DNA of 64,000 bases, taken from the NCBI RefSeq assembly GCF_004339765.1, contig NZ_SMGO01000001.1, positions 1 to 64,000 of the forward strand. Reading direction: 5' to 3'. The DNA comes from Albibacterium bauzanense. GTDB lineage: Bacteria > Bacteroidota > Bacteroidia > Sphingobacteriales > Sphingobacteriaceae. Both the position numbers and the translations under genes were made by a program. Of the stretch, positions 1 to 64,000 are shown piece after piece (positions within the stretch are counted from its first letter, which is position 1; the number at the start of each line of letters is the position of its first letter). Below the pieces are notes generated by a model. It did not search any database. It saw nothing but the letters and a program-made list of their open reading frames with translations, and was not told the DNA's origin.

Positions 1-88
1 ATTTGATTTTATCCAGGCGAGATACAACCTGATATTCAGAACCAAGGTAATCGACTACTATTTAGGAAAGCCTATTACTTTTAACTAA
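1..88 (+). CDS. C-terminal end of a TolC-family outer membrane efflux protein (partial)
   Basis: Reading from base 2 gives 28 codons and a TAA stop at 86-88. The peptide contains DFIQARYNLIFRTKVIDYYL and ends GKPITFN, which matches the usual last turn of the second TolC-family repeat in Bacteroidota (a helix ending in a YLGKPI-type tail). It lies 31 bases before the ABC permease on the same strand, so the two probably belong to one export operon whose start is outside the window. The gene is cut by the window edge; the family call rests on this short tail only. Confidence 0.6.
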   Translation, partial: FDFIQARYNLIFRTKVIDYYLGKPITFN

Positions 89-119
89 AATAAATGGATG
101 TTTAAGATAAATAATCGAT

Positions 120-2483
120 ATGATTTTTTATAATTTTAAAATAGCTTGGCGGTTTTTACTTCGAACTAAGGTCTTTACAATTGTAAATATTATAGGCTTA
201 GCTTTAGGTTTTGCTGGTTTCGTGTTAGCTTCTTTATATATTAATCATGAGCAAAGTTATGATTCATGGAACCCCCATTATAAAGACATTTATTTAGTTG
301 GTTTAACAAATCAAGGAAAGACAACAGACTTAACATCCGTTTCATTAGGACCAGCAATAAAAGCACAATTACCGGAAGTTGTAAAAATGGCGAGAGTCAA
401 TAGTTTCCCTTATGAAATTCCATTTAGTTCAGATGAGGATGTGTTTTTTATTAAACACTGGATAGGAGCTGATGTTTCTTTTGCTGAAATGTTTGGTATT
501 AAAACTCCTGGGTTTGATTTAGATAGTATAAGTGGACAAGCTGTTTTCTTTAGGCCGGATGTTGCTCAAAAGTTGTTTCCAAACACCAGTAATATTCAAG
601 ATGAATGGGTTGTTATGGGAAGCAAGGACAGTGGTTTTCCATTACAACTTAGCGGAGCTACTGCTCCTGCACCTGGCTTATCTAATATTGAATTTGAATG
701 CATTGCCTTTGTAAAAGAACTTGGTGCTGACTTACCCAATAATGAAAGTGTGCAAACTTTTATACAGGTAAAAGCTGGTACAAATATAGATGAGTTAACA
801 GCTCATATTAATGATATTTTCACAAATTCAATTTCCAAGAAAACAGAGAATATCAATTCATCGATAGCGAAGAGCAGCATTTATCTTGATCCTCTAAAAA
901 ACTTACATTTAAGACCTACGCACGGTTCTTCTACAGGTTATAAGATTGTAATTGCATTAGGAGCCTTATCAGTAATTATTTTATTATTAGCCGGAATTAA
1001 CTTTGCCAATTTAATGCTTGTTCTTGCTCAGAAACGAGCAAAGGAGATTGGAATGAAAAAGATATTTGGTGTAACTCGTTCTAAGCTTATTATTCAATTT
1101 TTCAGTGAAGTATTTGTCCAATGTTTTATTGCAGCCGGTATTGCAGTATTTATAGTTAGTATAACGATTAATATCTTGGTCAAGAACTTTCAATATGATC
1201 TCTCTGCCTTTGGGTTTAATGAATCAGTTCTTTTTCAGTTGTTTATAGCAGTTATATTAACTTCGGTAGTTTCAGGTCTGTATCCAGCCTTTATTTTATC
1301 TCAAAGTGAGTCTATCAAGATTATAAAAGGAAGATATCAGAATTCTCATCGGACTCAATATTTTCGTAATTTATTACTAGTATTTCAATTTGTGATAGCA
1401 TTCGGCTTCATAAGTGTAATGATTGTGATTCATAAACAAATGGATTTTATTGAGACTGCTGATCGTGGTTTTAATGTTGATCAGGTAGTTTATATTAAAA
1501 ATCAGGCAATTTTAAACAAGGCTACTGACTTTATTACATTTAGAAATAGGATGAAAGCTATTCCTGGCGTTGAAAGTGTTACAGTAGCTACAACAGTACC
1601 TGGAGGTCATTTACCTAAAGCATACGATTTTCAATACCTTGATAGAATGTTTAAATTCGATCATATAGGCGTTGATTTCGAGTACTTTGAAACAATGGGT
1701 ATGAAAGTGCTGGCAGGTAGGGCTTTCTCACAAGAATTTCCTACTGATACAATAAATGCTGCAGTTCTTAATGAAGCTGCAGTAAAGGAATTAGGGTTAA
1801 AAGATCCTATTGGAACCATAATACGTGGATGTAATACAGAGTTCAAGGTTATTGGTGTTATTAAGGATAGTAAAACACTGGGCTTTGAAGAATTAATAAA
1901 TCCAACGATATACAGTATTAATAATAACTGTCAAATCCCTAAAGTTGAGATCCTGGCTAAAATCTCTTCAGGTAATATGCAAGCTACTTTGGCCGCGCTG
2001 GCCACCCAATGGAAATCTATCAATAAGTTGGACGGTGATTATTTCATATATGAATTCGTAAATCAGAAATACGCAACCTTATATGCCAAACAAGAACAGT
2101 TACAACGTGCTTTTACTGGCTTTACGATCCTTATAATTCTAGTAGCCTTAATGGGTTTATTTAATATGGCTGCATACAGCATTAGTATAAGGCAGAAGGA
2201 GGTAGGAATACGAAAAGTTTTAGGAGCATCTTCTCAAGAAATTCTATTCTTACTAAATAAGCCATTTCTGAGAATTATCTGTTTATCGATATTGATTTCA
2301 ACTCCAATAGCTTGGTGGTTAGCTAACAGATGGCTTCAGGACTTTGCTTATAGAGTTGATATTCAATGGTGGTTTTTTGCATTAGGAGCTGTCTTGTCTT
2401 TGCTGATTGCATTTATAACGGTAAGCATACAGGCTGTAAAAGCTACCTATCTTAACCCTGTAGATGTGTTGTATGAAGAATAA
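120..2483 (+). CDS. FtsX/MacB-type ABC transporter permease
   Basis: A 787-residue inner-membrane protein with the MacB_PCD plus FtsX layout, duplicated. There is one N-terminal membrane segment (about residues 15-40), a large periplasmic domain, a group of segments near 275-405, a second N-type segment near 425, a second periplasmic domain, and three segments near 665-780. The motifs KRAKEIGMKKIFGVTR and IRQKEVGIRKVLGAS are the two copies of the FtsX cytoplasmic coupling helix. Family members move lipids, peptides or drugs by a mechanotransmission mechanism rather than through a pore. The ATPase gene follows 48 bases later and a TolC-type tail precedes it, so this is probably the permease of an envelope-spanning exporter. 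The substrate is unknown. Confidence 0.88.
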   Translation: MIFYNFKIAWRFLLRTKVFTIVNIIGLALGFAGFVLASLYINHEQSYDSWNPHYKDIYLVGLTNQGKTTDLTSVSLGPAIKAQLPEVVKMARVNSFPYEIPFSSDEDVFFIKHWIGADVSFAEMFGIKTPGFDLDSISGQAVFFRPDVAQKLFPNTSNIQDEWVVMGSKDSGFPLQLSGATAPAPGLSNIEFECIAFVKELGADLPNNESVQTFIQVKAGTNIDELTAHINDIFTNSISKKTENINSSIAKSSIYLDPLKNLHLRPTHGSSTGYKIVIALGALSVIILLLAGINFANLMLVLAQKRAKEIGMKKIFGVTRSKLIIQFFSEVFVQCFIAAGIAVFIVSITINILVKNFQYDLSAFGFNESVLFQLFIAVILTSVVSGLYPAFILSQSESIKIIKGRYQNSHRTQYFRNLLLVFQFVIAFGFISVMIVIHKQMDFIETADRGFNVDQVVYIKNQAILNKATDFITFRNRMKAIPGVESVTVATTVPGGHLPKAYDFQYLDRMFKFDHIGVDFEYFETMGMKVLAGRAFSQEFPTDTINAAVLNEAAVKELGLKDPIGTIIRGCNTEFKVIGVIKDSKTLGFEELINPTIYSINNNCQIPKVEILAKISSGNMQATLAALATQWKSINKLDGDYFIYEFVNQKYATLYAKQEQLQRAFTGFTILIILVALMGLFNMAAYSISIRQKEVGIRKVLGASSQEILFLLNKPFLRIICLSILISTPIAWWLANRWLQDFAYRVDIQWWFFALGAVLSLLIAFITVSIQAVKATYLNPVDVLYEE

Positions 2484-2531
2484 ATCACTTTTAACTTACA
2501 GTTAATTATACTTAATAATCAATATTTTAAC

Positions 2532-3200
2532 ATGATTAAACTAAACAATATATTTAAGTGGTACAATGTGGGTGGTAGCCGTGCATTTGTATTGAAAGAC
2601 GTTAATATTTCTATTAAAGAAGGTGAATTTGTTTCAATAATGGGACCGTCAGGATCGGGTAAATCTACCTTGTTACATATCATCGGGTTATTGGATGAAC
2701 CCAATGAAGGAGCTTACAGTTTTCAAAATGAGAATGTATTGAAGTTAAAAGAAAAGAAACGTTCAGAAATTTATAAGCAACACATGGGTTTTGTATTCCA
2801 GGCTTATCATTTAATTGATGAATTGACAGTTGCTGAGAATATTGAAACACCATTGATTTACAAAAACATGAAGTCAAGCGAACGGAAAGCAGTCGTTGCT
2901 GATATGCTCGATCGATTTGGCATTGTTGGTAAAAAAGACCTGTTTCCAAATCAGCTATCTGGCGGACAACAACAAATTGTTGGTATAGCGCGTGCCTTGG
3001 CCGGAAAACCTAAAGTTTTATTGGCTGATGAGCCTACTGGTAATTTAAATTCAAAGCAAGGCGATGAAATTATGCAGCTTTTTAAGAAGTTAAACGAAGA
3101 GGAAGGAGTAACGATTATTCAGGTAACACATTCTGAGAAGAATGCTGCTTATGGGGATAGGATTATAGAATTATTAGACGGACAAATTCAACAAAACTAA
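2532..3200 (+). CDS. ABC transporter ATP-binding protein, LolD/MacB type
   Basis: A 222-residue ATPase. Visible are Walker A (GPSGSGKST, about residues 38-46), the Q-loop (VFQAYHLI), the signature LSGGQQQIVGIARAL, Walker B (VLLADEPTGNL) and the H-loop (VTHSE). The length and the GNLNSKQG stretch after Walker B are typical of the LolD/MacB/FtsE branch that partners FtsX-fold permeases. It almost certainly energises the permease encoded immediately upstream on the same strand. It converges with the histidine kinase gene and shares a hairpin with it at its 3' end. Confidence 0.92.
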   Translation: MIKLNNIFKWYNVGGSRAFVLKDVNISIKEGEFVSIMGPSGSGKSTLLHIIGLLDEPNEGAYSFQNENVLKLKEKKRSEIYKQHMGFVFQAYHLIDELTVAENIETPLIYKNMKSSERKAVVADMLDRFGIVGKKDLFPNQLSGGQQQIVGIARALAGKPKVLLADEPTGNLNSKQGDEIMQLFKKLNEEEGVTIIQVTHSEKNAAYGDRIIELLDGQIQQN

Positions 3201-3213
3201 TTATAAATCAACG

Positions 3214-3253
3214 AAGGCAGTATTTTAAAACTGTAAAGTAAAAGTACTGCCTT
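3214..3253. terminator. Bidirectional hairpin between the ATPase and histidine kinase genes
   Basis: The arms AAGGCAGTA (3214-3222) and TACTGCCTT (3245-3253) form a perfect 9-bp stem with A-rich sequence on one side and T-rich sequence on the other. The right arm lies inside the last codons of the histidine kinase (stop at 3225-3227), so the kinase C-terminus doubles as terminator stem. It can serve both convergent transcripts. Termination itself is inferred. Confidence 0.6.
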
Positions 3254-4544
3254 TTCCTTCTTCTGAATTAGCAAGAATATTCCCTTTATGTAAAAGCATG
3301 ATCTGTTTGCTTAGAGTTAGCCCAACACCGCTTCCTGTTTTACGAGTTGTAAAGAAAGGAGTAAAGATATTATCCATAATATGCTGTGGCATACCCTTGC
3401 CATTATCGCTTACTTTAATTTGAGCCCTTCCATTTATGAGCAACGCTTGTAAACGTATATAAGGATTGTCAACATTTTTTACAGCCTCAATAGCATTCAG
3501 TAAAAGATTGATTAACACTTGTTCTATTAAATTTATATCAACAGATAATTCAATAGAAGGGTCTTTTAAAATAATATCTAATTCTATCTCTTTTTTGATT
3601 AAAGTAGGTTCTAAAAGAAGATAGAGATTCTCGAATAGATCAGCAGCTTTGATAGAAGTTAAATCTAATTGAGTTATTTTATTTAAGGTGCGGTAGGTAC
3701 CTGCAAACTTTAATAAGCCTTCGCTGCGGCGCTTAATAGTTTCAGTTCCTAAACGAATATCATCCAATTCTTCTACATAGGGTAATCCTTCTAGTCGGTT
3801 TTTTATGGTATCAGCTAAGGAAGAAATCGGCGCAATTGAGTTCATTATTTCATGTGTTAATACGCTTAATAACTTTTGCCACGCTTTTGATTCTGTTTCA
3901 TCTAAGGCAGCGTTTATATTCTGTAAAGCAATTAATCGATACTTCCCTTCGGCAGTCTGAAAGTTACTGATATGAAGCTGTAACTTCATAGAGCCTTGTT
4001 CTGTGTCAAATGTAAATAAACCATTATCTCCAGGTACTGATTCAATAATTTGATGATAAAGCCCTTTGTTTTTCTTTTCAAGTGCGTGGATAGTTGAGAA
4101 ATATGGAATTGCAAATAACGCCTTAAAGGATTCATTGATCCACATAATTTTCCCGCTTTCTTCTTCATATGAGATAATCGCTGTATCTACCAGTTCCAGA
4201 ATCTTTTGAAGATATTGATATTGAACTTCACGCTCACTACTTATCTTTTTGAAAACATCATTGATGTTGTTAAAAGCAACTCGTAAAGGGTGAATCTCTA
4301 TACTTGCCCGATCTAAGGCAAATTGTCTTGTAAAGTCACGGTATTTAGCAGCTTCTGCAAATTCTTGTAATTCCTGATAAGTTCTTATTTGTGAACGAAT
4401 AGTAAACCACAATAGCAAAATACATAAGGGAAGTAGTAACAAAGCATAAAAATAATTACCCTTAAAAAGAAGATAGGCTAAAAGGATAAGTCCTAGAAAC
4501 AGCATGAATGCTCTGAAGAAGATAAGCCGACGAAATTTTTTCAT
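3225..4544 (-). CDS. Sensor histidine kinase, NtrY-like
   Basis: A 439-residue membrane kinase. Two hydrophobic segments (about residues 8-27 and 31-48) are separated by only a few residues, so there is almost no periplasmic sensor. A HAMP/PAS-like region follows (about 50-215). The phosphoacceptor is in LLSVLTHEIMNSIAP (His231), with N-box LLLNAIEAV, G1 box DNGKGMP and G2 box GSGVGLTLSKQI. The start codon overlaps the stop of the upstream regulator (TGATG), so the two are translationally coupled. The cue is probably felt in the membrane or cytoplasm. The neighbouring ABC exporter suggests envelope or export stress as signal; that is inference. Confidence 0.88.
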   Translation of the reverse strand: MKKFRRLIFFRAFMLFLGLILLAYLLFKGNYFYALLLLPLCILLLWFTIRSQIRTYQELQEFAEAAKYRDFTRQFALDRASIEIHPLRVAFNNINDVFKKISSEREVQYQYLQKILELVDTAIISYEEESGKIMWINESFKALFAIPYFSTIHALEKKNKGLYHQIIESVPGDNGLFTFDTEQGSMKLQLHISNFQTAEGKYRLIALQNINAALDETESKAWQKLLSVLTHEIMNSIAPISSLADTIKNRLEGLPYVEELDDIRLGTETIKRRSEGLLKFAGTYRTLNKITQLDLTSIKAADLFENLYLLLEPTLIKKEIELDIILKDPSIELSVDINLIEQVLINLLLNAIEAVKNVDNPYIRLQALLINGRAQIKVSDNGKGMPQHIMDNIFTPFFTTRKTGSGVGLTLSKQIMLLHKGNILANSEEGKGSTFTLQF

Positions 4545-5890
4545 CAGATATTATATTTGCTAAGGCGTCTATAAAGAGCAGTACGTGTAATACCTAATTC
4601 CTTGGCAGCCTTAGAAATATTACCGTTATGCTTCTCAATTACTTTAATAATGGTGTTTCTTTCTAATTCAATTAAATTGTGCGCATTCTTTTCTGAAGAT
4701 AATTGAGCCTGCGCGTTTTCAATAGGAGAGAAGATGATATCTTCACTAGAAAGTACGGAATTTTCAGACATGATTACAGCACGTTCAATGCTATATTGAA
4801 GCTCGCGAACATTTCCGGGATAATGATATTCCAGCAATTTTTTTCTTGCCTTTTTATCAATATCTGAAATGACTTTCATGTACTTGTCAGCATATCTTTT
4901 TATAAAATGCTCCGCAAGTAATAAAATATCGTCTCCACGGTCACGTAAAGGAGGTACTTGAATTTCCACTGTGTTAATCCTGTAAATTAAGTCTTTCCGG
5001 AAACGGCTTTCGTTAGCTAATTCGCGAAGGGGGATATTGGTTGCACATACCAATCGGATATCTACATCAACTGGTTGATTGTTTCCTAACCTTGTAACTT
5101 GCCGATTCTGCAATACTGTTAATAGTTTTGCTTGTTGCTGTAATGATATATTTCCAATCTCATCCAAAAATAATGTGCCTTTGTTGGCTGATTCAAATCT
5201 TCCTTCACGATCCTCTCTCGCATCCGTAAAAGCTCCCTTTTTATGTCCAAAGAGTTCGCTTTCAAATAAACTATCTGTAAGCGCACCAACATCAACTTTT
5301 ACAAAAGCCTGTTTAGCTCTGTTCGACTGTTTATGGATCGCTGTAGCAATTAAATCCTTTCCTGTCCCATTTTCTCCAAGTATTAAAATATTGGCATCGG
5401 TAGGTGCTATTTTACCCAATTTATAAAATACAGCCTTCATAATATCAGATTCGCCAATAACATCGGCTAGTGCCATCTGAGTGTTCTTTGGCTTAAGATC
5501 CTTGTTTTCTTTACGTGAGAGTAATCCTTTAACTGTTTCAATTAAAGAATCATTGAGCCACGGTTTTACAATAAAATCTTCAGCTCCTTGTTTTAAACTT
5601 TGCACAGCCAGATCAATAGCTCCATAAGCTGTTATCATCACTACCAGTATATCTTTCTTTAGTTCTTTAATTCTGCTAAGCCAGTATAAACCTTCGTTTC
5701 CACTATTAATGGTGCTTTTGAAATTCATATCCAGCAAAACCAGATCAATACTTTCAGAAGATAAGATTGCAGGTATCTTCTCTGGATTTTTTTCAATGAT
5801 TACTTCCACAACTTCTTTCTTTAGCAGAAGACGAAGTGCAGTAAGTACATCCGGATCATCATCGATTATAAGAATACGTGCTTGGATCAT
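4544..5890 (-). CDS. Sigma-54 dependent response regulator, NtrC family
   Basis: A 448-residue three-domain activator: a receiver with phospho-acceptor Asp54 (LVLLDMNF) and conserved Lys in FIVKPW; an AAA+ domain with Walker A GENGTGKD, the sigma-54 contact loop GAFTDA and arginine-finger region FRKDLIYRIN; and a Fis-type C-terminal helix-turn-helix (NISKAAKELGITRTALYRRL). The intact GAFTDA loop indicates true sigma-54 activation. It is the first gene of a two-gene operon with the kinase. Its likely targets are the adjacent exporter and/or the divergent DUF5686 gene, as TGTCCG-type half-sites lie in the shared upstream region. I could not see a convincing -24/-12 promoter there. Confidence 0.93.
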   Translation of the reverse strand: MIQARILIIDDDPDVLTALRLLLKKEVVEVIIEKNPEKIPAILSSESIDLVLLDMNFKSTINSGNEGLYWLSRIKELKKDILVVMITAYGAIDLAVQSLKQGAEDFIVKPWLNDSLIETVKGLLSRKENKDLKPKNTQMALADVIGESDIMKAVFYKLGKIAPTDANILILGENGTGKDLIATAIHKQSNRAKQAFVKVDVGALTDSLFESELFGHKKGAFTDAREDREGRFESANKGTLFLDEIGNISLQQQAKLLTVLQNRQVTRLGNNQPVDVDIRLVCATNIPLRELANESRFRKDLIYRINTVEIQVPPLRDRGDDILLLAEHFIKRYADKYMKVISDIDKKARKKLLEYHYPGNVRELQYSIERAVIMSENSVLSSEDIIFSPIENAQAQLSSEKNAHNLIELERNTIIKVIEKHNGNISKAAKELGITRTALYRRLSKYNI

Positions 5891-5906
5891 TGGTTAAGAT
5901 TAACCA

Positions 5907-5914
5907 CAAATATA
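5907..5914 (-). promoter_or_regulatory. Possible -7 element (TATATTTG) for the regulator/kinase operon
   Basis: On the minus strand TATATTTG matches the Bacteroidota -7 consensus TAnnTTTG, 16 bases before the ATG at 5890. No clear TTG at the -33 position is seen, so this is a weak candidate and implies a very short leader. Confidence 0.3.
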
Positions 5915-5970
5915 CCATTCTTGTTAATCACTTATAAACCAATCGCCTGAATATTTAAATACAAAACAAT

Positions 5971-5999
5971 TGTTCGATATCGGACACCAGACTGTCCGT
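5971..5999. promoter_or_regulatory. Triple TGTCCG-type half-site array between divergent genes
   Basis: Three half-sites occur in 29 bases: TGTTCGA (5971-5977), TCGGACA (5980-5986) and TGTCCG (5993-5998). The last two form a perfect CGGACA-N6-TGTCCG inverted repeat and the first two a near-perfect TGTtCGA-N2-TCGGACA palindrome. The array sits between the sigma-54 activator gene and the DUF5686 gene, where an enhancer or operator would be expected. That the activator binds here is inference from position and symmetry. Confidence 0.45.
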
Positions 6000-6063
6000 T
6001 TTTGCACTATATAATTAACAAAATTTAACTTAAAGTGCTGTAGATTAGTCTGATATTTAGCCT

Positions 6064-8523
6064 ATGAAACAAAACTTACTTATATTATTAATACTTTTTT
6101 CTTTCAGTTTAGTAAAAGCTCAAAATAATCAGCTTTCCGGTGTGATAACAGACCAGCGTGGAAGATTAATTCCCTTTGCAAGCATTTTTAAGGTAAATAC
6201 CAATATAGGTACTTCTGCAAATAGTGAAGGAGTTTTTAAACTCTCCTTACCTTTAGGCGAGCATCAAATTATTGCAACAGCAATTGGTTTTAAGCCTAAG
6301 ACAGTCAGTATAGTATTTTCAAAGAGCGACTCTATTATTATTCAACTTGAAGAGGAGACTTATACATTACAAGAAGTGATTATCGGTAATAATAGGGAAG
6401 ACCCAGCATATGCTATTATCCGAGAAGCTATTAAGAAGCGACCATATTATCTCGAACAATCCAGTCCCTATACCGCTAATGTTTATATTAAAGGCTTACA
6501 GCGAATGTTAAAAGCTCCCAAGAAATTTCTTGGTGTTAATATAGATGAGCTTAGTCAAGATATGGGGCTTGATTCAAATAGAACAGGAATTATTTATTTG
6601 TCAGAATCAGAATCCAAGATATCTGTCAGCCCTCCAAAAGACTTTAAAGAAGAAATGATCAGTTCTAAGGTCTCTGGTAACAATCAAGCCTTCAGTTTTA
6701 ATAGAACTTCAGACTTACAGTTAAATTTTTACGAGAACTATCAACAAATTATTGAGGGATTAAGCACTAGACCTTTTGTTTCACCAATTGCAGATAATGC
6801 TCTTGCTTATTATCAATATAAATATTTAGGATCCTCTGAAGAGAATGGTTTGATCATCAATAAAATCAGGGTGATACCTAAGCGGAAGGCAGAACCTCTT
6901 TATAGGGGCGATATCTATATTGTTGAAGATGCTTGGAGGATTCACAGTGTAAACCTTGTATTAGACAAAGAAACTAATATCAATTTTATCGATTCATTAA
7001 ATGTCAAGCAACTCTTTATACCGATTGATCAAGATGTTTGGCTACCGTCAAATGTTCAATTAGACTTTATGGTTGGACTGCTTGGTTTTCAAGTAAGTGG
7101 GTATTTTACAGCAGTCTATCAGAACTATGAATTAGTAAACGATTTTGATAAAAAAGCATTTAAAGAAGTGCTCCGTATTGGAAAAGATGTAAATGAGAAA
7201 GAAGCTGATTATTGGGCAGCTGTTAGGCCTGTTCCTTTAACAGAAGAAGAAAGTAAAGACTATGTTTTTAAAGATAGCATTCAAAGACGCAATAATTCAA
7301 AGGCTTATCTTGACTCGCTGGATCGAAAAAATAATCGATTTAAGCCAATTAGCTTCCTCGTAAATGGTTATAATTACAGAAATCGATACAAAAAGGAAAC
7401 CTTCCGCCTGGGATCTCCACTCAGATCTCTCTTATTTAATAGTGTTGAAGGACTAGCTACAAATTACAATCTTGTATATTCTAAACAAATTGATAGTACG
7501 CTCAATAAATACTTAACCTTAAGCGGTTATATTCGATATGGTTTTAAAAACGAGCACCTCAATGCCAATCTAATAGCTGTAATACCTGTTAAGAACCATA
7601 CTTTCTATCTATCGGGAGGATCGGATGTAGTAGATCTCAATGATCGGGGATCATTGCCTGTACTTTTTAATACAGTATCTACCTTGTTTATGGGCGAAAA
7701 CTATCAGAAACTTTATGAGAAAACCTTTGCTTCTGCACAATGGAGATACACGCTTCCTGGGAATGTAAATGTTGATGCAGGTTTTGAATGGGCGAACAGA
7801 CATTCATTATCAAATTCCACAAACTATACCTTCGCTGATAAAAATAATTTAACTTCTAATAATCCCTTTAATCCCAATATGGATGTGCCCCTTTTTGAGG
7901 ATAATAGCGCAACAAAGTTTAATGTAGGAGTCAGTTATAACTTCTCTAATCGCTATGAGAGCTATCCTTCAGGGAAAAGATACTTACCATCTAAGTACCC
8001 GCTTCTTAGCTTGCGTTATACACAAGGATTGCATAATGCTTTGGGCTCTGATGTAAATTATAATCTGCTTGCTGCCAGTATTTATAAAAGCGGTGCGAGT
8101 TTAGGGATGTATGGTAGCATTTCATATGCTGTATATGCCGGAAAGTTTTTAAATAATAAGAAGTTATTTTACCCTGATTTCAGGCATTTCAATGGAAACC
8201 AACTCCCATTTGTTGACCAAAAATTAAACACATTCCTAAACCTGGATTATTATCATTACAGCACAAAAACTAAGTATATTGAAGCGCATACAGAGTACAA
8301 TATGTCAGGGATATTGACTAGCAAAGTTCCCCTTTTAAGAAAGTTGAAGTTAGAGGAAATTGTCGGCTTACATTATCTATATACACCTGAATTAAAACAA
8401 TACGGAGAATTGCATTTGGGTTTTCAATGGAAAATATTGAGAGTGATCTATGCACACTCAATAAGTGATCAGTCAATATTGAATAAAACCAATACAATCA
8501 GAGTGGGAATAAAGCTTTTTTAG
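6064..8523 (+). CDS. DUF5686 / carboxypeptidase-regulatory-like outer membrane protein
   Basis: An 819-residue secreted protein. A signal peptide (MKQNLLILLILFSFSLVKAQ) is followed by a carboxypeptidase-D-regulatory-like beta-sandwich (about residues 24-110, SGVITDQRGRLIPFASIF) and then the DUF5686 region beginning near NREDPAYAIIREAIKKRP. The C-terminal half is rich in alternating aromatic/polar strands and ends in a hydrophobic-aromatic tail (VGIKLF), as in outer-membrane beta-barrels. The family is common in Bacteroidota and has no established biochemical function. It is divergent from the sigma-54 regulator and may be its target. Confidence 0.82.
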   Translation: MKQNLLILLILFSFSLVKAQNNQLSGVITDQRGRLIPFASIFKVNTNIGTSANSEGVFKLSLPLGEHQIIATAIGFKPKTVSIVFSKSDSIIIQLEEETYTLQEVIIGNNREDPAYAIIREAIKKRPYYLEQSSPYTANVYIKGLQRMLKAPKKFLGVNIDELSQDMGLDSNRTGIIYLSESESKISVSPPKDFKEEMISSKVSGNNQAFSFNRTSDLQLNFYENYQQIIEGLSTRPFVSPIADNALAYYQYKYLGSSEENGLIINKIRVIPKRKAEPLYRGDIYIVEDAWRIHSVNLVLDKETNINFIDSLNVKQLFIPIDQDVWLPSNVQLDFMVGLLGFQVSGYFTAVYQNYELVNDFDKKAFKEVLRIGKDVNEKEADYWAAVRPVPLTEEESKDYVFKDSIQRRNNSKAYLDSLDRKNNRFKPISFLVNGYNYRNRYKKETFRLGSPLRSLLFNSVEGLATNYNLVYSKQIDSTLNKYLTLSGYIRYGFKNEHLNANLIAVIPVKNHTFYLSGGSDVVDLNDRGSLPVLFNTVSTLFMGENYQKLYEKTFASAQWRYTLPGNVNVDAGFEWANRHSLSNSTNYTFADKNNLTSNNPFNPNMDVPLFEDNSATKFNVGVSYNFSNRYESYPSGKRYLPSKYPLLSLRYTQGLHNALGSDVNYNLLAASIYKSGASLGMYGSISYAVYAGKFLNNKKLFYPDFRHFNGNQLPFVDQKLNTFLNLDYYHYSTKTKYIEAHTEYNMSGILTSKVPLLRKLKLEEIVGLHYLYTPELKQYGELHLGFQWKILRVIYAHSISDQSILNKTNTIRVGIKLF

Positions 8524-8609
8524 ATAGTGTTTACCGATAAAATCCATTGATTTACCGACTATATAAGTACACCTAACTAATAGTGTTTTAATATTTTACA
8601 TAAGTCAAG

Positions 8610-8617
8610 TATATTTG
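8610..8617 (+). promoter_or_regulatory. -7 element TATATTTG upstream of the TSGGS-repeat lipoprotein
   Basis: TATATTTG matches TAnnTTTG and lies 44 bases before the preferred ATG at 8661. The region about 20 bases upstream is T-rich but lacks a TTG. Candidate only. Confidence 0.4.
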
Positions 8618-8660
8618 ATATGTTATATAAATGTTACATTTATTATTAATAAATAAACCT

Positions 8661-9698
8661 ATGAAACTTTTTACTAAACTCACAATCTTAGCTGGAATTT
8701 GTGTACTCCTTGCTAGTTCCTGTATGATTGGATCAATAGCCGATCGAATCGCTGAAGCCAGTAATGGTGGAGATGTCGGTAGTGGCGACGCTATCTTGAT
8801 AACAAAGAACACATATCCGGTATCTTCTATTCAAGATTTAAAGGTGTCAACTTCAGGAGGCTCAATTGATGTGGCAGGTGATGCAAGCCAGGAAGCTGTA
8901 ATTGAGATGTATGTTAAGCCTAATAATAATCGTAACTTATCACAAGGTGAAATACAAGAGATCCTTGATCGCGATTATGAAATAAGGATAGAACAAAGAG
9001 GTGGCACATTGGAAGCTTATGCCAAACGAAGAAATAATCTGAATTGGAGGAATGGATTGAGTGTTTCATTTAAGGTCCGGACAGGAAATAAAGTAACAAC
9101 GGATCTGTCAACAAGCGGCGGAAGTATTAGATTAGCTAATCTAGCAGGAAGGCAAAATTTTAAAACCAGCGGAGGTAGCTTAGACATTGAAAATATGGAT
9201 GGAAATATTACTGGAAGAACAAGTGGGGGAAGTATCCAGGCCTATAACAGTATGGGTACTATCAATTTGAGCACTTCAGGTGGTTCCATTAAAATGCAAG
9301 GATTAAACGGAGATATCGATGTGTCAACCAGCGGAGGAAGTATCGAAGGACATTCAGTAAACGGATCTTTAACAGCTAGAACCTCAGGAGGAAGCATTGA
9401 TCTGGAAAGTCTTACATGCTCAGTAAATGCTTCAACCTCTGGCGGAAGCTTAACCGCTGTATTGAATGAATTGCCAGGAGATGTTCGCTTATCAACATCA
9501 GCTGGAAATGTAAACTTAACATTGCCATCAAATACAGGTGCAAACCTGGATTTAAAAGGTTTTAATGTAAATGTTGATGGATTGGCGAATTTTCAAGGCA
9601 GTAACAACAAAGGAAAGTTAAACGGCAGTATTAATGGAGGAGGAGCTAACGTGCAAGCATCAACCAGTGCTGGTAATGTTAATCTAACAATCAGATAA
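8661..9698 (+). CDS. Lipoprotein with DUF4097-like TSGGS beta-strand repeats
   Basis: 345 residues from the ATG at 8661. I prefer it to an earlier in-frame ATG at 8631 because it begins the signal sequence MKLFTKLTILAGICVLLASS directly and a lipobox (LLASSC) follows. From about residue 55 the protein carries about ten copies of a short repeat whose core is TSGGS-I/L (three hydrophobic residues follow each), the last two drifting to TSAGN-V. Spacing is about 16-24 residues, giving a right-handed parallel beta-helix-like stack of the DUF4097 putative adhesin kind. It probably sits on the cell surface or in the periplasm. The function is not known. It stands alone, with no obvious operon partner. 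Confidence 0.8.
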   Translation: MKLFTKLTILAGICVLLASSCMIGSIADRIAEASNGGDVGSGDAILITKNTYPVSSIQDLKVSTSGGSIDVAGDASQEAVIEMYVKPNNNRNLSQGEIQEILDRDYEIRIEQRGGTLEAYAKRRNNLNWRNGLSVSFKVRTGNKVTTDLSTSGGSIRLANLAGRQNFKTSGGSLDIENMDGNITGRTSGGSIQAYNSMGTINLSTSGGSIKMQGLNGDIDVSTSGGSIEGHSVNGSLTARTSGGSIDLESLTCSVNASTSGGSLTAVLNELPGDVRLSTSAGNVNLTLPSNTGANLDLKGFNVNVDGLANFQGSNNKGKLNGSINGGGANVQASTSAGNVNLTIR

Positions 9699-9819
9699 TA
9701 ACGAAAGAGAAAATTAAAGAGGAGGTAGATTACAGGTTATAATAATTGATTTTTAAAACTTTATTAAAAAATAGCATGTTATATGAATGGTTCATTGTTA
9801 ATTAAAAAAATCAAATGCT

Positions 9820-10155
9820 ATGAAAAAGTTATTAAAAATTATGATCTGTGTGGCGGCAGTTGGTTTCTATGGAAATAGCTATGCCCAACAAAGAGATACT
9901 TCAACATTAAAAGAAGACACGAAAGAATTAAAAGAGGATATTAAAGATGTTGCAGATACGGTTGCTAATAAAACAGCCGAAATAGCATCGAAAGGTTATG
10001 CAGAAGTTACTGATCAGGTGTATAAAGATAAAGTTGGCCCAGCTGGGCAAACTATTTACATCGATGAGCACTCCAAATATTATTATATTGATAAAGAAGG
10101 AAAGAAGGTTTTCGTTACCAGTGCTCAGTTAAAGGATAAACCTAATGATCGGTAA
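9820..10155 (+). CDS. Small secreted protein, function unknown
   Basis: 111 residues. A clear signal peptide with cleavage near NSYAQQ is followed by a charged helical stretch (about residues 25-60, heptad-like KEDTKELKEDIKDVADTV) and a short C-terminal part with aromatic strands (KYYYIDKEGKKVFV). I do not recognise a named family. The coiled segment followed by a small beta motif suggests a periplasmic or surface-attached protein. It follows the TSGGS lipoprotein by 121 bases but is probably separately transcribed. It is closed by a strong hairpin at 10193. Confidence 0.65.
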   Translation: MKKLLKIMICVAAVGFYGNSYAQQRDTSTLKEDTKELKEDIKDVADTVANKTAEIASKGYAEVTDQVYKDKVGPAGQTIYIDEHSKYYYIDKEGKKVFVTSAQLKDKPNDR

Positions 10156-10192
10156 ATTAATGACTCATTCGCTTAACCAGTAAGATAATAAT

Positions 10193-10223
10193 AAAAGAGC
10201 CGCAATAATATTGCGGCTCTTTT
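10193..10223. terminator. Strong bidirectional terminator hairpin
   Basis: The arms AAAAGAGCCGCAA (10193-10205) and TTGCGGCTCTTTT (10211-10223) pair perfectly around the 5-base loop TAATA. With A and T tracts built in, it works as a terminator in both directions between the convergent small secreted protein and the NmrA-type gene. Confidence 0.9.
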
Positions 10224-10227
10224 ATTA

Positions 10228-10872
10228 TTAAGGGTTCGCTATGAAAGGCGATTGGTTAATAAAAGCTTTATCATGTACTTGCTCAATAAGAAAATGTGCT
10301 AAATCAGTAGCGCTTATTTTATCACCTATACAATCTTCTAAGCTAACATTAACTTCGTTTCTCTCATCCGTTAACTCAATTAGCGGAAGTCTAACTAAAG
10401 TCCAATTAATATTGCTTCTCAATAATATATCATATTCCAATTGTTTATCAGCAGTGGACTTTGGATAGTTAGTTTTCATCCAATTGGTTCCAAACATTGT
10501 CGCTGGTCCTTTCTTATCAAAAGAAGTATCCACATTTAATCCTGTAATTACAATATACCGCTTCACATTACATTCATTCATTGCACGGATAATGTTTGTG
10601 CTCGCTTTACTAAATATAGAAGTTTCACTTGCAGGTAATCCCAGGCCAAGAGTACTAATAACCGCACTGCAGCCATTAATTAAAGAATACACATCTTCGT
10701 AATTCTTTACATCACCGTTAACAACTTCAATTAATGGGTCTTTGATCTGAAAGTTAGTCGGATTTCTGACAAGGATTTTGAAAGGAATTCCTTGATGTAA
10801 TAATTGTTTAACAAGATATCGTCCGGATTTTCCTGTTCCGCCTATAATGGCAATCTTTATTGTATTTTTCAT
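10228..10872 (-). CDS. NAD(P)-binding NmrA/SDR-type oxidoreductase
   Basis: 214 residues from the ATG at 10872. This start places the Rossmann motif IAIIGGTGKSGRYL at the N-terminus as usual for atypical short-chain dehydrogenases (an in-frame ATG at 10920 would add 16 unconserved residues). The GGTGxxG phosphate-binding loop, the VINGD-type strand (VVNGDV) and the SAVISTLGLG stretch match the NAD(P)-binding_10/NmrA-like group, which includes flavin/biliverdin reductase-like proteins and redox sensors. No canonical YxxxK pair is visible. The substrate is unknown. A large hyphenated palindrome lies upstream. Confidence 0.8.
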   Translation of the reverse strand: MKNTIKIAIIGGTGKSGRYLVKQLLHQGIPFKILVRNPTNFQIKDPLIEVVNGDVKNYEDVYSLINGCSAVISTLGLGLPASETSIFSKASTNIIRAMNECNVKRYIVITGLNVDTSFDKKGPATMFGTNWMKTNYPKSTADKQLEYDILLRSNINWTLVRLPLIELTDERNEVNVSLEDCIGDKISATDLAHFLIEQVHDKAFINQSPFIANP

Positions 10873-10939
10873 TTTTTCTTTATAAAATAATAAGTCACTA
10901 ATGTATTGTGTCGTATCCATCTGATAGATAGAACGATGC

Positions 10940-10966
10940 TTACAAAAGCTGTTATAGCTTCTGTAA
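10940..10966. promoter_or_regulatory. 27-base hyphenated palindrome between divergent genes
   Basis: TTACA-n-AAGCT, then five bases, then AGCTT-n-TGTAA: both five-base blocks on each side are exact mirror complements and only one position per arm breaks symmetry. It lies 68 bases upstream of the NmrA-type oxidoreductase and 165 bases upstream of the divergent carboxypeptidase-like gene. The symmetry suits a dimeric repressor (for example HxlR or MarR, which often control such oxidoreductases), but no regulator gene is adjacent. Confidence 0.4.
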
Positions 10967-11130
10967 AAGAGTGAATCAATATTTATAAAGAGATTTTAAT
11001 GACGCCAATGTATGAAATTAATCCGAATGAGTTAAATTAAGTTAAAAATAAAGCAACATTGTATTTGATTATTAATTTCGTTGAGTTTTTAAACCATATT
11101 CAACCCTTTATAAATCATCTTACACAAATT

Positions 11131-12084
11131 ATGAAATATCTTTATTGCATTGTTTTTATCACATACTTGTTTCCTTTATCAGTAATAGCCCAATCCGTAA
11201 ATGTTAGTGGCAGCGTAATAAATCAGAATAATAAAGTAGGGATACCATTTGTTTCTATCGGAATTAAAACCTCATCCTATGGAACGGTAGCCGATAGTTC
11301 GGGTAATTTTCAACTGCTTTATGACTCAAAGGTAATTTCTCAAACAGATTCAGTAATCTTCACTGCCGTAGGTTATAATCGTTTAGCAGTAGAACTTAAA
11401 AGCCTCGCTACTGCAAATAATCAGGTAATTCTCTCTCCAGATCCTAATTTACTATCGGCAGTAACGATTAGTATCAAATCCCCTTCCATTAAAACTTATG
11501 GAAAGAGCAGCGCTATGCTTATCTTAGCACCCAGTCTTTATAAAGCCATTCCAAAAGAAAGTGATGAGAAGGGCAGGGAACAGGCAATGATTTTAAAGGT
11601 CGATAAAGATATCTTTCTTAGAGAGTTGGTATTAAATGCAGGATGGTTTAAGAATGTTGAGAATATTAAGTTCCGGATGAATATATACGATGTTAAAGAA
11701 GGAATGCCTGATGCTCGTATAATAGAAAAAGATGTGGTGTTTGATATTCATCCAGATACCATTCGGAAGATCGGTATGGTAGAACCACGAACCATTGATC
11801 TGAGAAAATATAACATTCGTTTACAAGGATATAAAGAGATTGCAGTGGGTATAGAGATGTTAGATATAGATTATGTTCATAAAGATTCGGTGAAAACCGT
11901 GTTTTTTATTCCTTCAGCACCAAATCCTTTAAAGTCTAGCTTTTATCGTTTAAAGAGCCAATCTGCCTGGGAGAAGTTAAATACGTCAAACCTTATGTTA
12001 AAGCTCGAAGCATCTGTTATTAAAAAGGGAGATGTGCAAGTCGAAGAAAAGGACAGTCTTGATATAAATGCAGTTCTTTACTAA
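11131..12084 (+). CDS. Carboxypeptidase-like regulatory domain protein, secreted
   Basis: 317 residues from the ATG at 11131, chosen because it starts the signal peptide (MKYLYCIVFITYLFPLSVIA, then QS); longer versions would need a TTG start. Residues about 22-110 are a CarboxypepD_reg-like domain (VNVSGSVINQNNKVGIPFVS, then GTVADSSGNF). The remaining two thirds is a beta-rich domain with no family that I recognise. Such proteins in Bacteroidota are usually periplasmic or outer-membrane associated. It appears monocistronic. Confidence 0.72.
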   Translation: MKYLYCIVFITYLFPLSVIAQSVNVSGSVINQNNKVGIPFVSIGIKTSSYGTVADSSGNFQLLYDSKVISQTDSVIFTAVGYNRLAVELKSLATANNQVILSPDPNLLSAVTISIKSPSIKTYGKSSAMLILAPSLYKAIPKESDEKGREQAMILKVDKDIFLRELVLNAGWFKNVENIKFRMNIYDVKEGMPDARIIEKDVVFDIHPDTIRKIGMVEPRTIDLRKYNIRLQGYKEIAVGIEMLDIDYVHKDSVKTVFFIPSAPNPLKSSFYRLKSQSAWEKLNTSNLMLKLEASVIKKGDVQVEEKDSLDINAVLY

Positions 12085-12414
12085 AGCTTATTGGCAAGAA
12101 TGTGGTTATTAGGCGCCTGTTAAAAGCCCCGAAATATTTAATAATAGAGTAATCGAGATTCTGAATAAAGATAAAAATTAGCGAGTTTTTTAAGGACTTG
12201 TTATATACATGCGTAATACTTGCTTTACGTTCTCGGGTAGTGCACGGGTTATCACTCCGTTGAGTCTGCGTTTTTTAGGCTGTTTTAACGCATATATAAT
12301 AGAGGAAATATTGTAAAAGTTTTCAGAGAAGTAAAAGAAAGTTCACTGAGGTTTTTATTGGTCTTTACGCAAGAAGCCGCTCTGTTCTTACAGAGCGGCT
12401 TCTTGCGTATGTCA
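12085..12414. other. Intergenic stretch with structured sequence, no gene seen
   Basis: 330 bases without a convincing reading frame. The middle (about 12200-12300) is more G+C-rich than the surroundings and holds inverted repeats: GGTAGTG/CACTCC flanking a short loop (about 12237-12260) and TGCGTT/AACGCA (about 12268-12293). It ends with the hairpin at 12368-12407. It may encode a small RNA or be the remnant of a lost gene. I see no match to a named RNA family. Confidence 0.4.
12368..12407. terminator. 17-bp perfect hairpin downstream of hsp20
   Basis: Arms 12368-12384 and 12391-12407 (CGCAAGAAGCCGCTCTG and its exact complement) enclose a 6-base loop. It begins 8 bases after the hsp20 stop codon on the minus strand. 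The long GC-rich stem suits a terminator or an mRNA 3'-end stabiliser; a U-tract is short on either side. Confidence 0.75.
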
Positions 12415-12855
12415 TTACTCAATTTTGATTTCTTTGGTAGCTTTAACTTGTTGTTCGCTTTTCGGAATATTGAGTTTTAAGATGCCATCTGTGAAATTTG
12501 CTGAAATGTCATTATCCTTTGCATTTTCTGGTAATCTAAAAGATCGCGTGAAAGAACTATGGCTATACTCCCGCCGACTATATTGTTTATTCTCATCCTC
12601 TTCCGTTGATTCATTTTTAGCTTCACCGCTGATCGTTAACATATCATCTTCAACGTTTATTTTGAAGTCGTCTTTTTTGAAACCGGGTGCAACGATATCA
12701 ACACAATAGCATTTATCGTCTTCTGATATGTTTACTGCAGGCATGCTGTTTTGTGAACGGCGAACTACATCTGGTGCGAAAATATTTCCTACATCAAAAA
12801 AATCTTTCCAAGGATCGTATAATGCGCGCTGATCCCTTCTTTGAATATTACTCAT
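12415..12855 (-). CDS. Hsp20/alpha-crystallin small heat-shock protein
   Basis: 146 residues. A short N-terminal arm is followed by an alpha-crystallin domain (about residues 40-135) with MPAVNISEDDKCYCVDIVAPGFKKDDF, the typical YSRREYSHSSFTRSFRLPE strand and ANFTDGILKLNIPK, and a short tail (KATKEIKIE). Small heat-shock proteins hold unfolding proteins as ATP-independent chaperones in the cytoplasm. The start is fixed by a perfect AGGAGGT sequence, which is unusual in this phylum. It has no operon partner: the upstream gene ends 41 bases before it. Confidence 0.95.
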   Translation of the reverse strand: MSNIQRRDQRALYDPWKDFFDVGNIFAPDVVRRSQNSMPAVNISEDDKCYCVDIVAPGFKKDDFKINVEDDMLTISGEAKNESTEEDENKQYSRREYSHSSFTRSFRLPENAKDNDISANFTDGILKLNIPKSEQQVKATKEIKIE

Positions 12856-12860
12856 AATTG

Positions 12861-12869
12861 TACCTCCTT
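12861..12869 (-). promoter_or_regulatory. Perfect Shine-Dalgarno (AAGGAGGTA) of hsp20
   Basis: On the minus strand AAGGAGGTA lies 5 bases before the hsp20 ATG at 12855. Bacteroidota genes seldom use a strong SD, and none of the other genes inspected here has one this complete, so this suggests high or stress-dependent translation. Confidence 0.75.
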
Positions 12870-12895
12870 ATGTTTTAATAAAAAATGATTCTGGG

Positions 12896-14200
12896 TTACA
12901 ATCGAACCTTTATCGTTTTAACAATGAGTATAAGAAATCGTTTATTATTTTTTAAAATTCTAGGATATTGAGATTGTAGATTTGCATAGTTCATTGATCG
13001 ATTTTCATTGATCGTTTGATCCTCCACCACTTTACCTTTCTCGTCATAAACTACTAAATAAATCTCGTCGTCTTTGTTAAATGGTAAAGTAACATTTTCT
13101 TCTTTTTCTATAAGTGCCGTGAAGTAGGGGATGGCTTTTTGAAAATCTGAATCTGTTTTGAGTTCACTGCTGTAGAAGAGAGCAATCTGTACGTTCTCTT
13201 TGTATTTGTTTTTATAGTTAAATGTCGAATCCCAATAGGAGGGATATTCCATGTTGTTTAATATATGAAAGTCGACGGAGTTTAAGCCATGGTCGTTAAA
13301 GTTGCTCTTCTCGACTAGGTTATATTTTCCAGGTAAGGTCTTTCTATAGATACTTAATTGGGTTTGGCTGATGGTCAAGGGATCTATACCGTATTTTTCT
13401 TTAAAGACGGTAGCCATCCATTTCTTCCCATCGGATGTTGGCTCTTCAAGGATGTGACTAATGCCTGCTATAACAAAGACCTTTGCATCAGGGTCAATCG
13501 CAATGGTTTTATTAAATAGATTTTCAGCTTCACCTATTTCCCGATCTTTCGTTTTGTCTATGTTTTCATAAGCCACGAATTTGTATCCGAGCTTTTTAGC
13601 CTGGCGAAGTAAATTGCCGTAATTTTGCTCTCGAGTGTAATAGCCTGTTTCTAACGTTGGGTACGCACCTTCAAGGTTTAGTAAACTATCTTGTGTTTCG
13701 GCTAAGGTTTCTAATGCTAAATATGTGTAGCCGATAGCTCTTAACTTTACTAACAGGTCTGTGGCTAGAATACGGTGACTGGGATAAAAATGATTTTCAT
13801 TCAGCATGACGACTTGATGGTCCTTCGCACTTTCTACTATTTTATTAATTGCCAGAGAATCTGAAACGACGTTTTTATGTATGGTATTTAAGATGGTATC
13901 GTTTGTTGCTACTCTTGATTCATATTCGTTAAGCAGTTCGTCGTATTCTTTATTATTTCTTAAATAAGATGTAACTGTTAATCGTAATTGAAGCTTAAGC
14001 CAAGCTTCATCTGTATTGTTGGTTGGATAGCTTTCAAGAGCCTTTGATATACTATAAAATTGATTTGATTTATTATAACTGTTAAACAGATCTAAGATTG
14101 AATTCCATTTTTGGTTCTGATCGCTTGCTTCAGGATCCTTGTTTATTTTAGGCGAGCAACCTATTAGTAGAGATAAAAGTATTATTAAATATAGTTTCAT
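12896..14200 (-). CDS. Lipoprotein with EreA/ChaN/Tiki-like fold
   Basis: 434 residues. The lipoprotein signal ends LLIGC (Cys15). After a helical TPR-like region (about residues 25-115) comes HQVVMLNENHFYPSHRILAT and GYTYLALETLAE, the E-x-H and later E features of the erythromycin-esterase/ChaN/Tiki fold, then FVAYENI and VFVIAGISHILEE with a second conserved His. Members include esterases, heme-binding proteins and metalloproteases, so a hydrolytic or metal/heme-binding role is plausible but not shown. The C-terminal 150 residues are beta-rich and unassigned. It follows the TPR gene by 7 bases, so they form an operon. Confidence 0.65.
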   Translation of the reverse strand: MKLYLIILLSLLIGCSPKINKDPEASDQNQKWNSILDLFNSYNKSNQFYSISKALESYPTNNTDEAWLKLQLRLTVTSYLRNNKEYDELLNEYESRVATNDTILNTIHKNVVSDSLAINKIVESAKDHQVVMLNENHFYPSHRILATDLLVKLRAIGYTYLALETLAETQDSLLNLEGAYPTLETGYYTREQNYGNLLRQAKKLGYKFVAYENIDKTKDREIGEAENLFNKTIAIDPDAKVFVIAGISHILEEPTSDGKKWMATVFKEKYGIDPLTISQTQLSIYRKTLPGKYNLVEKSNFNDHGLNSVDFHILNNMEYPSYWDSTFNYKNKYKENVQIALFYSSELKTDSDFQKAIPYFTALIEKEENVTLPFNKDDEIYLVVYDEKGKVVEDQTINENRSMNYANLQSQYPRILKNNKRFLILIVKTIKVRL

Positions 14201-14207
14201 GGTTATG

Positions 14208-15356
14208 CTATTTCAATGCCTTAATTCTTTCTTGAGCGTATTCTATATAGCTTTGCTCTTGGGTAGGCGGCTTTTTGTTCAGGTATAAAGTATAGTATTT
14301 GAGAGCATTAGCCTTATTCTGTAAATTAAAGTCGTATAGAACGGCCAGACTAAAGTAATTGATTGTTGATTCTTCATACTGAAAACTTCTTATATAATCG
14401 GCTGCGGCTGCACTGGGTTTATTTAAGTCTACTAACAAATCGGCCTTTCTGGCAAAATAGAAGCCTGTATTGGGTGAGATAGCTTCTTTAAGGGTCTTTT
14501 CCATGAATTCTAAGCCTTCATCAAAACGTTTTAAAGCTTTACAAGACATAGCCATGTAGTAATAATCCATTTCTCCCCAAGTTTCGTATAACAGCGTCGC
14601 ATCAGTATAGACTTGCATTGCTGATTCGAAATCATCTAATTTGAAATAGGCGCGGGCCATTAAAGACCATATCGGTTGTGAATCTTCTCCAAGGTCGATT
14701 AGTTTTTTAGAAAGTTCTATTACTTCTTTATATTTCTTTTGTTCTTCCGATACTTTAGCTTTTGAATGTAAAAGGTTGGCATTTTCAGGATCGCCCTCTA
14801 AAGCAATAGTTAAAACACTATCAGCTTTGTCGCTTTGATTAAGTTCTAAACATAGTTGAACAAACTCATAGGCAATATTACTGTTGGTAGGCTGCAATGT
14901 ATTTGCTTTGTGTAAATAATTGAAAGCGCTAATGATATCTTTTTCTCTTCTGGATAGATTTGCTAAAGCGGTATAAGCCCCGATATTTGTGCTATCGATA
15001 CTTAATAGTTTTTTATATAAATCCATAGAAGTTTTATACAGCCCTCGTTGATTATTAATGTAGGCTAAATTGGTTAAAGCAGTAGTATTTAAGGTGTCTA
15101 ATATATAAAGTTTATTGTAGTAGATAGACGCCTGTTGGAAATCTCCCGCCATTCTATAAGAATAAGCAATGCTGTTTATTAATTGAATATCAGTGCTGGA
15201 TTCAGTATAAAATTGGCTTAAATATTTTGAAGCCTCAGCGAATTGTTGGGTTTCGTATAAGAGGAGTATCTTTTTATTGTCAGGAGTTGGGTCTTGTGCA
15301 TTGATATTAAAGAAGACTGTAAAATTTAGTAGTAGTAATAGAGATAGAATTTTCAT
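14208..15356 (-). CDS. Secreted tetratricopeptide-repeat protein
   Basis: 382 residues with an N-terminal signal peptide (cleavage near NINAQ). The rest is about ten TPR units (for example ASIYYNKLYILDTLNTTALT, GAYTALANLSRREKDIISAF, FDEGLEFMEKTLKE), predicted to form an all-helical scaffold in the periplasm. It is the first gene of a two-gene operon with the EreA/ChaN-like lipoprotein (7-base gap). It may recruit or organise that lipoprotein; that is inference from operon position. Confidence 0.82.
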   Translation of the reverse strand: MKILSLLLLLNFTVFFNINAQDPTPDNKKILLLYETQQFAEASKYLSQFYTESSTDIQLINSIAYSYRMAGDFQQASIYYNKLYILDTLNTTALTNLAYINNQRGLYKTSMDLYKKLLSIDSTNIGAYTALANLSRREKDIISAFNYLHKANTLQPTNSNIAYEFVQLCLELNQSDKADSVLTIALEGDPENANLLHSKAKVSEEQKKYKEVIELSKKLIDLGEDSQPIWSLMARAYFKLDDFESAMQVYTDATLLYETWGEMDYYYMAMSCKALKRFDEGLEFMEKTLKEAISPNTGFYFARKADLLVDLNKPSAAAADYIRSFQYEESTINYFSLAVLYDFNLQNKANALKYYTLYLNKKPPTQEQSYIEYAQERIKALK

Positions 15357-15677
15357 AATGATTATATCTTTTTATAAACAAAGATAAACTATTTATTTAG
15401 TTATTAAACTATGTATTTAGTTTTAATGAGGTGTTTTGTAATGCAGGACGGGGTAGGGTGATTGAATTGAAAAAATTATTGTGGATTAAAAATAATTTTC
15501 TACTTTTGGTTTTCTAAAACCTAGAAATTATGAAGTTAATTGCTGCCAAAATATTCATAGTCTAAGAATTCAGATATTCATTTTTGAATATTTATTTTGG
15601 GCAACCTCCTATTAATTTAACTTTTGTGCTAGGGCCTTTGCCATAGTTTTTTCTCAATCTTTATTAGCTTACTTTTT
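15357..15677. other. Intergenic region with promoter and an 11-codon open frame
   Basis: 321 bases between the TPR gene (leftward) and the MATE gene (rightward). It contains a good rightward promoter (15479-15508) and then an 11-codon frame at 15530-15565 (MKLIAAKIFIV, stop). An AT-rich inverted repeat (AGATATTCA/TGAATATTT) lies around 15572-15592. The implied leader to the MATE start is about 160 bases. No other gene is supported. Confidence 0.45.
15479..15508 (+). promoter_or_regulatory. Bacteroidota-type promoter, TTG-N19-TACTTTTG
   Basis: TTG at 15479-15481, a 19-base spacer, then TACTTTTG at 15501-15508: both elements fit the phylum consensus with good spacing. It points to the MATE gene 170 bases downstream, leaving a long leader that includes a tiny open frame. 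Confidence 0.55.
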
Positions 15678-17102
15678 ATGTCTCGTACGATTATTATACG
15701 TCATCGGATTATTGACTTTATTTCTTTGATCAAACAGTCTTTTCGGGGAGAAGAACTGGATTTTACACAAGGTAGCATTCGTCGTGCTGTTATCTTATTG
15801 GCTATACCCATGATGCTGGAAATGCTCATGGAGTCTGTTTTTGCTTTGGTTGATCTTTACTTTGTAGGTCATCTTGAAGAAAGTAGCTATGCCATTCAAG
15901 CTGTTGGTTTAACAGAATCTATGCTTACCATCGTTTATTCCCTGGCTATAGGAATTAGCATGGCTGCCACGGCAATTGTAGCCAGACGAATTGGAGAAAA
16001 GAAACCGGAAGCTGCTGCACGTGCGGGTATGCAGTCAGTTTTGATAGCTTTCGCTTTCAATGCAGTTATTGGTACTGTTGGATTTATATATGCAACTGAT
16101 CTGTTGATGCTTATGGGTGCCACCGAAAGTGCTGCTATTTATGGAACTCCTTTTATGAAAATCATGATGGGTGGGAGTTTTATCATTATGTTGCTATTTT
16201 TAATCAATGGTATTTTTAGAGGTGCCGGTAATGCAGCTATAGCTATGAAAAGCCTGTGGATAGCCAATGTCATTAATATAATTTGTTGTCCGATCTTCAT
16301 TAATGGCTTTGGTCCGATACCTGCATTTGGCTTAACGGGTGCTGCTATTGCTACAACGATAGGAAGGTCGACCGGGGTAATTTACCAGATTTATCATTTA
16401 ACAAATGGAAAAGGAATATTGAAGGTTAAATGGTCGTATTTGATTCCTCATTTCAATCAGATTAAAGATATCGCAAAAGTAGCGGCTCCGGCGGTATTGC
16501 AGTTTATAATCGCTTCTTGTAGTTGGATCTTCTTAGCTGAATTGGTAGCTACTACTGGTGGGGATGAAGGTTCGGCCGGTTATCAGACAGCCTTACGTTT
16601 AATGATGTTTTTTATGCTTCCTGCATGGGGTTTAAGTAATGCTGCGGCTACTTTGGTGGGTCAGAATATGGGGGCAGGCAGGTTGGATAGAGCTGAAGAA
16701 TCAGTTTTGAAAACTGCAAAATATAATATGATCTATATGTTTGTGATTATGTTAATCTCATTTGCATTTGCACCAACTTTTGCTTCATTTTTTACAAATG
16801 ATCTGGAAGTTAGAAGAATAGCTATTCAAGCTATTTACATTATGAGTACAGGTTATATTTTCTATGGAATGGGGATGGTACTTATTAATTCATTTAACGG
16901 AGCGGGTGATACCTGGACACCAACGTGGATAAACTTAGGTGGTTTCTGGTTGTTTCAAATACCTTTAGCCTATTTTCTGGCAAAACATCTAGGGCTGGAT
17001 TACACAGGGGTTTTTTGGGCAATACCCATCGCAGAAATTGCAATTTCAATCACCGGTTTTATCCTCTTCAAAAAAGGAAGGTGGAAAACCATTAAGGTAT
17101 AA
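15678..17102 (+). CDS. MATE family efflux transporter
   Basis: 474 residues with about 12 membrane helices in two homologous halves. The first half begins GSIRRAVILLAIPMMLEMLM and contains SVFALVDLYFVGHL; the second has AAPAVLQFIIASCSWIFLAE. NorM/DinF-type signatures GAGNAAIAM and NSFNGAGDTWTPTW are clear. MATE proteins export cationic drugs and metabolites using Na+ or H+. An N-terminal extension of about 35 residues before the first helix is longer than usual; the next in-frame start would cut into it, so the ATG at 15678 is kept with modest certainty. It converges with the YeeE/YedE pair. Confidence 0.92.
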   Translation: MSRTIIIRHRIIDFISLIKQSFRGEELDFTQGSIRRAVILLAIPMMLEMLMESVFALVDLYFVGHLEESSYAIQAVGLTESMLTIVYSLAIGISMAATAIVARRIGEKKPEAAARAGMQSVLIAFAFNAVIGTVGFIYATDLLMLMGATESAAIYGTPFMKIMMGGSFIIMLLFLINGIFRGAGNAAIAMKSLWIANVINIICCPIFINGFGPIPAFGLTGAAIATTIGRSTGVIYQIYHLTNGKGILKVKWSYLIPHFNQIKDIAKVAAPAVLQFIIASCSWIFLAELVATTGGDEGSAGYQTALRLMMFFMLPAWGLSNAAATLVGQNMGAGRLDRAEESVLKTAKYNMIYMFVIMLISFAFAPTFASFFTNDLEVRRIAIQAIYIMSTGYIFYGMGMVLINSFNGAGDTWTPTWINLGGFWLFQIPLAYFLAKHLGLDYTGVFWAIPIAEIAISITGFILFKKGRWKTIKV

Positions 17103-17118
17103 ATTTCACAATTTAAGG

Positions 17119-17616
17119 TTAATGGGATAAGCTGTCTCGGTATTTACCGTACACCCAAGTTCCGGCGATCGCGCTTAGTAAGATGACGATTACAACGAGG
17201 GCTCCCATTCCTATTTGTGCAAACAATGGACCTGGACAGGCGCCGGTTAATCCCCAGCCTAATCCAAAGATTAGTCCTCCATATATTTGTCCTTTATTGA
17301 ATTTCTTGGTGCTGAAGGTAATGGGTTCACCAGAGAATGTTTTGATCTTGTATTTTTTTATTAACCATACGGAGATTGCTCCAACAATTACTGCCGAGCC
17401 AATAACACCATACATATGGAAGGATTGAAAGCGGAACATTTCCTGAATGCGGAACCAGCTAACTACTTCTGATTTAACGAAAACAATACCAAATAGAGAG
17501 CCAACTAATAAGTATTTTATGTTATAATACCACTTGTGTTTTGCTTGAGGTTCATTGATGTATGTTTCATCTAATGAATGTATTTCAAAATCAGTATTGT
17601 CTATTTCTGTTGCCAT
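17119..17616 (-). CDS. YeeE/YedE-type sulfur transporter subunit (DUF6691-like)
   Basis: 165 residues with about four membrane segments. The hallmark Cys-containing turn GLTGACPGPLFAQIG is present, matching the second-half subunit of split YeeE/YedE transporters. In the thiosulfate importer YeeE, conserved cysteines pass the sulfur compound through the membrane; this motif is the counterpart. It is the second gene of a pair with the 187-residue subunit 31 bases upstream. A hydrophilic N-terminus of about 28 residues precedes the first helix. The substrate (thiosulfate or other sulfane sulfur) is inferred from the family. Confidence 0.85.
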   Translation of the reverse strand: MATEIDNTDFEIHSLDETYINEPQAKHKWYYNIKYLLVGSLFGIVFVKSEVVSWFRIQEMFRFQSFHMYGVIGSAVIVGAISVWLIKKYKIKTFSGEPITFSTKKFNKGQIYGGLIFGLGWGLTGACPGPLFAQIGMGALVVIVILLSAIAGTWVYGKYRDSLSH

Positions 17617-17647
17617 TTTTGTAGAATTTATTAAATATAAACCTGAT

Positions 17648-18211
17648 TTATAATGCTAAGATGAGAGGAAGGAGAAGGTTTGACATAATTATTCCTCCAA
17701 TCATGAAAAATATCGTTGCTACCAAAGATGGCCATTGCAAGGTGCTGAGACCCATAATAGAATGGCCGCTTGTACAACCTCCTGCATAACGTGTTCCGAA
17801 ACCAACCAAGAAGCCGCCACCTATCATCATAATCAGTCCTCGAAGGCTGAATAAGAATTCCCAGTTGTAGATATCTGGTGGTAGCATGCTTGAATAGTCT
17901 GTAATTCCGTAAACTGCTAAGCTATTTACGAGGTTTTGGTCTACTTGTATCGGACTGTCGTTTAATAAGAAGGATGCAGAAATGATTCCACCTATAAAGA
18001 TCCCCAATACAAAGAAAAGATTCCAGATCTCTTTTTTGTAATCGTAGTTAAAGAATGGGATCTTAGCAGGAAAACAGATGGCACAGGCATGGCGTAAATT
18101 GGAAGAGATGCCAAAGTGTTTATTCCCTAATAATAAAAGTGCCGGAACAGTTAAGCCGATTAAAGGGCCTCCAATATACCAGGGCCAAGGTTGTTTAATA
18201 AACTCGATCAT
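17648..18211 (-). CDS. YeeE/YedE-type sulfur transporter subunit
   Basis: 187 residues with about five membrane helices. The family motif is at [16 protein letters not shown] (about residues 141-156), the Cys-Gly loop found in the first half of YeeE-type transporters. A second cysteine pair lies in [15 protein letters not shown]. Split two-gene forms like this are frequent in Bacteroidota and often lie near rhodanese or sulfur-dioxygenase genes; none is present here. It is the first gene of the two-gene operon. Confidence 0.87.
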
Positions 18212-18305
18212 AACACATTATTGTTAAATAATTATGAATGCATAAAGATACTAAACAAACAAGTAGTCTGCTAAAAGGATGGTAAGAAGTATGTAATCTT
18301 AAGGA

Positions 18306-19397
18306 TTAATATGGCTTTAAGTATTCTTCTTTGGATTTTTCAATACCGCTTTGAACCCGGGTATCATGTACGCCATCAATTATTTCTATTTCAGCATCGC
18401 GATTCTTTATTGACCGATGAGCATCTACCGACTGTATATGCTGAATATCTATGTCATATGCATCGCGCGCGCTCATCAATTTTACAAATACGGGCAGGCA
18501 CTCAAAAAATATAAATAAGAGCATAATGAACGTGATTGCCCAATAATTGGTCGTATTTTCACTTCCATCTGCATTGTATTTTAAGTCGCCTAAGGCTTCA
18601 TTTCGGTTGGCAAAGCCGGCTACGTTAACGACACTATCAAGTTGCGTTCCTGTTAATAGCTTCTCGTCTAATAGTCCATCAAATTGTTTACGCTGCTGTA
18701 TAAAGGCTTCCTGCCGCTGAATGGTAGCACGCAAGGTATCTAAGTATTGTTCTTGTTCGTCAAGATCAGCCTGTCTGCGTTTGGCATAAGGGCCATAACC
18801 GATGATTCCGGATGTTTCAGGTGTCTTATCTCCAAAAGTTTCTAAGTTTAGTTTTAGCCGGTCGCTTTTAATAGTTGACTCAACAGAATCACGTTCAGCT
18901 TTTAATTCGTTTAGTTTTCCCAGTTCAATGCCGTATTTATTGTTAAAGGCTATATTCAACGTATCAATATTGGCCCGCTGTCTGTCAAGGTAAGTAACCT
19001 TTAATTGTTCGCGGATTTCCTTATCGAATATTTTAAGCTCTAAAGGCCGAGAAATGACTATACCGATAAGTATAGCTAGCAATATTCGTGGGGTGGCTTG
19101 CAGGAATTGCTTCCATCCGGAGTTGTTTTTGTTAATGCTGGATACGATATAGCGATCCATATTGAAGATGGCTAATCCCCAGATCAGACCAAACAAAAGG
19201 GAATATAGGATTGCTAATTTCCCTCCGCTAAACACAAAATACATAGCATATCCTCCTGAGAGAGTAGCAAAGAGCGCAGTGAAGAAGATAGTTGCGCCAA
19301 TACCAACGTATTTGTTGTGTTCAGCCGGATATTTCTCCAGAGTTTCTTGGTGCACACCGCTGCAAAACCAAAAGAAATTGGTAATCTGTTTCATCAT
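18306..19397 (-). CDS. DUF4407 membrane protein
   Basis: 363 residues: three or four membrane segments in the N-terminal third (about residues 30-120, including IGATIFFTALFATLSGGYAM), a long charged helical region (about 130-260, likely coiled coil), then one more membrane segment (NYWAITFIMLLFIFFECLPV, about 285-305) and a cytoplasmic tail. This is the DUF4407 architecture. No function is established for the family. It seems to stand alone on the minus strand, divergent from the TetR-led efflux operon. Confidence 0.8.
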   Translation of the reverse strand: MMKQITNFFWFCSGVHQETLEKYPAEHNKYVGIGATIFFTALFATLSGGYAMYFVFSGGKLAILYSLLFGLIWGLAIFNMDRYIVSSINKNNSGWKQFLQATPRILLAILIGIVISRPLELKIFDKEIREQLKVTYLDRQRANIDTLNIAFNNKYGIELGKLNELKAERDSVESTIKSDRLKLNLETFGDKTPETSGIIGYGPYAKRRQADLDEQEQYLDTLRATIQRQEAFIQQRKQFDGLLDEKLLTGTQLDSVVNVAGFANRNEALGDLKYNADGSENTTNYWAITFIMLLFIFFECLPVFVKLMSARDAYDIDIQHIQSVDAHRSIKNRDAEIEIIDGVHDTRVQSGIEKSKEEYLKPY

Positions 19398-19491
19398 ATC
19401 TGAATAATATATGTTGGATAGATTGAATGACAGTTTGTTACAACTATTTAGAATTATATGTTTAATTATTAATCATTTTTGAATAATTGTT

Positions 19492-19530
19492 TTAAACAGT
19501 TGTTTAATAAATATGGATTATTTACTTTTG
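19492..19530 (+). promoter_or_regulatory. Promoter with overlapping palindromic operator for the TetR-led efflux operon
   Basis: TTG (19500-19502), 20-base spacer and TACTTTTG (19523-19530) form a good Bacteroidota promoter 34 bases before the TetR gene. A perfect palindrome TTAAACA-GT-TGTTTAA (19492-19507) overlaps the -33 element. This is the arrangement expected for TetR autorepression. Binding by the adjacent TetR is inferred. Confidence 0.6.
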
Positions 19531-19563
19531 ATTTCGAATTGATCGTTAAAGGAATTTTATAAT

Positions 19564-20190
19564 ATGGCAAAAAGTAATGAAAAACAGGGTATAGATGCTT
19601 CTACTGAAGAAAAGATTAAGGAGGCAGCTCGTGTGGTTTTTACTCGTAAAGGTTTTGTATCAACAACTGTAAGGGATATAGCTGCTGAAGCAGATATTAA
19701 TTTGGCTTTGGTTAATTATTACTTTAGAAGTAAACAGAAGCTTTTTGATCTTATAATGATTGAAACGATTGAAAAGCTATTTTCTGAAATTATGGTTATT
19801 GTAATGGACGAAAGTACAAGTTTAAATAAGAAGATTGAATTGATAGTTGATCATTATATTGGACAGCTGCTCAATAACCCTGACTTTCCATTGTTTATTG
19901 TTAACGAAATTCTTTCCGGCTCTAATAAATTTCCTGCTTTTATAAAAAATGCGGCAGCTATCAAAGGCTCATATTTCTTTAAACAATTAAATGAGTTAAA
20001 TATGGATAAGGAGTTAGAAATTAATCCGATACATATTCTTATGAATATTATTGGCTTGATTATATTTCCGTTTTTAGGAAGACGGGTATTGGAAAAGGCA
20101 GCTGGAGTAGAGGAGGATGATTTCAGGGATTTAATGGAAGAAAGAAAAAAGCTTATACCTATTTGGATTGGTAAAATAATAGAAAATTAG
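19564..20190 (+). CDS. TetR/AcrR family transcriptional regulator
   Basis: 208 residues. The N-terminal helix-turn-helix is clear (TVRDIAAEADINLALVNYYF, then RSKQKLFDLIM, about residues 36-66), followed by an all-helical ligand/dimer domain. It is the first gene of the operon TetR-TolC-HlyD-ABC-ABC-permease-permease, the same content as the E. coli ybiH/ybhGFSR locus in which the TetR protein (CecR) represses the exporter. The ligand is unknown. A palindrome on its own promoter supports autoregulation. Confidence 0.93.
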   Translation: MAKSNEKQGIDASTEEKIKEAARVVFTRKGFVSTTVRDIAAEADINLALVNYYFRSKQKLFDLIMIETIEKLFSEIMVIVMDESTSLNKKIELIVDHYIGQLLNNPDFPLFIVNEILSGSNKFPAFIKNAAAIKGSYFFKQLNELNMDKELEINPIHILMNIIGLIIFPFLGRRVLEKAAGVEEDDFRDLMEERKKLIPIWIGKIIEN

Positions 20191-20193
20191 CTT

Positions 20194-21501
20194 ATGCTTA
20201 GTAAGATAATAGTAAATAAGATAGCCGTACATTTTAAAATAAATTTAATCTGTTTCGGGCTTATTCTTTTTGTTTTTCCTGTATTTGCGCAACAGCAAAT
20301 ATTGAGTCTTGAGGATTGCTACCGGCTTGCTCAATCTAATTACCCTTTAATAAAAAAGCAGAATCTGATTGATGCATCGCGCGATTACACAATTGCAAAT
20401 GTTTCTAAGCTTTATTTACCTCAGTTAAATATTTCGGGCCAGGCGAGTCATCAGTCGGAGACTTTCAGTTTTCCAGATGCACTTTCTTCAGCGCCTGGTA
20501 TGGTTTTTCCGGAGATTAGTAAAGATCAGTATAAAATTCAAGGAGAGGTTAGTCAGCTTATTTTTGATGGTGGACAATTAAGAAGTCAGAAGGAAATGGC
20601 AGTAGCGAATGCTGATTTACAAAAGCAGCAGCTTGCTATTGATCTTTATTCGTTAAAGAGCCGGATAAATCAGATCTATTTTTCTATTCTTTTAATGGAT
20701 GGACAATTAAAGCAGAATGATCTGAGGAAAGAGGACCTTCAACTTGCTGTAGATAAAATGGTTGCTGCCGTTGAAAATGGAGTTGCATTTAGGAGTAATG
20801 TAGATGAATTAAGAGCAGAGTTATCAGCCGTAGAGTCTGCGAGTATTGAATTTAAAGGAAATATGGATGCCTATTTACAAATGCTTTCTGTATTTATAGG
20901 TAAGACAATAAGTGATGCTTCTCAACTTGCGAAACCTGTTGAGTTGGCTTCATCTAATGAGATTAAAAGACCTGAACTTAATCTATTTACAATCCGGGAG
21001 AAATTGTATGATATTCAGGAAAAGCGGCTTCAATCTGATTATCTACCCAAATTCAGCGCCTTCTTTCAGGGAGCATATGGTCGTCCGACATTAAACATCA
21101 TTGCGGATAAAGCAGATTTCTGGTATATCGGAGGATTGCGTTTAAATTGGGCTTTCGGGAGTTTATATACACTGGCTAACAATAAAAAACTCTTAAATCT
21201 GGATCGTCAATCGTTGGAAGCAGATAAGGAAACCTTTTTGTTTAATACGAGTCTTGAACTTACACAACAAAATGCACAGGTTGAAAAGTATAGAAAGCTT
21301 ATCCTGGAAGATGAAAAGGCTATAAAGTTTAGAGCTTCTGTAAAAGAATCGGCCAAAGCTCAACTGGATAATGGAGTAATTACAGTTCGTGATTTTATAG
21401 CTCAGTTGAATGCAGAGAATTTGGCCCGACAAACTCAGATATTACATAGAATTCAATTATTACAGGCAACTTATAATTTAAAATATACTTCTGGCAACTA
21501 A
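20194..21501 (+). CDS. TolC family outer membrane efflux protein
   Basis: 435 residues with signal peptide (cleavage near VFAQQQ) and two TolC repeats: LSLEDCYRLAQSNYPLIKK begins the first, and the long amphipathic helices (for example around residues 130-215 and 345-420) form the periplasmic tunnel. TolC-like trimers give the exit duct through the outer membrane. It starts 3 bases after the TetR stop and precedes the adaptor, consistent with a dedicated exporter. Confidence 0.9.
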   Translation: MLSKIIVNKIAVHFKINLICFGLILFVFPVFAQQQILSLEDCYRLAQSNYPLIKKQNLIDASRDYTIANVSKLYLPQLNISGQASHQSETFSFPDALSSAPGMVFPEISKDQYKIQGEVSQLIFDGGQLRSQKEMAVANADLQKQQLAIDLYSLKSRINQIYFSILLMDGQLKQNDLRKEDLQLAVDKMVAAVENGVAFRSNVDELRAELSAVESASIEFKGNMDAYLQMLSVFIGKTISDASQLAKPVELASSNEIKRPELNLFTIREKLYDIQEKRLQSDYLPKFSAFFQGAYGRPTLNIIADKADFWYIGGLRLNWAFGSLYTLANNKKLLNLDRQSLEADKETFLFNTSLELTQQNAQVEKYRKLILEDEKAIKFRASVKESAKAQLDNGVITVRDFIAQLNAENLARQTQILHRIQLLQATYNLKYTSGN

Positions 21502-21514
21502 TATCATCTACAAA

Positions 21515-22453
21515 ATGAAAGGACTTAAATTAGTATTACTGGCGTCTGTTATTGTGCTTGGCTCTTGTGGTCGAAATGATAATGATTACGATGCTTCTGG
21601 TAATTTTGAAGCAGATGAGGTAATTGTATCTGCCGAGCAAAATGGGGAATTGCTTTCTTTTAATATAAAAGAAGGTGAGCAGTTGGATGCAGGGGCCAAA
21701 GTAGGGCAAATAGATATAATACTTGCTCAATTGCAAAAAGAACAGACCGAAGCTGCAATAACGGCTTTAAAAGAAAAAACAAGTGATGCTGGGGAGCAAA
21801 CAGCTTTGGTACAAAGGCAATTGGCTGTTGAAGAATCTCAATTAGATCATTTAATAAAAGAGCGTGAACGTACGCGCAATTTAGTAAAGGCTGATGCTGC
21901 TACACAAAAGCAATTGGATGATATGAATGCGCAGATTGATCAACAGCAGAAGCGTATTAATGTTACTAAGCAGCAAATTAGGTTAAATACATCGAATACA
22001 GCTACTCAAAATCGTTCTATCTTAAGTGAAAGAGGACCCTTGGAAAAAATGGTTGAACAATATCAGGAGCAGATTAAAAAAGGGGAAGTTATTAATCCGA
22101 TTAATGGGACTGTATTAGCCGCTTATGCTTTAAAAGGGGAGATGGCCATTATTGGTAAACCACTTTATAAGATTGCTAATACTGACACGCTTAATTTACG
22201 AGCTTATATTACAGGAGAGCAATTACCGCAGATAAAGATTGGTGATGAGATTGAAGTTAGGATTGATAGCGGTGCAACCGGTTTTAAATCTTATCCAGGT
22301 TCAATTACATGGATAGCCAGCAAATCGGAATTTACTCCTAAGACTATACAAACTAAAAATGAACGTGCAAATCAGGTTTATGCGATAAAAATCAGCGTTC
22401 CGAATGATGGTTATTTGAAAATTGGTATGTACGGAGAAGTACTTTTTAAGTAG
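21515..22453 (+). CDS. HlyD-family periplasmic adaptor lipoprotein
   Basis: 312 residues. The signal ends at a lipobox (VIVLGSC, Cys18). After it come the first biotinyl-lipoyl half (DEVIVSAEQNGELLSFNIKE), a long coiled-coil hairpin rich in Gln/Glu (about residues 75-190), the second lipoyl half (INPINGTVLAAYALKGEMAI) and a beta-barrel (GDEIEVRIDSGA). It would connect the ABC permeases in the inner membrane to the TolC partner, as YbhG does. Located 13 bases after tolC in the same operon. Confidence 0.9.
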   Translation: MKGLKLVLLASVIVLGSCGRNDNDYDASGNFEADEVIVSAEQNGELLSFNIKEGEQLDAGAKVGQIDIILAQLQKEQTEAAITALKEKTSDAGEQTALVQRQLAVEESQLDHLIKERERTRNLVKADAATQKQLDDMNAQIDQQQKRINVTKQQIRLNTSNTATQNRSILSERGPLEKMVEQYQEQIKKGEVINPINGTVLAAYALKGEMAIIGKPLYKIANTDTLNLRAYITGEQLPQIKIGDEIEVRIDSGATGFKSYPGSITWIASKSEFTPKTIQTKNERANQVYAIKISVPNDGYLKIGMYGEVLFK

Positions 22454-22458
22454 AAGAG

Positions 22459-23388
22459 ATGGATGCTGTATCGTTAAAAAATATTCATAAAACATACGAT
22501 AAGGGGAATGTTATTGCTGTTGATGATGTTTCATTCGACGTAAAGAAAGGTGAGTTATTCGGGTTAATTGGTCCGGACGGTGCTGGAAAGACTTCCATCT
22601 TTAGAATATTAACTACGGTATTGCTTGCAGATAAAGGTTCAGCTAGCGTAGCTGGTTTTGATGTGGTTAAAGAATATCGGGCTATTCGCAATAGGGTGGG
22701 TTATATGCCTGGGAAATTCAGCTTATATCAGGATTTGACTATAAAAGAGAATCTTGAATTCTTTGCTACGGTATTTGATACAAGTATCGAAGAGAATTAT
22801 GATTTGATTAAAAATATCTACGATCAGATCAGTCCTTTCAATGATCGTCGTGCAGGAAAGCTATCAGGTGGTATGAAACAGAAGTTAGCCTTGTGCTGCG
22901 CTTTAATTCATAAGCCTGAGGTGCTTCTACTGGATGAACCAACTACTGGTGTGGATGCTGTTTCGAGAAAAGAGTTTTGGGATATGTTGAAAGATTTAAA
23001 ACAGCAGGGAATAACAATTTTGGTATCCACTCCATATATGGATGAAGCAAACTTGTGCGAACGCATTGCATTGATTCAAAATGGTAAAATACTTTCAGTC
23101 GAGACTCCTGAGAATATCGTGAAGGCATTTCCTGTAACCTTATATGCTGCTAAGTCTGATAATAATTACAAACTCCTTACTGATTTTAGAAATTTTGATG
23201 CGGTTGCTAGTGCTTATGCTTCAGGCGAATATATGCGAATAATAGTAAAAGATGAGCATCCGGATAGCATCACTTTATTAAAAGACTATGCTGAAAAATT
23301 TGGAAATAGGAATGTGGAAATAAAAATAATAGCACCTACCATTGAAGATAACTTTATCTGGTTATCACAAAAGGAAGCTAATCATTAG
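22459..23388 (+). CDS. ABC transporter ATP-binding protein (YbhF N-half-like)
   Basis: 309 residues. Walker A GPDGAGKTS (about residues 38-46), signature LSGGMKQKLAL, Walker B LLLDEPTTGVD and the D-loop are all present. The unusual Asp in the P-loop (GPDGAGK) is also seen in the first half of E. coli YbhF. The extra 60 C-terminal residues resemble the DUF4162-type tail of drug-export ATPases. It starts 5 bases after the adaptor gene, with the second ATPase 2 bases later; the two together would equal the fused YbhF protein. Confidence 0.92.
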   Translation: MDAVSLKNIHKTYDKGNVIAVDDVSFDVKKGELFGLIGPDGAGKTSIFRILTTVLLADKGSASVAGFDVVKEYRAIRNRVGYMPGKFSLYQDLTIKENLEFFATVFDTSIEENYDLIKNIYDQISPFNDRRAGKLSGGMKQKLALCCALIHKPEVLLLDEPTTGVDAVSRKEFWDMLKDLKQQGITILVSTPYMDEANLCERIALIQNGKILSVETPENIVKAFPVTLYAAKSDNNYKLLTDFRNFDAVASAYASGEYMRIIVKDEHPDSITLLKDYAEKFGNRNVEIKIIAPTIEDNFIWLSQKEANH

Positions 23389-23390
23389 GT

Positions 23391-24134
23391 ATGGAAGAGA
23401 AGGTAATTATTTGCAATGATTTAACGAAGCAGTTTGGCGACTTCTATGCGGTCAATAAAATTAGTTTTGATGTGTATAAAGGTGAAGTGTTTGGTTTTTT
23501 GGGAGCAAATGGTGCTGGGAAAACGACTGCTATGAGAATTTTATGTGGTTTATCATACCCAACTTCCGGAAAAGCTAGCGTTGCAGGCTTTGATGTATAT
23601 AAACAGCAAGAATCTATTAAAAAGAATATTGGTTATATGAGCCAGAAATTTTCTCTCTATGAAAATTTAACTGTTTCAGAAAATATTGAATTCTTTGGTG
23701 GGATATATGGAGTAGAACGTTCAGAAATTAGCATGCGGCGTACAGATTTGATTGAAAGGCTTGGATTAGAGAAAGAGGTGAATAAGATGGTAGGAGAGCT
23801 TCCTCTTGGATGGAAACAAAAGCTGGCTTTCTCTGTCGCTATTTTTCATCAACCAAGAATTGTGTTTTTGGATGAACCTACCGGAGGAGTAGATCCGGTT
23901 ACGCGAAGACAGTTTTGGGATATGATTTATGAAGCGGCGGCAGGGGGTATTACAGTTTTTGTGACTACTCATTACATGGATGAAGCTGAATATTGCAATC
24001 GTATATCCATTATGGTAGATGGTAGAATTGAAGCACTTGATACACCTGAAAACTTGAAGAAGAACTATTCAGCCAGTTCAATGGATGAGGTTTTCTATCA
24101 GTTGGCCCGAGGAGCAAAAAGATCAGATAATTAA
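23391..24134 (+). CDS. ABC transporter ATP-binding protein with degenerate signature (YbhF C-half-like)
   Basis: 247 residues. Walker A GANGAGKTT and Walker B VFLDEPTGGVD are intact, but the signature LSGGQ is replaced by ELPLGWKQKLAF, as in the second half of YbhF-type proteins. This means one of the two composite ATP sites of the heterodimer has a non-canonical signature, so the pair probably hydrolyses ATP asymmetrically. It lies between the first ATPase and the first permease in the same operon. Confidence 0.92.
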   Translation: MEEKVIICNDLTKQFGDFYAVNKISFDVYKGEVFGFLGANGAGKTTAMRILCGLSYPTSGKASVAGFDVYKQQESIKKNIGYMSQKFSLYENLTVSENIEFFGGIYGVERSEISMRRTDLIERLGLEKEVNKMVGELPLGWKQKLAFSVAIFHQPRIVFLDEPTGGVDPVTRRQFWDMIYEAAAGGITVFVTTHYMDEAEYCNRISIMVDGRIEALDTPENLKKNYSASSMDEVFYQLARGAKRSDN

Positions 24135-24144
24135 CAATACAGAT

Positions 24145-25251
24145 ATGAAGCAGTTATTTGTATTTATTAGAAAGGAGTTTTATCATGTTTTTCGTGATAA
24201 ACGTACTTTGCTGATCATGTTTGGTTTGCCCATTGCTCAAATACTTCTGTTTGGTTATGCGATTACGAGCGAGGTGAAGAATTCTCACATTAGTATTTCT
24301 GATAATTCCCGAGATGCAAACACCGAGCAGCTGATTAATAAGATCAAATCTTCTTCCTATTTTATTGTAGATGAAACTTCTTTGAGTGAACAGGAAATAG
24401 AGAACACATTGAAGAGAGGGAATGTGAGATGTGTACTTGTTTTCCCACCTAATTTTGGGAATAATTTACTGCACTCTGGAAAGGCGCAAATACAAATTAT
24501 AGCAGATGGTTCAGATCCCAATACTGCTAAGACTCTAATAAATTATTTAACGGCTATTATAGCGGATTATCAACAGGAGATTTCACCTGCTGCAGTTTTA
24601 CCCTATGTTATTGTTCCGGAAACCAGGATGCTTTATAATGAGGAGGGAAATGGGTCTTTAAACTTCATTCCGGGAGTAATGGCCTTGATATTAATGATTG
24701 TATGTACTGCATTAACTGCAGTAGCTGTAGTAAAGGAAAAGGAACTTGGAACTATGGAAGTATTATTGGTTTCTCCCTTTAAACCCATTTTTGTTTTGAT
24801 TTCTAAAGCCGTGCCGTATTTGGTATTATCATTGGCAAACTTTACGCTTATCGTTCTATTGGCGGTTTTTGTGTTGAATGTGGAGATAAAAGGAAGTATT
24901 TTATTGTTATTTTTAGTAAGTACATTGTTCATTATAACCTGTCTTTCTTTTGGTTTATTAATTTCGAATGTTACTTCTTCTCAACAGACAGCTCTGCTTT
25001 TATCTATCATGGGTATGATGATACCTACACTTATTTTTACAGGTTTTATGTTTCCGATAGAGAATATGCCATGGGTATTTCAGGTTATTTCTAACATTGT
25101 TCCTTCAAGGTGGTATTTTCTGATCATTAAATCTGTGATGCTTAAAGGGCTTGGCTTCGCATATATATGGAAGGAAGTTTTGGTCTTGATTGTTATGACT
25201 CTTGCCTTGCTTGGAGTCGCTTTAAAAAACTTTAAAATCAGGCTGGAATGA
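24145..25251 (+). CDS. ABC-2 type permease (YbhS-like)
   Basis: 368 residues from the ATG at 24145, chosen because MKQLFVFIRKEFYHVFRDKR is the standard N-terminus and the start follows the ATPase stop by 10 bases; an earlier in-frame ATG at 24085 would overlap the ATPase by 50 bases. One N-terminal helix, an extracytoplasmic domain (about residues 45-175) and five C-terminal helices follow, with KEKELGTMEVLLVSPF as coupling segment. It would form a heterodimeric channel with the next gene. Confidence 0.9.
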   Translation: MKQLFVFIRKEFYHVFRDKRTLLIMFGLPIAQILLFGYAITSEVKNSHISISDNSRDANTEQLINKIKSSSYFIVDETSLSEQEIENTLKRGNVRCVLVFPPNFGNNLLHSGKAQIQIIADGSDPNTAKTLINYLTAIIADYQQEISPAAVLPYVIVPETRMLYNEEGNGSLNFIPGVMALILMIVCTALTAVAVVKEKELGTMEVLLVSPFKPIFVLISKAVPYLVLSLANFTLIVLLAVFVLNVEIKGSILLLFLVSTLFIITCLSFGLLISNVTSSQQTALLLSIMGMMIPTLIFTGFMFPIENMPWVFQVISNIVPSRWYFLIIKSVMLKGLGFAYIWKEVLVLIVMTLALLGVALKNFKIRLE

Positions 25252-26372
25252 AGATATTAAGGTTCCTTTTACAGAAAGAGTTCAGACAGATATTTCGTGA
25301 TAAGACTATTATTGCGATGATGTTTATGATGCCTACTGTACAGTTGATTATTCTTCCTTTGGCAATGGATTTGGAAGTGAAAAACATTAGTCTGTCTATT
25401 GTTGATCGGGATCATAGTAGTTATTCGCAACAGTTAATTAGTAAGGTAGGTTCTTCTGGATACTTCAAAATGGTGAGTATGGAACCTTCTTATAAGGAGG
25501 CGTTGAAATATGTTGAAAGGGATGAAGCGGATGTGGTGCTGGAAATACCTGCTGGCTTTGAACGAAATCTGATTCGGGAAGGGAAACAGAAAGTTGGTTT
25601 ATCAGTCGATGCAATTGATGGGACAAAAGCTTCTATTGGCGGCAGCTATTTAAATGCTATAATAGCAGACTTTACTGCTAACTTGGAAATTAATAATAAG
25701 GCTACAACTCCAACTAATTATACTTCAAAAAGTTTCATTGACGTAACCTATTCAACTTGGTTTAATCCCTTGGCTCAATTTAAATACTATTTGGTTCCGG
25801 GCATCCTTGTCTTATTATTAACGATGATTGGCGGTTTTCTGTCGTCTTTAAATATTGTGAGAGAGAAGGAAGTAGGGACCATAGAACAGATCAATGTGAG
25901 TCCGATTAAGAAATGGCAGTTTATCTTGGGCAAGCTTATTCCTTTTTGGATTATGGGGATTATTGTATTTACACTCGGACTTGTAGTTTGCTGGTTGATT
26001 TATGGTATTGTTTCAGAAGGTAGTCTTTTATTGCTCTACTTGTTTGCTGCTTTCTATTTAATAGCAGTTTTGGGTTTCGGTTTATTGATTTCAACTATTA
26101 GTGATAATCAGATTCAAGCTATGTTCCTGGCTTTTTTCTTTATGATGATCTTTACTTTGATGGGAGGTTTATTTACCTCGGTAGAAAGCATGCCTGATTG
26201 GGCAAGAAATATCTCTAATTTAATGCCAATAACACACTTTATTCGTGTAGTACGCATGGTTATGCTGAAGGGTAGTGGCTTTGCAGACGTTCAGCTTGAA
26301 TTCTTTTATATCATCGTTTTCGGTGTCATATTGAATGGCTGGGCTATCTGGAATTACAGAAAAACGGCCTGA
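25248..26372 (+). CDS. ABC-2 type permease (YbhR-like)
   Basis: 374 residues, same fold as the upstream permease: N-terminal helix (KEFRQIFRDKTIIAMMFMMP), extracytoplasmic domain, five C-terminal helices and the coupling segment REKEVGTIEQINVSPIKKWQ. Its ATG overlaps the stop of the preceding permease (ATGA), so translation is coupled. It is the last gene of the efflux operon. Family members export cationic drugs or dyes; the substrate here is unknown. Confidence 0.9.
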   Translation: MKILRFLLQKEFRQIFRDKTIIAMMFMMPTVQLIILPLAMDLEVKNISLSIVDRDHSSYSQQLISKVGSSGYFKMVSMEPSYKEALKYVERDEADVVLEIPAGFERNLIREGKQKVGLSVDAIDGTKASIGGSYLNAIIADFTANLEINNKATTPTNYTSKSFIDVTYSTWFNPLAQFKYYLVPGILVLLLTMIGGFLSSLNIVREKEVGTIEQINVSPIKKWQFILGKLIPFWIMGIIVFTLGLVVCWLIYGIVSEGSLLLLYLFAAFYLIAVLGFGLLISTISDNQIQAMFLAFFFMMIFTLMGGLFTSVESMPDWARNISNLMPITHFIRVVRMVMLKGSGFADVQLEFFYIIVFGVILNGWAIWNYRKTA

Positions 26373-26407
26373 TCATTTTTAATGTGTTTTTGGCTTAAAT
26401 AATAAAG

Positions 26408-26426
26408 GATAAAATACTCTTTTATC
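26408..26426. promoter_or_regulatory. GATAAAA/TTTTATC inverted repeat before the oxidase operon
   Basis: GATAAAA-TACTC-TTTTATC is a perfect 7-bp inverted repeat. It follows the ABC permease stop by 36 bases and sits about 38 bases before the inferred start of the oxidase transcript. It could be a weak terminator for the efflux operon or an operator/activator site for the oxidase operon; the sequence alone does not decide. Confidence 0.4.
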
Positions 26427-26440
26427 TTAATATTATTATT

Positions 26441-26448
26441 TAATTTTG
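26441..26448 (+). promoter_or_regulatory. -7 element TAATTTTG of the oxidase operon
   Basis: TAATTTTG matches TAnnTTTG, 21 bases before the CcoN start. No TTG is seen about 20 bases upstream, only T-rich sequence, which would suit a promoter that needs an activator. Confidence 0.4.
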
Positions 26449-26468
26449 CCGTATATAATATATTAAAT

Positions 26469-28565
26469 ATGATTTCAAACACTTTTCAATTGGCAATATC
26501 AAGCCTATGGATTAATGGTTTTATTGTCGTGCTATCTGTGATAATTATTATCGTATTATTATTTGCAATATCTGTTCTATTAAATATGCGAGAAATCAGG
26601 GGAGATACAGATAAGATGGGATTTAAGAGTGATGAAGAAAGGTTTAAGCATTATATAGACACCTTAAATAGCAAACAAATAGAAGAGTTTCGTAAAGTAA
26701 GAAAGAAAGAGACTTCTTTTGCCCCGACTTCTAAAAAAGATGTTGTTAGTGGCCTTACAATCGCGATTTTATGTTTGATTAGTCATTTTAGCTATGGACA
26801 AAATGAAGGTGTTGATTCCGAAACTGTAATGTCTAGTGGGGGTGTTATTATTACTTTAATTTTAATTGCTATACCCATTATAGTCGGTATTCTATTACTA
26901 GCTGGTCGGGTTAAGAAGTACATTAATAATATCAGTGATAGAAATAAACACATTGAGGCAAGGAAATTGGCAGATTATATTAAGTCTTTGCCTGAGGATG
27001 AAATAGAAGAAACTATTGAGCGGAGACAAGCTGCTGTAAATTATCAGCTGTCTCAAAAGGAGTTATCAGGCGATCAACCAGTGGCAGATACAAAAGGTTT
27101 GATAGCTGAGAATCCGGATACTTCTCTTCCGTTTGTTGCAGTTAAAAAGAAAGCTACAAAAAGACCTTCTGTAGATCCTAAACTTGCTAAATTGGTATTA
27201 TGGTTTGCAGCTACAGCTACCTTTTGGTTGATCTTTGGTACATCGGTTGGAGAGTATGTTGGGATTAAGTTTGTAGCTCCTGATATTGATCAAACCAGTT
27301 GGCTGAGTTTTGGAAGGTTAAGACCTGTTCATACTAATTCTGTTTTTTGGGGTTGGGCCTCTCTGGGGATGTTAGGTTTGGGTTATTATTCTGTACCCCG
27401 AGTAGGAAACAATGTGCTTTTTAGCTATAAACTCGGTTGGATTACTCTGGTTTTAATTAATGCGACGGTGCTGTTCGGTACGATTGCTCTTATGGCCGGT
27501 ATTAATAATGGCGGTGGTGAATTTCGTGAATATATCTGGCCTGTTATGCTGCCGTTTGCAGCTGCATTGATCCTTACGCTTTATAATTTCTTGAAGACTA
27601 TTGCTACACGTAAAACCAAAGAAATATATATATCTAATTGGTATATGGTTGCAGCATTGATCTTCGCTATTGTGATTACTCTGGTTGCTTATTTGCCATT
27701 TTGGCAAACTGGTTTAGGAGAAACGATAGTGCAGGGTTATTATATGCATCAAGGTGTGGGCATGTGGTTTATGATGTTTACACTGGGTATTGTGTATTAT
27801 TATCTTCCTCAACAATTGAACCAGCCAATCTATTCATACAGCCTGGGTATTTTGGCTTACTGGACTCAAATACTGTTTTATACTTTAATCGGATCGCATC
27901 ACTTTGTATTTAGTTCTATTCCATGGTGGTTGCAAACAGTAGCTATTGTAGGAAGTGTGGGAATGGTTATTCCGGTTGTAGCGGGTACTACCAACTTTGT
28001 AATGACCTTTAAAGGTGCATGGCATAAAATTACTGATAGCTATACTTTGCCTTTCTTTATCGTTGGAATTGTATTCTATTTTACAGGATCGATGCAGGGT
28101 ACGGCAGAAGCTTTTAGAGAAACCAATTTGTATTGGCACTTTACTGATTTTACGGTAGCTCATTCACACTTAACCATGTATGGTATTATAACCTTCTTTA
28201 TTTGGGCTGGTATGTATGTTATTATTCCTCGCTTAACAGGCAAGGAGCCTCCTCAAATAACAGTTGGTGCTCATTTCTGGATGGCTCTTATTGGTTTAAT
28301 GTTTTACTCTGTGCCTTTAATGATTGGAGGAACCTTACGTGGTTTGTCATGGATGGAAGGAAAACCGTTTCTTGATAGTGTGATTATGATGGCGCCACAT
28401 TGGTTGTGGCGTGCAATAGGAGGGAGTTTAATGTGGCTTTCTCATCTGGTTTTTGCTTATAATCTTTATAAAATGTGGGATTCTAAGCCTGCACTGGATG
28501 TGAAGGATCTGGCAATACAAAAATTAGATAAAGACCTTAATCAACAAACCGAAAAAGCTTTTTAA
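26469..28565 (+). CDS. ccoN: cbb3-type cytochrome c oxidase subunit I (CcoN) with long N-terminal extension
   Basis: 698 residues. The core (about 240-690) is the heme-copper oxidase subunit of the C family: heme ligand His288 (RPVHTNSVFWGW), CuB ligand His427 (MHQGVGMWF), the pair His477-His478 with the cross-linking Tyr471 six residues earlier (YTLIGSHH), and the heme ligands His565 and His567 (VAHSHLTMYG). The intact Tyr argues for O2 reduction rather than NO reduction. The first 235 residues are extra: a membrane helix (about 15-38), a charged loop, a signal-like helix ending HFSYGQ (about 97-115), a third helix (about 123-146) and a charged linker. The next gene (CcoO) starts 1 base after its stop. 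Confidence 0.9.
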   Translation: MISNTFQLAISSLWINGFIVVLSVIIIIVLLFAISVLLNMREIRGDTDKMGFKSDEERFKHYIDTLNSKQIEEFRKVRKKETSFAPTSKKDVVSGLTIAILCLISHFSYGQNEGVDSETVMSSGGVIITLILIAIPIIVGILLLAGRVKKYINNISDRNKHIEARKLADYIKSLPEDEIEETIERRQAAVNYQLSQKELSGDQPVADTKGLIAENPDTSLPFVAVKKKATKRPSVDPKLAKLVLWFAATATFWLIFGTSVGEYVGIKFVAPDIDQTSWLSFGRLRPVHTNSVFWGWASLGMLGLGYYSVPRVGNNVLFSYKLGWITLVLINATVLFGTIALMAGINNGGGEFREYIWPVMLPFAAALILTLYNFLKTIATRKTKEIYISNWYMVAALIFAIVITLVAYLPFWQTGLGETIVQGYYMHQGVGMWFMMFTLGIVYYYLPQQLNQPIYSYSLGILAYWTQILFYTLIGSHHFVFSSIPWWLQTVAIVGSVGMVIPVVAGTTNFVMTFKGAWHKITDSYTLPFFIVGIVFYFTGSMQGTAEAFRETNLYWHFTDFTVAHSHLTMYGIITFFIWAGMYVIIPRLTGKEPPQITVGAHFWMALIGLMFYSVPLMIGGTLRGLSWMEGKPFLDSVIMMAPHWLWRAIGGSLMWLSHLVFAYNLYKMWDSKPALDVKDLAIQKLDKDLNQQTEKAF

Positions 28566-28566
28566 A

Positions 28567-29586
28567 ATGGAATTCTTTAATAATCATAAAAGTCTCTTTA
28601 TTGCAACGGCTGCATTGTTTTTGATTCTGACATTCTTCGTGGCTATTATGCCTGCCTTGAATAATCAGAAAGACAATGCCCCATTGCCCAATGCAGTACC
28701 TTTAAGTGCGGCTGCACAAAAAGGAAAAGCACTTTATATAGCGAATGGCTGCGTGGCCTGCCATACTCAGCAAGTTAGAAATATTGATATGGATAAAATG
28801 TTTGGTTCAAGACCAAGTGTTTCAGCGGATTATGCAGATATAAAAAGACAAGATATCTGGCGTAATACGGCTACATTGATGGGAACTGAACGTACTGGTC
28901 CGGATTTAATTAATGTAGGAAATCGTCAGCCTAGCCAGGATTGGAACTTAGTTCATCTTTACAATCCAAGAACGGTGGTTAGTGAATCCATTATGCCTGC
29001 TTATCCATGGTTGTTTATCTTAAAAGAATATCCTACGATGGATGATGTAGTTGTTGCTGTGCCCGAAGAGTTTTTAAAAGATAAAAGTAAAAAGGTGGTT
29101 GCAACAGAGGATGCACTTAATTTGGTAGCTTATTTACAATCATTGAAGCAAACAGAAATGCCAACTGGTACAAATTTTCCGGAGTTTTTGTATAAACGAA
29201 ATGTTAAAAGTGCCGCGGTTGCCAGTAGTGGAGGAGAAGGGCCTTCTAAAGTTATAGCTGCCGATGGTGTTGCCTTATATGCTACAAATTGCCAGGCTTG
29301 TCACCAGCAAAATGGAAAAGGATTGCCTGGTGCATTTCCTTCACTTGCAGGAAGTAAGGTTGTGTTGGATGAGAATCCTGAGATATTTGTAGACATTATT
29401 ATGAACGGTTATAATGCCCGTGCTAATGAAGGGTTTGGCCCCATGCCTGCAGTTGGAACTATGGCTAATTTAACTGCTGATGAGATTACTGCTATTATGA
29501 ATCATGAGAAAACAAGTTGGGGAAATGATGCAAAAACAGTAACTGTAGAAGAGATTCAAAAATTAATTGATAAGGTTAAGAAATAG
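28567..29586 (+). CDS. ccoO: CcoO-like cytochrome c fused to a C-terminal cytochrome c domain
   Basis: 339 residues. An N-terminal membrane anchor (about residues 9-30) leads to a first heme c site CVACH (Cys62, Cys65, His66) in a CcoO-type domain (GTERTGPDLINVGNR, SIMPAYPWLF with Met143). A second cytochrome c domain follows with CQACH (Cys242, Cys245, His246) and GPMPAVGTM as likely Met ligand. Canonical CcoO has one heme; the second domain probably stands in for the missing CcoP. In many Bacteroidota CcoN and CcoO are fused, but here they are separate and the fusion is O-to-P. It acts in the membrane, delivering electrons to CcoN. Confidence 0.88.
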   Translation: MEFFNNHKSLFIATAALFLILTFFVAIMPALNNQKDNAPLPNAVPLSAAAQKGKALYIANGCVACHTQQVRNIDMDKMFGSRPSVSADYADIKRQDIWRNTATLMGTERTGPDLINVGNRQPSQDWNLVHLYNPRTVVSESIMPAYPWLFILKEYPTMDDVVVAVPEEFLKDKSKKVVATEDALNLVAYLQSLKQTEMPTGTNFPEFLYKRNVKSAAVASSGGEGPSKVIAADGVALYATNCQACHQQNGKGLPGAFPSLAGSKVVLDENPEIFVDIIMNGYNARANEGFGPMPAVGTMANLTADEITAIMNHEKTSWGNDAKTVTVEEIQKLIDKVKK

Positions 29587-29601
29587 ATATAAAATAAAGA
29601 C

Positions 29602-29862
29602 ATGAAAAGGATAGTAATCTTATTACCACTTTTACTCGCTGCCCTAGGTGGCTTTGCTTGTCCGGCTTGTGAAAAACAACAACCTGCACTTCTAAAAGGT
29701 ATTTCTCATGGAAGCGGACCTGATAGTAATTGGGACATGGTGATTGTTTGGATTATAGCGATCATAGTAGTTTTGACTTTGTTTTTTTCTATAAAGTTTT
29801 TAGTAAAACCAGGAGAAAAATCAAAGTCACATATTAAACGGTTTATATTAAGTAACGATTAA
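29602..29862 (+). CDS. Small oxidase-associated membrane protein with CPAC motif
   Basis: 86 residues: signal peptide, then ACPACEKQQP just after the probable cleavage site, a short loop (GISHGSGPDSNWD), one membrane helix (VIVWIIAIIVVLTLFFSIKF, about 48-68) and a basic tail. The CxxC would face the periplasm. I know of similar small proteins next to oxidase genes in Bacteroidota but no function for them; assembly, copper or thiol handling would be guesses. It begins 15 bases after the cytochrome gene and 6 bases before the next gene. Confidence 0.7.
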   Translation: MKRIVILLPLLLAALGGFACPACEKQQPALLKGISHGSGPDSNWDMVIVWIIAIIVVLTLFFSIKFLVKPGEKSKSHIKRFILSND

Positions 29863-29868
29863 ATACTG

Positions 29869-30279
29869 ATGAAAACTAAAAGCAGCATTTTGCTTTTCAT
29901 TGACGATGAATCAACTCCAATAGCGTCTTTTCAGGCACCAGTAAAATTTGAGTTGGATACTACCAAGCTAGTCGATGGAAAACACACATTAAGAATAGTA
30001 AGTAAGGATCCGAATGGTAAAGAAGGCATTCGGATTGTTCCATTTGAGGTTCGTAACGGTCCGGCTATAAGCATTGAAGGTTTACGTAAAGATGCAATTG
30101 TTGATGGGGTTATCCCTCTTATGATTAATGCTTATGGAAAAGGTAATTCAAGTCAATTTTACATAGAGGGAAGTGAAACACCACAAAGCATTCCTTACTG
30201 GGTTTGGATATTATTAATTGGCTTTGTGGGTTGGGCGCTTTATTATCTATTTACCTATATTAATGTAGTTCCTAATTAA
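29869..30279 (+). CDS. Ig-like domain protein with C-terminal membrane anchor
   Basis: 136 residues. The N-terminal part looks like a beta-sandwich (VKFELDTTKLVDGKHTLRIV, then VPFEVRNGPAISIEGL), with a C-terminal membrane helix (IPYWVWILLIGFVGWALYYL). No signal peptide is visible, so with N-out topology it would depend on the C-terminal helix; alternatively the beta domain is cytoplasmic. It is not a cytochrome (no CxxCH). Position inside the oxidase operon suggests an accessory or structural subunit. Confidence 0.6.
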   Translation: MKTKSSILLFIDDESTPIASFQAPVKFELDTTKLVDGKHTLRIVSKDPNGKEGIRIVPFEVRNGPAISIEGLRKDAIVDGVIPLMINAYGKGNSSQFYIEGSETPQSIPYWVWILLIGFVGWALYYLFTYINVVPN

Positions 30280-30293
30280 TGAAATAAAAGACC

Positions 30294-31124
30294 ATGGATA
30301 TATCAGAAAATACCCGCATATCCGATTTATTAAAAGAGAATAAGGTTAGCATTGATGCAATTGCCTCATTGGCTAAACCTCTTGAGAAACTTAAGAATCC
30401 TATTTTAAGAAAGCTGATGGCTTCTCGTGTAACTATAGCTGAAGCTGCAAAAATGGGAGGTTGCTCTCTTCAGGATTTTGAAAGGGTATTAACACCATTG
30501 GGTTTTAAGTTTATAAAGAATGTGGAGAAAGAAGATTTTGTGGAAGAGGAGTCACCTAATTGGCTGAAGAATCTTCCTGCAGATCATATCGAGGTATTTG
30601 ATGTGAGAGAGATTTTGTTAGGCGGACAAGATCCTTTAAAACAAATTATGCAACGTTTTAAAAGTGTTCCGACTGGAAACGCACTTTGCATTGTAAATAG
30701 TTTTATACCTGTTCCTTTGGTACGTTTGCTTGAAAAAGATGGTGTAAAAAGCTTTACAAAAACAATAAGAATCAATGAATTTCATACGTATTTTTATAAA
30801 GTTCCTACTGTTAAAGAGACAGTAGCTCCTGCGCCTGGAACCAATGATAACATCCACATGCTTGACCAAGCTTCCTTTCAAGAGGAATATAATAAGTTTT
30901 CTGAAGCTAATATTCGTGAAATTGATGTACGTGCTCTGGAAATGCCAGGCCCTATGCAAACCATTCTGCAAATACTACCTACATTAAGTACTAATGAAGC
31001 TTTGTATGTAAATCATAAACGAGTTCCATTATATTTACTTGAAGAAATAGCAGGTGAAAATTATTATGTAAATATTCTTACTTTATCTGAAATAGATGTT
31101 AAATTATTGATTTATAAAAGATGA
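30294..31124 (+). CDS. DUF1858 plus two DUF2249 domains, cytoplasmic
   Basis: 276 residues. Residues about 1-72 are a DUF1858-like helical domain (TRISDLLKENKVSIDAIASL, AAKMGGCSLQDFERVL). Then come two DUF2249 domains of the TusA-like fold, starting IEVFDVREILLGGQDPL (about 97) and IREIDVRALEMPGPMQTIL (about 205). DUF2249 domains recur near heme-copper oxidases, denitrification genes and hemerythrins, but their reaction is unknown. It is the fifth gene of the oxidase operon (15 bases after the Ig-like gene), so a role in redox or cofactor handling for the oxidase is a fair inference. Confidence 0.78.
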   Translation: MDISENTRISDLLKENKVSIDAIASLAKPLEKLKNPILRKLMASRVTIAEAAKMGGCSLQDFERVLTPLGFKFIKNVEKEDFVEEESPNWLKNLPADHIEVFDVREILLGGQDPLKQIMQRFKSVPTGNALCIVNSFIPVPLVRLLEKDGVKSFTKTIRINEFHTYFYKVPTVKETVAPAPGTNDNIHMLDQASFQEEYNKFSEANIREIDVRALEMPGPMQTILQILPTLSTNEALYVNHKRVPLYLLEEIAGENYYVNILTLSEIDVKLLIYKR

Positions 31125-31130
31125 TAGGGG

Positions 31131-31649
31131 ATGGAAAAGTTTACGATATGGACGGTCGGTCATTCAACTCGTAGTTTTTCAGAGTTTCTGGAATTGCTGC
31201 AACATAATTCGATTAAATTACTGGTGGATGTAAGGAGCCTCCCGGGTTCACGGAAGTTTCCTCAATTTAATAAAGAGAATTTAGAGACAGAACTACCTGC
31301 TAATGGTATTGAATATCAGCATATGCTCGCTCTTGGTGGAAGAAGAAAGGTTCATAAAGATTCTAAAAATACGGCCTGGCGAAATCCTTCTTTCCAAGGA
31401 TATGCTGATTATATGGAAACGGAAGAGTTTAGAACAGCACTGAATGAACTGGAAAATAGCAGCAAAAATCAAAATACTTGTATTATGTGTTCAGAGGCAG
31501 TTTGGTGGCGCTGTCATCGGAGTATGATTGCAGATGCACTTAAGTTAGATGGATGGAAAGTGCTGCATATCTTATCGTTAACTAAATTAGAGAAACATCC
31601 TTATACATCTCCGGCATCTATTAAAAATGGTAAGCTTTTTTATAATTAG
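31131..31649 (+). CDS. DUF488 family protein
   Basis: 172 residues with the family signatures WTVGHSTRSFSEFLELL, LVDVRSLPGSRKFPQFN, LGGRRKVHKDSKNTAWRNPS and CIMCSEAVWWRCHRSMIADA. The two cysteines in CIMCSE and the later CHR make it a candidate for a thiol- or metal-linked function, but the family is uncharacterised. It starts 6 bases after the DUF1858/DUF2249 gene, so it is probably the last gene of the oxidase operon. Confidence 0.82.
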   Translation: MEKFTIWTVGHSTRSFSEFLELLQHNSIKLLVDVRSLPGSRKFPQFNKENLETELPANGIEYQHMLALGGRRKVHKDSKNTAWRNPSFQGYADYMETEEFRTALNELENSSKNQNTCIMCSEAVWWRCHRSMIADALKLDGWKVLHILSLTKLEKHPYTSPASIKNGKLFYN

Positions 31650-31691
31650 CTCAAAATAAATAACTGTTTTTGTGATTTTTATGCTATTTTA

Positions 31692-31723
31692 TTGTGTTTT
31701 TTAATGTGAAGACAATACTTTTG
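31692..31723 (+). promoter_or_regulatory. Promoter TTG-N21-TACTTTTG of the CLC gene
   Basis: TTG at 31692-31694 and TACTTTTG at 31716-31723, 17 bases before the CLC start codon. Both parts match the Bacteroidota consensus; the spacer is at the long end. Confidence 0.5.
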
Positions 31724-31739
31724 TCGAAAACATAATTAA

Positions 31740-33605
31740 ATGCGAAAAAGTAAAGGTACAAGGGAGCCCATCCCGATAGCTCCTTCTCTAGGCTTTAATG
31801 ATCAAGAGTTTATTGATACACCACCTTCAGTTTCTAAACGGGTTCTTTATTTAAGTGCACAGGCAGTTTTTAATGCTATAATTATTGGCTTCATTGCGAA
31901 GCTGCTTGTTGAGTTGATTCATCTTATTACTAATCTTTTCTTTTATGGAAATTTTTCATTTGAAGAAACTACTCCGGCCGGTAATACATTGGGATTATGG
32001 GTTATTGTAATCCCGGTTATAGGTGGACTTATTGTGGGTGTTATGGCTAAATTGGGTTCTACAGCTATTCGTGGTCATGGAATTCCAGAGGCCATGGAGC
32101 AGGTATTAACCAATGAAAGTAAAATTAAACCTATTATTACCATTTTAAAACCACTATCTGCAGCAATCTCTATTGGTTCGGGTGGTCCATTTGGTTCTGA
32201 AGGCCCTATCATTTCAACCGGTGGAGCTTTGGGTTCTTTTGCCGGACAAATTATGAAAATTACGCCGAATGAGCGTAAAATTATGCTTACGGCTGGTGCT
32301 ACTGCAGGTATGGCAGCTATTTTTGGAACGCCAGTGGCGGCTGTTTTGTTGGCTGTTGAGTTGTTGCTTTTTGAATTTTCACCACGTTCTATTATTCCGG
32401 TTGCATTGGCTTGTGCTACAGGTGCTGCGATGCATTTGTTAATGTTTGGACAAGAGCCGATGTTTGGAATGCCCGACATTCCTGCACCAACCTACCAGGC
32501 TTTAATGTGGTATGTAACATTAGGGGGGATTATTGGTGTACTGGCAGCCCTTATTTCTAAAAGTATTTATTTAATAGAAGATTGGTTTGAGAAACTTCCT
32601 ATACATTGGATGTGGTGGCCAGCTATTGGTGCCATTGCAATTGGTGTAGTAGGTTATTTCGCTCCTTATACTATGGGAGTAGGATATTCTAATATCTCTG
32701 ATTTATTAACAGGAAATTTGCCTGTACAAATGATATTTGGATTGGGAGTATTGAAGTTTATTTCCTGGTCTATTTCTTTAGGTAGTGGTACTTCTGGCGG
32801 TACTTTGGCTCCTTTATTTACTATAGGTGGAGCGATAGGATTGGCTTTAGGAATGGTTATTCAATATATTTTTCCAGAGAGCGATATTAATTTACCTACC
32901 TGTGCTTTAATTGGTATGGCAAGTATGTTTGCCGGTTCAGCACGTGCATTACTAACATCAATTGTTTTTGCTTTTGAAGTTACGATGCAACCTCATGGTT
33001 TACTTCCTTTACTAGGAGCTTGTACTTCAGCTTATTTTGTGTCTTTTTTCTTAATGAAAGGAACAATTATGACAGAGAAGATTCAACGTAGAGGAATATT
33101 AACTCCTGATGCTTACGAGCCTGATGTTTTACAGCAAATGCATGTTGGAGAAGTAATGGAGTATTTGGAACCACAAATATCATTGAATCAGAGTATTGCT
33201 GATGTTAAAAAATGGGTATCTTTAAATCGTCCTGATCGTCATGTATTGATTGTAAAGGATAATGAGGGGAAGCTGGCTGGTACCTTAAAATTAAAGGATT
33301 TGCGAGAAAATGAATTGGATGAAAATGTGAGTATTGAAGCCTTGATGGATAAGAAGATCATTTATATTTATCCGGAGAGTCAATTAAGCTTTGCTGTCGA
33401 AATGATGGATCGTTATCATACTGATTTAATTCCTGTAGTAAATCGTGATAATAAAACACAGTCTATTGGTTTGTTAACTCCAACATTAGTGTTTGCAGCT
33501 TACCGTAAAGCTCGTTATGCCGATCAACAACTTCAACGGCCAATTAGTTTGAAAAGGAGTGGTTATAGAATGCTCGTAAAAAGTAAAAAGGGATTTAAAA
33601 GGTAA
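31740..33605 (+). CDS. CLC family chloride channel/antiporter with C-terminal CBS pair
   Basis: 621 residues. The membrane part (about residues 30-450) has the CLC motifs GSGGPFGSEGP (with the gating Glu of the GxEGP loop) and GTSGGTLAPLFTIGG. The C-terminus carries two CBS domains (about 462-525, VGEVMEYLEPQI, and 535-590, IEALMDKKIIYIYPESQ) that commonly bind adenine nucleotides and regulate gating. It probably moves Cl- across the inner membrane. It is followed 6 bases later by an MFS gene, so the two share a transcript. Confidence 0.9.
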   Translation: MRKSKGTREPIPIAPSLGFNDQEFIDTPPSVSKRVLYLSAQAVFNAIIIGFIAKLLVELIHLITNLFFYGNFSFEETTPAGNTLGLWVIVIPVIGGLIVGVMAKLGSTAIRGHGIPEAMEQVLTNESKIKPIITILKPLSAAISIGSGGPFGSEGPIISTGGALGSFAGQIMKITPNERKIMLTAGATAGMAAIFGTPVAAVLLAVELLLFEFSPRSIIPVALACATGAAMHLLMFGQEPMFGMPDIPAPTYQALMWYVTLGGIIGVLAALISKSIYLIEDWFEKLPIHWMWWPAIGAIAIGVVGYFAPYTMGVGYSNISDLLTGNLPVQMIFGLGVLKFISWSISLGSGTSGGTLAPLFTIGGAIGLALGMVIQYIFPESDINLPTCALIGMASMFAGSARALLTSIVFAFEVTMQPHGLLPLLGACTSAYFVSFFLMKGTIMTEKIQRRGILTPDAYEPDVLQQMHVGEVMEYLEPQISLNQSIADVKKWVSLNRPDRHVLIVKDNEGKLAGTLKLKDLRENELDENVSIEALMDKKIIYIYPESQLSFAVEMMDRYHTDLIPVVNRDNKTQSIGLLTPTLVFAAYRKARYADQQLQRPISLKRSGYRMLVKSKKGFKR

Positions 33606-33610
33606 ATTCT

Positions 33611-34825
33611 ATGGAAAATAATAGGGGAGTTGTCTTTTTGATTATAGTAGCTTCTCTAGGCTATTTTGTAGATATCTATGATCTTGTCATTTTCTCTATT
33701 GTCCGGATTCAGAGTTTCCATGATATTGGTATTCCCGAAGATTCTATGCGAACAAATGGTGAATATGTGCTTAATATGCAAATGGGCGGATTGCTTTTGG
33801 GTGGCATTTTATGGGGTATTATAGGTGATAAGTTCGGAAGAATAAAAGTGCTCTTCGGTTCTATTTTATTGTATTCTTTAGCCAATATTGCGAATGGTTT
33901 TGTAAATGATATTCATAGCTATGCTATTATCCGATTTATAGCAGGTATAGGTTTGGCTGGTGAATTAGGTGCAGGCATTACTTTGGTTAGTGAAAGTATG
34001 CATAAAGACAAACGTGGCTATGGAACGATGGTTATAGCTGGAGTAGGAGTATTGGGAGCTATTTTGGCATTTTATGTTGCTGAATATTTTAGCTGGCGAA
34101 ATGCTTATTTTGTAGGAGGAGGAATTGGTTTAATATTACTTGTTCTAAGACTTGGTACCTTTGAATCTGGATTATATAAAGGTGTTGTTAGCAAGAAGGT
34201 AGAAAAAGGGAAGCTCAGCATGTTGTTTAACTCAAAAGAGCGTTCTCTAAGATATCTGTATTGTTTACTCATAGGTTTGCCCATTTGGTTTGTGGTAGGG
34301 ATTTTTGTCACACAGGCACCCGAATTTGGTAAAGCTTTGGGAGCAACAGATGTGCTGAGCGCAGGTAAGGGCATTGTATTTACCTATATTGGTATATCAT
34401 TGGGCGATATATTTGCCGGTTTGTTGGCTCAATTAACAAAATCGAGAAGATTGGTGGTTTTCCTTTTTCAGTTAGGAATCATAGCAACTTCGGTTTGGTT
34501 TTTAAGTAGTGCAGGGTTAACTGAACAGCGATTTCATTGGATAGCTTTCTTTATGGGTTTAGCAGTAGGCTATTGGGCTACATTTGTAACAATTGCTTCA
34601 GAACAGTTTGGTACCAACTTACGGGCTACTGTTGCAACAACTGCTCCTAATTTTGTACGTGGAGCATTAATTCCAAGTACATTATTGTTTGAAGTTTTTG
34701 TATCAAGATATGGAATAATAACTTCTGGGTATATCATGATATTTCTATTAACAGCCATTGCAATCTTTGCATTGAGTAAACTCAAGGAAAGTTTTAATAA
34801 GGATTTAAATTATCTAGAATATTAA
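33611..34825 (+). CDS. MFS transporter, metabolite:H+ symporter type
   Basis: 404 residues with 12 predicted membrane helices. The MFS signature between helices 2 and 3 is GDKFGRIKVLFGS. The opening helix (YFVDIYDLVIFSIVRIQSF) and the GELGAGITLVSE helix-4 segment resemble the sugar/aromatic-acid and metabolite:H+ symporters. The 5-base gap after the CLC gene suggests co-transcription; why a CLC protein and an MFS carrier should be paired is unclear. The substrate is unknown. Confidence 0.85.
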   Translation: MENNRGVVFLIIVASLGYFVDIYDLVIFSIVRIQSFHDIGIPEDSMRTNGEYVLNMQMGGLLLGGILWGIIGDKFGRIKVLFGSILLYSLANIANGFVNDIHSYAIIRFIAGIGLAGELGAGITLVSESMHKDKRGYGTMVIAGVGVLGAILAFYVAEYFSWRNAYFVGGGIGLILLVLRLGTFESGLYKGVVSKKVEKGKLSMLFNSKERSLRYLYCLLIGLPIWFVVGIFVTQAPEFGKALGATDVLSAGKGIVFTYIGISLGDIFAGLLAQLTKSRRLVVFLFQLGIIATSVWFLSSAGLTEQRFHWIAFFMGLAVGYWATFVTIASEQFGTNLRATVATTAPNFVRGALIPSTLLFEVFVSRYGIITSGYIMIFLLTAIAIFALSKLKESFNKDLNYLEY

Positions 34826-34917
34826 ACTAAGAAGAGTTTTCCCTTGAACGAATAGATTCTCTTTTGTAACAATTCTATCAGTATACTAAATAGAGTGATT
34901 TTATTCATCTTTATGAC

Positions 34918-34925
34918 TATTTTTG
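34918..34925 (+). promoter_or_regulatory. -7 element TATTTTTG upstream of the DUF2911 gene
   Basis: TATTTTTG matches TAnnTTTG, 67 bases before the start codon at 34993. A TTG at -33 is not evident. Confidence 0.35.
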
Positions 34926-34992
34926 GACTAATGCGAACTGCTAATGATAAATTAAGAATTAACCTATCTATTAACAATTAAAAGTCTAAAAA

Positions 34993-35532
34993 ATGAAAAT
35001 TTTCACGTTAAAACAATCACTGATGAGCATGTTGTTCTTATTAATGAGTACAGCATTTCTTTTCGCTCAAAATAATCAACCCCCTGCAAGTCCGGCTGCT
35101 ACTGCTACTGGGAAATTTGGAAATGCAACAGTAACTATTACTTATAGTAGTCCTGCGGTAAAAGGAAGAGAGATATTTGGAGGTTTAGTTCCTTATGATA
35201 AAGTATGGAGAGCAGGAGCTAATCAAGCTACAATATTAGAAACCACTGCACCAATCCAAGTTGAAGGCAAAAACCTTCCTGCTGGAAAATATACTCTTTT
35301 TATGCTTCCAACTGCCAATAATGGCTGGACTGTTATTCTGAATTCAGAAACCGGACAATGGGGAATACAAAGAACTGGCGAAGCAAACCTGGATAGAAGC
35401 AAAGATGTTCTTACTGCTTCAGTAAAGCCGGCTAAAAGCAGCACTATGCATGAACGATTGGTTTATGAATTTAATACTAATGGTTTTTCTTTATCATGGG
35501 ATAACCTTACAATACCAGTTTCGGTTAAATAA
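34993..35532 (+). CDS. DUF2911 secreted protein
   Basis: 179 residues: signal peptide (cleavage near FLFAQN) and a single DUF2911 domain with the family landmarks VTITYSSPAVKGREIFGGLV, PYDKVWRAGANQATILE and LPAGKYTLFMLP. The fold is a beta-sandwich in the periplasm. The family is frequent in Bacteroidota and has no known function. It is monocistronic, with its own -7 element and a downstream hairpin. Confidence 0.88.
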   Translation: MKIFTLKQSLMSMLFLLMSTAFLFAQNNQPPASPAATATGKFGNATVTITYSSPAVKGREIFGGLVPYDKVWRAGANQATILETTAPIQVEGKNLPAGKYTLFMLPTANNGWTVILNSETGQWGIQRTGEANLDRSKDVLTASVKPAKSSTMHERLVYEFNTNGFSLSWDNLTIPVSVK

Positions 35533-35575
35533 TTATGGAGAACTGCTAGTCTTTATCAATTCTTAATCTTTATAG

Positions 35576-35611
35576 ATCGCCGTGTTGTTTTATCATAAAT
35601 AACACGGCGAT
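35576..35611. terminator. Hairpin downstream of the DUF2911 gene
   Basis: The arms ATCGCCGTGTT (35576-35586) and AACACGGCGAT (35601-35611) are perfect complements around a 14-base loop. It lies 43 bases after the DUF2911 stop and 50 bases before truC. A pure T-tract is lacking (TCTTGTTT follows). Confidence 0.75.
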
Positions 35612-35661
35612 TCTTGTTTAGAGAAATGGCTTTAATCCCTATCTTCGTAGAAAAGTATTAA

Positions 35662-36342
35662 ATGTTAGAAATAGTCTACCAGGATGAATATTTAATCGCC
35701 ATCAATAAACCGCATGGTTTATTGGTACATCGTTCGTCTATTGCCAGGGACGCAAAAGAATTTGCTCTGCAACTTTTAAAAACACAGATAGGTAAATATG
35801 TTAGCCCGGTTCATCGTTTAGATCGTAAGACAGGAGGGGTATTATTATTTGCTTTAGATAAGGAGATAGAAGTTGCAATGCATCAACAGTTTATGAAAGG
35901 AGAGGTGGAGAAAGAATACCTTGCTATTGTACGAGGCTATTCGCCTGATCAAATGGAAATTGATTATCCCCTTTTGAAAGAAAATGGTATGATGCAAGAA
36001 GCATTTACCAAATTTAAAACTCTTGAGCGGGCAGAGTTGGCAATCCCATTGGGCAAGCATGCAACTTCAAGATATTCATTAATAGAAGCTAAGCCAACAA
36101 CCGGGCGAATGCACCAATTAAGAAAGCATTTTGCACATATTTTTCATCCCATCATAGGTGATCGTAAGCATGGTTGTAATAAACAAAACCGTTTCTTTAA
36201 AGAACAATGGGATATGACAACCATGCTTTTACATGCTTCTTCGCTGAAGTTTAAACACCCGATAACTGAACAAGATGTTCGTATTTCAGCACCTGTACAA
36301 GGTGAGTTTAAAAGGGTGATGAATTTGATGGATTGGAATTAA
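35662..36342 (+). CDS. truC: tRNA pseudouridine synthase TruC (RluA family)
   Basis: 226 residues. The catalytic motif is HRLDRKTGGVLLFALD (catalytic Asp in HRLDR) and the C-terminal substrate loop TTGRMHQLRKHFAHIFHPII with GDRKHGCNKQNR closely follows E. coli TruC (tRNA U65), including the opening LEIVYQDEYLIAINKP. It is shorter than E. coli TruC (260) because the C-terminal tail is absent, as in other TruC-like proteins. It converges with the aldehyde dehydrogenase gene, 8 bases apart. Confidence 0.88.
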   Translation: MLEIVYQDEYLIAINKPHGLLVHRSSIARDAKEFALQLLKTQIGKYVSPVHRLDRKTGGVLLFALDKEIEVAMHQQFMKGEVEKEYLAIVRGYSPDQMEIDYPLLKENGMMQEAFTKFKTLERAELAIPLGKHATSRYSLIEAKPTTGRMHQLRKHFAHIFHPIIGDRKHGCNKQNRFFKEQWDMTTMLLHASSLKFKHPITEQDVRISAPVQGEFKRVMNLMDWN

Positions 36343-36350
36343 AAGAATAT

Positions 36351-37931
36351 TTATCTTTTATAGTCACCATTAAATAATCTCATAATACCTAAAGGGTTAT
36401 CGCTCTTTAACTCCTCTGGTAATAGGTCCTCAGGAAAACTTTGATAGCATACCGGGCGTGTAAAACGATATATAGCTGCCGTTCCAACAGAGGTTGAACG
36501 ACTGTTTGAAGTCGCGGGAAATGGGCCTCCATGCACCATCGCATGGCATACTTCAACACCCGTAGGGAAATCATTAATAATTAACCTGCCAACTTTTTGT
36601 TCTAAAATGTCTATTAAATCGCTATAATTATTTAAGTCGTTTTCAGTTCCGAAAAGTGTAGCCGTTAAATGGCCTTTCATCTTTTTTGCTGATGCCAACA
36701 ATTCTTCTTTAGAATCTGCAATAACACTTATGGTTGATGGTCCAAAGTTTTCTTCTTCTAAAGAATCTCTTAAAATAAAGCTTTTAGCCGTGGTTTCAAA
36801 TAAATGTGCGCTTCCTTTAAATCCTTCTAAGCTGGATTTGCCTTTCGCTAATAATTTTACGTCAACCTTATTACTTGCTAAATGTTGAATGCCAATATCA
36901 AATGCAGACTTAATCCCTTTATTCAACATGGTGCCTGCTTCTGTTTCTTCAAAGTGCTTTGCTGTTAGTTTCTGAAAGTTTTGCAGGTTTTCGTCATTAT
37001 TCAAAAATACTAAACCAGGGTTTGTACAAAACTGTCCAACCCCTAATGATACAGAGCCAGTTAATCCTTTAGCAATGTCTTCAGAACGGGTTTTCAATGC
37101 TTCAGGTAAGATAAAAACAGGATTTGTACTTCCCATTTCAGAATATACTGGAATAGGCTCTTCTCGATTATTAGCCGCCTGAAAAATAGCAATTCCTCCC
37201 TTGGTAGATCCCGTAAAACCAATCGCTTTAATATGAGGATGATTTACAATAGCCATGCCCACTTCCACGGAAGCGCCCTGTACCATTGAAAAAACACCTT
37301 TTGGCATGTTGGTTTTTTCCGAAGCCTTATTAATGGCCATAGCCACCAATTCGCAAGTCCCAGGATGTGAAGGATGACCCTTTACAACAACAGGGCAACC
37401 GCTAGCTAAAGCCGATGCGGTGTCTCCTCCTGCAACCGAAAAGGCCAACGGAAAATTACTAGCTCCGAAAACGCCTACAGCACCTAAAGCTATTTGCATA
37501 TAACGAATATCAGCCCTCGGTAATGGTTGTCTATCTGGCAGCGCCGTATCTATTCTGGCATCAACCCAAGAGCCTTCACGCAAAACTGTCGCAAATAATT
37601 TTAATTGTCCCATGGTTCTGCCTCGTTCACCAGTTATTCTACCTATAGGTAAACCTGTTTCTGCAGAAGCAAGTGCTATCAAATCATCTCCAAGATTTAA
37701 TATTTCATCAGCAATGGCATCTAAAAACAACGCTTTTTCCTTTCCGCTTTTCTTGCGATATATAGCAAATGCTTCATGAGCTTTTAAGGCGGCTTCATTT
37801 ACCTCATCTATAGTTGCCTCATGAAATGTTGTTTCTAACTCCGTAGCATTGGAAGGGTTGATGGCTTTAAATGTTGTTTTTCCTTTTGATGAAATTAATC
37901 CCGCTATATAATTTTTTCCTGTCAATATCAT
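36351..37931 (-). CDS. Alpha-ketoglutarate semialdehyde dehydrogenase (aldehyde dehydrogenase, NADP+)
   Basis: 526 residues, the length of the 2,5-dioxovalerate dehydrogenase (KGSADH-III-like) branch. Visible are the catalytic Glu in YSEMGSTNPVFI, the catalytic Cys in GVGQFCTNPG, the coenzyme loop GFTGSTKGG, and the NDFPTGVEVCHAMVHGGPFP tail typical of this branch. It oxidises alpha-ketoglutarate semialdehyde to alpha-ketoglutarate, the last step of non-phosphorylative pentose-acid or glucarate pathways. The upstream genes (FAH-type dehydratase, GntP, IlvD/Edd dehydratase) support the former. A 125-base gap before it holds a gene relic. Confidence 0.88.
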   Translation of the reverse strand: MILTGKNYIAGLISSKGKTTFKAINPSNATELETTFHEATIDEVNEAALKAHEAFAIYRKKSGKEKALFLDAIADEILNLGDDLIALASAETGLPIGRITGERGRTMGQLKLFATVLREGSWVDARIDTALPDRQPLPRADIRYMQIALGAVGVFGASNFPLAFSVAGGDTASALASGCPVVVKGHPSHPGTCELVAMAINKASEKTNMPKGVFSMVQGASVEVGMAIVNHPHIKAIGFTGSTKGGIAIFQAANNREEPIPVYSEMGSTNPVFILPEALKTRSEDIAKGLTGSVSLGVGQFCTNPGLVFLNNDENLQNFQKLTAKHFEETEAGTMLNKGIKSAFDIGIQHLASNKVDVKLLAKGKSSLEGFKGSAHLFETTAKSFILRDSLEEENFGPSTISVIADSKEELLASAKKMKGHLTATLFGTENDLNNYSDLIDILEQKVGRLIINDFPTGVEVCHAMVHGGPFPATSNSRSTSVGTAAIYRFTRPVCYQSFPEDLLPEELKSDNPLGIMRLFNGDYKR

Positions 37932-37950
37932 TTTGTAAGTTTTATAATTT

Positions 37951-38050
37951 TTATTCTATTTTAAGGTCAGACCATAACCACTTTAAGGCTTCTGGAAGTA
38001 CACTTCCTCCAATGTTTTCCATTGTGGGCACCAGTTCCTATTAGCTTTAA
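37951..38050 (-). pseudogene. Relic of an esterase C-terminus
   Basis: In the gap between the FAH-type gene and the aldehyde dehydrogenase gene, the minus strand reads LKLIGTGAHNGKH in one frame (38050-38012) and, after one extra base at 38011, GGSVLPEALKWLWSDLKIE then TAA (37951-37953). Joined, this resembles the C-terminal end of CE1-like esterases (a conserved His followed by LPxALxWLW). The 5' part is missing and stops occur just upstream. I therefore read it as the end of a deleted, frameshifted gene once in this operon. The family resemblance is from memory and not certain. Confidence 0.45.
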
Positions 38051-38056
38051 TTAGTG

Positions 38057-38890
38057 TCATCTTACATAGTTTACTAAAGTACCTATAGGGGCTATTGAAA
38101 TATTAATTTCGTCGCCACTTTGTAATGTAAAAGCAGTTGTTGGAACAATACCCGTACCAGTCATCAAAAGACTTCCATAGGCAAAAGAACATTCTTTATA
38201 GAGGTATGATACCAAATCTTCAAACTTACGTTTAATCTTATTTATTTCGATGGTACCTTCAAAAACCGTTTGTCCATTTCTATTGATTTTCATGGCAATT
38301 TCAGTACTTAAAGGAAGAGCTCCATTTGTTAAATAAATACATGGACCTAAACCAGCACAGGCATCGTATGTTTTAGCTTGTGGAAGATATAAAGGGTTTT
38401 CGCCTTCAATACTCCTGGAACTCATATCATTACCAATTGTATAACCAATTATTTTACCAGAAGATGTAATGGCTAATGTTAATTCCGGTTCAGGCACATC
38501 CCATATAGAATCTTTTCTAATGTTTACCTTTCCACCCGATGGCACCGTTCTATTTATAGTTGCTTTAAAAAACAGTTCTGGTCGGTCTGCATTGTAAACA
38601 CGTTCATAATAGTCGCCTCCGCCAGCACCTTTACTCTCTTCTTGCCTTCCTAATTTACTATTAAAATAAGTAACGCCGCTTGCCCATAGCTCTTGACTTT
38701 TCATAGGAACTAATAAATGATTGGCTATGATGTCTTCGGCATTGTCAATGGATGAATTTTGCTTAACAATATCTTGAACTTTATCGTACAAATTATCATT
38801 ATTAAAAAAATCATCCCAATTATCATTTACTAAGTAAAACGATTTGTCGGATTGAATTAAGATTCCTTTTGTTGTATTGTAAATTTTCAT
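38057..38890 (-). CDS. FAH-superfamily 2-keto-3-deoxy sugar-acid dehydratase
   Basis: 277 residues with the fumarylacetoacetate-hydrolase fold: an N-terminal region (about 1-75), then [11 protein letters not shown], the metal-binding acidic residues in [29 protein letters not shown] and [14 protein letters not shown]. Related enzymes dehydrate 2-keto-3-deoxy-pentonates (XylX/KdaD type) or cleave acylpyruvates. The operon with an IlvD/Edd dehydratase and a KGSA dehydrogenase makes the 2-keto-3-deoxy-pentonate dehydratase role most likely. Its start codon directly follows the GntP stop (TAAATG), so the two are tightly coupled. Confidence 0.82.
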
Positions 38891-40240
38891 TTACGCTAAA
38901 ATTAAGTATGTTAGAAATAATAAAATTGCTGATGATGTCCCTAAAACAGCGGTTCCCAATGTATGAAAACGGTAACCAGTTTTGACATCCATGCCTGATA
39001 ATTGAGTAACCACCCAAAAGAAACTATCATTAGCATGTGAAACTACTGCAGATCCTGCACCAATAGCAATAACCACCATGGCTTTGTGTAATTCAGTTTC
39101 AAAACCTAAAGTCCCCATCATTGGTGCTAATATAGATGCAGTTGTTATTAAAGATACTGTAGAAGATCCTTGAGCTGTTTTGATTGCGGCCGCCAATAAG
39201 AAAGGTAACCAAATATTGATATTGATGTCCGATAATGTCTCTCCTAAGGTGATTGCTATTCCTGAATCGCGCAATACTTGACCAAAAATACCTCCTGCAC
39301 CTGTAATTAATATAATTGATGATGCCGCTACTAAGGCTTTGCCAATCCATCCATCGGTGGAAAACATTTCTGAGCTTAATTTCTTTGGAAGCGTTAATGA
39401 TAAAAAAGCTCCAATTAATAAAGCCATAAAAGGCTCTCCTAAGAATAACAAGATTTTAATGGTTAAAGGAAATGTTTCATAAGCTTCCATTTTATAATCA
39501 AAAGTTGTTGTTAATATTGATGCGATAACAATTAAAATAATAGGAATAAAAATGGGCACGACCGATTTTAGTGCACTTGGTCTGGATTTAAATTGTATGG
39601 CTATGTCTTCTTCAGAGATTTCCGGATTGGGATCAATATAGGTTTTAGAAACATATTTCTTGATAAAAAGAAGCGATATAGCCAAGGCACCTAAGCTGAT
39701 AGGGATTCCCAATAACATGACCAACCCTAAATCGGCGTTTAAATAATGAGCTGCCGCTACGGGCCCAGGTGTTGGAGGGATTAAAACGTGTGATGCTGTT
39801 AAACCAAGCGCTAAAGCAATGGCGGCTCCGGATAAAGAAATTCCAGCTCTTTTTGATAAGCTTTTATTTAATGGTGCCAATAGCATAAAACCACTATCTG
39901 CAAAAACAGGTATAGAAACAAACCACCCTATCAAGCTCATAGCAAAAGGGATTTTTTTCTTTCCTGTAAACTTCAATACTTTCTCCGCCAAGGCATAAGC
40001 ACCTCCAGAATTTTCTAAAAAAGCACCAATAATAACACCAAGAATTATAATCATTCCAATGCCGCCTAATGTATTTCCAAAGCCTTTATTTACGGAATCA
40101 ATGATTTGATTTAAAGGCATTCCTGAAAGAATTCCATAGAGAATAGCTACTAAAAGCAGCACTACAAAAGGGTGGACTTTTAGTCTTGATGTCATAAATA
40201 TAATCAGCAATACGCTGATTATTAAATAGATGATTGTCAT
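38891..40240 (-). CDS. GntP family sugar-acid:H+ symporter
   Basis: 449 residues, about 12 membrane helices, matching the length of E. coli GntP (447). Characteristic segments are GGIGMIIILGVIIGAFLENS, LIPPTPGPVAAAHYL and SHANDSFFWVVTQLSGM. The family imports gluconate and related aldonates with protons. Placed between the dehydratase and the FAH-type gene, it probably imports the pathway substrate (an aldonic acid such as xylonate or arabinonate), so the cell can use the acid without oxidising the sugar. Confidence 0.92.
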   Translation of the reverse strand: MTIIYLIISVLLIIFMTSRLKVHPFVVLLLVAILYGILSGMPLNQIIDSVNKGFGNTLGGIGMIIILGVIIGAFLENSGGAYALAEKVLKFTGKKKIPFAMSLIGWFVSIPVFADSGFMLLAPLNKSLSKRAGISLSGAAIALALGLTASHVLIPPTPGPVAAAHYLNADLGLVMLLGIPISLGALAISLLFIKKYVSKTYIDPNPEISEEDIAIQFKSRPSALKSVVPIFIPIILIVIASILTTTFDYKMEAYETFPLTIKILLFLGEPFMALLIGAFLSLTLPKKLSSEMFSTDGWIGKALVAASSIILITGAGGIFGQVLRDSGIAITLGETLSDININIWLPFLLAAAIKTAQGSSTVSLITTASILAPMMGTLGFETELHKAMVVIAIGAGSAVVSHANDSFFWVVTQLSGMDVKTGYRFHTLGTAVLGTSSAILLFLTYLILA

Positions 40241-40275
40241 GGGTTAATTTGATTAGTTTGTAATTGGTTATTAAA

Positions 40276-41994
40276 TTAATGCAAATCCCTATCAACTTTC
40301 GAACCCGAACCTCCAACAAGAACATCTAAATCTGCTCCCAATTCGGCACCTTCCACATGATCTAAATAAATACGTACATACCCTCTTGTAGCCATTGGTT
40401 CTGGTGCTTTCCATGCCAATTTTCGTTTTGCTATCTCTTCATCAGAAATATTAAGTTGTAATAATCTATTTTCAACATCTAATGTAATCGTATCACCATT
40501 TTGTACAATAGCAAGAGTTCCACCAATCGTTGATTCTGGTGATATATGAAGCACCACGGTGCCATAAGCAGTTCCACTCATTCTACCATCAGAAATACGA
40601 ATCATATCCTTCACGCCTTTCATAATCAATTTTTCTGGTAAATCTACATTGCCAACTTCTGGCATTCCAGGATATCCTTTTGGTCCCACACCTTTCAGTA
40701 CTATAACACTATCTTCATCAATTTCTAAATTCGGGTCATCAATTCTATGGTGATAGTCTTCCATACTTTCAAAAACAACCGCTTTCCCCGTATGGTTCAT
40801 CAGGCGCTTCGTAGCAGCAGAAGGTTTAATGACGGCACCATTTTCACACAGATTTCCTTTTAAAACAGCAATACCTGCATGTTCTTGTAACGGTTTATCT
40901 ATTTTGGCAATAACTTCATCATTATAGCATATGGCTTTAGCATAATTTTCTCTAAATGTTTTTCCATTGGCTGTTATAATATCTTGATGTAATAAATCAT
41001 CCAATTCTTTCATAACTACAGGCAAGCCTCCCGCATAAAAGAAATCCTCCATCAAATATTTTCCGGAAGGCATTAGGTTTACCAATAATGGGATTTGACT
41101 TCCAAGACTATCAAAATCTTCTAATTTTAAATTAACACCGATTCGACGTGCAATAGCAATTAAATGAATAATTAAATTGGTTGAACCTCCAACTGCAGCA
41201 TTGGTTACTATGGCATTTTCAAAGGCTTTTCTGGTAAGGATTTTAGACAAGGTTAAATCTTCTTTCACCATATCAACTATACGACGGCCAGACAATTGTT
41301 GCATGACCTTTTTGCGGGAATCTGCTGCTGGGATAGATGAGAAACCAGGTAAGGTAAGTCCTAAAGCTTCACACATTGTTCCCATAGTAGAAGCCGTTCC
41401 CATCGTGTTACAATGTCCTATACTTCGAGCTGCACAAATTTCAGCTTCTTGCATTGCTTCGGCATCAAAGTCCTGTGTTTTCTGTTTTTCTTTAATCATC
41501 CAGTTAAAAGAACCAGAACCAATGGTTTCACCTCTAAATCTTCCATTTAACATAGGACCTCCAGGCACTACAATTGTTGGTATATCCACACTACAGGCAC
41601 CCATAACCGTTGAAGGTGTTGTTTTGTCGCACCCAGTTAAAAGCACAATACCATCCAGTGGATTTGCTCTAATGGATTCTTCTGTATCCATACTTACCAA
41701 ATTACGAAACAGCATTGTAGTTGGTCGCATGATGGTTTCGCCCAATGACATGACGGGGAATTCCAAAGGAAAGCCTCCTGCTTCAAGAATACCCCGTTTT
41801 ACAACTTCGGCAACATCGCGCAAATGACCATTACAAGGTGTCAAGTCCGACCATGTATTACAAATACCTATCACGGGTTTACCTTCGAAGTAATCATTTG
41901 GATAGCCTTGATTTCTTAACCAAGAACGATGTACAAAGCCCATTTTATCTTTACCACCAAACCACTCTTGACTTCTTAATTTTTTATCCTTCAT
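40276..41994 (-). CDS. IlvD/Edd-type dehydratase, likely pentonate (arabinonate/xylonate) dehydratase
   Basis: 572 residues. Iron-sulfur cluster cysteines are in GICNTWSDLTPCN, LTGCDKTTPS and GHCNTMGTASTMG; the C-terminal GRMSGTAYGTVVLHISPE segment is the family swivel domain. The opening RSQEWFGGKDKMGFVHRSWL is typical of the L-arabinonate/D-xylonate dehydratase clade rather than of IlvD. It dehydrates the aldonic acid to the 2-keto-3-deoxy form. It is the first gene of the four-gene minus-strand operon. The exact sugar acid cannot be told from sequence. Confidence 0.88.
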   Translation of the reverse strand: MKDKKLRSQEWFGGKDKMGFVHRSWLRNQGYPNDYFEGKPVIGICNTWSDLTPCNGHLRDVAEVVKRGILEAGGFPLEFPVMSLGETIMRPTTMLFRNLVSMDTEESIRANPLDGIVLLTGCDKTTPSTVMGACSVDIPTIVVPGGPMLNGRFRGETIGSGSFNWMIKEKQKTQDFDAEAMQEAEICAARSIGHCNTMGTASTMGTMCEALGLTLPGFSSIPAADSRKKVMQQLSGRRIVDMVKEDLTLSKILTRKAFENAIVTNAAVGGSTNLIIHLIAIARRIGVNLKLEDFDSLGSQIPLLVNLMPSGKYLMEDFFYAGGLPVVMKELDDLLHQDIITANGKTFRENYAKAICYNDEVIAKIDKPLQEHAGIAVLKGNLCENGAVIKPSAATKRLMNHTGKAVVFESMEDYHHRIDDPNLEIDEDSVIVLKGVGPKGYPGMPEVGNVDLPEKLIMKGVKDMIRISDGRMSGTAYGTVVLHISPESTIGGTLAIVQNGDTITLDVENRLLQLNISDEEIAKRKLAWKAPEPMATRGYVRIYLDHVEGAELGADLDVLVGGSGSKVDRDLH

Positions 41995-42106
41995 GTGTTG
42001 TATAAATGAAATTATTAATTGAAATAATGTCTATACTAGCATTAAAGCTAGTTTAGGCTGTGTTTCTATCATATAACAAAGGGTAATTGGTTCTTATAAT
42101 GATGAT

Positions 42107-42120
42107 TGTTTTATAAAACA
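42107..42120. promoter_or_regulatory. Perfect 14-base palindrome TGTTTTATAAAACA
   Basis: The sequence TGTTTTATAAAACA equals its own reverse complement. It lies 113 bases upstream of the dehydratase start, in the leader or promoter region of the sugar-acid operon. It is a good candidate operator for a catabolic repressor such as a LacI or GntR protein. Purely positional inference. Confidence 0.4.
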
Positions 42121-42283
42121 GATATCATATAAGCCCCAAATTCCTAAAGAGGATTAGAGATCTTCGTATTTATGGGAAAGATTATAATTGGTTAAGGGTA
42201 AATATATAAAAATAATACACCAAACAAAAAGTTTAATCTTTATAACATTGGGTATTACAAGGCCATTGTTAACTGTATCTACT

Positions 42284-42358
42284 TCAATTAGCTAAAATGA
42301 TGCGTAGCATTTCTCCTGTCTCCACTGCCATTCCTAGAATAAAATATTGTATATCAGA
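42284..42358 (-). pseudogene. Possible C-terminal relic of an unidentified gene
   Basis: On the minus strand 24 codons between stops read SDIQYFILGMAVETGEMLRI and then ILAN followed by TGA. The composition and codon choice look coding (amphipathic helix), unlike the surrounding AT-rich sequence, but there is no start and no upstream continuation. I cannot assign a family. Chance is not excluded. Confidence 0.2.
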
Positions 42359-42609
42359 TCACTATGTGTAATCTATCTTAAAAAAGGATATCCATCGCTT
42401 TTTTTTTCTATTTTGTGTTGTTTTAGTAAAAAGAAAAGAATCGTTTAAATAATTACAGCGCCATTGAAGATCCTTATTTAAACATTTTATATCTATACTA
42501 TTTGGAATTGGAAAAGGGTGTTGAGTTACAGATTTTTTCTTAGCACAGAAGAAGCTGCTAAATAACAAGGAATATAATACAGTTGAGAACAAGTACCCCA
42601 GAGATTAAA

Positions 42610-42990
42610 ATGAAAGATTATAAAAAATATTACATCGTACCGGCTAGTCCGGAGGAAGTATACAAAGCTTTAACCATTGAACCTACTATTGAATTGTGGA
42701 CTGGGGCTAAAGCTCAGATGTCTGCAGAGCCAGATACTGAATTCTCTTTATGGGATGAGAGCATTGTAGGAAAGAATATCGCTTTTGAAGAAAATAAGAA
42801 GATCGCTCAACAATGGTATTTCGGTGAGGAAAGTGACGATTCAATTGTTACTATTAAGCTGCATGAGCATAAACAAGGAACATCTGTTGAGTTAATACAT
42901 ACCAATATCCCTGACGAAGATTATGATAATATTACAGAAGGTTGGAATACAGACTATTTTGGTTCTATTATAGATTTTTATTCAGAATAA
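42610..42990 (+). CDS. SRPBCC/AHSA1-type small-molecule binding protein
   Basis: 126 residues from the ATG at 42610; a longer form needs a TTG start at 42583. MKDYKKYYIVPASPEEVYKA is the usual first strand and helix of the START/AHSA1 fold, followed by WTGAKAQMSAEPDTEFSLWD and a C-terminal helix (GWNTDYFGSIIDFYSE). Family members bind hydrophobic ligands or act as Hsp90-ATPase activators; no ligand can be named. Its stop overlaps the stop of the convergent symporter gene within one palindrome. Confidence 0.8.
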   Translation: MKDYKKYYIVPASPEEVYKALTIEPTIELWTGAKAQMSAEPDTEFSLWDESIVGKNIAFEENKKIAQQWYFGEESDDSIVTIKLHEHKQGTSVELIHTNIPDEDYDNITEGWNTDYFGSIIDFYSE

Positions 42991-44171
42991 GCTTCAATAG
43001 GCTTGTTGGCCTCTTTCTTATAAATTTTATTAATAATTAAAGCAATTGCTCCATCTCCTGTTACGTTGCAGGCAGTGCCAAAGCTGTCCATTGCAATATA
43101 AAGTGCGATCATTAATCCCAGTGCTTCTTCATTAAAGCCAAGAATTGAAGATAATACACCTAAAGCAGCCATAATAGCACCTCCAGGTACACCAGGTGCG
43201 GCAACCATGGTTATTGCCAGCATAAATATAAAGCCTATGAAAACTTCAGGAACAATAGGCATGCCATTCATCATCATTATTGCCATGGCACAAGCCGTTA
43301 TTTTGAGCATACTACCTGAAAGGTGAATGGTTGCACAAAGTGGGATTACAAAACTTGCCACATCTTCATCTACTCCGTTCTTTAATGTTTGTTGATAAGT
43401 TACGGGAATAGTGGCAGCCGACGATTGTGTTCCTAAAGCTGTTAAGTATGCTGTCATCATATTTCTTAATGCTTTTAACGGGTTTACTTTAGCAACGATT
43501 CCTGCAATGCTAAATTGAATCAATAGCAGGATAACCGTAAGAATAAAAATTAAGAGGATAATCTTTATGAAAACGGATAAAATACTTTCAACCTGTCCGG
43601 AAACGGTGATATTTAAGAATATACCGAAGATATAAATTGGTAAAATAGGAATAATGATATGGTTAATAACGTCCATAATTATATCCTTAAACTCTACCAT
43701 CGATTTTTTAAGAGTTTCGCCTTTAATAAAGGCCATCCCTAGTCCTAATATGAAAGATAAGATAAGTGCACTCATAACATCAAGCAAAGGCGGCATTCCG
43801 AGTGTGAAATAGGCTTCTAAAGTTTTAGCTGCATCGTCTACTTTAGGGATAGTATTTATAGATCCTAACAAAGAAGGGTAGAAGATGTTGCAAGAGAAAT
43901 AAGCAAAAAAACCGGTAAAGATTGTAAATCCATAGGCTAATACCGATGTTATAATAAGAAGCTTACCAGCACTCTTTCCTAAATCGGCAATGCCTGGTGC
44001 AATTAATCCTAGAATAATTAAAGGAACTATGAAGCCTAGGAAATTGCTAAATAAGCTATTGAAGGTTATAAATATTCGTGATATCCAATCCGGAAAGATT
44101 AATCCTGCTACAATCCCGAATACTATGGCGAGTATTACTTTTCCTAATAGACCAATTTTTATATTTCTCAT
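42978..44171 (-). CDS. Dicarboxylate/amino acid:cation symporter (DAACS family)
   Basis: 397 residues with about eight membrane helices and two re-entrant loops of the GltP/SstT fold. The serine-rich hairpin is seen in LGTQSSAATIPVTYQ, and the substrate/Na+ site region in YIAMDSFGTACNVTGDGAIA, with PGVPGGAIMAALG before it. It imports C4-dicarboxylates or amino acids such as Glu/Asp/Ser with Na+ or H+. It is the last gene of a minus-strand run following crcB (38-base gap). Substrate unresolved. Confidence 0.9.
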   Translation of the reverse strand: MRNIKIGLLGKVILAIVFGIVAGLIFPDWISRIFITFNSLFSNFLGFIVPLIILGLIAPGIADLGKSAGKLLIITSVLAYGFTIFTGFFAYFSCNIFYPSLLGSINTIPKVDDAAKTLEAYFTLGMPPLLDVMSALILSFILGLGMAFIKGETLKKSMVEFKDIIMDVINHIIIPILPIYIFGIFLNITVSGQVESILSVFIKIILLIFILTVILLLIQFSIAGIVAKVNPLKALRNMMTAYLTALGTQSSAATIPVTYQQTLKNGVDEDVASFVIPLCATIHLSGSMLKITACAMAIMMMNGMPIVPEVFIGFIFMLAITMVAAPGVPGGAIMAALGVLSSILGFNEEALGLMIALYIAMDSFGTACNVTGDGAIALIINKIYKKEANKPIEAYSE

Positions 44172-44209
44172 AGATTCTTACAATGAGGTATTAAGATTAT
44201 TTAGATCCT

Positions 44210-44581
44210 CTATTTATTTCCAAAGATTGAAAAGGCAAAGAAGGTTGCCGATAAACCTAAGATAATACTTAATGCTATATAGGAGAGGGCGAAGCCTATT
44301 TGACCCTCTCGAAGAAGATTAATTGATTCCATAGAGAAGGCAGAGAAAGTTGTGAAACCACCTAAGAGGCCAGTTACTAAAAGAAAGCGCCATTCCACTC
44401 CTAGATTTTCTTTATCGATATAACCAACGATTAATCCGATAAGAAAGCATCCTACAATGTTTACACCTAATGTTCCTACAGGAAAGGAGGAATCTGTCTT
44501 AATTTGAATAAGCTGTGAAAGCAGATATCGCAACACTCCACCAACAAAACTTCCAGAACCTATAAGCAATAGTGTTTTCAT
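44210..44581 (-). CDS. crcB: Fluoride channel CrcB/FluC
   Basis: 123 residues with four membrane helices. The hallmarks are GGVLRYLLSQ near the N-terminus, GVNIVGCFLIGLIVG with the conserved Asn, and GLLGGFTTFSAFSMES containing the Phe-box and Na+-binding turn. CrcB works as an antiparallel dimer that expels fluoride. A single gene here implies a homodimer of dual topology. I searched the upstream 100 bases for a fluoride riboswitch and did not find one; there is a different hairpin. Confidence 0.93.
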   Translation of the reverse strand: MKTLLLIGSGSFVGGVLRYLLSQLIQIKTDSSFPVGTLGVNIVGCFLIGLIVGYIDKENLGVEWRFLLVTGLLGGFTTFSAFSMESINLLREGQIGFALSYIALSIILGLSATFFAFSIFGNK

Positions 44582-44605
44582 CAGATATTATTTCTATTAA
44601 CAAAT

Positions 44606-44663
44606 AACCATCATGAGTTGCTGTTTATTCTTGCATGAGCAAGTAGAAGCATTCATGATGGTT
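44606..44663. repeat. Nested hairpin between the aldo/keto reductase and crcB genes
   Basis: The outer arms AACCATCATGA (44606-44616) and TCATGATGGTT (44653-44663) are exact complements (11 bp). Inside is a second hairpin CTTGC-ATGA-GCAAG (44630-44643). It lies in the 98-base gap after the aldo/keto reductase and 25 bases before crcB. It may be a terminator, an RNA processing element or an isolated repeat; I saw no second copy in the window. Confidence 0.65.
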
Positions 44664-44679
44664 TCAGGCTTATAATTGT

Positions 44680-45708
44680 TTATTTCTCTATTGATTTTGA
44701 CCAGATATTAATGGATCCGTCAACAGCATATTTGTCAATTTCCTTTAATTCATTTTCAGAGAATTCAATATTTTCAATGGCTTTCGCACAGTCTATTACC
44801 TGTTCTGGACGGCTGGCTCCAATTAAGGCCGATGTAATTCTTCCTTTTCTTAAAACCCATGCGATAGCCATCTGTGCCAAAGTTTGTCCACGACCCTTTG
44901 CGATTTCGTTTAATGAACGAATGTTAGCAATGTTTTTCTCATTTAGAAAATCGGGATTTAAAGACTTATGCTGACCTGCACGGCTATTTTCTGGAATATC
45001 CTTTAAATACTTTGTAGTTAACATCCCTTGTGCTAATGGAGAAAACACAATGCTTCCTATTCCCAATTCTTCCAAAGTATCAACTAATCCATCCTCTTCA
45101 ATCCAGCGGTTCAGCATTGAATAGCTCGGTTGGTGAATTAAACACGGTGTTCCAAGCTCTTTTAAAATTTGATAAGCCTCACGAGTACGTTGTGAGTTAT
45201 AAGAAGAGATACCAACATAAAGTGCTCTACCAGAACGTACAATATGATCCAAAGCCATCATCGTTTCCTCTAAAGGAGTATTTGGGTCAAAACGGTGTGA
45301 ATAAAAGATATCTACATAATCAACACCTAAACGCTTTAAGCTTTGGTCACAACTCGCAATAAGATATTTTCTGCTTCCCCATTCTCCATAAGGGCCAGGC
45401 CACATATCGTAACCCGCTTTAGATGAAATGATAAGTTCATCGCGGTGATTAGCAAAGTCATCTTTTAAAATTCTTCCGAAGGCTGTTTCTGCACTTCCGG
45501 CAGGTGGTCCATAATTATTAGCTAAGTCAAAATGAGTTATGCCCAGATCGAATGCTGTATGGCAAATGGCTCTTTTGTTTTCATGAGAAGCATCGTCGCC
45601 GAAATTATGCCACAAACCAAGTGAAATGGCGGGCAGTTTTAAGCCACTTTTACCACAGGTATTATATAGCATCTTTTCGTAACGTTCCTTCTTAGGATGA
45701 TAAGTCAT
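44680..45708 (-). CDS. Aldo/keto reductase, YghZ-like (L-glyceraldehyde-3-phosphate reductase type)
   Basis: 342 residues, near the 346 of E. coli YghZ (GpR), with the same opening ERYEKMLYNTCGKSGLKLPA and SLGLWHNFGDD. The catalytic Tyr is in FDLANNYGPPAGSAE and the His in DIFYSHRFDP; the C-terminal cofactor site includes TSALIGASRPEQV. It reduces small aldehydes with NADPH. It might be co-transcribed with crcB, but the hairpin between them argues for separation. Confidence 0.9.
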   Translation of the reverse strand: MTYHPKKERYEKMLYNTCGKSGLKLPAISLGLWHNFGDDASHENKRAICHTAFDLGITHFDLANNYGPPAGSAETAFGRILKDDFANHRDELIISSKAGYDMWPGPYGEWGSRKYLIASCDQSLKRLGVDYVDIFYSHRFDPNTPLEETMMALDHIVRSGRALYVGISSYNSQRTREAYQILKELGTPCLIHQPSYSMLNRWIEEDGLVDTLEELGIGSIVFSPLAQGMLTTKYLKDIPENSRAGQHKSLNPDFLNEKNIANIRSLNEIAKGRGQTLAQMAIAWVLRKGRITSALIGASRPEQVIDCAKAIENIEFSENELKEIDKYAVDGSINIWSKSIEK

Positions 45709-45857
45709 TTTCTTGAAATTTTGGTTGGCATAAATGTAATAAATTATTCATTATTTATCTTAAGGATTATGAGGATGTATTAAAAATAGCCATAAAGATT
45801 TTCCGTATTTCATACATTCTATTCCGCTTTTCATAAGTGTAATTAATTTTCAAAAGC

Positions 45858-45892
45858 TATTTTTGCGCAACTATTTAGAAATAGTCTAAATA
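45858..45892 (+). promoter_or_regulatory. -7 element and palindrome upstream of susC
   Basis: TATTTTTG (45858-45865) matches TAnnTTTG. Seven bases on, at the predicted transcript start, is a perfect inverted repeat TATTTAGA-AATAG-TCTAAATA (45872-45892). It could be an operator or a 5' stem in the mRNA. The start codon lies 24 bases after the repeat. No TTG at -33 was found. Confidence 0.45.
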
Positions 45893-45916
45893 CTATTAAT
45901 TATTTATACATAACAC

Positions 45917-48900
45917 ATGGATCATAGAAAATTATTATCTATTCTTCTTTTTCTTTTAATTACAATTTCAGCTTTTGGTCAAACAATCATTATTAATGGT
46001 AAGGTATATGATCACGAAACTGGTCAACCTCTAGTTGGAGCAAGCATTCTTATCAAAGAAACAAATGCTAGTACAATTTCTTCTGCTGATGGTAGCTATC
46101 AAATTAGAGCAGAGGTTGGGCAAACTCTTGTATTTGCTTATGTTGGTTTAGTTTCTCAGGGAATAAAAGCTTCTTTAAATAATAGAGAAATTGATGTAGA
46201 ACTCGCTGTTGATAATCGACAATTAACTGAAGTTGTAATAACAGGGGCATTGGGTATTAAGCGTTCAGCCCGGGAATTGGGAACATCTGCACAATTGGTG
46301 GATAATGAAGTTCTAAATCAAGGTAAAGCAGTTAACCCTTTGTTTGGTCTAACAAGTAAAGTTGCAGGATTACGTATCAATATGTACGATAGTAAAGTTG
46401 ATCCAACGGCACAAATTACATTAAGAGGAACGCGTTCATTACAGAGAAATGCAGGTATAGATGGAAGAAATCCAAATGCTCCTTTATATGTAGTTGATGG
46501 TATACCCGTTCCGGATATTAGCAGACTTAATCCCAATGACATTGAAAATATAACAGTATTAAAAGGTGCAAATGCTGCAGCATTATATGGATCTGAAGGA
46601 GTGAATGGTGCAATTATGATTACTACCAAAACTGGAGAAAGGGGTAGAGGGTCTATAAGTTTTAGTAATACTACTACCTTTTCAAATGTTTACTTGTTAC
46701 CGAAAGCCCAAACTATTTACGGACAAGGGAGTAATGGAAATTACAATCCTGAAACCTTTGAATCATGGGGCGATAAATTTAATGGAGAAATGAGACCCTG
46801 GGGGCCGGTTCTGCCGAATGGCACTCAACCCGAGTTACTTTATTCTGCTGCCAAGGATGACCCTCGATTAGATATATTTCAAACCGGAATAAATGTTCAA
46901 AATGATATTGCCTTTTCGGGTGGCGATGAGAAAAGTACCTACTATCTTTCTGCACAGCATGTTCACCAAACAGGGATTATACCCAAGGATAAAAATGACA
47001 GATTGAATCTTCGTTTTAATGGGACACGGAATTTTGGAAAGTTAAAGACAGGTTATAATGTTAATTATATTAATAATGAAAAAGATATTACACCTGATGG
47101 GCCATGGATTGGTGCATACCGTATGCCTTCTAATTTTAATTATGATTTAATAAAAGATTGGAAAGATCCTAACTCTCCGGGAAATCTTAATAATTATTTT
47201 ATCCCTAATGCAAGTTGGTTAAGAAATCCATATTTCTTAATTGATAATATACGAGATGAGAGTACTCAACAAATAATTAATGGAAAAATTGACTTAGAAT
47301 ATCAATTCGCTGAATGGTTTACTGCTTTATACAGAGCAGGTTTGTATAGTTTGAATGATCAATCACGTAGTAGTACACGTAAATTTCAAACTAATCGTGC
47401 TAATAATACCACCGGTACGGTAAATGATGGTAGTAATAATTATCAACGCTTTAACAGTGATTTAATCTTGAATTTCAAGAAAGATTTTGGTGATTTCTCA
47501 ACTCGTTTGCTTCTTGGACAGAACCTAAGAACAGATTACAGAAAATCACATAATATAAGTGCAAGTAATTTGCTTTACCCAGATATTCTTAACCCAGATA
47601 GCCGTGTTGGAGAATTAGACGGGGGAACAAGTATCACAGAACAACGTTCTTTAGCTGGTTATGGAGAATTAATGGTTGGGTATAAAAATTATTTATTCGT
47701 TACACTTACCGGACGAAATGATTGGGTTTCAACTTTAAGTCCAGAGAATAATTCATATTTCTATCCTGGCGTAAGTGCTTCTTTTATAGCAAGCGATGCA
47801 TTTAGTTTTATTAAGAACACTCCTCAAATATCTTTCCTTAAGGTTTACTCTTCCTGGAATAGAACTGGTAATGTTACACTTACGCCTTATCAGTTGAATA
47901 ATAGTTATAGTCAGTCTAACGGTTTTCCGTTTGGTAACTTAGAAGGATTCTTGCCTAGTCTTGTAAACCCAAATCCATCAATAAAGCCTGAGTTTGTAAC
48001 TTCATTTGAGGCTGGTATTCAGTTTGGTTTGTTTAATAATCGACTAAACTTTGACGGTGCTTATGTATTCTCAGATTCTGATGGACAAATATTTAATGCT
48101 CCTGTTTCAACATCGTCAGGCTATAATTCAGCTTATGTAAATGCAGGACGTTTAACTAATAACATTATTGAATTAAGTGTAAATGGCGATTTGATCCGTA
48201 ATAATAATGTACGTTGGAATATTGGCGCTAACTTTTCTTATAATAAAAATATCGTTAAAGAGTTATACGAAGCCGCAGATACAAGATACAAAGCTAATTT
48301 TAGACAATCCTATACTTTTGTTGGAGAACAATATCCTAGTCTATGGGTAAGTGACTATGAAAGAGACTATCAAGGTGTACTTTCTGGAGCAAGTACTGAA
48401 AATGATCCTATATATATTAATTCGAAAAAAGGAAATGTAGTAGTTGATGAAAACGGAAATCCTATCAAAGCAACCAATAATGTAATTCTTGGAACATTGA
48501 TCCCTCCTTACTTATTGGGATTAAATACTCAGTTCGAATACAAGGGATTTAGCATCGGCGCTCAATTTGATGCTCGTTGGGGTGCATGGATGTATTCAGA
48601 AGTTGTGCCTGCTATGTATGAATTTGGTACGCATCCAGAAACTGCAATTCATGGTAGGGGAGAGAATGCTTTTGTATGGCCAAATTCAGTTGTAAAGAAT
48701 GAAGATGGAACATATAGCCCTAATACGATACCCGTATCTAATTCTGGTAAAGAGTTTTGGACTGAACAGGGGAAAATACAAAGCAACACAGCTGTTAAAT
48801 CTGATTTCTTGAAATTGCGCGAACTAAATATTAGCTATACACTACCTGCTTCACTTCTTGCTAATCAGAGCTTAATTCGCGAAGCTTCAATTGGTCTTAT

Positions 48901-49045
48901 AGGTACTAATCTGTTTATCATTAGACATAAAGACAATGATATTGGGGACCCGGAATATTTATATAATAATACAGATGGGTATAGCAGTTTTCGACAAATA
49001 CCTCCAATGAGAACCTTTGGTTTTAGTGTTAATGTTAAGTTTTAG
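45917..49045 (+). CDS. SusC/RagA-type TonB-linked outer membrane transporter
   Basis: 1042 residues. Signal peptide (cleavage near SAFGQT), then a carboxypeptidase-regulatory-like domain (about 24-105, INGKVYDHETGQPLVGASIL), a TonB plug with APLYVVDGIPVPDISRLN and VLKGANAAALYGSEGVNGAI, and a beta-barrel ending in aromatic FGFSVNVKF. It would import an oligomer with its SusD partner, which starts 30 bases later. No sugar-degrading enzymes, ECF sigma/anti-sigma pair or SusR-like sensor lie nearby, so the substrate may be a peptide or glycan processed elsewhere. Confidence 0.95.
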   Translation: MDHRKLLSILLFLLITISAFGQTIIINGKVYDHETGQPLVGASILIKETNASTISSADGSYQIRAEVGQTLVFAYVGLVSQGIKASLNNREIDVELAVDNRQLTEVVITGALGIKRSARELGTSAQLVDNEVLNQGKAVNPLFGLTSKVAGLRINMYDSKVDPTAQITLRGTRSLQRNAGIDGRNPNAPLYVVDGIPVPDISRLNPNDIENITVLKGANAAALYGSEGVNGAIMITTKTGERGRGSISFSNTTTFSNVYLLPKAQTIYGQGSNGNYNPETFESWGDKFNGEMRPWGPVLPNGTQPELLYSAAKDDPRLDIFQTGINVQNDIAFSGGDEKSTYYLSAQHVHQTGIIPKDKNDRLNLRFNGTRNFGKLKTGYNVNYINNEKDITPDGPWIGAYRMPSNFNYDLIKDWKDPNSPGNLNNYFIPNASWLRNPYFLIDNIRDESTQQIINGKIDLEYQFAEWFTALYRAGLYSLNDQSRSSTRKFQTNRANNTTGTVNDGSNNYQRFNSDLILNFKKDFGDFSTRLLLGQNLRTDYRKSHNISASNLLYPDILNPDSRVGELDGGTSITEQRSLAGYGELMVGYKNYLFVTLTGRNDWVSTLSPENNSYFYPGVSASFIASDAFSFIKNTPQISFLKVYSSWNRTGNVTLTPYQLNNSYSQSNGFPFGNLEGFLPSLVNPNPSIKPEFVTSFEAGIQFGLFNNRLNFDGAYVFSDSDGQIFNAPVSTSSGYNSAYVNAGRLTNNIIELSVNGDLIRNNNVRWNIGANFSYNKNIVKELYEAADTRYKANFRQSYTFVGEQYPSLWVSDYERDYQGVLSGASTENDPIYINSKKGNVVVDENGNPIKATNNVILGTLIPPYLLGLNTQFEYKGFSIGAQFDARWGAWMYSEVVPAMYEFGTHPETAIHGRGENAFVWPNSVVKNEDGTYSPNTIPVSNSGKEFWTEQGKIQSNTAVKSDFLKLRELNISYTLPASLLANQSLIREASIGLIGTNLFIIRHKDNDIGDPEYLYNNTDGYSSFRQIPPMRTFGFSVNVKF

Positions 49046-49075
49046 ATGTAAATGATTATTAAAGATTTTGACAAA

Positions 49076-50590
49076 ATGAGAAATGTAAAAAAGGGATTAA
49101 TATTAACTTTTGTAGGATTAATTACACTTACATCTTGCGATAAATTCTTGGATGTAAATGAAAATCCGAATGCACCTGGTGCGTCAACTTTACCTTTAAG
49201 TGCTAAATTCCCCGCAGCCATTGTATCCACAGTAAATCAGGAAACTATTCAACTAAATCAAATAGGTGCTTTTTTTGGAGGCTATTGGGGGACAAATAAC
49301 GACGGGAATTCTTCGTTCTATGATTTTAAAACTTATAATGGACCAAGTATTCGCAACCAGCGCGGTGGTGTTCCTGTTTGGGAAAATGGCTTCAATAACA
49401 TTTTATATTTTCAGCTTATTAAAGATGAGGCATTCAGTTCGGGAGACCGTTTTTATATTGGAGCATCAAAGATCATGCAAGGCTGGTTATTTTTACGTTT
49501 AGCAGATGTTTATAATAACATACCCTTTGATGAAGCTGCTAAAGGTACTGAGTTTAAAGCTCCGAAATATGAAGATGGGAAAAGTGTTTATCAAAAAGCA
49601 GTTAACTTAATCACAGAAGGAATCCAGGATGTTAAAAATTCACCTGAAGTAGGCGTACGGACAGATGATATAATTTTTAAGGGTAATAAAAGCCAATGGG
49701 CAAAGTTTGGTAATACGATAAAACTTCGTGCTTTGATTCGCCAAAGTGAAGTTGGTGATCAGAGTTATATTAATGCTGAAATTAATACAATTGAAAATGA
49801 GGGTAGCGGATATCTAAGTGTTGGTGAAAATGCATACGTAGATCCAGGCTATTTAAATTCTACTGGAAAACTTAATCCGTTTTGGGAAAACTATTATAGA
49901 AATGTTCAAGGTGCAGCTGTAGCAAATTACCGAATAATAAGACCTACAGTTTATTTATTAGATCAATATGAATTACGGAATGACCCTCGTTTAGAGAAAT
50001 TGTATGTAGCAGTTAATGGAGAGTATAAAGGAGTTCTGTTTGGTAACCCAGATGCTGGTAATCCTATATATGATGAAGAAAACACATCATCTTTTAAAGG
50101 AGCCAATGAGAATAACGGCAATCCAACAGGGTTATTTAAAAAGTTTAATCAACCAAGTGTATTATTGAGTTCATTTGAGAGCTTATTTCTTCAAGCCGAG
50201 GCTGCGCAAAGAGGATGGATTTCTGGAAATGCTAAGACTTTTTATGAAGATGCTATTAAAGAATCTTTCAACTATTTAAGTGTTCCGGCTTCTGAATTTG
50301 CACAGTATAATGTCCAGAATAATGTAAATCTTGATAATGCATCAGCAAAGATTGCTCGCATAATAGAACAAAAATGGTTAGCATTAAATAGTGTTAATAG
50401 CATTGAAGCATGGAATGATTATAGAAGGCTAGGGCTGCCAGATTTTCCAGGAACTGCCGCAACCGGTATCACAGGTCGACCATTAAGATTTATGTATCCA
50501 GAAACTGAACGAGGAACAAATGGCGATAATGCTGCTGCGCAAGGAAGTGATTTAATGACTAAGGATAGAGTATGGTGGGATAAAGAATAG
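49076..50590 (+). CDS. SusD/RagB-like substrate-binding lipoprotein (SusD_2 type)
   Basis: 504 residues from the ATG at 49076, which begins the lipoprotein signal MRNVKKGLILTFVGLITLTS with Cys18 following; an ATG at 49052 would add 8 residues before it. After the lipobox come DKFLDVNENPNAPG and a TPR-based fold with GAFFGGYWGTNND and SFESLFLQAEAAQRGWISG, typical of the SusD-like_2 subfamily. It sits over the SusC barrel as a surface lid. The substrate is unknown. Confidence 0.92.
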   Translation: MRNVKKGLILTFVGLITLTSCDKFLDVNENPNAPGASTLPLSAKFPAAIVSTVNQETIQLNQIGAFFGGYWGTNNDGNSSFYDFKTYNGPSIRNQRGGVPVWENGFNNILYFQLIKDEAFSSGDRFYIGASKIMQGWLFLRLADVYNNIPFDEAAKGTEFKAPKYEDGKSVYQKAVNLITEGIQDVKNSPEVGVRTDDIIFKGNKSQWAKFGNTIKLRALIRQSEVGDQSYINAEINTIENEGSGYLSVGENAYVDPGYLNSTGKLNPFWENYYRNVQGAAVANYRIIRPTVYLLDQYELRNDPRLEKLYVAVNGEYKGVLFGNPDAGNPIYDEENTSSFKGANENNGNPTGLFKKFNQPSVLLSSFESLFLQAEAAQRGWISGNAKTFYEDAIKESFNYLSVPASEFAQYNVQNNVNLDNASAKIARIIEQKWLALNSVNSIEAWNDYRRLGLPDFPGTAATGITGRPLRFMYPETERGTNGDNAAAQGSDLMTKDRVWWDKE

Positions 50591-50624
50591 ATTTTTTTTT
50601 CTATTTTGTGGGTCTATTGATCGC

Positions 50625-51872
50625 ATGGAATTATACTATACTTTTTCAATCTTAATTGTTCTGGCTTCATTCTTTGCCTATATAAACCATAGGTTTATGA
50701 AGCTACCATTTACTATTGGCATTATGCTGATAGCAATTATTGTCTCGGTTATGATTCGTGTGGTTGGTATTAGTGTTTTTCCTAAGACAACCCTGAGTTT
50801 CTTTAATATGATCTCTGAATTTGATTTCACAGAAGTATTAATGGGAGCGATGCTTAATTTTTTGCTTTTTGCCGGAGCACTACATGTAAACTTTGCTGAA
50901 CTTAAACAATATCAAAAACCAATTATTACCTCTGCAACTCTTGGTGTAGTAATCTCTACTTTTGTAATAGGTGGAATTATGTTTTACATTGCACCATGGC
51001 TAAATATTGAACTTCCCTTTATCTTCTGTTTATTATTTGGAGCATTAATTTCTCCTACCGACCCGATTGCTGTATTAGGTATATTAAAACAGGCAAACGT
51101 TCCGAAATCCCTGGAGATAAAGATTGGTGGAGAATCACTTTTTAATGACGGAGTAGCCGTTGTATTGTTTGCAGTTATTTTGCAACTGGCACAGACAGAA
51201 GATATGGTAATTTCCTTTTCTTCCATATCGTGGTTGCTATTAAAAGAAGCTGGCGGTGGTTTACTATTGGGGTCTTTATTGGGTGTTACGGCTTCCATGG
51301 CATTAAGAAAAACCAACGATTATATAGTTTCTGTACTAATAACTTTGTCAGTTGTAATGGGTGGTTATCTTGTTGCTGCTGCTTTACATTTATCAAGTCC
51401 TTTAACAATGGTTGCGGCAGGTTTATTCATAGGAAATGTAGGTAAACGAGCCATCAGTTCAGTTGTAATTCGAGACTATGTAGGTAAGTTTTGGGAGCTT
51501 ATAGACGCTGTATTAAATGCTATCTTATTTTTGTTTATCGGTTTTGAGCTGTTGTTAATACCTGATTTATTTGGTCACTGGATTTTAGGTGTAGCAGCTA
51601 TCTTCGTTGTATTATTTGCACGATTTATTTCTATCTGGCTACCTTCTTTTGCCCTTCCCTTTTTGAGTACGTTTAATCGAAATACAATGAGAATGCTAGT
51701 TTGGGGAGGTTTAAGAGGAGGAGTGTCCATTGCTTTGGTATTGTCAATGGCCAATGGAGAATACAAGAATCTTCTTTTGGAAATAACATATTTTGTAGTC
51801 GTTTTTTCAATTGTGGTTCAAGGCTTAACAGTCGGCAGAGTTGCTCGTAGATCGATCGTAGTCGATGAGTAA
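50625..51872 (+). CDS. Na+/H+ antiporter, CPA1/NhaP type
   Basis: 415 residues with 12 or 13 membrane helices. The ion-binding ND motif occurs in GGESLFNDGVAVVLFAVI, preceded by FGALISPTDPIAVLGIL, and a C-terminal WGGLRGGVSIALVLSMANGE segment, all CPA1/NhaP landmarks. It exchanges Na+ (or K+) for H+ at the inner membrane. It is 34 bases after susD; co-transcription is possible but a functional link is not obvious. No large cytoplasmic C-terminal domain is present. Confidence 0.92.
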   Translation: MELYYTFSILIVLASFFAYINHRFMKLPFTIGIMLIAIIVSVMIRVVGISVFPKTTLSFFNMISEFDFTEVLMGAMLNFLLFAGALHVNFAELKQYQKPIITSATLGVVISTFVIGGIMFYIAPWLNIELPFIFCLLFGALISPTDPIAVLGILKQANVPKSLEIKIGGESLFNDGVAVVLFAVILQLAQTEDMVISFSSISWLLLKEAGGGLLLGSLLGVTASMALRKTNDYIVSVLITLSVVMGGYLVAAALHLSSPLTMVAAGLFIGNVGKRAISSVVIRDYVGKFWELIDAVLNAILFLFIGFELLLIPDLFGHWILGVAAIFVVLFARFISIWLPSFALPFLSTFNRNTMRMLVWGGLRGGVSIALVLSMANGEYKNLLLEITYFVVVFSIVVQGLTVGRVARRSIVVDE

Positions 51873-51893
51873 TAGCATTTTCGATAAACAAAT

Positions 51894-52187
51894 ATGATAC
51901 ACATAGCTTTACATTTCTTAGTCCCGGCAATAATAGCTTGGTTTTTTTATAAAGATTACAAAATAAAAGCCTTTCTTATTATGATAGCTACTATGTTGGT
52001 AGATTTGGATCATTTACTGGCTGTACCAATTTATGACCCAATGCGTTGTAGTATTGGATATCATCCCCTCCATTCTTATTATATCATTCCTTTTTATTTT
52101 ATTCTATTGTTTTTTCCTAAATTTAGACTTATTGGAATTGGCTTAGTTATTCATATGCTTCTGGATTTTCTGGATTGCTTTATATAA
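51894..52187 (+). CDS. DUF6122 small membrane protein
   Basis: 97 residues with three or four hydrophobic segments and a pattern of conserved polar residues: MIHIALHFLVPAIIAWFFY, MLVDLDHLLAVPIYDPMRCS, HPLHSYYIIP and HMLLDFLDCF. The D-x-D-H and H-x3-D spacings suggest metal coordination, as in the related metal-dependent hydrolase (YdjM-like) membrane proteins. It starts 21 bases after the antiporter. Function unknown. Confidence 0.8.
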   Translation: MIHIALHFLVPAIIAWFFYKDYKIKAFLIMIATMLVDLDHLLAVPIYDPMRCSIGYHPLHSYYIIPFYFILLFFPKFRLIGIGLVIHMLLDFLDCFI

Positions 52188-52241
52188 TGCTGTTCATAAA
52201 ATAGAAGCATAGCTATTTTTTGTAAGTTTATTTAAAGAAAT

Positions 52242-53363
52242 ATGGCAAAAAGCTTTTACGCAGATTTTATTAAGCAGTTATTATCAAAAGCAGGAATCGA
52301 GATAAATGGATCTCAACCATGGGATATGTCGATTCATAATGATGCATTTTATGAACGGGTTTTTAGAGAGGGTTCCATCGGCCTCGGCGAAACATATATG
52401 GAAGGAATATGGGATTGTGAGCAACTGGATGAATGTATGTATCGGATTATTTCTACAAACCTGGCAGATTATATAAAATGGGATCTTAAAAAAGCCCTGT
52501 TATTGATAAAAGCCAGAATATTTAATCTTCAATCTGTGTCCCGATCCAAAGATGTGGCCCACAAACATTACGATATTGGCAATGTACTTTATGAAGCTAT
52601 GTTAGATTCCAGAATGATCTATTCTTGTGCTTATTGGGAAAATGCTTCAACACTAGACAAAGCACAAGAAGCAAAACTGGATCTTATATGTAGAAAGTTG
52701 AAATTACAACCTGGAGAGTCTATTGTAGATATTGGCTGTGGTTGGGGCGGTTTCGCTCGTTTTGCTGCAGAAAAATATCAAGTCAAAGTGTTGGGAATAA
52801 CTATTTCTGAAGAACAGGCAAAGAAAGCAACAAGCATATGTGCTGGTTTACCTGTAGAAATCAGGGTACAAGACTATAGGACATTAGAAGGCGAATTTGA
52901 CAAGGTAGTTTCCATTGGAATGTTTGAACATGTTGGATATAAGAATTATCAAGACTATATGGATACTGTTCAGCGAATATTAAAGAAGGATGGTCTTTTT
53001 CTGCTACACTGTATTGGAGGTAATCGGTCAGCAATTACGTCTGATCCATGGATTGATAAGTACATTTTTCCGAATGGAATGATTCCTTCTATTTTTCAGA
53101 TTGATCAAGCTACACAAGGAAAATTTATTGTAGAAGATTGGCATAACATCGGTTTACACTATGATCGTACATTAATGGAATGGTTAAGAAGGTTTAAGGA
53201 TGCATGGCCTCAATTGAAAGACAAATACGATCAACGTTTTTATAATATGTGGGTTTATTACTTATCCTGTTCTGCAGCTTCCTTTCGAGCGAAATCTAAT
53301 AATGTGTGGCAAATAGTTTTTTCTCAACCAAATAGTAGGATTGCTTATCAATCTGTCCGATAA
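52242..53363 (+). CDS. cfa: Cyclopropane-fatty-acyl-phospholipid synthase
   Basis: 373 residues (E. coli Cfa 382). The SAM-binding motif is VDIGCGWGGFARFAAEKYQV; the bicarbonate/active-site segments include YSCAYWENASTLDKAQEAKL, SIGMFEHVGYKNYQDYM and IFPNGMIPS. A lipid-binding N-terminal part (GETYMEGIWDCEQL) is present. It methylenates unsaturated membrane lipids, hardening membranes to acid or stress. It appears to be a single gene. Confidence 0.94.
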   Translation: MAKSFYADFIKQLLSKAGIEINGSQPWDMSIHNDAFYERVFREGSIGLGETYMEGIWDCEQLDECMYRIISTNLADYIKWDLKKALLLIKARIFNLQSVSRSKDVAHKHYDIGNVLYEAMLDSRMIYSCAYWENASTLDKAQEAKLDLICRKLKLQPGESIVDIGCGWGGFARFAAEKYQVKVLGITISEEQAKKATSICAGLPVEIRVQDYRTLEGEFDKVVSIGMFEHVGYKNYQDYMDTVQRILKKDGLFLLHCIGGNRSAITSDPWIDKYIFPNGMIPSIFQIDQATQGKFIVEDWHNIGLHYDRTLMEWLRRFKDAWPQLKDKYDQRFYNMWVYYLSCSAASFRAKSNNVWQIVFSQPNSRIAYQSVR

Positions 53364-53390
53364 TACAATATTTTCCTTATTTTGCGATTG

Positions 53391-53978
53391 ATGAATAAAT
53401 TAGAATTAGCCTTTGAAAAATACGATGCTTATAATAGGAAAGATCCTATAAGCTATACTTATAAAGGAGAAGTTTTTCCTGAAGAATACTTCTTAGCCAA
53501 GCAATTATATGGATGGGTCTTAAAGCTTGATCCAGAGCCAAGTGAAGAGCTGCTATTAGCCTCGCGGAGCCAGCATATTGGTCGTTGGGAAATCCCTCGC
53601 AGTCAATATCCTGAAGGAAAAACTGGCTATTTAGATTGGAGACGTAATCTAGCTATTTTTCATGCTGATAAATCTACGGCTATCATGAAAGAGGTAGGAT
53701 ATAAACAAGATCAGATTGATAGGGTTAGACAATTTCTTTTAAAGAAGAAAATTAAAGTTGATAAGGAAGTTCAAACACTTGAAAATGCACTATGTTTGGT
53801 GTTTCTAGAGTTTCAGTATGAAGATTTTTTCCCTAAATATGAACCAGAAAAGATTGTTAATATTCTTAGAAAATCTCTTCTAAAAATGGATGAAAAGGGC
53901 CGAGAACAAGCATTAACTCTCCATTATTCTGATGAAGGGTTAAGTTATATTAAGCAAGCTTTAGAACAGATATCTTAA
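53391..53978 (+). CDS. DUF4202 family protein
   Basis: 195 residues from the ATG at 53391; a longer form would need a TTG. The family landmarks are LELAFEKYDAYNRKDPISYT, LASRSQHIGRWEIPRSQYPE and YLDWRRNLAIFHADKSTAIM. Several conserved His, Arg and Asp residues suggest a metal-dependent HD-like all-helical enzyme, but no activity has been established that I know of. It lies 18 bases before the HipA-like gene and may be transcribed with it. Confidence 0.85.
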   Translation: MNKLELAFEKYDAYNRKDPISYTYKGEVFPEEYFLAKQLYGWVLKLDPEPSEELLLASRSQHIGRWEIPRSQYPEGKTGYLDWRRNLAIFHADKSTAIMKEVGYKQDQIDRVRQFLLKKKIKVDKEVQTLENALCLVFLEFQYEDFFPKYEPEKIVNILRKSLLKMDEKGREQALTLHYSDEGLSYIKQALEQIS

Positions 53979-53996
53979 CCTTACTATTTATGACAA

Positions 53997-54791
53997 ATGA
54001 ATAATCAACCTCAACTTCGAACCGTTCAGGTAATCCGGTATGTTACACCGTTACGTGAAGGTGGGTCTATGCCTGCTATTGCAGAGGCTGATGATGAGTT
54101 TTTGTATGTATTAAAGTTTCAGGGAGCAGGTCAGGGTGTTAAAGCTTTAATCGCTGAATTGATTGGAGGAGAACTAGCAAGAGCATTGGGATTGAAAGTT
54201 CCTGAAATTGTATTCGCTAACTTAGATGAAGCATTTGGGCGCACAGAAGGTGATGAAGAAATACAAGATCTATTAAAAGCGAGTATTGGTTTGAATTTGG
54301 CTCTTCACTATTTGTCTGGAGCTATTACTTTTGATCCGCTTGTTGCTAAGGTTGATTCTTTACTAGCATCTAAAATTGTATGGTTAGATGCACTTATAAC
54401 TAATGTAGATCGTACAGCTCGAAATACCAATATGCTTTTCTGGAAGAATGAATTGTGGTTGATAGATCATGGTGCTGCACTCTATTTTCATCATTCCTGG
54501 CAGAATTGGCAGGAGCAGGCAATGCGACCATTTGTCAAAATAAAAGAACATGTTTTATTACCTTATGCTACTGAACTCGATGCTGTTAATGAAGAGTTTC
54601 GTTCTATTCTGACCGATGAATTAATCGATTCCATTGTTAGTTTAATTCCTGATAAATGGTTAATCACGGATAGTCCTTTTACTTCAGCAGAAGAGCATCG
54701 TCAAGTATATGCTCAATTTTTAAAGACCAGAATTGCCCATTCAGAAATTTTTGTAAATGAAGCCCAAAATGCAAGAGAAGCACATTTATGA
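53997..54791 (+). CDS. HipA-like kinase domain protein (HipA_2 type)
   Basis: 264 residues, shorter than HipA (about 440). Kinase-like features are YVLKFQGAGQGVKALIAELI (the ATP-binding region with its Lys), LDALITNVDRTARNTNM (catalytic loop, Asp in NVDR and Asn in RNTN) and LWLIDHGAALYFHHSW (the metal-binding Asp). The N-terminal HipA cap domain and the DNA-binding HipB partner are both missing. It overlaps the following DUF3037 gene by 23 bases, a conserved pairing. Whether it phosphorylates a protein, and whether it is toxic, is unknown. Confidence 0.82.
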   Translation: MNNQPQLRTVQVIRYVTPLREGGSMPAIAEADDEFLYVLKFQGAGQGVKALIAELIGGELARALGLKVPEIVFANLDEAFGRTEGDEEIQDLLKASIGLNLALHYLSGAITFDPLVAKVDSLLASKIVWLDALITNVDRTARNTNMLFWKNELWLIDHGAALYFHHSWQNWQEQAMRPFVKIKEHVLLPYATELDAVNEEFRSILTDELIDSIVSLIPDKWLITDSPFTSAEEHRQVYAQFLKTRIAHSEIFVNEAQNAREAHL

Positions 54792-55158
54792 GTATGCGGT
54801 AATCCGTTTTGTTCCACGGGTGGAAAGAGAAGAGTTTCTGAACATCGGGGTTATTCTTTTTTGCAAAAAGAAGCGTTTTTTAGAAGCTGCTTTTACATTG
54901 GATGAGAAACGACTTCATTCTTTTTCCCGATCTTTTGATTTGCAGGAGATCGAGAATAATTTACGGGCTATGGAGAAAATATGTTTAGGTGGGAGAGAAG
55001 CTGGCCCAATAGGAATATTAGACATTGCTGATCGTTTTCGGTGGCTTACGGCAACAAGGAGCACGATTATACAGTGCTCAAAGGTTCATCCAGGCTTTTG
55101 CGTTGAACCTGGAAAAACCTTATTAAAACTACATAAACAATTAGTATTGGAATATTAG
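54769..55158 (+). CDS. DUF3037 family protein
   Basis: 129 residues from the ATG at 54769, which fits the family start (EKHIYEYAVIRFVPRVEREE, then FLNIGVILFCKK); an ATG at 54757 adds four residues. The C-terminal half has RFRWLTATRSTIIQCSKVHP. The gene overlaps the HipA-like gene by 23 bases and ends tail-to-tail with the RND gene, sharing the bases TTAG for both stops. DUF3037 has no known activity; the overlap points to a common function or a toxin-antitoxin-like pair. Confidence 0.82.
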   Translation: MQEKHIYEYAVIRFVPRVEREEFLNIGVILFCKKKRFLEAAFTLDEKRLHSFSRSFDLQEIENNLRAMEKICLGGREAGPIGILDIADRFRWLTATRSTIIQCSKVHPGFCVEPGKTLLKLHKQLVLEY

Positions 55159-58100
55159 TCCTGAATTTTAGGCGGCATCAATTTATAGACTACCGGAGTT
55201 ATAATTCTGGATAAAAGTGTAGAGCTAATTAATCCGCCAATAATTACAATTGCCAGGGGTGAAATTAATGGGTTACTTGACCATGCAATAGGGAGCAATC
55301 CGCCAATTGCTGTTAAGGTTGTTAAAATTATAGGTAGAAATCTGATTTCACCAGCTTTTTCTATCGCTTCGTTTAGTTCCATTCCTTCTCTGCGTAATTG
55401 ATTGGTAAAATCGACTAACAGGATCGTGTTTTTAACTTCTATTCCTGCCAAAGCCACCATTCCTATTGTTGCCACAAATGATAAGGTATTCCCCGTTAAT
55501 AGGAGAGCAATAACGGCTCCTACAATTCCGAGTGGAATAACCGATAAAACAATTAATGTACTTTTAAAGGTTTTGAATTCTAACACTAATACTGCTATAA
55601 ATAGAAATACAGTTGTTAAGATAATAGTACCGAAGCCTCCAAAAGATTGTTCTCTAGCTTCCACTTCACCCCCCATTATATAACTATAGCTATCCGGAAG
55701 CGGCATCTTATCCATTTCATCAATAACATGCTGAATTACCTGATCGTTTTGATAGCCGTTTTGGACAAAAGAGTTTACAGAAACTGTGCGTACTTTATTG
55801 AGGTGGCTAATTTGAGACGATGATGATTCTAATTCTAAGCTAGCTAATTGGCTTAATGGAATAGCAGTTCCTTGAATATTATTTACATAGATATTGTTAA
55901 ATACTGTCAGATCCGGATAAGAGTCACGAGGCACACTTAGGCGAATTCGATAGTCATTATTGTCATTTAATGGATCATTAAAATTTGCAATATCTACTCC
56001 TGCTAAAGCCATCCGAATAGTTTGATCAATAGTAGAACTTGGTACCCCTAATGCCAACGCTTTTGCTTTATCGACTTTCACCCGGATATCAGTTTTCTTG
56101 TTTTGAACTGGGTTATGTACATAAAGAGTTCCCTCTGTATTATGAAGAAGGTCTTCAACCTTAGCTGCTAATGACTGTAGTGTATCCAGATTGTTTCCCA
56201 GAATTTTTACTTCCACAGGTGAGATGGTAGGAACTCCTTGTTCAAAATCCTTTACCTCTATTTTAGCTCCCGGATAAGGAGTCCATAATTGTCGTAATTC
56301 GTTAATGAGTTTTATTTTATCCTTTGCTTTTGTATCTTCTTTCAATTGAACGAATATCTCTGAGAAGTCACTGCGTTCATTTGCCTGCATTACATTATAA
56401 TAGATTTGCGGGTTACCCTTTCCAACGTTAGATGAGTAATATTGCACTTCTGCGATGCTAGCTAGTTTTTTCTCAATTTGACGTGTAATGGAATCTGTAT
56501 AATAGATATTTGACTGAAGAGGAGTGGTAATGTTGATTAAAAATTGCGGTTTCTCAGAAGCAGGGAATAAGCTAAAACCTACAACAGGTATTAAAGCCAA
56601 CGAGCCAATAAATATAACCATAGCTATAGCAACAGCTTGCCATGGCTTCCTTAAAGCCTTATCCAATAAAACGGCATAGGTGCTATGTATTACTTTTTGG
56701 AAAACGCGAAGTACTTTATTCCCATCCGGATTTTCATGAGGTTTTAAAATTCTGCTTGCTAGAAATGGAACCACTGTTAACGCTACTACCATCGACGCTA
56801 AAACCGAGCATATAATTGCCACTGGCATACTACGAATAAAATCTCCGGCAGCTTCTGGCATAAATAGGAGAGGCATAAAGGCAATAACGAGTGTTGCTGT
56901 ACAACCAATAACTGCTAGTGTAATCTGTTCTGTACCTTTTAAAGCAGCATCAACACGCGAATAGCCTTCTCGCATCCATCTTTCTATATTTTCTACAACA
57001 ACAATACTGTCGTCTACAAGCAAGCCTAATGCCACCACGAAGCCTACAATACTTAATTGATTAAGACTATAGCCCAATAAATTAAGTGCAACAATCCCTA
57101 TCGATAGAGACAGCGGAATTGCAATCATCACAACTGCAGAAGCGCGATTTCCTAAAGGGAGTAAGGTAAATATCACCAATGTAACTGCAATCAAAAAATC
57201 TATCCCCAGTCCACCTAAACGATTATTTACATTATTTGCCTGATCAAAGTTCATTACAAGATCCATATTGTCCGGCAATTCTTCTTTATATTGATCAACA
57301 ATAGGCAAGTATTCTTTTTGTACTTCTGTAATATTCTGACCTTTCTTCATTGCTGCATTAATGAATAAAGAACGGTAACCATTTAAACGAGTGATATGAT
57401 TATCAGGAGCATAGTCAGCATATACTTGTGCTATATCTTTTAATAGAATATTTTTCCCCTCACTACTGCTAACGATTGTATTTTGAATATCATCGATTTT
57501 CTGATAGTTTCCGGTAGTCTTGATGCTAAAAGTTTTACCACCCGCAATAACACTCCCGCCAGGAATGTTTACTGACCCGTTTTCAATAGCCTGCATAACT
57601 TGCGTTAATGATATATTCATTTTAGCAAGTTGATCGGGTTGCACATCCACACGAATTAATTGGTCTGATAATCCACTAATTTCCACTTCTTTAAGTGCTG
57701 TTACTTTTTCAAGATCTTTCTTGATATCCTCTGCTTTTTGCTTTAATGCATCACGAGATGCATTCTCAGAGATAAGGGCTAACTGTATGACATTTACATT
57801 GGATGGATCTACACGTTGAACATCAATAGAATAAATATCCTCAGGTAAGGAAGGTCGTAGCGCAGATATCTCACGAATAAGTTCCTGATATTTATCATTT
57901 ACATCCGATTCAAAAGTATATTCTACAAAAATAAGAGCTAAGCCATTGACGATGTTAGTTTTAATTTGCTTAATATCATCGAGGCCATATAATACACTTT
58001 CCATTGGATCTACAATTAGCTCCTCCATATCTTTTGGACTCGTTCCTGGATATAATACCACAATTGGAAACATGGTGGTCTTCATTTCCGGGTCCTCTGA

Positions 58101-58202
58101 TCGTGGCATACCTAAAATAGTACTCAGTCCAAGTATGATAACCAACAGAACCATAATTAAAGTAAATTGGCTGTTCTTCAGGGCGTATTTAGCAATATTC
58201 AT
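55155..58202 (-). CDS. RND family efflux transporter permease
   Basis: 1015 residues with 12 membrane helices and two large periplasmic loops. The N-terminus is IAKYALKNSQFTLIMVLLVI and the TM4 proton-relay segment is VALGLLVDDSIVVVENIERW, with conserved acidic residues; the GSLALIPVVGFSLFPASEKP and IKTNIVNGLALIFVEYTF stretches match the HAE1/AcrB-like branch. Its stop overlaps that of DUF3037 by four bases on the other strand. It is the last gene of the operon TetR-TolC-adaptor-RND. The exported compound is unknown. Confidence 0.93.
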   Translation of the reverse strand: MNIAKYALKNSQFTLIMVLLVIILGLSTILGMPRSEDPEMKTTMFPIVVLYPGTSPKDMEELIVDPMESVLYGLDDIKQIKTNIVNGLALIFVEYTFESDVNDKYQELIREISALRPSLPEDIYSIDVQRVDPSNVNVIQLALISENASRDALKQKAEDIKKDLEKVTALKEVEISGLSDQLIRVDVQPDQLAKMNISLTQVMQAIENGSVNIPGGSVIAGGKTFSIKTTGNYQKIDDIQNTIVSSSEGKNILLKDIAQVYADYAPDNHITRLNGYRSLFINAAMKKGQNITEVQKEYLPIVDQYKEELPDNMDLVMNFDQANNVNNRLGGLGIDFLIAVTLVIFTLLPLGNRASAVVMIAIPLSLSIGIVALNLLGYSLNQLSIVGFVVALGLLVDDSIVVVENIERWMREGYSRVDAALKGTEQITLAVIGCTATLVIAFMPLLFMPEAAGDFIRSMPVAIICSVLASMVVALTVVPFLASRILKPHENPDGNKVLRVFQKVIHSTYAVLLDKALRKPWQAVAIAMVIFIGSLALIPVVGFSLFPASEKPQFLINITTPLQSNIYYTDSITRQIEKKLASIAEVQYYSSNVGKGNPQIYYNVMQANERSDFSEIFVQLKEDTKAKDKIKLINELRQLWTPYPGAKIEVKDFEQGVPTISPVEVKILGNNLDTLQSLAAKVEDLLHNTEGTLYVHNPVQNKKTDIRVKVDKAKALALGVPSSTIDQTIRMALAGVDIANFNDPLNDNNDYRIRLSVPRDSYPDLTVFNNIYVNNIQGTAIPLSQLASLELESSSSQISHLNKVRTVSVNSFVQNGYQNDQVIQHVIDEMDKMPLPDSYSYIMGGEVEAREQSFGGFGTIILTTVFLFIAVLVLEFKTFKSTLIVLSVIPLGIVGAVIALLLTGNTLSFVATIGMVALAGIEVKNTILLVDFTNQLRREGMELNEAIEKAGEIRFLPIILTTLTAIGGLLPIAWSSNPLISPLAIVIIGGLISSTLLSRIITPVVYKLMPPKIQD

Positions 58203-58204
58203 CT

Positions 58205-59272
58205 TTAATTCTTTAGACTGTCTTGATTAGATAAAGCATTGATTTTAGAGCCATCACTTAGATATGCGCTTCCAGAAATAATTAAATACCCATAGTTCTC
58301 TAATCCTGAAAGCACCATAACCCCATCTTTCGATATAGCACCAAGTGTTACCTTTACTTTCTTTGCTGTTTTCTTATCGTCAGTTACAAATACAAATCCT
58401 TGGTTAGCATTGCCGTCTAATAATGCATTGTAGGGTATTTTCCATCCGGTAGTTTTATTAGATGGATAAATAATTGCTCTTGCAAATGCACCCGACGCTA
58501 AGTTGAGATTCTGGCCAGGATTTATTTTTAAAGTAACAGAGAAGGTTCCTGAGCTAGGATCTATACCTTCTGACTTTCTTAAAACTTGTCCATTAATTTT
58601 CTCTATTGATAGGTTACTTTCGATCAGCGCCTCATCTCCAATATTTAACAATGCCCACTGTTGATCACTTACACCAACTTTTAATTTCCAATCCGTATTT
58701 CCTGCACCATTGACTTGTAAAATCGGAGTTCCTGGTCCAACAGTTTGTCCTTCATTTACAAAGCGTTTTAATATATATCCATTGGTACTGGCTCTTATTT
58801 CAGAGAAATTCTGATTAAATTGTGCAGCTCTGTTTTGTTGAATAGCAATATCGCGAGCAGTTTTTGCATTTTCTAATTGTTCTTTAGTGGCTACAGAATC
58901 AGTAAAAAGTTGTTGTGCCCTTCGATAATCCCGTTCTGCTTTTTCGAGAGCCAAATCTGTTTGCTGAACACCCGTGTTGATCTCTGTCATATTCAACTTT
59001 GCCAGTAACTGACCTTTGTTTACATGATCGCCCTCGTTCACCGTAATTTGTTGAACGATTCCACCATTTTTAAAAGATAAAACAGCTTCATCCTCTGTTG
59101 TGAAAACCCCGGAAGCTTGAATTGTATTCGTGTTTTCGCCTTGCTGTAAAGGGATTAACTTTACAGGGATAATATCTTCTTTATTTAAACCATCATTAGT
59201 TTCTGTCCCTCCACATGCAATAAGAAGGCTTAAGGAGGCAAAAAGACTGAGTTGATTAAGAATGTTCTTCAT
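58205..59272 (-). CDS. RND periplasmic adaptor lipoprotein
   Basis: 355 residues. Lipobox SLLIACG (Cys20) after the signal peptide. Lipoyl halves (VLSFKNGGIVQQITVNEGDH, ASTNGYILKRFVNEGQTVGP) flank a coiled-coil hairpin (about residues 95-150), followed by a beta-barrel (IGDEALIESNLS) and a membrane-proximal domain (VFVTDDKKTAKKVKVTLG). It bridges the RND pump and the TolC-type duct. It ends 2 bases before the pump gene starts and follows tolC by 9 bases. Confidence 0.92.
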   Translation of the reverse strand: MKNILNQLSLFASLSLLIACGGTETNDGLNKEDIIPVKLIPLQQGENTNTIQASGVFTTEDEAVLSFKNGGIVQQITVNEGDHVNKGQLLAKLNMTEINTGVQQTDLALEKAERDYRRAQQLFTDSVATKEQLENAKTARDIAIQQNRAAQFNQNFSEIRASTNGYILKRFVNEGQTVGPGTPILQVNGAGNTDWKLKVGVSDQQWALLNIGDEALIESNLSIEKINGQVLRKSEGIDPSSGTFSVTLKINPGQNLNLASGAFARAIIYPSNKTTGWKIPYNALLDGNANQGFVFVTDDKKTAKKVKVTLGAISKDGVMVLSGLENYGYLIISGSAYLSDGSKINALSNQDSLKN

Positions 59273-59281
59273 GATTGTGGA

Positions 59282-60640
59282 TTAGTTATTTAACTCTCGT
59301 TCTAATTCTGCAGCAGAAATTAATACATTATACTTATTTATTTGTGTGGCTAACTGAGCCGATGTTAATTGATTACGCGCATCAACAGTCTCAATAAAAG
59401 TATTTACACCTGCCTGATAGCCGCGGTCAATGAGCCTTTGGTAGGAGCCAGCAGCTTTTAACTGTTCCATTGAGGCTCTATACACTTCAAATGCCGATTT
59501 TAATTTATTCTTTGCTACTTCAGCACTTAGGTTCAAATTCTGTCGTGCATTTTCCAATTCAAGTTTAGCATATTGAAGATCCAATTTGGTCTCTTTGATC
59601 TTATATTTATTTCTCATTCCTGAGAAAATTGGAATATCCAATTGAAGCCCAATCATATAATATCGACTGTCTTTATTGAAGTTAAGATTCTCTGCCTGTG
59701 AACCTAAATCCAGAAAGCCGCTTAGTTTCGGAATAAGGTAATGTTTATCCTTATTTAATAAGGTTTCATTGATAGTTAAAGCCTGATTAAGAGATTGTAT
59801 TTCACTTCTTGTATTTATATTTACCTCTTTTAAAAGCAGCTTTTCAGCATTTTCTAAAACAGCATCGTTTTCCAGTTCAACTTCAATGGTAGATTCGGGA
59901 GATTGATTCAATAAAGAATTAAAGTAAAGTTTCGCATTTTCAGTTTGCTGCTTTGCTTTAGAAAGGTCTGCGTTAATTTGTGCAATCTCACTTTCAGAAC
60001 GCATAATATAAACAGGTAAACCTTTGCCGCTTTCATATAGCTTTTCATTTACACGTTTTCCTTCTTGTGCTAATGCTTGTGACGATTCGTAAATATCAAC
60101 TACCTGCATAGCTGATAGATAGTTATAATATGCAGTTTTAATATTCTTTATTAATTCCTGCTTATAGATTTCCAGTTCGTATTCTTTTAGTATAATCTGC
60201 TGCTCGCTTAATTTAACCCCGTAATGGATATCCGAATTTAGAATAGGTACAGTAGTTCTTATCTTTGCATCGTAGTAATTCTTCGGAAAGAAATTTATCT
60301 CTGTGTTTTCAAGCTCTTTAAATCTTTGCGATTGTGTCAGGTCGTTTAAAGTAGTATAAACCCCATTTAGAAGGTCTCCTAAAGGTAAAGGGATATTTCT
60401 TCCCCCATCAGCTGTTGAGTAAGTAGTTTGAAAACCAACCGTAGGAAGATAAAAACTCTTGGCTGATTGAAGGCCGATCATTGCTTTCTCCCAAGAAATG
60501 TTCTTTTGGTTAAGAACCAGGTTATTTTTTAACCCTTCTTCAATGTAAAGATCTAAATTACTCGTCTGTGCAGAAACAACAGGGATATAACTTATAAGAA
60601 TAAGGCTAGATAGAATTATATTTATTAGTGATCTTTTCAT
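59282..60640 (-). CDS. TolC family outer membrane efflux protein
   Basis: 452 residues with a signal peptide (cleavage near VVSAQT) and two TolC repeats; long helices occur around residues 140-215 and 345-420, and YQAGVNTFIETVDARNQLTS is the usual tip of the second repeat. It would form the outer-membrane duct for the RND pump encoded two genes downstream. The TetR gene precedes it by 36 bases. Confidence 0.9.
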   Translation of the reverse strand: MKRSLINIILSSLILISYIPVVSAQTSNLDLYIEEGLKNNLVLNQKNISWEKAMIGLQSAKSFYLPTVGFQTTYSTADGGRNIPLPLGDLLNGVYTTLNDLTQSQRFKELENTEINFFPKNYYDAKIRTTVPILNSDIHYGVKLSEQQIILKEYELEIYKQELIKNIKTAYYNYLSAMQVVDIYESSQALAQEGKRVNEKLYESGKGLPVYIMRSESEIAQINADLSKAKQQTENAKLYFNSLLNQSPESTIEVELENDAVLENAEKLLLKEVNINTRSEIQSLNQALTINETLLNKDKHYLIPKLSGFLDLGSQAENLNFNKDSRYYMIGLQLDIPIFSGMRNKYKIKETKLDLQYAKLELENARQNLNLSAEVAKNKLKSAFEVYRASMEQLKAAGSYQRLIDRGYQAGVNTFIETVDARNQLTSAQLATQINKYNVLISAAELERELNN

Positions 60641-60676
60641 AATTAATAATGTAAACTCTTATATAAGCAAGCTAAT

Positions 60677-61318
60677 CTATTTAAGTCTATCAATGAGATC
60701 TAAGAAGTTTTCAAATGCGCTTTCCAGTATCTTATCAGGATGAATATCAAGTTTCTTTCCTTTAACTACCTGTTCAAAATGTCCATGCAAAGACAGGGAG
60801 CATAACCCATGAACGGTAGACCATACAAATAGAGAAAATAGCTTAGAATCCTGGTCTTTGAAATAACCTTCTTTTTGACAATCTATGATCGTATTATGTA
60901 AAGAATCAAATGCATTGATTCCTTCCTGCCACTTGTCTGAGGCACATGCATCTTCATCAAGCCACTGTATAGGTTCTTTCATGATAAACATTAGTTCATA
61001 AAAGTCGCTATGATCTAAAGCAAACTTTAAATAAGTACGCCCCATTTCTTTGAAGCGTTCAAATGGATTGCTAATCTTTCCTAAATCTATGAAACTGGTG
61101 CCCAGCATCTTAAAGCCTTCTTGGTGAAGAGCATAAAGAATATCATTTTTATCACGGTAGTATAGATAAATGGTGGTAGGGCTAAACTCAATTACATTCG
61201 CAATTTTGCGAATAGAAGTAGCTTCATAGCCATGTTTTGTAAAAAGTAATTTAGCAGCGTCTAGAATGCGCTGTTTCAAATCTTGTTTATCCCGGTTTTT
61301 GCGTTCTGTAATTCCCAT
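60677..61318 (-). CDS. TetR/AcrR family transcriptional regulator
   Basis: 213 residues. Helix-turn-helix SIRKIANVIEFSPTTIYLYY with RDKNDILYALHQEG after it (about residues 36-70), and a WHG-type C-terminal domain (FVWSTVHGLCSLSLHGHFEQ). It is the first gene of the RND efflux operon and probably its repressor. A perfect TTACTT-TTGT-AAGTAA inverted repeat lies 65 bases upstream. Confidence 0.93.
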   Translation of the reverse strand: MGITERKNRDKQDLKQRILDAAKLLFTKHGYEATSIRKIANVIEFSPTTIYLYYRDKNDILYALHQEGFKMLGTSFIDLGKISNPFERFKEMGRTYLKFALDHSDFYELMFIMKEPIQWLDEDACASDKWQEGINAFDSLHNTIIDCQKEGYFKDQDSKLFSLFVWSTVHGLCSLSLHGHFEQVVKGKKLDIHPDKILESAFENFLDLIDRLK

Positions 61319-61382
61319 AATTATTTACGGTGTGAATCTACTTAACACTGTTAATAATTCCAAATAAATTTAAAATATTAAT

Positions 61383-61398
61383 TTACTTTTGTAAGTAA
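61383..61398. promoter_or_regulatory. Inverted repeat TTACTT-N4-AAGTAA upstream of the RND-operon TetR gene
   Basis: Two perfect 6-bp arms with a 4-base centre, 65 bases upstream of the TetR start on the minus strand. The same bases include TACTTTTG on the plus strand, so the position could also be a chance promoter-like motif. An operator for the adjacent TetR is the simplest reading. Confidence 0.35.
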
Positions 61399-61517
61399 TC
61401 TAAGAATTATTGAGAAGAAACATTCTTTAAATCAATGTGGTAAATGATTGTTGTTCAGCAGTTTATTTGCTTTAGCTAAGCAAGTCGTGAAAAGAACCTT
61501 TTAAGAAAGACATCTAT

Positions 61518-62678
61518 CTACTTCTTTTTGTTAGCTTTTGTGGTAATTTCAATAGCTCCATCTTTACCTTCTTCGCCAAATTTCTTTAAAGTAGACTCGC
61601 CTTTATAAACATTCATTGATTCAATATCTTCTGGATCTACCTTATTTAAATCTTCTTTGCTTATTTTTATTCCATCTAAGAAAATCAAAACGTTTTCAGA
61701 AATACCATCACCAATAGGTTTCTTATCTGCAGTTAGACTATCTTGTTCTTGTTTCGCCGTCATATTTCCTTCCACATGTATAAGATTATCAGATAGTGTT
61801 GAAGGCATAATAGTCTCCTCGGCATTAGAAAAACTAAAAATCAAAGAGCCCATTATAGCTATTGGCAAAATAAATACATACTTACTTAGATGCTTGTTCG
61901 ATGTCTGTTTTTTATTCATCATTTTAATTCTCTTTTTTAGACTCTTAATATTAAAATGATTTCCTAATGCAGGGCCTGTAGGTAAGATGCTGATATTTAG
62001 TAGGCTATATTGATAGTTTTGTTTATCTATTCCGGTGGCTAACACTTTTTGGTCTGTAATAAATTCAACATTTTCATGAATTGCCTGTCTTATAAACCAG
62101 CAAACAGGGTTATACCAAAAAAGCATGAGTGCAATTTCTGCGATTAAGGTATCCAGGCTATGTAGTTGACGTATGTGTATATATTCGTGTTTAAGTATTT
62201 TGTCAAATTCATCTTTTCCATGTTTATCAGGGTTCAAATAAATTGATTTCCAAAATGAAAATGGAGCAATGTCTTCTTGAGATTTACGATAGGAGTAGAT
62301 AGTCCAATGTGCTTGTACAGAATTCAGATGAATGCGTAACACGCCCCAGAGCTTAATCAATAAGCTAAGAAAAACTATAACAAAGCTGAACCATAATAAA
62401 TAATCAATAATTTGATTAAACTCTATTCCTTGCTGTGCAAACTGAAAGCTATTTAAGTCTGGTAATACTGTCATTACTTCAGCTGGAATTTCTAAACTTT
62501 TATTAAGCAGAGCCCTTAAATTAATCAATGGATATACAGCTGAAAAAATAAGAGTAAAGAGAAGATAATACCTGTTTGATCTGTAAAATGTTAGATCGCG
62601 GAGCCAAAAATAATAGCCTAAATATAATAAGGTTAATGCAATATTGGCTTTTAGAAGATATATTATTAGTTCTGACAT
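61518..62678 (-). CDS. M56 (BlaR1-type) membrane metallopeptidase with TonB-plug-like tail
   Basis: 386 residues. Three or four membrane helices surround the zinc-peptidase site (KHEYIHIRQLHSLDTL, the HExxH motif, followed by HENVEFITDQKVLATG). A last helix (about 265-285, YVFILPIAIMGSLIFSFSNA) leads to a periplasmic tail ending in SENVLIFLDGIKISKEDLNK and SMNVYKGESTLKKFGEEGKD, which looks like a short TonB-receptor plug segment. There is no beta-lactamase-like penicillin sensor. It starts 4 bases after the BlaI-like repressor, so cleavage of that repressor on sensing a signal is the expected role. Confidence 0.88.
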   Translation of the reverse strand: MSELIIYLLKANIALTLLYLGYYFWLRDLTFYRSNRYYLLFTLIFSAVYPLINLRALLNKSLEIPAEVMTVLPDLNSFQFAQQGIEFNQIIDYLLWFSFVIVFLSLLIKLWGVLRIHLNSVQAHWTIYSYRKSQEDIAPFSFWKSIYLNPDKHGKDEFDKILKHEYIHIRQLHSLDTLIAEIALMLFWYNPVCWFIRQAIHENVEFITDQKVLATGIDKQNYQYSLLNISILPTGPALGNHFNIKSLKKRIKMMNKKQTSNKHLSKYVFILPIAIMGSLIFSFSNAEETIMPSTLSDNLIHVEGNMTAKQEQDSLTADKKPIGDGISENVLIFLDGIKISKEDLNKVDPEDIESMNVYKGESTLKKFGEEGKDGAIEITTKANKKK

Positions 62679-62682
62679 AACC

Positions 62683-63045
62683 TTAAGGTTTTTGTTTATT
62701 AATCATTTCTAAAATTTCCTTTAACTCCTTAGGAGATATCTTTTCTTCCTTTGCAAAGAAACTAACCAGGTCTTTATAAGAGTTTTTGAAATAATCACTT
62801 ACGAAATCTCCCATAAAAGCTTTCTTGTAATCGTTCTCTCGAATAAGAGGTTTATAATGATAGGAATTCCCTAGCTTAGTTGATTTTAAATACTTTTTCT
62901 TTTCCAGGTTCTTTAAGGTTGATGCCAGAGTGGTATAAGGGACTTTCGGTTCAGGAAGTAAATTCAATAGGTCTTTTATAAACCCACCTTTATTCTGCCA
63001 TACCAATTGCATGGCTTCTTCTTCTTGCTGACTTAGTTTTTCCAT
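62683..63045 (-). CDS. BlaI/MecI/CopY family transcriptional repressor
   Basis: 120 residues. A winged-helix N-terminal half (EEEAMQLVWQNKGGFIKDLL, VPYTTLASTLKNLEKKKYLK) and a helical dimerisation tail. It is the first gene of a two-gene operon with the M56 peptidase, the usual BlaI-BlaR1 arrangement. It probably represses its own operon; a TACG/CGTA palindrome lies at the expected transcript start. Confidence 0.92.
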   Translation of the reverse strand: MEKLSQQEEEAMQLVWQNKGGFIKDLLNLLPEPKVPYTTLASTLKNLEKKKYLKSTKLGNSYHYKPLIRENDYKKAFMGDFVSDYFKNSYKDLVSFFAKEEKISPKELKEILEMINKQKP

Positions 63046-63070
63046 ATTGTTATTACTTAAAGAGTGAATC

Positions 63071-63099
63071 TACGAACATTCCGTAATTAAACAAATATA
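63071..63099 (-). promoter_or_regulatory. Promoter -7 element and BlaI-like operator of the M56/BlaI operon
   Basis: On the minus strand TATATTTG (63099-63092) matches the -7 consensus, and just downstream, about the transcript start, is TACGGAATGTTCGTA (63085-63071) with TACG/CGTA arms around a 7-base centre. BlaI-type repressors bind TAC-rich palindromes over their own promoters. No clear -33 TTG is seen. Confidence 0.4.
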
Positions 63100-63120
63100 T
63101 TTAACATTTCTTTTAATACG

Positions 63121-63149
63121 TTGAATATATGATTGAATGGGTATCTTTG
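63121..63149 (+). promoter_or_regulatory. Promoter TTG-N18-TATCTTTG of the terminal MFS gene
   Basis: TTG at 63121-63123 and TATCTTTG at 63142-63149 with an 18-base spacer, 27 bases before the ATG at 63177. Both parts fit the Bacteroidota consensus. Confidence 0.6.
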
Positions 63150-63176
63150 CTGCCGTTTTAATGGTATAAGATATTC

Positions 63177-64000
63177 ATGATTAAAGAAGAAGAAAAGGAA
63201 GATACCCCTCTGTTCAAAGATGCGCCCGCAAAGACAAGATTTGATGTAATAATAATGGCGGTAGGTGTAGTAATTGTAGGAGCTACATTACGCGCACCAA
63301 TTACTTCAGTTGGCCCGGTAATACTGGAAATAACAGAACAACTGAGCCTTACACCCGTATTGGTAGGATTAATAACTACAATCCCACTCATGTCCTTTGC
63401 GTTATTATCAGTTTTAGCACCTAAAGCAGCAAAACGAATTGGATTAGAGAAGCTATTGCTTTACTCTATGTTAGTTCTTGCTTTCGGACTACTTGTTCGC
63501 TCTGTAGGAAATGTTTTTTTATTGTTTATAGGTGCTGCTCTAATTGGTGCAGCTATTACCATAGGAAATGTATTGATGCCTGCTTTTATTAAGAAAGAAT
63601 TTCCAAATAAAGTAGGCCTTATCACCGGGTTTTATCTTGTTTCAATGAACCTGACCTCTGCACTAGCGGTAGGATTTAGTATAAGTATAGGGCAATCTAC
63701 CGGTTTAGGATGGAAGGCTTCTATCGGTATTTGGGGTGTTCTTGCATTGATAGCTTTTCTTATTTGGCTGCCACAGATTAAACAGAGATCCGGAGTTGAA
63801 AGTGAAAGCACTTCCAGGTTAAGCAGTAAAGCACTCTGGAAATCTCGGCTGGCCTGGCAAATATCTATTTTAATGGGCTTGCAATCATTCTTTTTTTACA
63901 CCTTAGCAGCCTGGCTTCCTGCAGCTTTACAAAGTTGGGGAATGTCGGCCGAAAGCTCTGGCTGGATGCTTTCCTATATTCAAATGGGTCAGCTACCCAT
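63177..64000 (+). CDS. MFS transporter, CynX/NimT type (partial, runs off the window)
   Basis: An open frame from the ATG at 63177 to the window end, 274 full codons. After a charged start (MIKEEEKEDTPLFKDAPAKT) come helices with the family hallmark GATLRAPITSVGPVILEI, then VGLITTIPLMSFALLSVLAP and KAAKRIGLEKLLLYSML. CynX/NimT proteins carry cyanate, 2-nitroimidazole or related compounds. The C-terminal half is outside the window, so its completeness cannot be judged. Confidence 0.85.
   Translation, partial: MIKEEEKEDTPLFKDAPAKTRFDVIIMAVGVVIVGATLRAPITSVGPVILEITEQLSLTPVLVGLITTIPLMSFALLSVLAPKAAKRIGLEKLLLYSMLVLAFGLLVRSVGNVFLLFIGAALIGAAITIGNVLMPAFIKKEFPNKVGLITGFYLVSMNLTSALAVGFSISIGQSTGLGWKASIGIWGVLALIAFLIWLPQIKQRSGVESESTSRLSSKALWKSRLAWQISILMGLQSFFFYTLAAWLPAALQSWGMSAESSGWMLSYIQMGQLP

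Follow-up and report, generated by a model that had tools for sequence, protein, structure and literature searches.

The window, that is, the whole stretch of 64,000 nucleotides that was analysed, carries six genes that lie where the first-pass annotation had placed them. They are separated, in order, by 1, 15, 6, 14 and 6 bases and preceded by a palindromic operator. The features are as follows:

26402-26425, no strand: 24-bp palindromic operator ATAAAGGA-TAAAATAC-TCTTTTAT, 43 bp upstream of the ccoN start codon
26441-26448, + strand: TAATTTTG, putative promoter -7 box, read from the sequence; it fits the Bacteroidota -7 box consensus TAnnTTTG
26469-28565, + strand: ccoN, ORF of 698 aa
26469-26735, + strand: CcoN extension module A, residues 1-89; TM helix and amphipathic linker
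26745-27182, + strand: module B of the CcoN extension; signal peptide embedded at residues 93-111, TM helix and linker to residue 238
27189-28427, + strand: CcoN catalytic core, COX1 domain (Pfam COX1 1.5e-78, residues 241-653)
28567-29586, + strand: ccoO, ORF of 339 aa, FixO plus second Cytochrom_C domain
28579-29016, + strand: N-terminal mono-heme FixO domain of CcoO with TM (Pfam FixO 4.9e-28)
29257-29505, + strand: second cytochrome c domain, C-terminus of CcoO (Pfam Cytochrom_C 1.1e-16)
29602-29862, + strand: p86, 86 aa; small membrane subunit with signal peptide, CPAC, TM and tail PGExxxxHIKR
29869-30279, + strand: p136, 136 aa; Ig-like domain, then C-terminal TM with Glu103 (GSETP)
30294-31124, + strand: DrpB-like DUF1858-DUF2249-DUF2249 gene, 276 aa (Pfam)
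31131-31649, + strand: DUF488 gene, 172 aa (Pfam)

The constant unit of this variant operon is four genes: ccoN, ccoO with its extra cytochrome c domain, p86 and p136. The block was found again in about 70 other loci, so the arrangement is no chance event; the conservation of gene order, raised as a question in the first-pass annotation, is thereby established for these four genes. The relatives, patchily distributed, belong to Bacteroidota and, in a few cases, to Verrucomicrobiota or Deinococcota; carriers include strains of Hydrotalea flava, Niabella aurantiaca and Pedobacter nyackensis. The earlier description of a lineage-specific oxidase is right about a distinct type of oxidase but too narrow about the lineage. 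The DUF1858-DUF2249-DUF2249 and DUF488 genes are present in 16 and 5 of 71 variant loci, respectively, and are therefore neither constant nor oxidase-specific. The proposal that all four downstream genes supply subunits or assembly steps thus fits p86 and p136, which behave as subunits, but not these two. A search of the literature turned up no publication that describes the operon.

Catalytic subunits

The Pfam COX1 match on CcoN is confined to residues 241-653, and the closest solved structure is 3mk7_A (E 2.7e-62). Every C-family ligand claimed in the first-pass annotation is in place, including all heme and CuB histidines. The C-family His ligands and E122/E125 are present on the COX1 fold in all 82 variants, which retain H207, H257, H258, H345, H347, E122, E125, Y251, Y237 and Y317. 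Tyr471 of the window protein, singled out earlier, corresponds to P. stutzeri Tyr251, the position of the helix-VII His-Tyr cross-link, and is likewise kept in 82/82. The CcoN fold, the full set of heme and CuB ligands, the cross-link tyrosine position and the FixO domain of CcoO are shared with cbb3 CcoNOQP. The variant differs in having Gln in place of Glu323 (82/82 variants vs Glu in 25/25 canonical CcoN), Gly and Ala in place of the channel residues Ser240 and His243 throughout the clade, and Gln in place of Leu247. Because Glu323, Ser240 and His243 are lost clade-wide, canonical cbb3 pumping should not be assumed. It further differs in lacking a diheme CcoP, carrying cytochrome c on CcoO, adding p86 and p136, having modules fused to CcoN, forming a separate clade and belonging to an NO regulon.

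The window CcoN shares 31% identity with its canonical counterpart in this genome and mostly 50-74% with its variant relatives; against the NCBIfam ccoN equivalog it scores 243 bits, under the 583 cut-off. A tree of subunit I separates three groups, namely variant CcoN (31 rows; support 86/89), canonical CcoN (100/100) and the NORs (100/99), with the window CcoN outside the NOR group. qNOR and cNOR share with the variant the heme-copper superfamily, the operator and the genomic slot, but the NORs analysed here have Glu211 and no Tyr251, the reverse of the variant. Position 211 is Gly in the variants (Gly431 in the window CcoN), with no NorB-type Glu, whereas the family's own qNORs carry Glu at 211 and Gly at 251. 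Judged by its sequence, the operon enzyme is a C-family (cbb3-like) heme-copper reductase of a clade apart from canonical cbb3. Within PF00115, an “Unknown group” (Muntyan et al. 2015, as cited in PMC5492636) is reported to stand apart from the authentic cbb3 clade, in which the active-centre Glu is mandatory. The variant, compared with this group by description only, is like it in standing outside cbb3, and lacks Glu323. The predicted model of CcoN has a mean pLDDT of 69.5 with low confidence around the active site, and therefore no distances were taken from it.

The reported N-terminal extension of about 235 residues with an embedded signal peptide is borne out, as COX1 starts only at 241 and the signal peptide spans residues 93-111; it is missing from ordinary CcoN, canonical relatives aligning essentially from residue 241 only. 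Modules A and B are homologous to each other (hhalign probability 98.65, E 4.5e-16), and the extra N-terminus reads as a duplicated signal peptide-TM-linker module, with module B helices at 124-173 and 176-190 in the AF2 model. Conservation of the extension among relatives is partial: it is found in them, but alignment shows two, one or no modules, some proteins beginning at module B. In five loci (L059, L020, L022, L023 and L024) module A is a separate upstream gene. The modules would be accessory helices fused onto CcoN. A likeness to the N-terminal signal peptide-TM region of Bacteroidota CcoP (hhalign 88-93%) was rejected as generic, because the unrelated p86 scores equally.

CcoO, an ORF separate from ccoN, does carry the second CxxCH domain noted earlier (Pfam FixO plus Cytochrom_C), and two CxxCH motifs occur in 72/73 of its relatives. 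The same architecture, with a C-terminal cytochrome c on CcoO, defines PRK14486 / NF011054 (bifunctional CcoO-cytochrome c), a model silent on partner subunits. The window CcoO scores 102 bits against PRK14486, under the family cut-off of 447, and CcoO of the basal relative L131 aligns to it nearly end to end with 147 bits.

Small subunits and assembly

Pfam has no family for the 86 aa or the 136 aa protein. Relatives of p86 conserve its operon position and can be aligned; HMM ranking against CcoQ, CcoS and CcoH gave no clear match, and these identities were rejected. We predict p86 to be an extra small subunit in the membrane.

When 5918 ORFs were ranked with an HMM built on the TM region of canonical CcoP, the first places went to 28 true CcoPs and the next ones mostly to p136s. 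Sub-threshold Pfam FixP_N matches land on p136 in five genomes (14 bits for p136 of L076, cut-off 24.9), p136 being the top-ranked protein in several genomes, and hhalign of p136 with CcoP gives a probability of 18; taken alone, these scores make a weak link to CcoP. Glu103 of p136 is invariant and aligned to CcoP Glu49. The window p136 has no c-type heme motif or domain after its TM; one cytochrome c domain follows the TM in L131, L134 and L137 and in the Deinococcota loci L084, L142, L144 and L145, and the orientation of p136 is therefore N-in/C-out. We infer that p136 is a headless (heme-less) CcoP-like anchor subunit. The earlier statement that CcoP is absent accordingly holds for a FixP_N plus cytochrome c CcoP, which is not present in the variant operon or nearby, but passes over this CcoP-like anchor, on which relatives keep a cytochrome c.

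Whatever the substrate of the enzyme, p136 could instead be a recruited subunit of FbcC type from a bc1-type complex and no descendant of CcoP, its FixP_N likeness arising by convergence at the membrane surface, which we consider a serious possibility at somewhat less than even odds. FbcC, the cytochrome of Thermus bc1-type operons, carries an Ig-like domain, TM and cytochrome c in a single chain. The p136 profile matches such Ig-TM-cytochrome c proteins next to a Rieske gene in Thermus-like genomes (E about 1e-20), and its Ig domain is clearly homologous to theirs. FbcC differs in neighbouring a Rieske gene and not an oxidase, and the window p136 lacks the cytochrome. Against recruitment stands a Glu/Pro/Trp motif that every oxidase-linked protein has, whereas FbcC-like proteins do not all share it (it is missing in L149). 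In the predicted fold of p136 the beta-sandwich part alone was modelled well; the best Foldseek match was CopC (E 0.05) and the best VIA Z was 6.3, neither decisive.

No canonical cco genes lie near the variant operon. As the first-pass annotation observed, CcoP, CcoQ, CcoS, CcoG and CcoI are missing nearby; the contig does carry a complete canonical set, CcoI-CcoS-CcoNO-CcoQ-CcoP-CcoG-CcoH, at a distance of 1.03 Mb. That set, and the unchanged core fold and ligands, would suit an ordinary cbb3 oxidase served in trans by canonical assembly genes, the CcoN extras being mere decoration. We think this very improbable given that five genomes have the variant alone, without canonical CcoN, CcoS, CcoG or FixP_N CcoP (one of them, G007, is a single contig), and given the consistent substitutions throughout the clade and the separate regulon. 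On the evidence of the variant-only genomes, a need for CcoS or CcoG in assembly of the variant was also rejected.

Nitric oxide context and substrate

Over the 64 kb, the operator PWM has a sole match at a score of at least 9 (score 29.7), and the consensus ATAAARGAN8TCYTTTAT has one match with 0 mismatches against 0 expected (100 shuffles). Matches at a score of at least 18 number 67, with targets Rrf2 (42), ccoN (10), RIC (7), nirK (2), qNOR (1) and DrpB-like (1). The palindrome thus stands upstream of Rrf2-ccoN operons and of RIC, nirK, qNOR and DrpB-like genes, which places the operon in an NO/denitrification regulon. Neighbours of 64 variant loci include Rrf2 (44), truncated globin (36), RIC (26) and hemerythrin (17), vs 0, 2, 1 and 0, respectively, at 25 canonical cbb3 loci. 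The first-pass reading, which missed the operator and the NO context, was to this extent incomplete. The most likely regulator at the palindrome is an Fe-S Rrf2 protein whose repression NO lifts.

The best overall explanation, to which we assign a probability of roughly 0.55, is a distinct C-family reductase, relieved from repression by NO, that reduces O2 amid NO and probably reduces NO as a second activity. It builds on the observed gene content, conservation, domains, residues and operator with its targets; the electron path, the role of p136, the identity of the repressor and the substrate are our predictions. A periplasmic cytochrome c would donate electrons to the extra cytochrome c domain of CcoO, from where they would travel via the N-terminal CcoO heme and heme b to heme b3-CuB of CcoN. 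p136 would replace the membrane anchor of CcoP: its Ig-like domain, which is cytoplasmic, would lie at the inner face, and the TM would place the CcoP-type glutamate where the proton channel opens. The cytochrome c domain that p136 had ancestrally would have been lost and the role passed to CcoO. NO would relieve Rrf2 repression at the palindrome and so allow expression under low-O2, denitrifying conditions.

Because the operator is common to genes that make and remove NO, the operon is a candidate for respiration under NO or for NO removal, and the main rival is a dedicated NO reductase of C-family origin. Such an enzyme, keeping the cross-link tyrosine and fed through the cytochrome c of CcoO rather than of CcoP, would convert NO to N2O and bridge NirK and NosZ in Bacteroidota without qNOR or cNOR. 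The variant co-occurs with nirK (p=0.006) and nosZ (p=0.002). Among 16 NirK-positive genomes, a qNOR-type match occurs in 9/9 without the variant vs 2/7 with it (one-sided Fisher p=0.0048, for genomes of one family with kinship ignored), and all five that lack a conventional NOR, in a search for heme-copper types only, carry the variant. The genome studied here has NirK and NosZ and no NorB-type COX1 match. Membership of the NO regulon, with an operator common to nirK and qNOR in the same kind of island, and the qNOR complementarity fit an NO reductase at least as well as an O2 reductase, and the loss of two proton-channel residues also favours it. Against it, Tyr251, Tyr237 and Tyr317 persist throughout (82/82), and position 211 is Gly, not the Glu of qNOR, residues that we count for O2 reduction; G054 and G126, moreover, have the variant and qNOR together. 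We hold a dedicated NO reductase to be a tentative alternative, and prefer the NO-induced O2 reductase.

Prediction of N2O release is puzzling for genomes that have NirK and NosZ yet lack any recognised NO reductase, and the variant, whose operator also precedes nirK and qNOR, is a concrete candidate for the missing enzyme. It would also make the electron-input side of cbb3 enzymes modular: the cytochrome c could be borne by a CcoP-like chain, by CcoO or by the two together, with the anchor and its glutamate retained. The DrpB-like gene is part of the wider NO/denitrification setting. DrpB of Thermus thermophilus, known from a nitrate-respiration setting, is DUF1858-DUF2249-DUF2249 (PMC6282519), the same architecture as the 276 aa protein, whose gene here adjoins an oxidase.

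Operon composition and distribution

The six ORFs reported by the first-pass annotation for the cbb3-like operon at 26469-31649 were recovered at their positions, and Pfam searches bear out its proposal that CcoO carries a second cytochrome c domain (FixO + Cytochrom_C). The same searches limited the COX1 domain to CcoN residues 241-653, identified the 276 aa protein as DUF1858-DUF2249-DUF2249 and the final gene as DUF488, and matched no family at E 0.001 to p86 or p136, the 86 and 136 aa proteins encoded after ccoO. Against the NCBIfam ccoN model the CcoN reaches 243 bits, short of the cut-off of 583. The genome additionally encodes an A-family oxidase and, with its full cco cluster, a canonical CcoNO; nosZ, nirK and this entire canonical cbb3 cluster all fall within 30 kb (C1:1036000-1066000; L175, L087), 1 Mb from the variant oxidase. 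Directly upstream of the operon, in the slot occupied by Rrf2 in relatives, is an RbbA-like export set (21515-26372; HlyD-like protein, two ABC ATPases and two ABC-2 permeases). Downstream is a CLC chloride channel with CBS domains (31740-33605); loci L048, L057, L064 and L050 likewise have CLC genes close to the variant.

The variant CcoN was found in 25 of 151 family genomes, including this one, at 56-100% identity. A scan of public genomes yielded 52 variant loci, mostly from Bacteroidota, with others from Opitutaceae, Pelagicoccus and one Deinococcales record. Strong matches to a p136 profile were obtained in 13/395 genomes of the phylum studied here, 6/111 of the phylum of the Deinococcales locus and 3/240 of that of the Opitutaceae locus. 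The gene order expected beside the oxidase holds for the ccoN-ccoO-p86-p136 block but not for the DrpB-like (DUF1858-DUF2249-DUF2249) gene, which does not adjoin the oxidase in most relatives. In a literature search, no account of this operon, its subunit exchange or its regulon turned up.

Operator and NO-related neighbours

The palindrome ATAAAAGA-N8-TCTTTTAT occurs upstream of Rrf2-ccoN operons, exactly in 13 cases and with at least 13/16 matches in 26 of 36 upstream regions, with no half-site pair above 3 in a shuffled-sequence control. The window holds a single copy (26402-26425), even though the operon adjoins no Rrf2 gene. Across the loci analysed, the gene following each of the 67 matches scoring at least 18 was Rrf2 (42), ccoN-variant (10), RIC (7), nirK (2), qNOR, DrpB-like or cytochrome c (1 each) or unassigned (3); the locus sample is biased and some loci share a genome, and these counts therefore show specificity, not independent events. 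The pattern C-x6-C-x5-C, as would be expected of an Fe-S sensor, is present in 48 of 51 Rrf2 proteins.

Neighbours of NO-stress type (Rrf2, Bac_globin, hemerythrin, and RIC above the TIGR03652 cut-off) are far more frequent at variant than at canonical cbb3 loci. The DrpB-like protein has the architecture of DrpB, a proposed nitrate-sensor part in Thermus thermophilus (PMC6282519), and fits the denitrification setting. Adjoining nirK in the genome studied here is a gene for a 408 aa membrane protein with an HSHSHFALSGW motif (L175:12129-13355, ~C1:1048128-1049354), which has homologues in L177 and L179 and had no family match in Pfam or NCBIfam. A 418-430 aa multi-TM protein, NnrS-like by eye and with weak partial COX1/ccoN similarity, recurs in NO islands, where its gene regularly lies between those of DrpB/RIC and DUF59 (L004:1495-2751, at ~478.5 kb of contig C2 of this genome; L138:11577-12866; L177:7054-8322).

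Active site and substrate

Variant, canonical and NOR sequences form three separate groups in the tree (variant support 86/89), in which cNOR_L173 sits on a very long branch and the row labelled cNOR_L174 is actually qNOR-like and comes from close to the end of a contig. The variant clade may be the PF00115 'unknown group' of Muntyan et al. 2015, which in the tree of PMC5492636 is distinct from authentic cbb3, where the Glu is mandatory. Among 82 variant and 25 canonical CcoNs (P. stutzeri numbering), all ligands, E122, E125, Y251 (Tyr471 in the window), Y237 and Y317 are retained throughout. E323 is replaced by Q, S240 by G and L247 by Q in all 82 variants, and H243 by A in 81 and by G in one. 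Positions 237, 240, 243, 247 and 251 share one face of helix VII, and from this residue spacing, rather than from a model, a polar residue seems to have shifted one turn up the helix. The variant is distinguished from qNOR by Gly211 and Tyr251.

With kinship ignored, nirK is present in 7/25 variant-positive versus 9/126 variant-negative genomes (p=0.006), and nosZ in 15/25 versus 34/126 (p=0.002). All nine NirK-positive genomes lacking the variant have a qNOR-type match, whereas five of the seven with it (G000, G017, G032, G117, G134) have none (p=0.0048, kinship again ignored). We suggest, at a probability of about 0.55, that the variant reduces O2 under NO, probably with NO reduction as well. 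The shared regulon and the complementarity with qNOR point to NO and would suit a dedicated NO reductase, but the kept tyrosine points to O2 reduction, and we regard such a restricted role as the less likely reading. Nitrogen oxide reduction is a reported side activity of canonical cbb3 enzymes (PMC8780969), which makes a bifunctional variant plausible.

The CcoN extension and p136

The N-terminal extension (residues 1-238) is absent from ordinary CcoN, as the first-pass annotation had supposed; canonical proteins align at ~30-36%, and hardly at all before residue 241. The extension is a signal peptide-TM-linker unit duplicated in tandem, and the two copies, modules A and B, align across 92 columns, linker included (hhalign E 4.5e-16, a single comparison boosted by generic SP-TM similarity). 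Classed by length, 52 of 74 relatives have two modules, 21 have one and one has none; the CcoNs of L131, L134 and L137 have no extension module. In L059, L020, L022, L023 and L024, module A is its own gene, which runs into the start of ccoN (hmmsearch E 3e-23 to 4e-6), for example:

L020:1263-1595, free-standing module A gene (unfused state), 110-111 aa, overlapping the ccoN start
L022:3290-3625, free-standing module A gene (unfused state), 110-111 aa, overlapping the ccoN start

Given the duplicated modules and the separate module A genes, a small membrane-protein gene upstream of ccoN has most likely fused with it to give the extension, and the 'embedded signal peptide' most likely marks where ccoN formerly began; less probably, module A instead split off from ccoN later. 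A signal-peptidase-like AxAQ motif, a putative cleavage site, is common at the embedded signal peptide. A canonical CcoP (L120:7339-8490) also has two signal-peptide-TM modules, one signal peptide being embedded, in the same layout.

The p136 of the window comprises an Ig-like domain and a C-terminal TM and lacks a heme motif. The TM gives an ungapped alignment with the FixP_N region of CcoP (ETPQSIPYWVW vs ELDNPIPMWFN), and in 20 diverse sequences Glu103, Pro105, Pro109 and Trp111 never vary. Counted in the phmmer alignment, Glu103 corresponds to the glutamate at P. stutzeri CcoP residue 49, the reported proton-channel entrance (Lee, Gennis and Adelroth 2011; Ahn et al. 2014). The p136 chain extends into cytochrome c in L131, L134 and L137 and in the Deinococcota loci L084, L142, L144 and L145; this cytochrome follows the TM, and the topology is therefore N-in, C-out. 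Relatives' CcoO mostly have two CxxCH motifs, with one in L143 and L084. We read p136 as a probable CcoP-like anchor without its cytochrome, with either CcoP or FbcC as its ancestor. Thermus-like genomes also have the Ig-TM-cytochrome c architecture, next to a Rieske gene. Such FbcC-like proteins (L146-L154, ~60 Deinococcota genomes) have one multi-TM and one Rieske protein as neighbours, and their Ig domain is homologous to p136.
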